NCBI GenBank assembly: GCA_004524435.1
Contig: SDNO01000004.1
Span: forward strand, 1-37,677
Direction of reading: 5' to 3'
DNA: 37,677 nt
From: Candidatus Thorarchaeota archaeon
Lineage (GTDB): Archaea; Asgardarchaeota; Thorarchaeia; Thorarchaeales; Thorarchaeaceae
Below the pieces are notes generated by a model that did no database searches, had not been told where the DNA came from, and saw only the letters and a program-made list of their open reading frames with translations. This document shows, piece after piece, positions 1 through 37,677 of the stretch; the first letter of the stretch is position 1; the number at the start of each line of letters is the position of its first letter. The position numbers and the translations under genes are program-made.

Positions 1-442
1 GTGTCTGGACCTCTGGGTGGCTGATTCTCAGCCATCGGACCGGCAGCCTCTGTCCCGACGGTGGAGAACCATAGTCCATTACGCCTAGAAACAGCCAAGT
101 AGAGTCTTCCTCTGCTCGCATCCATAGCACGTGCCTACTCTCGATAGATGTAACCACGATTGGCTGCTCCTTCCACCCCTCCAGCGCCATCTCGGCCTTT
201 GCCTTGAGTTGCTCTGGGTCAACCACACATGGATGCCACCCCGGACGGAGGGTCTCCGATGACTGTCCAAGAATCAGGGCGGCCACCATACGATGACCTG
301 TCCTCTCTGGGAAGAAGAACCAGAGATCGACCTCGTCGCCAGCATCCGACGATAGGATTAGTCCCTTCTTGGGATGAGATGATGACGACCCAGAGTATGG
401 TCTACGACGTACGTTTCTCACTCTCCAAGTGGGCCAGGGCAT
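1..442 (-). CDS. Partial hypothetical protein, 3' end beyond window start
   Basis: Minus-strand frame open from ATG at 442 to the window edge: MPWPTWRVRNVRRRPYSGSSSSHPKKGLILSSDAGDEVDLWFFFPERTGHRMVAALILGQSSETLRPGWHPCVVDPEQLKAKAEMALEGWKEQPIVVTSIESRHVLWMRAEEDSTWLFLGVMDYG... Absent from the ORF track because it lacks a stop. Start uncertain (GTG at 421 is possible). Confidence 0.6.
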   Translation of the reverse strand, partial: MPWPTWRVRNVRRRPYSGSSSSHPKKGLILSSDAGDEVDLWFFFPERTGHRMVAALILGQSSETLRPGWHPCVVDPEQLKAKAEMALEGWKEQPIVVTSIESRHVLWMRAEEDSTWLFLGVMDYGSPPSGQRLPVRWLRISHPEVQT

Positions 443-558
443 TCTCTCTCAAAACAATATCGGGAAGTGTCTTCTTGCATGGACGTTCATGCTTTATGAA
501 CCCCTTCTGTAATTCCATTACTTCGGAGCTGAACGACAGAGAATCGATGAGAAATAGA

Positions 559-706
559 TGGCGCTGAGGGAGGGATTCGAACCCTCGCGCGGATAACCGC
601 ACTGACTGACAGCTCGCCTGCCTCACGCATGGGCGAATAGCAGGCCAGCTCCTTGTTGCCCCTTCGACATCTGATGAGGTCGAAGCCCAGGCTAGGAAAC
701 CTCAGC
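559..706 (-). tRNA. tRNA-Ser(GCT) with two predicted introns (D-loop 656-686; anticodon-loop 608-637), CCA encoded
   Basis: Acceptor GCTGAGG (706-700) pairs with CCTCAGC (569-563); T-arm GAGGG-TTCGAAT-CCCTC; class II variable arm TGCGG-TTAT-CCGCG. Removing 31-nt and 30-nt segments gives GCTGAGGTTTCCTAGCCTGGCAAGGAGCTGGCCTGCTAAGTCAGTGCGGTTATCCGCGCGAGGGTTCGAATCCCTCCCTCAGCGCCA, with anticodon loop CTGCTAA. Confidence 0.88.
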
Positions 707-797
707 TCAAATCTGCTGAGATTGCATTTTTCTCTTAAACGTTTGTGTGTAATGATGCTATTCTCTCAGAACACTTGAAGACAGGGTCATAATGAGG

Positions 798-1108
798 TGC
801 AGCGGCCCACCAGCTTCGACTGTCCATTCCCTGGGGGCAAGCTCGCTGCGCTTCTCAGAGCGGCTACCTCCGGGGCTCCACCACCCATCCTGAGTGCTGT
901 TCCCGCCAGGGCCTGACACGGTTCGGACGTCTAAGCCGATCACAGCAGACCTACGAATGCTGCTTCGGCCGTGACGGACTCCAGAGACCGCCCATCAACG
1001 TCACGCAACGAAAACCACCAGAGTCTGGGTTCAGCCTCTGCGGTGTTACTGGTGCCATTATTGCCATATGGTTTCAGCCGCGGCAAACGGCCCACCCTGC
1101 CCGCTGCA
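798..1108 (-). ncRNA. Signal recognition particle (7S) RNA
   Basis: Terminal helix TGCAGCGG (1108-1101) pairs with CCGCTGCA (805-798), giving 311 nt, a typical archaeal SRP RNA length. Helix 8 signature GTGTCAGGCCCTGGCGGGAACAGCAC at 919-894, with the conserved GUCAGG / A-CAGCA asymmetric loops. Confidence 0.88.
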
Positions 1109-1180
1109 ATTGCTAGACTTGCTAGTTTCGCCTAAAAGGATTCCGTCGTATGACATTTCTCCGGGCTATCAAGAAAAGGA

Positions 1181-2986
1181 CTAGACGAAAGCGCCCCGGG
1201 CACGCTTTATCTGGGTAATCTCTTCCAGAACCTCAAGCTCAGGCTGTGTCAGGTCCTCTTTGAACTTCTTTCGGATTGCCAGAATGTGTTTGTCTGGCAC
1301 GTCGACGTAGAGTGTTTCATTCCTCTTCACCTGTCGCCCTATTGTCGGACCGCGAATCGAAACCGCCACCTCCATGCCGTCAGTCGCCTCGTCAATGGTC
1401 ACACTACGATCTTGAATCTGTTGCACTTGCCCCACGCGTCTTCCCTCTTCGTTAATGAGGCCAACCTTCGGTCGAAGTACTCCATGGACACGTACTCCCA
1501 CAATGGCTGGACCGCTCTGTCTGAACACATAGTCTGGAATGAGTTCTATTTTGGCAGGGCGGACGATACTGCTCAATGACTCAGCCTTTGCTTGTTCTTT
1601 CTTGACAACAAGCCATGCATTGTACTCATCATATAGCCGATAGATGACATCGCTCAAGAAAATCTCGACCCCATATTCTGCAGCGAGCTCTTCCATCTCC
1701 GGCGAAATCTTGACATTGAATCCAAGGACCACTGCATTGAGCGGATCAGTGTCCCCTGCAGCTGCAGCTTCAACAATGTCACGTTTTACAATAGGACCCA
1801 CGTCCGCAATTCGGACCGGTACTTTTCTCTCTTGGAGAAATTGAGCCACAGCCTCTAAGGAACCAAGCGTATCGGTCTTGAGAACGATTCCAGAAGAGTC
1901 CTTTTCGATGCGAATCGATGCAACTTCCTTCCGTACTCTCTCCACAATTTCGTCCAGATTCTCCGGGTCTTCCACGGCATAGACAGGAGCTCCTGCAACA
2001 GCTTTCTCGATATCTGGAGAAACAATCTTGACACCTGCTGCCGCATGAACCTCATCTACAGGAACAAACCTCTCTCGAGGATCGCGAATCTCATCCAGTT
2101 CTCTTGGCTGAAGAAGTGCCCGTATCTTGGCCACAATCACCCCTTCTAGGCCACCCACTACCACCGTATCGGTCTTCTTCAGTGTACCATCATAGATGAT
2201 TGTATCCAGAGTAACGCCCAGTCCCGTCTCTTCACGTACTTCAAGGATTGCCCCCCTTGCAGGCCCCTCCGTATATGTTAGACGCTCTTTGAGGTACTGC
2301 TGCGTTAGACCAGATAGAACCACCAGTAGCTCTGGAATCCCCACTCCAGTCTTGGCGCTTGTCGGGACAATTGCCACAGTCTTCTTGAAGTTCTTCACAC
2401 GGTCAAACCGTTCCGAGAGGATATCGTTTGCGGACAATGCGCCAACTATCTCGTAGAGTCTCCTATCAATCTCCATCTGTACAGCTTTGGGCTGCGCCTT
2501 AATCGACGGAATCAGATTCATGCCCGGTCTAGACTGCCAACCAGGCATCTTATCGAGTTTGTTCGCAGCTATGACAAACGGGGTCTTGCCCGACCGAAGA
2601 ATCTTCAGCGATTCATAGGTCTGAGTAAGTGGCCCCTCGGTAATGTCAACTACAAGGACTGCAATGTCCGCAATCGATCCTCCACGGCGGCGCAGATTGA
2701 GATAGGCTTCATGACCGGGGGTATCAATGAAGAGAAGTCCATCTATATTCAGCTCTTCTGTCACAGTCTTTAACAATTCCCCGCACACTGATTCAATTGT
2801 TGCAGTTGGAAAGAACGAGGCTCCAATGTGTTGAGTAATTCCGGCTGCCTCTCTACTTTGAACGGCTGTTCCTCTCATCTTGTCCAGTAGTGATGTCTTG
2901 CCGTGATCTATGTGCCCCAAGACGGTGACAATTGGGGAACGTAGCTTTCTCTTTTTTCCTGAATCAGACTGTGACATAGTCAGCAC
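1181..2986 (-). CDS. infB: Translation initiation factor aIF5B
   Basis: 601 aa; G1 GHIDHGKTSLLDKMRGT, G3 DTPGHEAY, G4 NKLDK; typical archaeal IF5B domains. Start may be the internal MSQSD (2977). Confidence 0.96.
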   Translation of the reverse strand: MLTMSQSDSGKKRKLRSPIVTVLGHIDHGKTSLLDKMRGTAVQSREAAGITQHIGASFFPTATIESVCGELLKTVTEELNIDGLLFIDTPGHEAYLNLRRRGGSIADIAVLVVDITEGPLTQTYESLKILRSGKTPFVIAANKLDKMPGWQSRPGMNLIPSIKAQPKAVQMEIDRRLYEIVGALSANDILSERFDRVKNFKKTVAIVPTSAKTGVGIPELLVVLSGLTQQYLKERLTYTEGPARGAILEVREETGLGVTLDTIIYDGTLKKTDTVVVGGLEGVIVAKIRALLQPRELDEIRDPRERFVPVDEVHAAAGVKIVSPDIEKAVAGAPVYAVEDPENLDEIVERVRKEVASIRIEKDSSGIVLKTDTLGSLEAVAQFLQERKVPVRIADVGPIVKRDIVEAAAAGDTDPLNAVVLGFNVKISPEMEELAAEYGVEIFLSDVIYRLYDEYNAWLVVKKEQAKAESLSSIVRPAKIELIPDYVFRQSGPAIVGVRVHGVLRPKVGLINEEGRRVGQVQQIQDRSVTIDEATDGMEVAVSIRGPTIGRQVKRNETLYVDVPDKHILAIRKKFKEDLTQPELEVLEEITQIKRARGAFV

Positions 2987-3152
2987 CCAACGAGAAGATT
3001 ACTTGCGGGCACCAATCGCACACTTATGAGACTGTCGTTTGTTTCACAACGGGTTTCCGCACAGGACAGTGACGTCACAAGGCTAAAATAGAATCCTCAG
3101 TCTGCCGCCCTAGTCAATATTCGATCTTCTGATCGGTGGCAGATTAGTTTCG

Positions 3153-3827
3153 GTGATACCAATGGAACAATCACTTGTTATAGTCAAGCCTGACGGAACT
3201 CTACGGAGAAGAGTTGGTGCTCTCGTAATCAAGATTCTCCTAGACAAGGGATACAAGATTCGTGCTTTCAAGGAGATGAAGGTGCCTAGATCCTTGGCAG
3301 AGAAACACTACGATATACACAAGGAGCGGCCCTTCTTTCCCTGGTTGGTCCAGTTCATTACCTCCGGCAGAGTGCTAGTCATGGTCTTTGAAGGTGAAGA
3401 CGTGATCCAAGGAATTCGCGATGCTCTTGGTGCAACTTTCGTTGAGAAAGCATCGCCGGACTCATTGAGGGGCAAATACGGTCTGATTGCTGGTGTCAAT
3501 ATTGCTCATGCATCCGACTCTCCTGATACTGCCAAGAATGAGATTCAGTTGTGGACAGAACATGGTGGCCTAGAGTTCTCTGAGGATGCAGAGGAACGAG
3601 CACGCGAGTATGTTCAGAAATACGCGGACTCCGATGCTGACTATACCGAAGAGCTTCGCAGCGTCATACATGAGGCCATCAGCAAAGAGAAAACAGGGCA
3701 TGAAGTAGTCGAATCCCTCAAGCGTCTTCTCAGCAAGGATGCAGAAGGTATCGAAGAACAAGAGATTGAAGCCCTTGCTTCAGCAATCCATGCAACTATT
3801 GAAGAACAGGTTGAAAAAGCAAAGTAG
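3153..3827 (+). CDS. ndk: Nucleoside diphosphate kinase with ~75-aa C-terminal extension
   Basis: MEQSLVIVKPDGTLRR; active-site region NIAHASDSPDTAKNEI; additional acidic, helix-rich C-terminus. Confidence 0.93.
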   Translation: MIPMEQSLVIVKPDGTLRRRVGALVIKILLDKGYKIRAFKEMKVPRSLAEKHYDIHKERPFFPWLVQFITSGRVLVMVFEGEDVIQGIRDALGATFVEKASPDSLRGKYGLIAGVNIAHASDSPDTAKNEIQLWTEHGGLEFSEDAEERAREYVQKYADSDADYTEELRSVIHEAISKEKTGHEVVESLKRLLSKDAEGIEEQEIEALASAIHATIEEQVEKAK

Positions 3828-3866
3828 AAAGAGTTGGTGCCAAGAGGCGCCCCCTCTTCCCTCAAT

Positions 3867-4064
3867 CTACTTCTCTTTCCCGCCTTTTTCATAGGCAGTA
3901 GTCCACTTCGTCTCTCTTGGTTTGAAACCCTGTTCGAACCCTTTCACCTTGCACTTCTTTGAACAGAACCAGTGAATGGACCCATCCTTTGTTCTCACAA
4001 ATGCCATCCCTGTCCCTGGCTCGATGTCCTTACCACAGAATTCGCAGCGCTGTGTCCCTACCAA
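3867..4064 (-). CDS. rpl24e: 50S ribosomal protein L24e
   Basis: CEFCGKDIEPGTGMAFVRTKDGSIHWFCSKKC, the L24e zinc motif; directly follows S28e. Confidence 0.93.
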   Translation of the reverse strand: MVGTQRCEFCGKDIEPGTGMAFVRTKDGSIHWFCSKKCKVKGFEQGFKPRETKWTTAYEKGGKEK

Positions 4065-4066
4065 TC

Positions 4067-4288
4067 TTAGCGCCTCCTCATCTTCCGGGCTTCGCGCTCG
4101 GTTTCTCGAAGAATCAGGATGTCCCCCATTCTTATTGGGCCCTTGACATTTCTCGTCAAAACACGTCCCTTGTCTCTTCCTTCGAGTACCTTTACCCGAA
4201 CTTGGGTAATCTCACCAGTGACACCGGTGCGACCGAGCAACTGAATTACCTCAGCAGGGATAGAGGGCTCTTTTTCATCACTACTCAT
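4067..4288 (-). CDS. rps28e: 30S ribosomal protein S28e
   Basis: [64 protein letters not shown]. Confidence 0.95.
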
Positions 4289-4309
4289 TGAGAATCATCA
4301 CCTGATGTT

Positions 4310-4681
4310 TTACTTCCGAATTCCGGCAATCTTCTCAACGACATCAGCAACAAGGTCCTTCGCCTTGCCTTCGACCACAATTGCCGCAGCAGCGGTAGGT
4401 CGATCAATCCCTGCAGCTTCGCCTAGCTTGTTCTTGTTGTTGACAAAGATGTACGGGGCCTTCTTGTCATCACAAAGCCCGGGTAAGAACATGATGATCT
4501 CTGGTGGATCAACATCCTCGGCAATCAATACAAGTTGAGCATTTCCGCGCTCAACTGCTTTTGTCGCTTCATTGATTCCCTTCTTTATTCTGCCCGTGTC
4601 ACGGGCTGTTTCTAGGGAATCTAGAGCTTTCTTCTGGAGCTCTTCAGTTGGCTCCCATTCTACAAAACTTGGTTTTGGCAT
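4310..4681 (-). CDS. rpl7ae: 50S ribosomal protein L7Ae
   Basis: KGINEATKAVERGNAQLVLIAEDVDPPEIIMFLPGLCDDKKAPYIFVNNKNKLGEAAG; canonical neighbour of S28e/L24e. Confidence 0.96.
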   Translation of the reverse strand: MPKPSFVEWEPTEELQKKALDSLETARDTGRIKKGINEATKAVERGNAQLVLIAEDVDPPEIIMFLPGLCDDKKAPYIFVNNKNKLGEAAGIDRPTAAAAIVVEGKAKDLVADVVEKIAGIRK

Positions 4682-4794
4682 CTATTATCTACCTCTGTTC
4701 TCACTTCATTGGTATTAAGCGTGAAAAGTACACGACATGAGGGTCATGTGCTCTCGGGGTCGAAGTCTAGTCGTCTTTTAAAACTGTCGAAGTG

Positions 4795-5817
4795 TTACTC
4801 ACATTCGTACAATTGATCAATCACTTTGGACAGGGCCCTCGTTTCTACGTTCTCCAGAACCGAATAGCGCCCACGTTCTTTCATGATTTTAATGGCATGA
4901 CCAATATAGTCCAGATAATCGTCTCTGCTAATACTCATATCTTCACACTTTGAAGGAAGGCCTCTTCTCACCATGATATTACTGATGTATTCCTGCTCAT
5001 ATATCGCATATCCCCTCCTCTCCAAGAAATGCAGACACAAGGGCGTGGCAAAGATGACCTGCAACCCGTGCAGACTGCGCTGATCAATATCCATGGCATG
5101 CGAAATTGCATGCTCGGACCCGGAACATGGTCTTGAGCTGCCATGCATACACATAGCAGTGCCTGCATCAATCTCTGCGTGAACAAGTGTCTTCAGGTCG
5201 TCCTTCTTCAACACATTTTCTAGAGCTCTTTGAACCAAATCGAATGCATCCCTATCAATACGCTCTCCGGTCTTTTCATGCGCGAGTTTCCATTCACTGA
5301 GACTGGATGCTTTGCACAGTATATCTCCCATTCCTGCACGGCGTAGCTGTTCTGGTGCTTTTGCCATGATAGTCAGATCTGCAACAATGGCGATGGGCAA
5401 CCTGCACTTCTTCGAATATCTGTAACCGTCTTGGCTCACCGATGCTACCTCGCTTGCTATTCCGTCATGCGAGGCTGCCGTGGGAATTGAAATCCAGTCT
5501 AGATCTGCTTGAGCTGCAAGTATTTTGGCTGCATCCAGACTTCTGCCTCCTCCAAAACCCAAAATCACACTCTCCTTAGAGAGGGGCTCATTCCAGCCGC
5601 TTCTGGCGTCTTCTGCCAATATCCATCTTGGCTCTCTCTCAAGAATATCCTTGAGTTGCGTACTGTAGTGCCCAATTATCGTTTCATCTGAAATACAGAT
5701 GACTTCTTCGTACCCCTGGAGAAGATCTCCGAGCTTCTGGAGTGCATCCTCCTCAACAATTATTGTATTGGGGCACACCTGAGACATCCAATCAGCTCGC
5801 TTCAAGGCACTTCTCAC
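4795..5817 (-). CDS. egsA: sn-glycerol-1-phosphate dehydrogenase
   Basis: GFGGGRSLDAAK and IPTAASHDGIASEVAS motifs of the archaeal G1PDH family; metal-ligand His residues present (SEHAISHAMD). Confidence 0.92.
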   Translation of the reverse strand: MRSALKRADWMSQVCPNTIIVEEDALQKLGDLLQGYEEVICISDETIIGHYSTQLKDILEREPRWILAEDARSGWNEPLSKESVILGFGGGRSLDAAKILAAQADLDWISIPTAASHDGIASEVASVSQDGYRYSKKCRLPIAIVADLTIMAKAPEQLRRAGMGDILCKASSLSEWKLAHEKTGERIDRDAFDLVQRALENVLKKDDLKTLVHAEIDAGTAMCMHGSSRPCSGSEHAISHAMDIDQRSLHGLQVIFATPLCLHFLERRGYAIYEQEYISNIMVRRGLPSKCEDMSISRDDYLDYIGHAIKIMKERGRYSVLENVETRALSKVIDQLYECE

Positions 5818-5992
5818 CCATTGTTAAGAGCTTCTATCTGACTCGAATTATGGTTTCAATCTCATTGTGACATTCTATTTGTTTCAAGTGCCCGGGTCTA
5901 ACCTAGACCGTAGGGAGTGTTATCTTGGTAACACGACACCTGATATGTTCTGCTTCCCCCGACATTGTGACGACCACCTGGAGTCTACAGGA

Positions 5993-6490
5993 ATGACCCA
6001 ATATGTCAAGGTTGCCCTCATGGGATCAGGATACGCTGGGAAGTCCACTTTGATTAAGCTGTTGACCGATAGCACATCTAAACTGGAATGCAACTACCGG
6101 CCAACGGTCGGAATGGACTGTGGGACAATTACCCTTGACGAAGATACAAAGATCTCTCTGGTTGAAATGGGCGGTCAATCGCATTTTGAGTTCATGTGGC
6201 CTGATATGTTGCAGGGGAGTCGTATGGTCGTTGTGGTGACAGAGAGTACTCCAAAGGCAGTTCTGAAGACGCGCCAACTGCTGGAGAAACACAGACATCG
6301 ACTTGATGGCGCTCAAGTCATTGCCATTGCGAACAAACAGGATCTCCCTGGTTCGATGAAGCCCGCCTCGGTTCAGGATCTCCTCGGGATTCCCACCTAT
6401 GGGATGGTAGCTATTGATCCCAAGCAGCGCCTGAAAGGATACAAACTCATTGTCGATGGCCTGAGGGATATGGTTCAAGTGGCTGCCTGA
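5993..6490 (+). CDS. Arf-like small GTPase
   Basis: From MTQYVKVALMGSGYAGKSTLIKLL; switch I T (YRPTVGMD), G3-like EMGGQ, G4 NKQDLPG. Start at 5993 rather than ORF start 5867. Confidence 0.85.
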   Translation: MTQYVKVALMGSGYAGKSTLIKLLTDSTSKLECNYRPTVGMDCGTITLDEDTKISLVEMGGQSHFEFMWPDMLQGSRMVVVVTESTPKAVLKTRQLLEKHRHRLDGAQVIAIANKQDLPGSMKPASVQDLLGIPTYGMVAIDPKQRLKGYKLIVDGLRDMVQVAA

Positions 6491-6559
6491 ATGGCGCACG
6501 GCAATCATCCCTCTTTCGCTTTAGGACAATGCTTTTATGCCTTGTAAATCGAAGCAGCT

Positions 6560-6668
6560 TAGCCCAGGACACGGGCGAGTGAGCTAACCTTCAACACGGT
6601 TGTTAGCGAGTCCGTCCGGGAATAGTGTCTTTTGGGTAACCAAAATACCTCTGAGGTCAGGTGACAGA
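6560..6668 (+). promoter_or_regulatory. Structured 5' leader upstream of the rpo3 ribosomal operon
   Basis: Inverted repeats GCTAAC(6583-6588)/GTTAGC(6602-6607) and TTTTGG-GTAA-CCAAAA (6630-6645, GNRA-type loop); TATA-like CTTTTATG near 6532-6539. Confidence 0.45.
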
Positions 6669-7469
6669 ATGGAAATTACAATCATTCGCAAACAAGATGA
6701 TGCAATCCATTTTCTCCTCGAGGGTGCACACGTCGGTTTTGCGAACGCTCTTCGTAGAACAATGTTGACCAGAGTCCCCTCAATGTCAATTGATGAGGTT
6801 CTGATACTTGAGAATACAAGCGTCATGTATGACGAGATTCTCGCCCATCGCTTGGGACTTGTGCCTCTCGTTACAAAACTGGACGATTACAATCTCCCCG
6901 AGGAATGTGATTGTGAGGGCAAGGGCTGTAGCCTCTGTCAGTGCACACTCACACTTGAAAAGGAAGCTGGGGACCAAGACATGATGGTCTATTCAGGAGA
7001 CCTCTCCTCGCAAGACCCGGAGGTTATGCCTGCTACAGAAGGGATTCCTCTCGTCAAGCTCGCTCCACATCAGACTCTGATACTTGAGGCATATGCTCGA
7101 CTGGGCACCGGTCTGGAAAATGCAAAGTTCCAACCCGTTGCTACAGTAGCATACAAGAACGTTCCCTTGGTTAGTGTTGATAAGTCAAAGTGCAATCAAT
7201 GCGGTGACTGCGTAGAGGTATGTCCCAAGAACATCTTGGTACTTGAAGACGACGTCCTATCAACCCAGAATACGCTGGAATGTAGTCTTTGTGAGGCCTG
7301 CGTTCGTGTATGTGAACCTGGCGCAGTGACTATCGATTCCAAAGAAGACAGTTTTCTGTTTAAGGTGGAGTCCACGGGAGCTCTGCCACCGGAGGAAATT
7401 GTGGAGAGAGCCGCAGAGATTCTCAAGGAACGAATCGGCGAGGCTCTAGACTTTGCAAACTCACTCTAG
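6669..7469 (+). CDS. rpo3: RNA polymerase subunit Rpo3 (RpoD) with a double 4Fe-4S ferredoxin-like domain
   Basis: MEITIIRKQDDAIHFLLEGAHVGFANALRRTMLTRVPSMSIDEV; CNQCGDCVEVCP and CSLCEACVRVC motifs. Confidence 0.95.
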   Translation: MEITIIRKQDDAIHFLLEGAHVGFANALRRTMLTRVPSMSIDEVLILENTSVMYDEILAHRLGLVPLVTKLDDYNLPEECDCEGKGCSLCQCTLTLEKEAGDQDMMVYSGDLSSQDPEVMPATEGIPLVKLAPHQTLILEAYARLGTGLENAKFQPVATVAYKNVPLVSVDKSKCNQCGDCVEVCPKNILVLEDDVLSTQNTLECSLCEACVRVCEPGAVTIDSKEDSFLFKVESTGALPPEEIVERAAEILKERIGEALDFANSL

Positions 7470-7483
7470 GAGTTTAGGAATAA

Positions 7484-7846
7484 ATGATTGAGACACGAGC
7501 ATCTGATCCAAACACACGCGCTCTAATCAACGCGCTTACAAAGGCATCGTCCAAGAACGATGTCGGAATATGGAAACGCGTTGCCGAGCTTGTCGCAAGA
7601 CCATCAAGGAAGCGTGCCACAGTCAATGTCGGAAAGATAGATCGGCACACGAATGATGGTGATGTTGTTGTAATACCTGGTAAGGTACTCGGTTCTGGAA
7701 CACTTGGTCACAAGGTGACAGTGGCAGCACTGAATGCGTCTACAACAGCACGGTCAATGATAGTAACAGCGGGAGGCTCTCTAATCACAATTGATGAGCT
7801 AATCTCACAGATCCCGAATGGGACTGGTGTCACGATAATTACGTAG
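7484..7846 (+). CDS. rpl18e: 50S ribosomal protein L18e
   Basis: VARPSRKRATVNVGKIDRHTNDGDVVVIPGKVLGSGTLGHKVTVAAL; follows rpo3. Confidence 0.94.
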   Translation: MIETRASDPNTRALINALTKASSKNDVGIWKRVAELVARPSRKRATVNVGKIDRHTNDGDVVVIPGKVLGSGTLGHKVTVAALNASTTARSMIVTAGGSLITIDELISQIPNGTGVTIIT

Positions 7847-7855
7847 GTGGTCTTG

Positions 7856-8308
7856 ATGAGCGAACAACCAGAGAAAATATTCGACGCCGAGAACATGGTC
7901 GTAGGTCGACTTGCATCTAAAGCTGCAAAGGCTGCAATTCTAGGAAACAAAGTCGTCATCGTAAATGCTGAGAAGGCGATTTTGACAGGTGACAGACGCA
8001 CGGTCATTAAGGCACAGAAGGAGAAACGTAACATCAGAACCTCTTACAACCCTCGCAAGGGCCCGTTTCATGAACGACGACCTGACAAGTTGGTCCGAAA
8101 GATGATTCGCGGAATGCTTCCTTGGCCTAAACCCCGTGGAAAGGAGGCCTATAGACGAATCCATGTGTATATGGGTGTTCCCGAGAAATACGTGGACAAG
8201 GATATGATAGTTCTTGAGGGCTCCCGCTACACTAGTCTGACAGGGAAGCACATCACAGTGGAAGAATTGAGTCATGAGCTAGGTTGGAAACGAAAGGGGG
8301 TAGCATAG
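7856..8308 (+). CDS. rpl13: 50S ribosomal protein L13
   Basis: IFDAENMVVGRLASKAAKAAILGNKVVIVNAEKAILTGDRR; MSEQPEK start. Confidence 0.95.
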   Translation: MSEQPEKIFDAENMVVGRLASKAAKAAILGNKVVIVNAEKAILTGDRRTVIKAQKEKRNIRTSYNPRKGPFHERRPDKLVRKMIRGMLPWPKPRGKEAYRRIHVYMGVPEKYVDKDMIVLEGSRYTSLTGKHITVEELSHELGWKRKGVA

Positions 8309-8309
8309 A

Positions 8310-8708
8310 ATGCGAGTAGTAGTAACCACAGGAAAGAGAAAGACCTCATTGGCTAAGGCTACCGTAAAGGACGGTTCTGGCAGAATCAGGATAAATGGGC
8401 AACCACTTGAGATATATCAACCAGAGATTGCCCGCTTCAGAATCATGGAGCCATTGGTGCTATTTGGCGAGGATTGGAAAAGGTACGACATAAAGGTCAG
8501 AGTCCAGGGTGGTGGATTCATGGGTCAGGCCGATGCAATCCGGATGGCAGTAGCCACAGGTCTAATAAGAATGAGTCAGGATTTCGAGGCGCGGTCCAAG
8601 ATGCTAGATCATGATAGGACTATGCTTGTTGGAGACCCCCGAAGAACAGAACCAAAGAAGTTCGGTGGGCCCTCTGCGCGGTCGCGCTATCAGAAGTCGT
8701 ACAGGTAA
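8310..8708 (+). CDS. rps9: 30S ribosomal protein S9
   Basis: [29 protein letters not shown]...; C-terminal [17 protein letters not shown]. Confidence 0.96.
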
Positions 8709-8721
8709 GGTGGCCAGAGAT

Positions 8722-8937
8722 ATGATAATTCCAGTACGTTGTTTCACATGCGGAAAAGTAGTCGCAGACAAGTTCGAGGAGTTCAGGCGTGAGGTGCGGC
8801 AGGGGGAGGATCCTGCCATCGTGCTTGATCGGCTCGGCCTGCATCGATATTGCTGTCGGCGAATGTTGTTGTCGCACATTGACATTATTGACAGCTTCAT
8901 GGCATTTGCCACATCTGAACTAGTGGAGGAAACCTAG
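8722..8937 (+). CDS. rpo10: RNA polymerase subunit Rpo10 (RpoN)
   Basis: [21 protein letters not shown]...[23 protein letters not shown]; start is MIIP, not the upstream ORF start. Confidence 0.95.
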
Positions 8938-8938
8938 A

Positions 8939-9574
8939 TTGAGCGAAATGGAAATCTCAGATGCCGATCTTCTGATTTCGATGGACAAGTACCTTGCAGC
9001 AGGATGCCACATAGGTACACAAGTCAAGACACAGGACATGGAGCCCTTTGTCTATCGCCAGCGTCCCATAGGTCTCTATGTGCTTGATGTTCGCAAGACA
9101 GATGAGCGAATCCGAACTGCTGGTAAGTTCTTTGCTCGATTCAATCCGGATAAGATTGCAGTCATATCAGGCCGTGTCTACGGAAAACGGCCCGTCGAAA
9201 CCTTTGCCTATTACATCGGTGCAAATGCCTTCACGGAACGCTTTGTTCCAGGGACCCTGACAAACGCTAACATCGCTGGTCCGAGGACCTACATTGAGCC
9301 CGAACTTGTTATTCTGACGGACCCAAGGACCGATCAACAGGCCCTCTCCGAGGCAGCTAGAATTGGTGTCCCCGTGGCGGCCCTGTGCGACACAGACAAT
9401 GTGACCACGAATGTTGACTTTGTGATTCCCACAAACAACAGAGGACGAAAGGCATTGGCACTCATCTACTTCCTACTTACAAGGCAAGTACTTCGTGAGA
9501 GGGGCGACATCCCAGTGGATGAAGAGGTCGCTTTCACGCCTGAGGACTTCGAGCCGCAGCTACAGCGACTTTAG
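8939..9574 (+). CDS. rps2: 30S ribosomal protein S2
   Basis: AAGCHIGTQVKTQDMEPFVYRQRPIGLYVLDVRKTDERI...RTYIEPELVILTDPRTDQQALSEA; TTG start. Confidence 0.95.
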   Translation: MSEMEISDADLLISMDKYLAAGCHIGTQVKTQDMEPFVYRQRPIGLYVLDVRKTDERIRTAGKFFARFNPDKIAVISGRVYGKRPVETFAYYIGANAFTERFVPGTLTNANIAGPRTYIEPELVILTDPRTDQQALSEAARIGVPVAALCDTDNVTTNVDFVIPTNNRGRKALALIYFLLTRQVLRERGDIPVDEEVAFTPEDFEPQLQRL

Positions 9575-9970
9575 TCACTGCTCCAGTATTGAGATGACGC
9601 CGGCGTCGGCGTCAACCTCCACTTTTTGCCCGTCTTCTAGCTTGTCGATATTTATCTGGTCTATCGCAGGTATCTCTCCGATTATACAGCCCACAGCAAC
9701 GACCGGATCCGTCGCCTCATTTACGATTGCCAATGGCGCCATTCCTGCCTTACTGAGTGCATAAAGAACATAGGAACCGACCGTGCTCCCCTTGCCGGTG
9801 GGAAAGACGAGTACTTTTCCTGAAACTGATTTTCCCTCAAGAGGATGGCTTTTCTCCACAATCTCGCCGGTTTCAGGGTCGCATCCTCCATAAAATGAGA
9901 TGTCCTCCGAGCTGAACAAGACCTCGCCCGTAGTCTTTCCTCTGAAAATCCTCCGTCCCTCTAGTTTCAT
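9575..9970 (-). CDS. AcnX/DUF126 small subunit (phosphomevalonate dehydratase small subunit)
   Basis: GGCDPETGEIVEKSHPLEGKSVSGKVLVFPTGKGSTVGSYVLYAL; overlaps the large-subunit gene. Confidence 0.87.
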   Translation of the reverse strand: MKLEGRRIFRGKTTGEVLFSSEDISFYGGCDPETGEIVEKSHPLEGKSVSGKVLVFPTGKGSTVGSYVLYALSKAGMAPLAIVNEATDPVVAVGCIIGEIPAIDQINIDKLEDGQKVEVDADAGVISILEQ

Positions 9971-11163
9971 GATATCGCCTCCTCTATGCATTCTTCAACA
10001 GTCCTTATCTCGGTCTTGAAGTTGTTCTTGCCCCGCGCATAGAAACACGCCTTTGCAGAATCAGTCATCAGGCCGGTAAATCTGCCCTTCAAGGGGGCAA
10101 CGGCACAACAGGCATCGCTAACGAGATATGCCCCCGCTTCTTCTATCTTATCATAGTAGCCCATCTTGATTGCGAGGTCCTTGGTCGGCTTTGCAGTTGT
10201 AATCCAGACCGTCTTCTTTTCCGATACCTTCTTTCCATCCAGCATCTCAGCGATTCTTGCAATCTCGCCAATGCTTGCATGTGGACATCCAACACTGATG
10301 AAATCAATTGTTGCACCCTCATCATCCAGTTCCTTCCGAGCGTTGTCCAAGTCACTCTTGGTGACAGTTTCAATCTTCTCAGGAATTGGGGTCCGATTGG
10401 GGGTAATCTTCTCTATGTGGAATAGTGCCACCCCTCCATATGTCGCAATAGACGCACAAAACGACTTCAACTCCTCTGAAGTTGCACGAGGGACACCTGC
10501 AATATAGGGGATAGCATTCTTCGTACGGTTTCCTATGACTTGACCCAGAAGTCCGAAGTCATCGGTGTTATGCAGCTCAGTTTCTATCTCATACTTGACT
10601 TCAGCATGTCGATTCTCATCGAGGTGGAGCCCATACTCGGCGGTCCGGCCGGTCAGGGCGGCCGCAAGTGCGCTGGGTCCTCCCTCACGGTTGGTACGCG
10701 CGCCAATCACTGAGTTGGCAAAGGCGACTGCAGATGACTCGGCCCAAGCAATGTGCTCCCCATAGTGAGGTAGATTCCCGACAAGATAGGGAGTACAGGT
10801 ACAAGTAGTGATCACTCCCATCTTTGCAAAAGCCTCAATCACTCGCTTCTGATTGGCTGCAAAGTCCGGAGATATCCCATGTTTCTTCCACTCCTCTAAA
10901 TCCATGCCTGCTGGATTCAGTGTGGTCAGGACCCTCGTTTGTCCATCTTCAGCCATCTCTGCGAGGTATTCGAGCCCCGCCTCTCCCAAGTTATGGTATG
11001 AAACACCAGCTATCTGGACGCTAGACACTGGAATGAGCCGTTCCGCTCCATATATCTCGCCCAAGGTAGTAATGATTTCCATGGCCTTTGCTGTTGCATT
11101 ACCACGTCTTCCATCCAACATCTCTTCTTCTTCTGCAGTGAGTCGTAATCCCAAACTAATCAC
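9967..11163 (-). CDS. AcnX large subunit (phosphomevalonate dehydratase large subunit)
   Basis: RRGNATAKAMEIITTLGEIYGAERLIPVSSVQIAGVSYHNLGEAG...CTCTPYLVGNLPHYGEHIAWAESSAVAFANSVIGARTNREGGPSALAAALTGRT. Confidence 0.9.
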   Translation of the reverse strand: MISLGLRLTAEEEEMLDGRRGNATAKAMEIITTLGEIYGAERLIPVSSVQIAGVSYHNLGEAGLEYLAEMAEDGQTRVLTTLNPAGMDLEEWKKHGISPDFAANQKRVIEAFAKMGVITTCTCTPYLVGNLPHYGEHIAWAESSAVAFANSVIGARTNREGGPSALAAALTGRTAEYGLHLDENRHAEVKYEIETELHNTDDFGLLGQVIGNRTKNAIPYIAGVPRATSEELKSFCASIATYGGVALFHIEKITPNRTPIPEKIETVTKSDLDNARKELDDEGATIDFISVGCPHASIGEIARIAEMLDGKKVSEKKTVWITTAKPTKDLAIKMGYYDKIEEAGAYLVSDACCAVAPLKGRFTGLMTDSAKACFYARGKNNFKTEIRTVEECIEEAIS

Positions 11164-12464
11164 CCCATGAATTTCTTCAAATCGACATCTGGGAATTTCG
11201 CCTTGGCAAAACTCTTGCCTTTTGTTTCCAGACTCTTCGTACAGTCAAATCCTACTTTTGTAGTCATCTTTGTGTCTGGTTCTGCACTTGGGTCTAGTGA
11301 ACTCCCTGGTTCCCTATCCTTGACGAGTAGGTCCTCATCAGCCTGAAATCTCGTCGCCATGGCCCATTCTCTCTCGCGCTCGTCATAGATGTCGATGTCC
11401 TTGTCATAGACCCAGACATGCTTTCCACTCGTATGCCCCTCAAATGCAGCTTCAATTGCTCTCAGTCCATCATCGTCATGCTTCTTGTCTATCTTGAGAG
11501 CAATATGTAGCCAGCTTGCTCCGCCTGGTGTGATATAGACATCAAGAACGTCAACCCCTCTTTCCTTCACTTTTCGAAAGACCGTCGGTTCTCTGGGCAT
11601 ACCCATCAAGAGTTTGTGTTCCAGTTTCCCGGGGAGAAGTGCTTGCCAGATTCCTGTCTTTCTATGGGTAATCTTCTTGACTTCAAAAACGGGCTCTTGA
11701 CGAACGACATCCACCGTTTCGGTCAGATCAATAAATGGTCCCTCGTCTTGCTTCTCCTCCAGATATACCGTCCCTTCTAAGACAAACTCACAGTCTGCAG
11801 GAATCAGCAGGTCCACGGTCTTGGCCTTTGTGACCCTCATCTCACGCAAAGCATTGGCAATCTCGAGCTCATTGACACCCGTTTCCACGGAAGTAGCAGC
11901 AGCAATCAGGACCTCAGGAGTGTTTCCTATACAATAGGCCACATCCAGCTCACCCTCCTCCTCAAGGAATCCATGGAAGTCACGTCCCCTTACGACACGG
12001 GTCACCATTCTATCCTTGCCTATCTGCATAGCTCTATGGAAATCCAAGTTCTGTCCATAGTCAGGGTGAGAGGCCACTACAACGCCTGAAGAGATATAGG
12101 GCCCTCCATCCACCTCATTGTGGAAAAGAATCGGCAGTCTGGTCAGATCCACATCACTCTCCACAACCTCCTGACAAGCAGCATTCTCGACCTCCTGCGG
12201 CGGCGAACGCCTCTCGATTGCTTCCGTCAGGGTTGGAATGATGTCCTGAACACCTATGTCAAAATATGATGCAATCTGCTGCTTTGTACAAAACAAGTTA
12301 CCCACCACATGGAAGTCGGACTCCTTGACATTCTTAAAGAGTACCGGTTCCGGCTGCATCTTGTTGAGAACAGCGGCGATTTCCAGCTTCTTCGAGATAG
12401 GCTTGTCCACGATGTGGATTTTCCCCTTTTCCTTTAGTTGATTCAGATATCCTTCAAGAATCAT
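11160..12464 (-). CDS. UbiD-family decarboxylase (probable anhydromevalonate phosphate decarboxylase)
   Basis: UbiD-like motifs (LPILFHNEVDGGPYISSGVVVASHP, FHRAMQIGKDRMVTRVVRGRDFHGF); 4-bp overlap with the AcnX large subunit. Confidence 0.88.
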   Translation of the reverse strand: MILEGYLNQLKEKGKIHIVDKPISKKLEIAAVLNKMQPEPVLFKNVKESDFHVVGNLFCTKQQIASYFDIGVQDIIPTLTEAIERRSPPQEVENAACQEVVESDVDLTRLPILFHNEVDGGPYISSGVVVASHPDYGQNLDFHRAMQIGKDRMVTRVVRGRDFHGFLEEEGELDVAYCIGNTPEVLIAAATSVETGVNELEIANALREMRVTKAKTVDLLIPADCEFVLEGTVYLEEKQDEGPFIDLTETVDVVRQEPVFEVKKITHRKTGIWQALLPGKLEHKLLMGMPREPTVFRKVKERGVDVLDVYITPGGASWLHIALKIDKKHDDDGLRAIEAAFEGHTSGKHVWVYDKDIDIYDEREREWAMATRFQADEDLLVKDREPGSSLDPSAEPDTKMTTKVGFDCTKSLETKGKSFAKAKFPDVDLKKFMG

Positions 12465-12477
12465 TATTCTTCACCTC

Positions 12478-13491
12478 TCAGACCCCAAACGAGGTCGTCC
12501 AGACGCCTGCAGCCCCGTTATCCTCAAGGACTGATGCAATCTTCTTAGCCTCTTCCTTGGTCTGTGCAATAGCAATCATGTTACCCCCTCGTCCTGTTCC
12601 TGTCATCTTGGCTCCCAATGCACCGCTCTTCCGAGCTACCTCCACCAAATCGTTCAACTCTCGACAGGAAACGGTCAATTGACGCAAAAGCTCATGATTT
12701 CTATCCATGAGGGTTCCGACCTCTTTCAAGTCCATGTTGAGGAGTGCATCGCGCCCTTGGTACACCACATCCTTGTACTCGTCCTCTATCTTCTCGAACC
12801 AGTCAGGATCCTCCTCCTTTTTAGCTCTGACATCTCCCACCACCTCTTTCGTGCTTGCTGTCAGACCCGTCGATGCAATCACCAGATGAACCGGCTTGTC
12901 CAGCTTCATCTTATTGAACACAGGAGGTCCTCCGTCAAGGTCTCGAACGTACCAGACCAATCCCCCAAAGGTAGAAGCTGTGTTGTCTATTCCTGATGGG
13001 GTACCATGATAGCCCTTCTCGCCTTCGTAAGCGGCTTCATTGACCCGCTCATCATCATACCCAAGATCGAATTCATCATCGAGGGCTCGTGCCAGAGCAA
13101 CACAACTTGCTGCACTTGCTCCAATCCCAGAGGCACAGACGAGATTTCCTGCAAATCTGATATGAATCCCTCTCTTGGAGAGGTCTACGCCTGTGAAATC
13201 GATGACATTGTTGATCGATACTTCCTGTTCATCAGCTTTTTCGTTCTTGTATCCTGGCATCGCAGGTCTGTCATCATCCAGGGTCCAACCTGGCTCGTCT
13301 ATTCTTGTTACTTCGGCAGTAGTTTCAGATGAGATTCCTGCAGCTATGGCAGGAAGCCCATATACAACAAAATGCTCGCCGAAGAGTATGGTCTTTCCCT
13401 TACCGGAACCTTTGCCCATTCTCTCACTCTCGTAGCTTGAAGCTCTAAACCGCGGTAGATAATCGCTGCTTTTGAACTCTTCCTTCGACAA
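12478..13491 (-). CDS. mvk: Mevalonate kinase (GHMP family)
   Basis: GKGSGKGKTILFGEHFVVYGLPAIAAGIS; VCASGIGASAASCVALARAL; KMTGTGRGGNMIAI. Confidence 0.93.
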   Translation of the reverse strand: MSKEEFKSSDYLPRFRASSYESERMGKGSGKGKTILFGEHFVVYGLPAIAAGISSETTAEVTRIDEPGWTLDDDRPAMPGYKNEKADEQEVSINNVIDFTGVDLSKRGIHIRFAGNLVCASGIGASAASCVALARALDDEFDLGYDDERVNEAAYEGEKGYHGTPSGIDNTASTFGGLVWYVRDLDGGPPVFNKMKLDKPVHLVIASTGLTASTKEVVGDVRAKKEEDPDWFEKIEDEYKDVVYQGRDALLNMDLKEVGTLMDRNHELLRQLTVSCRELNDLVEVARKSGALGAKMTGTGRGGNMIAIAQTKEEAKKIASVLEDNGAAGVWTTSFGV

Positions 13492-13614
13492 CTAGCTAAT
13501 TCCGTACTGCGAGCCATGGAATGCCTAATTAAGCGCATAAATAGGGTCAGATTCCATTTGCACTTGGCAGACTGCACGTATTAGGAAGCGGGCTGAGAGA
13601 TATCTTCTGACCTC

Positions 13615-14898
13615 CTACATCAAATCTGGAATCAGTGCCTTCGAGCCTTTCAACTTGGCCAGTATGAGATCCTTTGCAGCCGCTAGTCGTGAAGGTAGCA
13701 GTTCTAGTGGGCTAATCCCCATCAGTTTGCACAATGCAGATGTGGTGTCTGCCAGCCTGTTACAGGTCGGCGATGTGAAGATATTCTTCCTCCCTAATCT
13801 ACTCTCAAGAATCTCTTGTGTCTCTCCGATGGCACAATCACCAGCAATCAAGACTCGTCCTTCGATGGACTCGAGGACCTCTCTATCAAACCCCTTGCCC
13901 ATCACAATGGTGAAACCTCCCTTTCCACCATGATCGAAATACAGCAACTGTAGGACCATTCTCACATTAAGGTCACAGCCCTCGGGGCAGAGCATCTCAG
14001 TCCCTCGGACAATTCGAACGTCATCCGGCATCTTGTCAAGAATATCGCATGGATATCGTTTCCTGAAACGAGAGAGATTTCCAAGGACCTCTATCTTCTC
14101 GATATCTCCCTCTCCCAGCCCGTCTCCTTTGACAATGGCCAGATGCTTCACCTCATCTATGCGATAGCCTAAGACCCTTGCACCAACAACATCGACGGAT
14201 AGCGTATCCTTGCCACCAATCAGTACATCTAATCTCTCAATGGACTGGCTCAGAAACGTTTCCAGCGGATAGTGCCCATTGAATACTGCATGAGTGCCAT
14301 CGATAAGGGTGTAGTCAGGTCTTACCACCTTATAGAGGTCCGCCAAGTACCTGTGAAGATTATAGTTGTGTTGATACCCTCTGTCCGTATGAGAAGGAAA
14401 CGCCATCTGATTCTTGACTCCCAAGGTCACTGTGCTCATAGAGTGGGTCTTGAGCTTGGGTAACGAAACGTAGGTGTTCTCGGTGCGGCGTTCTATCAAT
14501 TCCTCCACAACCAACCTTGGAAATGATACACCCTCCTCAAAATGAGGCAGTCTAACCCCAACGAGCTCCTCCTCATCAAGATAGACAGCCCTCGCACCAG
14601 TTTCTTTGCAGATATCGCCATAACCGGTGAATTTGAACACAATTCGTGTCATGTTGGCCTGAGTTGAATTCTCTATCACAAAGATCTCAGAGGCTCCGCA
14701 ATCATAGAAATACTCTATCAAAGCCTTGACTACGCGTGTATCGGTAAAAGCATAGGGTTTGAAATCGATGCCATTCGGTTTCAGATAGACTCTGCCGGAC
14801 TCCTTGAGGAGGTCCTTCCCTGGTGTCGTTTTATCAAATAGGGCCCTCACAGCCCCATCTATGTTGTCACCAATATCGACGATTCCCACACGCGACAT
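13615..14898 (-). CDS. DUF362 domain protein
   Basis: VYLKPNGIDFKPYAFTDTRVVKALIEYFYDCGASEIFVIENST...TYVSLPKLKTHSMSTVTLGVKNQMAF. Confidence 0.82.
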   Translation of the reverse strand: MSRVGIVDIGDNIDGAVRALFDKTTPGKDLLKESGRVYLKPNGIDFKPYAFTDTRVVKALIEYFYDCGASEIFVIENSTQANMTRIVFKFTGYGDICKETGARAVYLDEEELVGVRLPHFEEGVSFPRLVVEELIERRTENTYVSLPKLKTHSMSTVTLGVKNQMAFPSHTDRGYQHNYNLHRYLADLYKVVRPDYTLIDGTHAVFNGHYPLETFLSQSIERLDVLIGGKDTLSVDVVGARVLGYRIDEVKHLAIVKGDGLGEGDIEKIEVLGNLSRFRKRYPCDILDKMPDDVRIVRGTEMLCPEGCDLNVRMVLQLLYFDHGGKGGFTIVMGKGFDREVLESIEGRVLIAGDCAIGETQEILESRLGRKNIFTSPTCNRLADTTSALCKLMGISPLELLPSRLAAAKDLILAKLKGSKALIPDLM

Positions 14899-14994
14899 AT
14901 CACTCGCCTAGTCCCTATTACATTCGATAAGAAAAACGTGGCGGAGACTCCGTTCTTACCGTGGGAGGACGATAGTTCAGAACGATAAAATGTA

Positions 14995-15071
14995 TGGTGG
15001 GCCGGACGAGATTTGAACTCGCGGCCTCTTGGATCCGAACCAAGAATCATACCAAGCTAGACCACCGACCC
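14995..15071 (-). tRNA. tRNA-Pro(CGG), CCA encoded
   Basis: GGGTCGGTGGTCTAGCTTGGTATGATTCTTGGTTCGGATCCAAGAGGCCGCGAGTTCAAATCTCGTCCGGCCCACCA; anticodon stem CTTGG/CCAAG, loop TTCGGAT; no intron needed. Confidence 0.95.
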
Positions 15072-15098
15072 ATTACAATCAGAGTTCCCTCTCGGCGG

Positions 15099-15926
15099 TC
15101 ATTTAATCATTTCGTTGAGCTGGTTGGCGATATCTTCCACTGTACCTAGAAAGAGTCCATCTATGCTGTAGACCTCTGAAGAGGGTACATCCACACAACT
15201 ACTTGCGAACAGTGGGCCCTGCATCTCTGAACCTCTGCTGTTGATTCCTCCACCTGAAATGAGTTTATTGAAGCTCGGCATGGTGAGTAGAACTGCCTTG
15301 CTCTCCTCCCCCAAGGGCAGGACTCCAATGTGCTCTCTGACACAGTTTCTGTCCAAGGAAGAGCGGAGGAAGACTGGTAGCGTACCCGCATATCTGATTC
15401 TCTTTGGGCGGCCTATGTCTGGTACGTCTGCGCTTCGGAACCGTTTCACCCCAGGATGACTGTGACCACACACAATCAGAGAGGCATGGAGGATATCTGG
15501 GTCCGGCCAAGCATGACCGTGCACAAGCCCCACAGTCCCATCAGCAATCAGATGACCTCTGACATCGAGCAGTTCAATATTCCTTGGAAGAAGTGCAGAT
15601 AGGTTTCCGTCATGATTCCCTGGTATGACACTCACATCGGTAAATTTCGTAAGTTCATTCATGAAATGAGGAATTCTGTCCCAGTTGTAGATATGGTCCA
15701 CAAGAATCTCGTGCTTGACGTCACCTAGAACATATAGCTTCTTTGTACCATACTTGTCAACCAAGAATTTGATGCGATGTAGCATGGGACCGTCTTGGGA
15801 TGGAAATACCACCCCTTTCTGTTGATGTAGGGCCTCATGGAAACCAAGGTGCAAGTCTGCTACAAGCAGAATATTCGCACCATCTGACCGAATAACCAAT
15901 GATCGGTCGTCAAAGACGGTTTCCAT
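15099..15926 (-). CDS. Calcineurin-like metallophosphoesterase
   Basis: LLVADLHLGFHEAL, VLGDVKHE, VIPGNHDGN, LVHGHAWPD, VCGHSHPG. Confidence 0.9.
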   Translation of the reverse strand: METVFDDRSLVIRSDGANILLVADLHLGFHEALHQQKGVVFPSQDGPMLHRIKFLVDKYGTKKLYVLGDVKHEILVDHIYNWDRIPHFMNELTKFTDVSVIPGNHDGNLSALLPRNIELLDVRGHLIADGTVGLVHGHAWPDPDILHASLIVCGHSHPGVKRFRSADVPDIGRPKRIRYAGTLPVFLRSSLDRNCVREHIGVLPLGEESKAVLLTMPSFNKLISGGGINSRGSEMQGPLFASSCVDVPSSEVYSIDGLFLGTVEDIANQLNEMIK

Positions 15927-15987
15927 ACTGACCTCTGAGAAATCTATACCATTTTAACATGGTCTTGTGAACAGAATCAGGAGAACA

Positions 15988-16374
15988 ATGCCGCTCAATC
16001 CCTATGAGATTCGTCTTTTGTCAGAGGATGAGCTGACTCAGGACACGGTCCAATACTTCCGCAAGAAGTACAACAACCGCTTTATCCGAGCATTACGGGC
16101 GGCTGAAGAGGGACGCGTAATGCACTACCACTTTCGACCCAGTGATACAACAGCTTGGATTGTACAAGGTGGGAAACGCGAGTATCTGGTCATTCCGGGC
16201 ATTTACTGCAGCTGCAGAAGTTTCTACCAGTCTGTGGTCATCGCACGGGACTTCGAGATGTGCTATCATATGCTTGCCCAGAACATAGCAGAGGTTCGCA
16301 GCTTACAGAAGGATGCAGAAACTAGCGATTCAGAGAGAAGAAGACTCTACGATAAGTGGCGTAGAACCGATTGA
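15988..16374 (+). CDS. SWIM zinc-finger protein, SWS1/ZSWIM7-like
   Basis: REYLVIPGIYCSCRSFYQSVVIARDFEMCYHMLAQNIAEV gives CxC...CxH; start ATG preceded by AGGAG. Confidence 0.75.
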   Translation: MPLNPYEIRLLSEDELTQDTVQYFRKKYNNRFIRALRAAEEGRVMHYHFRPSDTTAWIVQGGKREYLVIPGIYCSCRSFYQSVVIARDFEMCYHMLAQNIAEVRSLQKDAETSDSERRRLYDKWRRTD

Positions 16375-16464
16375 ATGATACTAAGGCAATGTGTCTGAAG
16401 ATAAGTTTTTAACATCGCCCCGATTCGACCACGCTGACTGAGCAAGAAAGGTCGGAAGGAGCAA

Positions 16465-17571
16465 ATGGTAAAGCTCGGGAAACTCACTAAGGTCTGCGTA
16501 GCCATCATTGCACTCATGATTGTATTCACAAGTGTTCAGGTTGAGGTCCGGGCACAGGGAGAACTTGATCCTGTTGTTGTTCTCTATGATGCACGACACG
16601 CTCCTCAGTTTGCCGCAGCAGATGAGGAGGATGGTCTGAAGCTCATGCTTGACATGGTCAATGCATCGACTAGATATATCCTGAAAGTCCATCAGGGTTA
16701 TCCCATCAACGAAACAGTCCTCGAAGATGTTGATGTTCTAATAGTTGCATCACCTGACAGCAGTTCCGAGTTTGAAAGCGAAGAGGTATCGGCCATCAAG
16801 GAGATGATGACGAATGGGAGTTCGCTCTTGGTCTTGGGCGATCCTGCAATCAGTCAGAATTCTACCTATTGGAATGAACAGCAGTTTCAAGACTTGGGTG
16901 ATAACATAGCACTAAATCGAGTACTGGACTCGCTGAATGTGACAGGAGTTCGTTTCAGTATTAACGAAACCAGTAATGACAGGTATTGGCAGGATACAAT
17001 GTTTGACTATGAACTGGCCCTGAACGAAACCTATCCTTGGGTTCTTCGGATGGACACCAACAACTGGGATACAGAACATCCCATCTTCCGAGACATAAAT
17101 GAGCTCCTCCTCATGACGGCTACTCTCAAACCACTCGACGCAATAGGCGTTCTTGCAACTGGATCTGAGTCTTCCTTTGCTCAGTATAGACGTGGGCCCA
17201 ACACATTTGCCAACTTCTCGTTTCCGAACATGTCTTTGGCTGAGTTTGAAGAACAACCTCTAGCCTATTCTGCCATCAATGGAACATTCCCCCCGTGGCT
17301 TAGTGCGTTTCAATATGGAAATAGCAGAGTGATAATGTCGGGGTCGACCATAATGTTCTCTGGCCGTACTCTGGACCTCCCCGAATCCGACTCTAGAAAC
17401 GAACAGCAGTGGTTCTACTCTGCGGACAATTCTCGCCTATTCATGAACATGCTGGATTGGCTATCAGAGGGGTTTGTAGATCCACCTAGTGCAATTGAGC
17501 CTCTAATCATGATCTCAACGGGCATCTTCCTAGTCGGTGTAGCATACTATGTGCTGAAAAAGATTAGATGA
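16465..17571 (+). CDS. Predicted secreted/membrane-anchored glycoprotein-like protein, N-terminal GIFT/IFT52-like or DUF4350-like fold
   Basis: N-terminal hydrophobic signal (VCVAIIALMIVFTSVQVEVRAQG), C-terminal TM (LIMISTGIFLVGVAYYVLKKIR), ten N-X-S/T sequons; TATA-like AAGTTTTTAA upstream. Confidence 0.65.
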   Translation: MVKLGKLTKVCVAIIALMIVFTSVQVEVRAQGELDPVVVLYDARHAPQFAAADEEDGLKLMLDMVNASTRYILKVHQGYPINETVLEDVDVLIVASPDSSSEFESEEVSAIKEMMTNGSSLLVLGDPAISQNSTYWNEQQFQDLGDNIALNRVLDSLNVTGVRFSINETSNDRYWQDTMFDYELALNETYPWVLRMDTNNWDTEHPIFRDINELLLMTATLKPLDAIGVLATGSESSFAQYRRGPNTFANFSFPNMSLAEFEEQPLAYSAINGTFPPWLSAFQYGNSRVIMSGSTIMFSGRTLDLPESDSRNEQQWFYSADNSRLFMNMLDWLSEGFVDPPSAIEPLIMISTGIFLVGVAYYVLKKIR

Positions 17572-17577
17572 CGCGCG

Positions 17578-18192
17578 CTACCACTGCGGACTGCCCAGCT
17601 CTGTGGCCTGTATCATCTCTGTCATAATTGCCCTTAGCTCCCCGATCCCCTGCTCTCTCGAGGCTGATATTGGTACAATCAGTGGTTCGACGGTTGGGAC
17701 TGCCGCGATCAATTTGTATCTGAGAAACTCAAGTTCATCATGCCGATCTTTCTTCTTCACCTTGTCAACCTTGTTTGCTACGACTAGAACGTTGTCAGCC
17801 AACTCGTGGAGAAACGTATAGAATTCCACATCGATGGGAATTTCCCTCCGGCGTTCCCATCTTTCGGCAATCTCTCTGAATATTGAAATATCTAGTACCA
17901 ATACTCCCAGTACTATATCCTCGCTCCACTCCTCAAGCTGCTGAATCACGTCTACCTTCATCTTTTCTATGTCGGTCTTACTGGTCCCGCTCATATAGCC
18001 AAATCCAGGGATATCAACAAGCATCACTGGGCCAAGGTCTACCTTTCTCTCTCTTCTCGTGCTGCCAGGCTTCTTACCCACACGAAGCTTGACTCCCGTA
18101 AGAGCTCTTATTGTACTGCTCTTTCCAACATTACTTCTACCTGCAAAGACCACCAAGGGTTTCTTAGTCCCAGAACTGTCGCGTTCTTGCAT
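17578..18192 (-). CDS. engB: EngB/YihA-family GTP-binding protein
   Basis: VVFAGRSNVGKSSTIRALTGVKLRVGKKPGSTRRERKVDLGPVMLVDIPGFGYMSG; NKVDKVKKKD. Confidence 0.9.
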   Translation of the reverse strand: MQERDSSGTKKPLVVFAGRSNVGKSSTIRALTGVKLRVGKKPGSTRRERKVDLGPVMLVDIPGFGYMSGTSKTDIEKMKVDVIQQLEEWSEDIVLGVLVLDISIFREIAERWERRREIPIDVEFYTFLHELADNVLVVANKVDKVKKKDRHDELEFLRYKLIAAVPTVEPLIVPISASREQGIGELRAIMTEMIQATELGSPQW

Positions 18193-21001
18193 ACATCTTC
18201 TCCGCCTTTGCTATCTCCTGCAATAGATCTCTTCTTGCTAGACGTCCTGGCCGCAGTACTCGTGAAGCCGTGTCGGGACCGATGCCTCTTCCTGCCAGTA
18301 CAATCAGGGCCGTCTTACCGTATTCTGAAATCAGGGATGCTGTTAACATAGCTCTTCTGTATTCTTTCCGCTCAGTTTGAGATAGCTTCTCTCCCTTTGA
18401 AACCTTTGCCAATATCTTTTCGACGTTCTTCTGAGACGGATGCATTGCCAGAATCATTTTCGATTCACATATGGGACAACTGACTTCCTCTTCAAGAGTT
18501 GAAATCGTTCTTACTGAATTCCAGTGCCTATTGACACATAAGAGCCGGAATTTGGTTGATAGAAGTCGTTCCTCCATCATCCGAAGCACCTCATCTTCCT
18601 CCGTTATCTCGCCCATCACTTCGAACCTAGTTCTCTCTTCCAGTATCAACCGTGCCAAGGGCGACGGCCTTTCTGTTGTCGCAATGTGTAACTCGATTTC
18701 ACCCTTTGATACTCTATCAAATACCTCCATTGTATGTTGTTCATCCATCTTATCCGCAATCACTTCTCTCATTGCTTCTTCAAAGACAGGTGTATCTTCA
18801 TAGATCGTGATAAGAAGTCTGACAGGGACCTCGCGAAGCTTGGCATCTCTACGAATAACATCCATTCGCCTTGCTACATGGACAAACCTTGACGAGAAGG
18901 TCTGCGTGTTCTTCATTGCTAGTCTTAGCACTGCAGAAACCTGCGGGGGACTATATTCTGAAAAAACATCCAACACATGCTGCGGATCAATTCTCTCTGA
19001 AGATGAGAACAAGATTCGGTAAGGATCCCGCTCCACAGCCACATCTACTCCCCTTCTTGTGGTCAGGAGAGCGGCAATTACAATTCCAAGCGCCTCATTT
19101 GTCTTCGTCCCATAGGGTGCATGGAGTACCAATCCGTTTCCGAAGTCCTCAATGACAATTCTGTTCTTCGATGAGAGTTTTCCAAGACACTGCCTACTCC
19201 CGGCCACTGCTTCAATAACGTGTTCTTGAGCCTCCTTTGACAACCGATATTGTTGTGTCAACCATGGCACGACTCGATTCTTCTCCATCTGCCCGGTCCT
19301 TTTCCAGACCTCTGCTACTTCAGTTGCAACTTCAAATGGAACTGGTATCATCTCTCCAATCCAGCGTGGGGCGTCGCTATCTGATTCTCCAGCAGGAGCA
19401 CACAGAACCTCGTCTTCCTCTATGCTCACTACTCTATACGGTCTGCCACGAATGACAAAGAGAGATCCGGCTTCTATATTCTCGGACACGTAGTCCTCGT
19501 CGAGGACTCCAATTCCTGTTCTGGAGGTTATGTCAATGGCACTCACCTGTTGGACATCGGGGATGGTGCTTAGCCTCTCATAATAGAAAATCCGGGTCTT
19601 TCCCCATCGCTCAATAGAGTCTTTCTCTTTCTTTACGAGCTTTCTATCTATCATAAAATCTAGTACACGCTCGAGCTCTTCACGCGTGACATTTCTGAAC
19701 GGATAGGCCACTCGAATACGACTATGTATCTCATCGAAACTCAGCCTGTCTTCATCCAACAGCATACCTGCAATCTGGTGACACAATACATCCCAAGACC
19801 TCTCGGGAATCGCTGCTGCTTCTACCTTGTTGGACAAGGCCCTGCGCACTATGACCGCCGACTCGGTGATATCGTCTAAGTTGGCTGTTGCAATGAAGAG
19901 CCCTTTTGCTTTCCGGCCCACTCCGTGTCCTGCACGACCCGATCTCTGCAATGCCCGCCTGACTTCTCTGGGAGAGCTGTACTGGATGACAAGGTCTGCC
20001 TGACCGATGTCGATGCCAAGTTCAAGACTTGAAGTGGCGACGATGGCTTTCGACTTGCCTTCTTTGAGTCTATCTTCTGCAGCGAGTCGCACATCCTTTG
20101 AGAGAGATCCATGATGAACGTCGAAATCAAATGAGGGATCCAGCCCTCTCATCTTCGACCCTAGAACTTCCGCAAAGGATCTGGTATTGGTAAACACTAT
20201 GGTGGAGTTGTGATTGGAGATTTGGTCGACTATGTATCTGAGTCGCGCAGTCGAATGTGGAGGATAATGCAGCCTGCGTGCCATGACTATATCATCATCT
20301 GTTGGTTGCGGCATGACGACATCCAATTGCATCTGACGGGCATCATACCCCGCCCATATCTTTCTGACCGGTCTGTCAGGACCTGACAGTAGAGAACCTA
20401 CATCATCAGGGTTGCCCACCGTTGCTGATAGTCCTATCCTTTGGATTCTCTTACCAACCAACCTCTCCAGCCGATCTAGTCCCAGACTGAGTTGTGTTCC
20501 ACGTTTGCTATCAGCAAGTTCGTGTATCTCATCTACCACCACAGCAAAGACACTCTTGAGATGATATCGGAGGCGTTTGCCTGGGAGAATGGCCTGGAGC
20601 GTTTCAGGCGTGGTAATGAGAAGATTCGGTGGAAGAATGGCTTGTTTTCTTCTCTGATATTGTGTCGTGTCTCCATGTCTCACTTGGACGGAGAGACCTA
20701 GATGTTCACATAGCCCTTGAATTCGTTTGAATACATCTCTATTCAGCGCCCTCAGAGGGGTGACGTAGAGCACATAGAATCCAAAGAGCTCACTCTCCGC
20801 CTGCATCTCATAGAGTCTATTCAGAAGGGGAAGAACTGCCGCCTCTGTCTTTCCACTTCCTGTTGGAGCCAGAAGCAGGAAGTTGTCTTCTGTCTTCAGA
20901 AGCTGTGGTATCGCTCTCTCTTGAATAGGGGTTGGAAACAGAATGCCGTCTCTAGACAGAAACCGGATTATTTCTCCATCAAGAATATCGAAGGCATTCA
21001 T
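18164..21001 (-). CDS. lhr: Lhr-type superfamily 2 DNA helicase
   Basis: APTGSGKTEAA, VVVDEIHELADSKRGTQLSLGLDRLERL, TSSLELGIDIGQADLVIQYSSPREVRRALQRSGRAGH; 945 aa. Confidence 0.9.
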   Translation of the reverse strand: MNAFDILDGEIIRFLSRDGILFPTPIQERAIPQLLKTEDNFLLLAPTGSGKTEAAVLPLLNRLYEMQAESELFGFYVLYVTPLRALNRDVFKRIQGLCEHLGLSVQVRHGDTTQYQRRKQAILPPNLLITTPETLQAILPGKRLRYHLKSVFAVVVDEIHELADSKRGTQLSLGLDRLERLVGKRIQRIGLSATVGNPDDVGSLLSGPDRPVRKIWAGYDARQMQLDVVMPQPTDDDIVMARRLHYPPHSTARLRYIVDQISNHNSTIVFTNTRSFAEVLGSKMRGLDPSFDFDVHHGSLSKDVRLAAEDRLKEGKSKAIVATSSLELGIDIGQADLVIQYSSPREVRRALQRSGRAGHGVGRKAKGLFIATANLDDITESAVIVRRALSNKVEAAAIPERSWDVLCHQIAGMLLDEDRLSFDEIHSRIRVAYPFRNVTREELERVLDFMIDRKLVKKEKDSIERWGKTRIFYYERLSTIPDVQQVSAIDITSRTGIGVLDEDYVSENIEAGSLFVIRGRPYRVVSIEEDEVLCAPAGESDSDAPRWIGEMIPVPFEVATEVAEVWKRTGQMEKNRVVPWLTQQYRLSKEAQEHVIEAVAGSRQCLGKLSSKNRIVIEDFGNGLVLHAPYGTKTNEALGIVIAALLTTRRGVDVAVERDPYRILFSSSERIDPQHVLDVFSEYSPPQVSAVLRLAMKNTQTFSSRFVHVARRMDVIRRDAKLREVPVRLLITIYEDTPVFEEAMREVIADKMDEQHTMEVFDRVSKGEIELHIATTERPSPLARLILEERTRFEVMGEITEEDEVLRMMEERLLSTKFRLLCVNRHWNSVRTISTLEEEVSCPICESKMILAMHPSQKNVEKILAKVSKGEKLSQTERKEYRRAMLTASLISEYGKTALIVLAGRGIGPDTASRVLRPGRLARRDLLQEIAKAEKMYARTRQFWD

Positions 21002-21234
21002 GTTGATTTGTTCCCCGCCACGATGTGACGGATTTCGTTAATCAAGATGCGGATATCGGTTCTAACTGTAATATCTTCATGGACCATTATACTTCGGAGT
21101 CTTGCGACGATTTCTTCGGGGGCCTCGCTATTGCCAGCAATGACTTCGGTGATCTCTCTCAGTCTCTGTATGTTTGAGGCATGGGGTGCAACCCTTTGAA
21201 AAGCAACTCGGATGATTGAATGGGAGTCTGTCAC
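20998..21234 (-). CDS. Small conserved-looking hypothetical protein (UPF0147-like?)
   Basis: 78 aa, 4-bp overlap with the helicase start; helical, ...VHEDITVRTDIRILINEIRHIVAG. Confidence 0.6.
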   Translation of the reverse strand: MTDSHSIIRVAFQRVAPHASNIQRLREITEVIAGNSEAPEEIVARLRSIMVHEDITVRTDIRILINEIRHIVAGNKST

Positions 21235-21255
21235 CTGCGTGACACCCTAGATTCA

Positions 21256-21372
21256 TCACTCTTCAGTTTCATCGTCACCATACACAGTATAGACAAGACT
21301 CAATAACAAGGCGAGAATGCCGAGGCCCGTTAGAATGAGTCCAACTACTTGAGTGAACAAACTGCTTTGCAT
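21256..21372 (-). CDS. Small single-TM protein (38 aa), below the ORF-track size cutoff
   Basis: MQSSLFTQVVGLILTGLGILALLLSLVYTVYGDDETEE*; fills an otherwise empty gap between two minus-strand genes. Confidence 0.55.
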   Translation of the reverse strand: MQSSLFTQVVGLILTGLGILALLLSLVYTVYGDDETEE

Positions 21373-21434
21373 GTGAATCTCGTGTCCTCCAAAGAATCTG
21401 GCTTATAATCGTTGCTGAACTTCAAGGAACGTAT

Positions 21435-21686
21435 CTATGCTTCTGCTTTCCTCTGCTCGTAGAACTGATCTATGAAACTGCCATAGATATCAACCGGTTC
21501 TGTCAATTCATTGACATCCTCAATGGTCATCTCTAGGCCGCATGATCCACACTTGACCATGGCCATACCATTCTTCCGGTAGAGCTCTATTTTGATTGCC
21601 GTGTTTCCACAGTCTGGACATGGATAGACGTCCGGAATTCTCTTCCTTGGCCTTCTGCTCACCTTCTGTCTGCGTCTTCGTCCCAT
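21435..21686 (-). CDS. Transcription elongation factor Elf1 homologue
   Basis: MGRRRRQKVSRRPRKRIPDVYPCPDCGNTAIKIELYRKNGMAMVKCGSCGLEMTIEDVNELTEPVDIYGSFIDQFYE; CxxC/CxxC plus EPVDxY motif. Confidence 0.88.
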   Translation of the reverse strand: MGRRRRQKVSRRPRKRIPDVYPCPDCGNTAIKIELYRKNGMAMVKCGSCGLEMTIEDVNELTEPVDIYGSFIDQFYEQRKAEA

Positions 21687-21841
21687 GATGAAACACCTTG
21701 CCTATTTCCCACAAACAGAGCTTAGCCCTGATAGAAATAGAGCAAGGTGTCCCTTGACAGACCTGTTTTAAGCATTTTGTTAAGAATAACCTGCAGATAC
21801 TCGACAGAAGCCTTCATATTATGCTTCTTGCGGAGCCGAGG

Positions 21842-22078
21842 ATGATGTCAACTCTCACTGCAAACGCACGATGTGTTCTGAAAATACTGGAGAATACCGG
21901 TCCGCTGACGACTTCACAGATACTAGAATATGCTCAGAGTGTACAATATACAGATATCTGCTCTGATTGTGCTGGTGGTGACGCATTTGTGGCTGCAGCC
22001 AACCAACTCGTTGACAGAGGTCTGGTGACCAGAGAATTCGGAAAGGGTGGCTATCGCTGGCAATTGACGAGGAAGTAG
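21842..22078 (+). CDS. Small winged-helix-like protein with CxxC
   Basis: STLTANARCVLKILENTGPLTTSQILEYAQSV...ICSDCAGGDAFVAAANQLVDRGLVTREFGKGGYRWQLT; 2 nt upstream of sufS. Confidence 0.65.
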   Translation: MMSTLTANARCVLKILENTGPLTTSQILEYAQSVQYTDICSDCAGGDAFVAAANQLVDRGLVTREFGKGGYRWQLTRK

Positions 22079-22080
22079 AT

Positions 22081-23322
22081 ATGGCCGATTGGAAAAAAAT
22101 CCGAAATGATTTCCCTGCATTAAAGAGGACAATAGACGGACATTCCCCCGTCTATTTGGATAGTGCCTGTATGGCACTCAAACCGCAGCAAGTCATTGAT
22201 GCCATGAATGAGTATTATGAGAGATACCCTGCATGTGGTGGTCGTAGCATACATACCTTCGGTCAGGAAGTTTCTGAGGCATATGACAGATCAAGAGAAG
22301 TCTTCGCGGCCTTTATCAATGCCAAGAGTCCTCACGAATGTATCTGGACCCGCAATGCTAGCGAGTCCATAAACATAGTTGCTCGATCCGTGAAACTCCC
22401 CAAGGGTTCAAAGATTGTTACAACCTCTCTAGAACACCATAGCGGTTCTCTGCCCTTTGTAGAGCGTGCTAGAAGGGATGGTCTGAGGGTTGAGGTGGTG
22501 AAAGCGAGGCCCGATGGTACATTCGATATTGAGTCATGGAAAGACGCCATTGACAACGACACACGCATGATTTCAGTCGTGCACTCCTCGAATGTAACAG
22601 GGACCGTTGCTCCTCTTGATACAATCGTCGAACTCGCTCACGATAGAGGCGCCCTTGTTCTGTCGGATGATGCTCAGTACGCTCCCCACCACCCAATGGA
22701 TGTTCAGTCCTCTGATGTTGACTTCTCAGCCATATCGATTCACAAAATGTGCGGCCCGTCGGGTATGGGTCTTCTGTATGGAAAGGCAGAGCTCCTAGAT
22801 GAGATGGATATGTTTCTCACTGGAGGGGACACAGTTGCAGACGTACGTTTTGAGAACGGTCAAATTATTCCTGAGTATCTGCCTCCACCAGAGAAGTTCG
22901 AGGCTGGTCTTCAAAACTATGCCGGTGCAATCGGGGCGGGGGCCGCAGCTGAATATCTTCAGTCTATTGGTATGCAAGAGATCGAGAAACACGAGAAGGC
23001 TCTCTTATCAAAAGCTCTTCAAGAACTTCTCAACATGGAGAATGTACACATTATCGGAACTCAGGACACCGAAATTAGAACTGGACTTGTCACCTTCACA
23101 GTTGACACGGTGGAGTCTGCTCACGATGTTGCTACTTTCCTTGATACGGAATTTGGTGTGATGGTCCGAAGTGGATGGCACTGCGCAGGTCCCTTTCATT
23201 ATCAGCTAGGAATAGACCCAAAACACGGTTCTGTTCGGGCCAGCTTCTATGTCTACAATAATGCAAATGATCTGGACCGCTTTCTCACAGGTCTTCGCCA
23301 ACTGATACGTGTGAGCTCATGA
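22081..23322 (+). CDS. sufS: Cysteine desulfurase, SufS/CsdA type
   Basis: TRNASESINIVARS, SIHKMCGPSGMGLLYG (PLP Lys), VRSGWHCAGP (catalytic Cys). Confidence 0.91.
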   Translation: MADWKKIRNDFPALKRTIDGHSPVYLDSACMALKPQQVIDAMNEYYERYPACGGRSIHTFGQEVSEAYDRSREVFAAFINAKSPHECIWTRNASESINIVARSVKLPKGSKIVTTSLEHHSGSLPFVERARRDGLRVEVVKARPDGTFDIESWKDAIDNDTRMISVVHSSNVTGTVAPLDTIVELAHDRGALVLSDDAQYAPHHPMDVQSSDVDFSAISIHKMCGPSGMGLLYGKAELLDEMDMFLTGGDTVADVRFENGQIIPEYLPPPEKFEAGLQNYAGAIGAGAAAEYLQSIGMQEIEKHEKALLSKALQELLNMENVHIIGTQDTEIRTGLVTFTVDTVESAHDVATFLDTEFGVMVRSGWHCAGPFHYQLGIDPKHGSVRASFYVYNNANDLDRFLTGLRQLIRVSS

Positions 23323-23343
23323 TGACTGTCCGTGACCCTCTTA

Positions 23344-25113
23344 CTAACTGATGAGTTTCTCAATCTCATCTTTCTGGCGAGCTATCTCATCAATAGGATT
23401 CCCAAACTCCAAGGAGCTCGCCGTGATATCGAGAGATTTTCTGAACATAGATACCCTTCCTTGAACAACCACATCCCGCCCTTGAATCTTCGGTCTTGCC
23501 AAGTCAATTGGTTCGGTCATGTTTCCTGTCTTCTCGATGAGTTTTTGAGCCTCATCTGCGGACATATCCAGCAACTGTTCCCCGGCCTCTCCGAATAGAG
23601 TCACGGTAATCGAGCCTGTTCCATCGTCTAGCACCACTTTGAACAGGGTCCTGTATTCCACATTTTCGATATCTCCGTGCACGTCACAGCTGAAGCCTTC
23701 TTCAGTTTCCTCAACCTTCTTACGGCAATCGGGACAGGCAGGGTATACCGGTCGGCTGTCAAAGATCTTCATAATATTGCCATAGATCTCGACATTCTTC
23801 TGGACCATGGATTCATCAATATCGCCAATCATGATTCTGTTTGCCCGTGTCGTAGGTCTGGCCGAAACCTCAGACACATCGAGTTCTTGCAGTGTGGAAT
23901 CGGAAGGATTCAACTCTATCTCACTTCGCCGCCCTGCATGGAATTCAACGCCACCGCGGAAGCCCTCTCGGACATATCCATGACGAACACGCACAACATC
24001 TTCTTCCTTGAGATCTGCTATCTCTTCAACATCGTCATTCCAGAAGGTCATTCTCGTGGTTCCCGTGTCATCTGCGACTATGATATTTTGAACACGCCCT
24101 TTTCCACCATCCCTCTCAAATTCATTGGGAGGAAATATCCGGATGACCTTCCCCTCGATGTCGACATCTCTCATCTCAACTGTCAAATCTTCAATATTCT
24201 TTCGTCCAAGAGGTTCGCTACTCACTCCGAAACCCTGAACTTCAACAGCATCAATGTCCTCTTCGACATCCCGTTCAATTATAGCTGACCTTCCAGAGTG
24301 GACCTCAACATCCCCATACCTTCCAGCCCGGGTGTAGGCCCCAGAGAGCCGGATGACCTCTCCCTCTTCTGCATCTTTCATCTGTTCTGCGTGCCCGTTC
24401 CAGAAGGTGACCCTTGTGCTGCCGGTTTCGTCAGCTCCAATCACGCTCAGAACCTTTCCTTCACTGCCATCAGATTTTCGTGTGAAGGTACTGAGTGGAA
24501 AGGCTCTTTGGACTTGAAACTTGATGCTAACGTCATACATATTCTCTTCCAGATTGGAGATGCTAGTTGTTTCATCTTTTGGAATTTCTATATCCAGATC
24601 ATCTAACTCGTATTCGTCTAGGACTTTCAGATTCCCCATTCTTCCCAGATTAAGCTCAAGCGAGTCTCTCAGACCTTTCTTCACGTAGGCATTTCGAATC
24701 TGAATGATACTCCCTACCGAAACGTAATCCTCAGAAACAGCTTTGGTCCGATCATCCCACAGGGCAACTCTCATCTTTCCGGTACTATCTGCAATCGTGA
24801 TGCTTGCAACTTTTCCTTCTCCTCCGTCAGACCTCGAAAAGGTCCGGACACCACTTACACCAACAACTTTCGCGGTGAGAGCGACGCTCCTTGTCGATTC
24901 CGTGATATCTTCAATCTTCATTCTTGCCCTAGCAGAGACTTGTTGGAGGTCAATCCCAAGCTCTCGAGCCACAATCATTGCGGCCGACTCCTCGTTGACA
25001 ACTTCGGGACCCAGCTCTTGTCTTTTCTCCTCAATCATTTTCATAATGTCTTTTCTCTCATATTCGGGAGAATTCTTCAGAATGAGCTGAATCGTTTCCT
25101 CTAGTGTTAGCAT
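23344..25113 (-). CDS. rpa: Replication protein A, single polypeptide with tandem OB folds and zinc motif
   Basis: Three repeated OB units (GGEGKVASITIADSTGKMRVALW / GSEGKVLSVIGADETGSTRVTFW / GGKGRVQNIIVADDTGTTRMTFW), then CPDCRKKV...CDVH zinc OB. Confidence 0.9.
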   Translation of the reverse strand: MLTLEETIQLILKNSPEYERKDIMKMIEEKRQELGPEVVNEESAAMIVARELGIDLQQVSARARMKIEDITESTRSVALTAKVVGVSGVRTFSRSDGGEGKVASITIADSTGKMRVALWDDRTKAVSEDYVSVGSIIQIRNAYVKKGLRDSLELNLGRMGNLKVLDEYELDDLDIEIPKDETTSISNLEENMYDVSIKFQVQRAFPLSTFTRKSDGSEGKVLSVIGADETGSTRVTFWNGHAEQMKDAEEGEVIRLSGAYTRAGRYGDVEVHSGRSAIIERDVEEDIDAVEVQGFGVSSEPLGRKNIEDLTVEMRDVDIEGKVIRIFPPNEFERDGGKGRVQNIIVADDTGTTRMTFWNDDVEEIADLKEEDVVRVRHGYVREGFRGGVEFHAGRRSEIELNPSDSTLQELDVSEVSARPTTRANRIMIGDIDESMVQKNVEIYGNIMKIFDSRPVYPACPDCRKKVEETEEGFSCDVHGDIENVEYRTLFKVVLDDGTGSITVTLFGEAGEQLLDMSADEAQKLIEKTGNMTEPIDLARPKIQGRDVVVQGRVSMFRKSLDITASSLEFGNPIDEIARQKDEIEKLIS

Positions 25114-25215
25114 CTCTCTCTTCCCCGTGATGGTGGTTTCAGTCTGTTGTGTTCTCAGTTAGGCTTTAAAGCTCACTGCTCGTTATGACCGAGTTCTGGA
25201 GATGCATATTGATTC

Positions 25216-28200
25216 TTGGCAAAACCCAAAAGACTGGCTCTCCTGATATTTGAGTGGTTAATGTTGTCGGACGAGGAACTCCCCCTACCAAAACACAGTA
25301 TTGCCTACAAGGCATACTTCAGTTCGCTTAACAATGAAGTGAAGAGAATCTATGCTGTTGCAGAGGCTGCAAGGGCCAAGGGCTACGACCCGGAACTCAA
25401 GGTGGAGATTCCTCCGGCACATGACGTTGCAGCCCGGGTAGAGGCAACTCTCGAGGGCCCCGTCGGCGTGGCAAAACGAATTCGTGAACTCCAGGAAACA
25501 ATGTCACGGGAAGAGGTTGCATTCGCCATAGCTAGAGAGATAGCCGAAGGATCACTGGGCAGGATTGAGGACAAAGAGAAGGCGGCAGACAAAGCTGTCC
25601 GTGTTGCTCTGGCAATCCTCACCGAGAGCATAACAGCTGCCCCCTTGGAGGGAATATCAAAGGTACGGATTCGGGGCTCAGGCGCTTCAGAATATCTTGC
25701 ACTCTATCTTGCTGGCCCCATCAGGGCTGCTGGCGGAACTGAGGCAGCAGTGACAGTCCTTGTTGCGGACTACGTCCGCCAAGTGTTGGGGTTGCCGGCT
25801 CTTGTTCCCACTGATGACGAAGTAGAACGTGCTCTGGAAGAGGTCGAGCTGTACGCGCGGAATGTACACCTTCAGTATCCTATACATCCTGAGCTTCTCC
25901 GGTTTGCCGCTTCTCACCTGCCGATAATGCTGACGGGTGAACCTACCGAGGACTATGAGGTATCGGGGAGTCGCGACTTACCACGAGTAGAATCAAATCG
26001 TGTCAGAGGAGGGTCGGTTCTCGTTCTGAACGACGGAGTAGTGGGCAGAGCCGCTAAACTGGCCAAAATTGTGAGCAGACTGGAAATGCCCGGTTGGGAC
26101 TGGCTCCAAGAGATTGCTAAGAAGGTGTCAAAGTCAGACTCATCGAAGAAGAAATCACAGAAGAGCCCGCTATCGCCCAAGGATGATTACTTGGCGGATG
26201 TCATCGGCGGTCGACCTGTCTTCTCGCACCCGTCCCGAAATGGTGGATTTCGTCTGCGATATGGCCGATCTAGAAACACCGGCTTAGCAGGGGTAGGCGT
26301 GCATCCTGCGACTATGTATATGGTGGATGAGTTTTTGGCTGCAGGGACTCATATCCGAACGGAACGTCCTGGAAAGGGATCGATAGTTGCACCTGTAGAC
26401 ACTATCGAGGGGCCCATAGTGCTTCTGAAGAATGGCACTGTCAGGCAGATTTCAGATGTTGGAGAGGCACAACGGCTCTGTGAGGAAGTCGAACGCATTA
26501 TCTTTCTAGGCGATATTCTTGTGGCTCTAGGAGAGTTCTTGGAAAACAACCATCCTCTGGTTCCCTCAGGCTATTGTGAGGAGTGGTGGTCCCATGAATT
26601 GGATGAGGCCTGTAGTCAACTAGGGAAAAAGGATTTCGAAATGGCACTGGAAAAGATTGGAATCAACAATGGCCGACTCGAGTCTTGGATCAAATCGCCG
26701 CTCACTGAAGTTCCAATGCCCGAAGAGGCTGTTTTAGCTTCTCATGTATTAGGAATACCACTTCACCCACGGTACGTGTATCGATGGCGAGTATTGTCTG
26801 TCGAAGAGATTTTCGAGCTTCGCACTTGGATTCTGGAAAAGAGAAAGACCACCAAGAGGAAGAGTCGAGATCGAGTTCTACTACCGGCGAACAGCCACCA
26901 GAAGACGTACTTGGAACGTCTTGGGGTTCCGCACAGAATTCTTGGTCCGACCGGACAGATAGAACTGCTCGACAATCCTGTCACTATCTATGCTCAGATA
27001 GGCGACAAGAAATCATCACCATCCGGCAACTCAGCACTTGAAGTTATCAACTCGTGTTCCACTGCTGAGATTGGGGACAAACTCGGATTCTCCATCGGGG
27101 CGCGCATGGGCCGTCCTGAGAAAGCCGAAGTGCGGAAAATGAGGCCTGCAGTTCAAGCGCTCTTTCCCGTTGGCCGGGCCCTCGGAACAGAAAGAGAGAT
27201 TGAGAAAGTTGCAAGTGAGAATGATCACTCACAGAATCAGACAACTCTATATGAAGAGAAACAATCTATACAGGAAACCAGCGACATTGATGTTGAACTC
27301 GTTTCTAGAGTCTGTCCGAAATGTGGTGCAGAAACATTCGAATCTAGATGTTCCCAATGCGGATCTCATACTCTAATCCAGAGGTGGTGTTCACATGAGG
27401 GCTGTGGACAACCCATTGATGAGAACACAGGTCGCTGTCCCTATAATCATGATATGAATCTAATCCGCGCCACAAGACCCAGACCGTTGCCCCAGGAGCT
27501 TGCCTTGCATCTTGAACGAATCAAGAGCGAGATTGGCGAGCACCAGATGTACGGGGTCAAGGGAGTACTTGGACTCACGAACGACTACAAGATTCCCGAG
27601 TATCTCGGAAAAGGAATTCTGAGAGCGAAGCATGAGGTGTATTGCTACCGGGACGGTACTGCTCGATTTGATGCTACGGACGCTCCCCTGACCCATTTCA
27701 TACCTAGGGAGATTGGCGTCTCCCTTTCCAAGCTGAAAGACATGGGGTATACGACAGATGTCAATGGGGACAAGCTCGTCTCTGACGAGCAGGTAGTCGA
27801 GTTGAAGGCACAAGACCTCATAGTTTCCGAGAAATGTGCAGACTACATGGTCCGCGTTGGTCTTTTCATAGATGACTGTCTGGAGAAGATCTATGGACTT
27901 GACAGATACTACAGATTCACGAATCAAGAAGATATTCTGGGCACACTGGTGATTGGTCTTGCTCCTCATACATCTGCAGGAATAATTGGCAGGATTGTCG
28001 GATTCACTAATGCTAGTGTCTGCTATGCACACCCATACTGGCATGCCGCGAAGAGACGCAACTGTGACGGTGATGAGGATGCTTTGATACTGGTAATGGA
28101 CGCTCTTATCAACTTCTCAAAGGCATACCTGCCCGCGGGGCGAGGGGGATTCATGGATGCGCCTCTCGTTTTGTCAGTAATCCTGAACCCAGAGGAAGTC

Positions 28201-28806
28201 GATGATGAAAGTCACAACATGGAGGTCTGTAGTAGGTACCCGGCTGAATTCTATCGACATGTTTCAAAAGCAAAACATCCTCGAGAAGTAGAATCGCTTG
28301 TAGACATCATTGCCAACCGTCTGGACTCAGAAGCGCAATATGAGGGATTCCAGTTCACTCATGCTACAAGTTCCATTGACTCTGGTCCAAGAAACACGCG
28401 CTACAAGACTCTAGGAAGCATGTTAGAGAAGCTCGAGGCACAACTAAGACTTGCTAAACTGATTGATGCAGTAGATGAGAAAGATGTGGCTGAACGGGTC
28501 ATCTCTCATCATTTCATTCGTGATATCCGCGGCAATCTTCGTGCATATTCTACTCAGAAGATTCAGTGCAGACGCTGTAATCGTGTATACAGAAGGATTC
28601 CACTATCAGGCATCTGCGAGTGTGGTTCACCGCTCTCTCTCACTGTCAGTCAAAAGAATATCTCAAAGTACCTTGAGATGTCAGAGAAGATTATCAATGA
28701 TAACGGCCTGGGTGGCTATCTGGGGCAGAGAATACGTCTCATCCAGTCAGCCCTAGACTCTCTATTCTTCACAGAACAGACAAGTCTGGAGGACTTCTTT
28801 ATCTGA
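25216..28806 (+). CDS. polC: DNA polymerase D large subunit DP2
   Basis: [72 protein letters not shown]; Zn-binding Cys clusters; no intein seen. Start may be 25216 (TTG) or 25261 (ATG). Confidence 0.96.
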   Translation: [1196 protein letters not shown]

Positions 28807-29658
28807 TCAGGCATGCTCCAGAGATAGCTGCAACAGACTCCTGTCTTCAATCATCCCAATGAGATTGCCGGTTGCTGAGATAACGGGAGCTTGGTCGATA
28901 TTGTTCTTTCTAAGTGTCTGAACGCATTCTGAAACCGTTGTGACTTCACTCACAGTGATGATGTTCTTGGTCATTATGGCTTCGATGGGTACGTTCGGCA
29001 ATTTGAGTAGCTTCTTAGTCACGACCAGGAAGTCTTTGGACGTCCATCCCCAATCTGCCGCACTATCAGTGCCGCTGTAGGTCTTCGAGATATTATCTTC
29101 GATAGTCACTTCGGACAGACGCACGAAATCCGTGACAGAAATCATTCCTGATATTCCGCCTGCAGCATTCAGCACCACCAAGTTCGTGACACCTGCCATC
29201 TCCATAATGAGGTATGAGAGTGGGAGAGGGGTTTGTTCCCAGATGGCATTCACTTGTGTCCTGACAAAATCGCGGATATCCATCTCCTCAAACTTCTCTT
29301 TGCCTTCCAGTACGGCACCAAGGATATCAGCTACCGTAATGAGCCCAACCAGTTCGTCGTTGTCGACAACTGGGAGCCTACGAAAATCGTTCTCCAACAT
29401 TATTCTTGCAGCTGTCTTGACTTCGGACCGAGGGGTTACGGTCTTGGGGTCTCTTATCATCAGTAGTGCCAACTGATTCTCATCGGCCTTTTGCAATAGA
29501 TCAGTTCTTGTCACAATTCCCACTAGTTTCTTGGTTCCCTTTTTTACGACTGGCAAGCCCATGATTTCTTGCTCTGCCATAATCTGTAGAACATCCTCTC
29601 TTGTGCCAGGAACGGATACATAGACTATGTCTGACTGCATGCAATCTGATACCTTCAT
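28807..29658 (-). CDS. Protein with four CBS domains
   Basis: Repeated CBS motifs from MKVSDCMQSDIVYVSVPGTREDVLQIMAEQEIMGLPVVKK; the ORF extends to 29793 but the N-terminal 45 aa look non-conserved. Confidence 0.88.
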   Translation of the reverse strand: MKVSDCMQSDIVYVSVPGTREDVLQIMAEQEIMGLPVVKKGTKKLVGIVTRTDLLQKADENQLALLMIRDPKTVTPRSEVKTAARIMLENDFRRLPVVDNDELVGLITVADILGAVLEGKEKFEEMDIRDFVRTQVNAIWEQTPLPLSYLIMEMAGVTNLVVLNAAGGISGMISVTDFVRLSEVTIEDNISKTYSGTDSAADWGWTSKDFLVVTKKLLKLPNVPIEAIMTKNIITVSEVTTVSECVQTLRKNNIDQAPVISATGNLIGMIEDRSLLQLSLEHA

Positions 29659-29820
29659 TGTAGGAGCGACTCCGGTATTGAGAAATTTCGTTGGTCGATT
29701 CGACTCTGCTGGAATATCTGGGTTTTGGCCAACACAACAGAATGTGATAAGGGCACTCGCCGACCTTTTTAATGTATCCTTAGGTTGAACCAATAAACTG
29801 CCTGCTCTCCAGTCAGTCCT

Positions 29821-30381
29821 TTACCAAGGATTCTCCTTGAAACCCAGAAGGTATCCTCCCACATTCGATACCCAATGCACTAACAGGGTCACGGAAATGA
29901 GCACAATCACGTAGATGGGACTTGGTTGCAGAAAAGGGGAGGCTAAAGCAAGCGCCGCGATGATGAAACCAAGCTGATCCAGCACTGGGGCTGGCCCGCC
30001 ACTCTCAAGACTTACTCTTCTCTTGACAAATGAACCTATCATATCACCAAGGAGCGCTCCAATTGATAGTAACACGGTTGTGGGAAATGACATGAAGAGA
30101 ATCTCTTCCATCTGGGCAGTGACAACTACATAATCAGACATGATTGGGAGAAGAAACGGTGCAAGGAGCACCTGCGCAGCGCCGGTAAGGACTCCAAATA
30201 GAACTCCAACGAGGAAGCCACGAACTGTCTTGCCGTCACCCAGAATTCTTCTTCCGTCACGGAATCTCTTGCCTCTATCGATTGGGGCACCACCACCGAA
30301 GATGACAGGGGTGGAATTTGCTATCCAAGCGGGTAGACCAAGCCACAATGCCAGCTCGACAATTGCTATCTCCTCGTACAT
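29821..30381 (-). CDS. carS: CDP-2,3-bis-(O-geranylgeranyl)-sn-glycerol synthase
   Basis: NSTPVIFGGGAPIDRGKRFRDGRRILGDGKTVRGFLVG...SGGPAPVLDQLGFI; multiple TMs. Confidence 0.9.
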   Translation of the reverse strand: MYEEIAIVELALWLGLPAWIANSTPVIFGGGAPIDRGKRFRDGRRILGDGKTVRGFLVGVLFGVLTGAAQVLLAPFLLPIMSDYVVVTAQMEEILFMSFPTTVLLSIGALLGDMIGSFVKRRVSLESGGPAPVLDQLGFIIAALALASPFLQPSPIYVIVLISVTLLVHWVSNVGGYLLGFKENPW

Positions 30382-30422
30382 CTAGTGGCGCTCCCTATCA
30401 CGTCTGCTGAATGCATTGTTTT

Positions 30423-31136
30423 TCACTCTTGTTGTATGTTGTCTTCAAGGGCAAATCCCCGGTCTTGGATTAGCAGTCTTATTCGAGCTTTTTCTGAGCG
30501 GAGATCCATTCGCTCAACCACCCTCTGAGAACTCGCATTACCAACCTTCAGCCTAAGTGTCACATCCGACCAGTATTCCATGATGTTCTTCGCCACCGGC
30601 TCGAAATCGTCAGTCCCATCAAGCTTAGCCCTGACCTGATTCAGTACCAAGACTGCAATACCCCTCTGACTAGCAATACCCTTCAGAAAACCAGCTTGCC
30701 GGTTGAGTTCCCGGTGTGCTGCATAATTCGTCTTCTTATCATCTAGGGAAACTCTATACAGGCGGGTTAGCGTATCAATCACGATAAGACGTGTACTCTC
30801 TGGAGCATAAAGCTCGAGATCTTCAATAATCTCTCCTTGTTCCGAGAAGTCTTTGGGCACAATGATATTGATGGCGTCCACAAGTTCTTGGTATGGTCTA
30901 CCGGCCATCTGTTCCAATCTCTCAATCGGTGAGGACCCCTCTGAGTTCACGTACACAGTGTGATATCCCATCCGAAGAGATGACAGGACGAATTCAAGTC
31001 CAAGAGTTGTCTTTCCTGATCCAGCTCTTCCATAGACATGAGTGATATTGCCCGTACGAATGCCCCCTCCAAGCATCAAATCGAGCCGTGAGATTCTGGA
31101 CGGAAGAGTCAAAGGGGATATCACCACAAGCGGCAT
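30423..31136 (-). CDS. radB: RadB recombinase paralogue
   Basis: GGIRTGNITHVYGRAGSGKTTLGLEFVLSS (Walker A), RLIVIDTLTRLYR (Walker B), VLVLNQVRAK. Confidence 0.92.
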   Translation of the reverse strand: MPLVVISPLTLPSRISRLDLMLGGGIRTGNITHVYGRAGSGKTTLGLEFVLSSLRMGYHTVYVNSEGSSPIERLEQMAGRPYQELVDAINIIVPKDFSEQGEIIEDLELYAPESTRLIVIDTLTRLYRVSLDDKKTNYAAHRELNRQAGFLKGIASQRGIAVLVLNQVRAKLDGTDDFEPVAKNIMEYWSDVTLRLKVGNASSQRVVERMDLRSEKARIRLLIQDRGFALEDNIQQE

Positions 31137-31182
31137 ACAATATCAGAGTGATAAGGATAGCTCCAGAGAGGACAAATGAAGC

Positions 31183-31959
31183 ATGTCACGTCCAGAGATT
31201 GCTATTGCCACTGAGAAGCCCAAGACTCTCTATTTGACGCTGGAGATTCTCAAGAAACTCGAGCTGTCTTCTGTCGTCTGCACCCCCAATGATAAGGCGT
31301 GCGGTTTAGCAAAGGTGCTTCTGTCCACAGAAGACGAGGCACCAGATCTCTCTGATTCCCGTCTTGTTCTACTGGGAGAAGAACCCGATGAGGAGCAAGT
31401 GCGAATCGAAATTTTCATGCGGCTGAATGGTATCACTTACCCATCAGTCATTGTTTCAGGTATTGACCCGGGCTATAGATACGGCCTTGCTCTGAATATG
31501 GATGAGATTGTGGTATCGACTCACATCACGCGTTCTCCTCTGAAGGCAGCTGATATTGTGTCCCACTGGAACAAATACATCTCAGAGAGCTATCCGGATT
31601 GTCGTTTTCTGATACGAGTGGGAACCGGATCCCCCCTCTATACAGTGCTCGTTCTTCGACCGATACTTGAAGAGATTTTCCCAACTGAAATTGAGCTGGT
31701 GGATGAGCATCACACGACCATTACCAGTGGTCCGGATGCCGACATATCATCGGCTGTCCTCATTGCCCTTAGACCCGGGGAGCCAATCACAACCTCGAGT
31801 CTAACACTGGAACCAAAGACAGGCCACATCCGTTCTCTTAAACGACTTGCTAACAGACTTACCAACGGACGCGTGGCCATCTCTACAAGTGAGGCAAAGA
31901 GAGTGCTAGCGGGCACCCTCTCGCTGAAGGAGATTGTCACTCCAACTCCGCGCCATTGA
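31183..31959 (+). CDS. RuvC/YqgF-like RNase H-fold protein (putative nuclease)
   Basis: SVIVSGIDPGYRYGLAL; ELVDEHHTTITSGPDADISSAVLIAL; separate N-terminal domain EIAIATEKPKTLYLTLEILKKLELSSVVCTP. Confidence 0.65.
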   Translation: MSRPEIAIATEKPKTLYLTLEILKKLELSSVVCTPNDKACGLAKVLLSTEDEAPDLSDSRLVLLGEEPDEEQVRIEIFMRLNGITYPSVIVSGIDPGYRYGLALNMDEIVVSTHITRSPLKAADIVSHWNKYISESYPDCRFLIRVGTGSPLYTVLVLRPILEEIFPTEIELVDEHHTTITSGPDADISSAVLIALRPGEPITTSSLTLEPKTGHIRSLKRLANRLTNGRVAISTSEAKRVLAGTLSLKEIVTPTPRH

Positions 31960-33880
31960 AGAAATCACTTACAGCAGAGGAGAGTATCTCCGGGCTATCT
32001 GGAATGCTTCGAACTATCTCTCCAAGCCAAGGAGGCATGAATCTCTTGAGATAGGGCGTATTGAACCTCTGGTCCAACAAGACTATCACGCCACGGTCAT
32101 CAAGTCGTCTGACCGGTCGACCTGCAGTCTGAATGGCACGGGTCATCGCCGGGAGAACATACGCATAGTCTCTCCCCCTCCGATTGAAACGGACATCGTA
32201 ATATGAAATCAAGGCATCTGTGCGTGGAGTTGGTCTCCCATAGGGAACTCCCACAACCACGACACTCTCCATTGTGGGTCCTGGGAAATCTCCTCCTTCT
32301 GAGTTCCTTCCCCCTTGTACACCTAGAAGAACCGCCCCACCGTCTTTTCCCTGACTCTTGAACTCCTCAATCATCTTGTCATTCTTCTTTCCTGCAGCCC
32401 CTTGCTCCTCAAGATACAGTTTTTTGGAAAGTTTCCTCTCTAGTCCTGCTCGTTGAAGCGCCGCCGCTATTCCATAACTAGTAGTGAAAATACCTGTATT
32501 TCCAGGAGTCGCTCCTACTACTGCAGCACAGTGTTCGACCATTCTTGCGAACATATCTTCCGAACGTGCATTATAAGAAGTATCTAGGCCCTCAACCACA
32601 AATCCGGTTCTGGTCTGATCGCTGAACGGGCTACGAAATGATACCTTTACAGACGTTTCCTCAAATCCCAGCATCTCGGCATAGGCCGAGAGTGGTGATA
32701 ATGTGCCAGAAACAGCCACCGAACATCGAATGAGTCGCAGTAAAGGACTTGTGACTGCCGTCGGGTCAAGTGCTACTCTCTCCAAGGCCATTCTTCTGCT
32801 CTGGCCTCTTCTAAGCTCAGATGAGAGTACAAAGGCGTAATCGTTCCTATCTGCGTAGTCCAACCAGTTGTCCATGAAATCCGCAACGCGATATATCGAC
32901 GACTTAGGGGGTTTTCCATGCCGAAGCTGGTTCTTTCGAATACTCGTCCCGAGTTCGTTCATATGAACCAGAGGATGCACTGTGTCCTCAGTTCCAGCCT
33001 CTTGTAGGGCTCTCTCATAGATTCCAACTGGATTGACAATCATCTCATCATTACTAGAAAGACCTGCCGAGATTTCGATGATAGACTGTGCTAAAGCTCT
33101 ACAGAAGTCGTTTGTCACTTCGTCGTTGTATGTGCGGCCTTCACGCATTGCTTGACGAATGATGCCGATGGTTAACCTATCACTCGCTGAGTCGAGTGCG
33201 GTGGACGGAACGTTATGCGCTTCGTCCTGAACGAGTACCACCCGCGACATAGGTATCTCCAGTTCTGGAATGAACGTTTCTCTGATGGACGGATCGAATA
33301 CATAGAGATATGAGAGAGCTATCACATCGACAGCCTTCGCTAGCTTCTTAGCCAGCTCATATGGGCAGAGATTGCGCTTTTTCGCAATTCGAGCTATCTC
33401 GGGTGCAGTCAGGATTTTCTTCGGCATCTTTGCAAGAAGGTCTTCTGGATAACCCAGTCTTTTGGTTCTCTCGTAGAAGGCGCATTTACCATCGGCTTTC
33501 AGTTGTTGACACATCTCACTGATTGAAACTACCCAGTCGACATTGTCCAGTACGAACTTATTGATGCACATATGACTTCGTCCACGAAATGACAGTCCCG
33601 AAACGTTTCTGACATCGTCAATCTGAGCGAGTTCCTCAACAACCCTATCCAGCTGCCGATGGGTTCTCGCGCAGTAGAGTATCTTCCCTCCGTTTATTTG
33701 AGTCCAAGGTAGAATCGCGCATAGCGTGGCACACGTCTTTCCAAATCCATTGGGCGCCTCACACAGAATATTCGTTCCTGAACGTACACAGCCCTCTATC
33801 CTATCCATCATGTCTGCCTGTCCAGCTCTTGCAGAGGCATAAGGGAAGAAGTCTTCATAGGATAGTTCCTGGTCACTCAT
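31937..33880 (-). CDS. XPD/Rad3-type DNA helicase
   Basis: CEAPNGFGKTCATL, Fe-S domain cysteines (MCINK...MCQQLKADGKCAFY...LCPYEL), VLVQDEAHNVP, QTAGRPVRRLDDRG. Confidence 0.91.
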   Translation of the reverse strand: MSDQELSYEDFFPYASARAGQADMMDRIEGCVRSGTNILCEAPNGFGKTCATLCAILPWTQINGGKILYCARTHRQLDRVVEELAQIDDVRNVSGLSFRGRSHMCINKFVLDNVDWVVSISEMCQQLKADGKCAFYERTKRLGYPEDLLAKMPKKILTAPEIARIAKKRNLCPYELAKKLAKAVDVIALSYLYVFDPSIRETFIPELEIPMSRVVLVQDEAHNVPSTALDSASDRLTIGIIRQAMREGRTYNDEVTNDFCRALAQSIIEISAGLSSNDEMIVNPVGIYERALQEAGTEDTVHPLVHMNELGTSIRKNQLRHGKPPKSSIYRVADFMDNWLDYADRNDYAFVLSSELRRGQSRRMALERVALDPTAVTSPLLRLIRCSVAVSGTLSPLSAYAEMLGFEETSVKVSFRSPFSDQTRTGFVVEGLDTSYNARSEDMFARMVEHCAAVVGATPGNTGIFTTSYGIAAALQRAGLERKLSKKLYLEEQGAAGKKNDKMIEEFKSQGKDGGAVLLGVQGGRNSEGGDFPGPTMESVVVVGVPYGRPTPRTDALISYYDVRFNRRGRDYAYVLPAMTRAIQTAGRPVRRLDDRGVIVLLDQRFNTPYLKRFMPPWLGEIVRSIPDSPEILSSAVSDFFNGAELE

Positions 33881-33991
33881 CTTCTCTTCAACGCCACTCG
33901 AGTTTCCTAGCTTGATAATACTGTTGTTCTATCATAGCATACCCTGCTAGTTTATTTACGCTCCTGATATCTCGGAGAAGGCGGACCTATT

Positions 33992-34348
33992 ATGAACAAA
34001 ACGGAGGCCCCGAGTGGCATAAGTGATTTTTCAGCAGAAACCAGCAAAGGCAAGCTCCTGTTTCGCTTGATGGAATTGGACAACGGCCTGATGGTACTAA
34101 TCTCGGATTCCAACAAATACAGAATCGGGCCTTCTGCAGTCGCAATCCCATCGAGCACAGGTCAGTCAGGTCCGTCCTCCACTGGGCTCTTTACGATGGG
34201 AGTTGACACCACACTGGTCAGAACTATCGCTGAGCGCCTGAGTGCATGGACTGCTCAACCTTGCATGGCTATCGTCGCCGTCAGCGACTTTGATCGCAGT
34301 ACTATGTTGGAGGTTGTGTCAATTCTGAAGGATCGCTTTGTGACTTGA
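33992..34348 (+). CDS. Small protein resembling proteasome assembly chaperone 4 (PAC4)
   Basis: LLFRLMELDNGLMVLISDSNKYRIGPSAVAIPS...TGLFTMGVDTTLVRTIAERLSAWTAQPCMAIVAVSDFDRSTMLEVVSILKDRF. Confidence 0.6.
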   Translation: MNKTEAPSGISDFSAETSKGKLLFRLMELDNGLMVLISDSNKYRIGPSAVAIPSSTGQSGPSSTGLFTMGVDTTLVRTIAERLSAWTAQPCMAIVAVSDFDRSTMLEVVSILKDRFVT

Positions 34349-34568
34349 TGAATTCGATGATCTCAAGCACCCAATCACCGACTCCCTCCGTTTCTTCCAG
34401 TCTATCCAGGTAAGTGGTCCAATCAATCGCCATGGCATGTTGCCAGTCATTAAATGCGCCTCTTAGATTCTGAAGTGCCTTGTGGTGATATTCGCACAGG
34501 AGATCCGCTTGAATCCTCCTACCGCAGACTGAGCATAGGTCATCTGGTACGGTTTCTTCACTGGTCAT
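34302..34568 (-). CDS. Small zinc-binding protein
   Basis: MTSEETVPDDLCSVCGRRIQADLLCEYHHKALQNL...; overlaps the topA stop at one end and the PAC4-like gene tail at the other. Confidence 0.7.
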   Translation of the reverse strand: MTSEETVPDDLCSVCGRRIQADLLCEYHHKALQNLRGAFNDWQHAMAIDWTTYLDRLEETEGVGDWVLEIIEFIKSQSDPSELTQPPT

Positions 34569-36651
34569 TCTTCTTCCTCCTTCTCTCCAGTTCTTTGAGG
34601 TCATCCTGCCTGCCAGGACAGTCCGCCCAGTTTACACAAGTTTCCCACGACCTTCCTCGGGAAATCACTCTAAGCATTGGGTGACCGCAGTACTCACATT
34701 TCTTGTCCAAGGGCTGTATCGATCCCTTCTGTGGCAAGGGATACGTCTGATCACACCCTGTTTCACGATAGTTGGAACAACCTACAAACCGTTTTCCAGT
34801 CTTGGGTGACCGTATGATGAGTAGTGTCCCCGAACCACACTTCGGGCAGGGGCCAATTTCCTCTTTCTCTTTCCAAAAACGTTTCAGACCCGCAACTAAC
34901 GCTTGTCCAATCTCCCCCTCCCTTTCCTTGAAGGATTCTAAGAGATTCAAGAGGTCGTTCTTTGCACTGGTCAAGACCTGTTCCCGGCTGCGTTCACGCC
35001 CTTGGATTCTCTCCATTTGCTCTTCGAGTCCTCGGGTGAATTCCGTTGAGAGTAGCTGAGGAACATAGCGCTGCAACGTTTCATAGGCCGCGTATCCAAG
35101 ATTTGACATCTCAAATCTATCATTCAGAGTGTACCCTCGTGACTTGAGTGAGTCAACTATTCCTGATCTTGTAGCCTTTGTACCCAAGCTCTCCCTCTCA
35201 AGCATCTTGAGCAAGCTTGAGGGATTGTATCGGGCTGGAGGCGAAGTAGTCTTTTCTTCGTTCTCAACTGAGGTAATTTGTAGCTGATTGCCCACCGTTA
35301 ACCGGGGAAGCTCCCTTTCTTCGCGAGAAGCATACTCACCATAGAAATCTGTCCAACCTGGTTTGAGAGTCTTTATTCCCCTCAAGTAGAAGATGTGTTC
35401 TTCACACTGAAGATCCGCCCGAATAGTTTCCCTTATCGAGTCTTCTCCAAAAGCAGCTAAGAATCTTCTAACAACAAGATCGTACACCTTCTTCTCAGCT
35501 GAACTGAGCCTTCTCTCTGCTTTCTCACCTGTTGGATGAATAGCAGGATGTGCCGGATCCGATTTCTTCCCCTGTCGTGGTACAAGCTTCCCCGAATCTA
35601 GTATGGCCTGCACGATGCTCTTGTAGTTTCTCATCTTCCCTAATGAATCGAGTATGCTCTTCGTATCGACACTCTCTGGTATCTTCTCACTGCTTGTCCG
35701 TGGATATGAGATAAGAGCATCAAGATACAGCTTCTGAGCCACTGCAAGCGTGCGGCTTGGCTTGAAACCAAAGTGTCGATAAGCCTCTGACTGAAGCGAG
35801 CTCAAATTGAAGGGAGGCAGTGCTGGCTGAGATATCTTTCGCTTTTTGACATTCTGAACGGTAGCGGTCTTTCCTTTAACATCCGCAACCACTGCCTCAG
35901 CCTTCTCTTTCCTTTCAATCCTCTTCTCAGAGTATTCAAGCTCCAGCTCTAGTCCTTGATACAGTCCATTTGCAACTATAATCCAATAGGGCAGGGGCAC
36001 AAAGACATTCACCTCTTGATCTCTTTCTGCAACGAAGGTGAGTGTTGGTCCTTGCACTCTTCCCGTGGAAACAATCTTGAACCAGCCCGCGGCTTTCTTG
36101 ATTGCCAAGGTCAGAGCTCGAGTCAGGTTTATACCGTACAGCCAATCGATTTCATGCCTCACATGTCCCGACTCTATCATTTGAAAATCAAGACCACCTA
36201 GCTGCTCATCGAAGGCCATCTGTAGCTCGTTCTTGGTGAGAGTCGAGAATCGCATTCTTTGCGCATCTTCAGGATTGGTCCGACATGCGTACTTGAGTGT
36301 GAGATAACCGATGAGGCTTCCCTCAATGTCGTAATCAGTTGCAACAACAAATACCTCCGCCTCCTTTGACAGTTTCTTGATGAGAGAGATAATGGGCTTC
36401 ACATTCTTAGCCTTCTTATCGACCTCATATCTGGGGACCCATTCAGTTTCCAATCTCGGGTATTTCCATCCTTTCTCTGTCTGCTTGAGTTCGTAGAGAT
36501 GACCTAGGGCATGAACCACAAGGAGATCGTTCGCCCCTCTCTTGCACTGAAAATAGGAGGTCTTGCCTCTCTTGATTTCTTGTGGCGCTCCTGATTCATC
36601 GAGAGCATGCGCTATCTTCTTGGCCGCGGTAGGTTTCTCGGATATCACCAT
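34558..36651 (-). CDS. topA: DNA topoisomerase IA with C-terminal zinc ribbons
   Basis: MVISEKPTAAKKIAHAL, VVATDYDIEGSLIGYL, ISYPRTSSEKIPES; CPKCGSGTLLI...GCSNYRETGC and CEYCGHPMLRV...CVNWADCPG. Confidence 0.95.
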   Translation of the reverse strand: MVISEKPTAAKKIAHALDESGAPQEIKRGKTSYFQCKRGANDLLVVHALGHLYELKQTEKGWKYPRLETEWVPRYEVDKKAKNVKPIISLIKKLSKEAEVFVVATDYDIEGSLIGYLTLKYACRTNPEDAQRMRFSTLTKNELQMAFDEQLGGLDFQMIESGHVRHEIDWLYGINLTRALTLAIKKAAGWFKIVSTGRVQGPTLTFVAERDQEVNVFVPLPYWIIVANGLYQGLELELEYSEKRIERKEKAEAVVADVKGKTATVQNVKKRKISQPALPPFNLSSLQSEAYRHFGFKPSRTLAVAQKLYLDALISYPRTSSEKIPESVDTKSILDSLGKMRNYKSIVQAILDSGKLVPRQGKKSDPAHPAIHPTGEKAERRLSSAEKKVYDLVVRRFLAAFGEDSIRETIRADLQCEEHIFYLRGIKTLKPGWTDFYGEYASREERELPRLTVGNQLQITSVENEEKTTSPPARYNPSSLLKMLERESLGTKATRSGIVDSLKSRGYTLNDRFEMSNLGYAAYETLQRYVPQLLSTEFTRGLEEQMERIQGRERSREQVLTSAKNDLLNLLESFKEREGEIGQALVAGLKRFWKEKEEIGPCPKCGSGTLLIIRSPKTGKRFVGCSNYRETGCDQTYPLPQKGSIQPLDKKCEYCGHPMLRVISRGRSWETCVNWADCPGRQDDLKELERRRKKNDQ

Positions 36652-36807
36652 TATTCTGGACAGTACAATACACTCTCAGTGTGGGCTATCTTGCCTGCTG
36701 TGTGTTTTATTTGTCTGTTGGACCATCAAAAAAGGCCTAGTACATTAATGCATACCACGATAGTCTTAAAAGCGGACCCCCAATCGAATCCGCTGAGGTA
36801 ACACAAA

Positions 36808-37221
36808 GTGAGCCACCGGTGGCTACGGTTCATTGTCAAGCCAAGAGTTAGACTAACACGGCCGCGTTTCACAGCACCAACACGGCCCCCAGATATCATC
36901 ATATTCGGCGTCATGTTCATCGTAGTTCTCTTTGTGCTTGGTGGGAACATCTACACGCTAGTCAAGACCCCGCCGCCTATTGCCACTGGTTCCGATGGTA
37001 ACCCCATTCTGATTGCTCCGACTCCCGAAGTCCAACTCGGGATGGAGGGTATTGTTTCCTCTGTGGTATTCTTTATGGGCACTCTTGGCCTTGGCTTGAT
37101 TTACTATTCATCCAAGTATGTACTCCAGCCCGGATATGCTTCTAGACTGATGATACTCGGTGCCATTCTTGCTGGCTCCGCATTCCTCATTATCACCTAC
37201 TTCTTTGGAATGAAGTATTGA
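36808..37221 (+). CDS. OST3/OST6-like membrane protein (oligosaccharyltransferase accessory domain)
   Basis: IIIFGVMFIVVLFVLGGNIYTLVKTPPPIATGSDGNPILIAPTPEVQLGMEGIVSSVVFFMGTLGLGLIYYSSKY...LAGSAFLIITYFFGMKY; resembles the MAGT1/TUSC3 TM region; GTG start. Confidence 0.7.
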   Translation: MSHRWLRFIVKPRVRLTRPRFTAPTRPPDIIIFGVMFIVVLFVLGGNIYTLVKTPPPIATGSDGNPILIAPTPEVQLGMEGIVSSVVFFMGTLGLGLIYYSSKYVLQPGYASRLMILGAILAGSAFLIITYFFGMKY

Positions 37222-37246
37222 GCACAAGTATTGACTGGGGAGAGAC

Positions 37247-37677
37247 TCATAGCCTAGTGAACTTGATGTCAGAAGACGCGATCAGTCCCCTCAGGAGCCC
37301 CTCTCCAATTCTCAACTTCTCTCTCTTAGTTTCAACTGCTGGATGCACTCCCCGCCCATCGGGTTTCGACCACCGGCCCACATAGTTTCCGAAGTCCATT
37401 CCCGCCAAGAGAATCATAGAAGGCTCATACTCAGCCGTTACGTAACATGCCCTGTCTCCATCAGTGAACCCACCCCAGAGAAACACTCTATCTGTTGGCT
37501 CTACTTGGGTGCTGCCTAGCACAGGTGGTAGGGTTGGAACTGTTTGTCTAACAAGATCCATATTGTCTCCATGAGCATGCACAATCGCAATTGCTCCATC
37601 CTCTATCAATCGCTGAAGTGCCCCGCGGTTGCCATCTAGATCAGTCACAATCACATCGGGTTTCAGGCCAAAATGCA
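37247..37677 (-). CDS. mptE: Partial MptE-like (DUF115) 6-hydroxymethyl-7,8-dihydropterin pyrophosphokinase
   Basis: HFGLKPDVIVTDLDGN...AIVHAHGDNMDLVRQTVP...LGSTQVEPTDRVFLWGGFTDGDRACYVTAEY...ILLAGMDFGNYVGRWSKP; frame open to the window end, N-terminus missing. Confidence 0.87.
   Translation of the reverse strand, partial: HFGLKPDVIVTDLDGNRGALQRLIEDGAIAIVHAHGDNMDLVRQTVPTLPPVLGSTQVEPTDRVFLWGGFTDGDRACYVTAEYEPSMILLAGMDFGNYVGRWSKPDGRGVHPAVETKREKLRIGEGLLRGLIASSDIKFTRL

Follow-up and report, generated by a model that had tools for sequence, protein, structure and literature searches.

A gene in the analysed window (a stretch of 37,677 nucleotides from a Thorarchaeia genome of 2.77 Mb, in 281 contigs and 87% complete) encodes a protein that belongs to a family found in two archaeal phyla, and is not an oddity of this window. 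The original prediction of a RuvC/YqgF-like nuclease beside recombination genes was upheld in that sequence, predicted fold, residue conservation and gene context all point to such a candidate. We lean, if only slightly, towards the explanation that the protein is a metal-dependent endonuclease of the YqgF type acting on recombination intermediates. The family may help to process crossed DNA strands during repair, since it has a RuvC/YqgF-like appearance and is frequently adjacent to DNA-recombination genes.

For part of the missing junction-resolving activity in Thorarchaeia, a concrete candidate is this conserved, unannotated RuvC/YqgF-like protein, whose gene lies head-to-head with that of RadB. 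The family would also show the role of a YqgF-type active site outside bacteria, and its presence in Thermoplasmatota, some of which are culturable, makes the idea testable. The features of the locus are listed in Table 1.

Table 1. Features of the nuclease-like gene and its neighbours, with positions in the window.
Feature	Position	Strand	Evidence
Uncharacterised gene, predicted YqgF-type RNase H-like protein, 258 aa	31183..31959	+	ORF, ATG start; homologues in 112/148 Asgard and 98/116 Thermoplasmatota genomes
Alpha/beta domain at the N-terminus, residues 1-82, unassigned to a family	31183..31428	+	AlphaFold secondary structure E6-9 H13-25 E45-49 E61-64 H70-81, high pLDDT
RNase H-like core, residues 89-196 (b1-b2-b3-aA-b4-aB-b5-aC)	31447..31770	+	AlphaFold model; Foldseek; same element order in 26%-identical homologue
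Putative catalytic Asp95, beta-1, G-h-D-P-G	31465..31467	+	138/138 conserved
Putative catalytic Glu175, end of beta-5, [DN]ExxTT	31705..31707	+	137/137 conserved where residue present
Putative catalytic Asp187, C-terminal helix, DxxSA	31741..31743	+	D in 99/137, H or N in 38/137
C-terminal helical region, residues 213-252	31819..31938	+	Three helices in model; absent from several lineages
RadB, divergent partner gene	30423..31136	-	Pfam Rad51 1.8e-18; head-to-head layout conserved across Asgard groups
46-bp intergenic region separating the two divergent start codons	31137..31182	.	Coordinates, sequence
XPD-like helicase, convergent neighbour, 23-bp overlap with 3' end of nuclease-like gene	31937..33880	-	Pfam DEAD_2, HBB, Helicase_C_2

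Distribution and sequence relatives of the family

The homologue counts were obtained by profile search of 148 Asgard and 116 Thermoplasmatota genomes, in which the family is about single-copy. The Asgard count was reached from 116 raw matches by dropping four that were weak, lay inside long frames and were taken as DUF460 cross-hits. A scan of the genome contigs with the window protein as a single query gave no matches, while a profile built from a narrower alignment (A2) succeeded; the same profile found no relative in the viral contigs searched. The nearest named homologues nearly all come from Candidatus Thorarchaeota. Apparent fusions at homologues within long open frames (e.g., L206, 726 aa) were rejected, because the parts upstream resemble antisense frames of low complexity in GC-rich DNA and do not look like domains.

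Neither Pfam nor NCBIfam has a model that covers the window protein. NCBIfam gave no meaningful match, and the sole Pfam match was DUF460, below threshold (12 bits against a cut-off of 28). Among 30 family members, 27 matched DUF460 weakly and 23 weakly matched the PHROGs family 'Holliday junction resolvase' (best E 2.7e-4); none matched RuvC (PF02075), and for none of them, the window protein included, was YqgF/RuvX (PF03652) listed at E <= 1. A PDB sequence search returned weak matches only, including Tex. In profile comparisons, hhalign gave a probability of 96% for DUF460 over 224 columns, extending to the C-terminal motif, and 52% for a four-sequence YqgF alignment, with the DER motif in register; just 11 columns were aligned with the single RuvC sequence of Escherichia coli.

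Judged by these comparisons, archaeal DUF460/COG2433 (PF04312) is the nearest sequence relative of the window family, yet it is a distinct protein. Both are archaeal and RNase H-like and share the G-h-DPG motif, and the long profile alignment together with the weak Pfam matches could be taken to mean that the window protein is a short DUF460 relative with the same unknown function. We find this very improbable, because a full-length DUF460 protein (about 600-700 aa, compared with 258 aa) co-occurs with the window family in most genomes, and DUF460 keeps a beta-4 acid (ATD) and has no beta-5 [DN]ExxTT motif, the reverse of the window family. The protein is provisionally regarded as a new family within a known superfamily. 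No description of it was found in the literature searched, arCOG and most subscription papers being outside that scope, and 'undescribed' is therefore to be read as provisional.

Predicted fold and putative active site

An AlphaFold model of the window protein, built from 30 aligned sequences, reached a mean pLDDT of 92.8 and a pTM of 0.88. In it, a complete RNase H-like core lies between an alpha/beta domain at the N-terminus and helices at the C-terminus. The extra N-terminal domain of the original prediction was recovered in the model, and its motif IAIATEKPKTLYLTLEILKKL is present in the protein. The C-terminal helical region is mostly or wholly absent from members L143 and L144 and from the Asgard groups f10, f15 and f17.

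A Foldseek search of the PDB matched the model with RuvC of Thermus thermophilus (4ep5, E 9e-5, probability 1.00) and with the RNase H-like domains of Argonaute and UvrC; TM-scores normalised to the whole query were low because the core alone aligns. When viral models were searched, phage RuvC-like proteins and Holliday-junction resolvases were prominent among the matches. A homologue from the DHVE2 group, with 26% identity to the window protein, was modelled as well; this model had a pLDDT of 88 and an identical order of elements, including the N-terminal domain and the C-terminal helices. Its best PDB matches were UvrC and the bridge-RNA recombinase IS621, which has a RuvC-like catalytic domain.

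The motifs quoted in the original prediction are all present, GIDPGYRYGLAL at residues 93-104, DEHHTT at 174-179 and DADISSAVLIAL at 185-196, and they are not chance resemblances. When residue conservation was scored over 138 homologues from the two phyla, Asp95 was invariant (138/138), as was Glu175 in all 137 homologues with a residue at that position. On the proposed C-terminal acidic helix the window protein has Asp187, but in the homologues this third position varies by lineage (D in 99, H in 23 and N in 15 of 137). Two grounds for rejection had been named beforehand, a model that is not RNase H-like and acidic residues unconserved in homologues; the model proved RNase H-like, two of the acids are invariant and Asp187 is mostly conserved. 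The fold and the conserved site are well supported computationally.

In YqgF the beta-4 glutamate of RuvC is missing, beta-5 ends with a conserved glutamate, and the last helix carries a single acid (PMC9601230); relocation of the acid to beta-5 has been described for both YqgF and Tex (PMC3985635). In the window protein beta-5 comprises residues 169-173, with Glu175 at its C-terminal end, and in the family alignment beta-4 reads R-h-G-x-G, with no acid. Since the acid sites fit the published description of YqgF, the layout of the active site is predicted to be of the YqgF/RuvX type, not that of RuvC or DUF460. This refines the RuvC/YqgF-like type originally proposed, with an acid ending beta-5 and, in the window protein, one acid on the C-terminal helix.

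The likeness to YqgF/RuvX comprises (i) the RNase H-like core, (ii) the beta-1 acid, (iii) the glutamate ending beta-5 in a DE-containing motif, and (iv) one acid on the C-terminal helix in the window protein, a position held by H or N in 38 of 137 members; the window family differs in adding the N-terminal domain and the C-terminal helices. RuvC and the phage RuvC-like resolvases share the fold and the GIDPG motif and are among the top structural neighbours. However, the beta-4 acid, the two acids of the last helix and the Holliday junction-binding helices preceding it, all features of RuvC (PMC9601230), are missing from the family. In the place of these helices the model has a 12-residue loop without a counterpart of them, which counts against our preferred explanation. 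The YqgF-like domain of Tex/Spt6 (PF16921; weak matches in 5 of 30 members) likewise has the acid shifted to beta-5, but its third acid is missing (PMC3985635) and its domain architecture is unlike that of the window family.

The presence of H or N at the third metal-binding position in 38 of 137 members counts against an active nuclease, the more so as YqgF-type sites have three carboxylates only (PMC9601230). The family could instead consist of largely inactive RNase H-like proteins that bind branched DNA as a partner or scaffold of RadB. This seems distinctly unlikely to us, given the invariance of the other two acids across two phyla and the H found at a helix position in RuvC of T. thermophilus and Deinococcus radiodurans (PMC9601230). 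In the endonuclease that we favour, Asp95, Glu175 and Asp187 would bind a divalent metal and hydrolyse the phosphodiester bond, and the N-terminal domain and the C-terminal helices would serve to bind the substrate or a partner.

Gene context: RadB and other neighbours

The divergent radB gene was found as predicted, with the start codons separated by 46 bp instead of 47; the reported overlap with the tail of the XPD gene is also real. Of 35 Thorarchaeia loci, 32 have RadB head-to-head with the family gene; the remaining three either lie too close to the start of their contig or carry other genes at that place. The same layout was observed elsewhere in Asgard in groups f2 (12/12), f18 (5/5), f12 (2/2) and f11 (1/3), and in f21 (6/6) the divergent partner is a degenerate RadB-like ATPase; RadB or such an ATPase thus recurs in six Asgard family-level groups. 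Two Thermoplasmatota genomes also carry a divergent RadB.

XPD adjoins the gene in 34 of 35 Thorarchaeia loci and is its neighbour in no other group, and CarS and PolD are neighbours in a few other Asgard loci; RadB is therefore the most persistent Asgard partner, and it stays adjacent in several groups where the remaining Thorarchaeia neighbours are gone. Counting against a RadB tie, the adjacency is absent from groups f10, f13, f15, f17, f22 and f23. In f17 (L164 2438-5992 and other loci) the gene in the divergent position encodes the large subunit of PolD, not RadB, and the residue at the third catalytic position is N in 5/5 members.

In 20 Thermoplasmatota genomes, the divergent slot held by RadB in Asgard is taken by Hjc (PF01870; Pfam Hjc 2.4e-11 for one of them), a nuclease with the PD-(D/E)XK fold, unrelated to the RNase H-like fold. 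In most of the other Thermoplasmatota, no recombination gene was found adjoining the family gene, which also counts against our preferred explanation. A RecJ-like DHH protein, Topo VI B, TopA, MutL and PolD are neighbours in single lineages. It should be noted that gene order is inherited and the neighbour counts are therefore not independent events; the informative context is the occurrence in two phyla and the switch of partner from RadB to Hjc. The link of the family to recombination is supported by this context.

The context also bears on another reading, in which the protein would cleave RNA in the manner of bacterial YqgF, which acts in the maturation of rRNA or the decay of RNA, and its recombination neighbourhood would be inherited gene order. 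Not every bacterial YqgF is a resolvase: that of D. radiodurans is an RNase that depends on Mn2+ and lacks resolvase activity (PMC9601230). This counts against our preferred explanation. An RNase is favoured by that finding together with the YqgF-type layout of the site, and by some Thermoplasmatota neighbours that, judged by sequence, encode ribosomal protein S15 or act in RNA modification. We regard an RNase as possible but doubtful, since RadB persists in several Asgard groups that have lost the other Thorarchaeia neighbours, Hjc occupies its slot in 20 Thermoplasmatota genomes, and RuvC-like DNA enzymes are favoured by the structure searches.

For the DNA endonuclease that we prefer, we infer a functional tie to RadB, a recombination mediator in Haloferax (PMC5480776). 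The enzyme would most likely work alongside RadB in homologous recombination, nicking branched DNA such as D-loops or, hypothetically, Holliday junctions.

Several other genes of the region were recorded. An RPA-like single-stranded DNA-binding protein with several OB folds is encoded at 23347-25158(-), adjoining PolD DP2 in the same replication/repair neighbourhood. A small PAC4-like protein (proteasome assembly chaperone 4; Pfam E 3e-7, just below the cut-off) lies at 33992-34348(+), and PAC4/PAC_bac-like small proteins are encoded directly downstream of the nuclease-like gene in homologue loci L152 and L169. The product of 36802-37218(+) is a membrane protein that matches the oligosaccharyltransferase subunit family OST3/OST6 (Pfam E 2e-9).

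Hjc and other junction nucleases

Hjc is the usual archaeal junction resolvase, a point raised in the original prediction that can now be sharpened. Hjc (PF01870) was detected in 1 of 38 Thorarchaeia genomes and went undetected in the other 37, where Hef/XPF is present; a custom Hjc profile, run on 59 relatives, agreed. PF01870 was likewise found in none of the 30 family-carrying f2 genomes. RuvC was found in none of the 59 relatives, and PF03652 had no match in Thorarchaeia and two weak matches elsewhere, one of which is the window family itself. ERCC4-family nucleases (Hef- and XPF-like) were present in all 59 relatives, so there are other routes of junction processing and the window family is not required to make up for a lost Hjc. 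For Haloferax, a reference cited in PMC5480776 describes Hef and Hjc in its title as defining alternative pathways.

Across the Asgard genomes, 22 carry both the family and Hjc, 90 the family only, 18 Hjc only and 18 neither, an anti-association (Fisher p 9e-4) that is uncorrected for kinship. Thermoplasmatota keep Hjc as well (98/116), and the two co-occur widely there. In view of this co-occurrence and the presence of Hef/XPF, the idea of a simple replacement of Hjc by the window protein was toned down. In its full form this idea is rather unlikely: the family would resolve Holliday junctions in archaea through a YqgF-type site, act together with RadB, and take the place of Hjc both in Thorarchaeia and in f2, a large Asgard group. 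The endonuclease that we propose would possibly cover part of the Hjc role in Thorarchaeia. The single Hjc match in Thorarchaeia (L260 544-1170, genome G010) is partial and perhaps lies on a mobile element.
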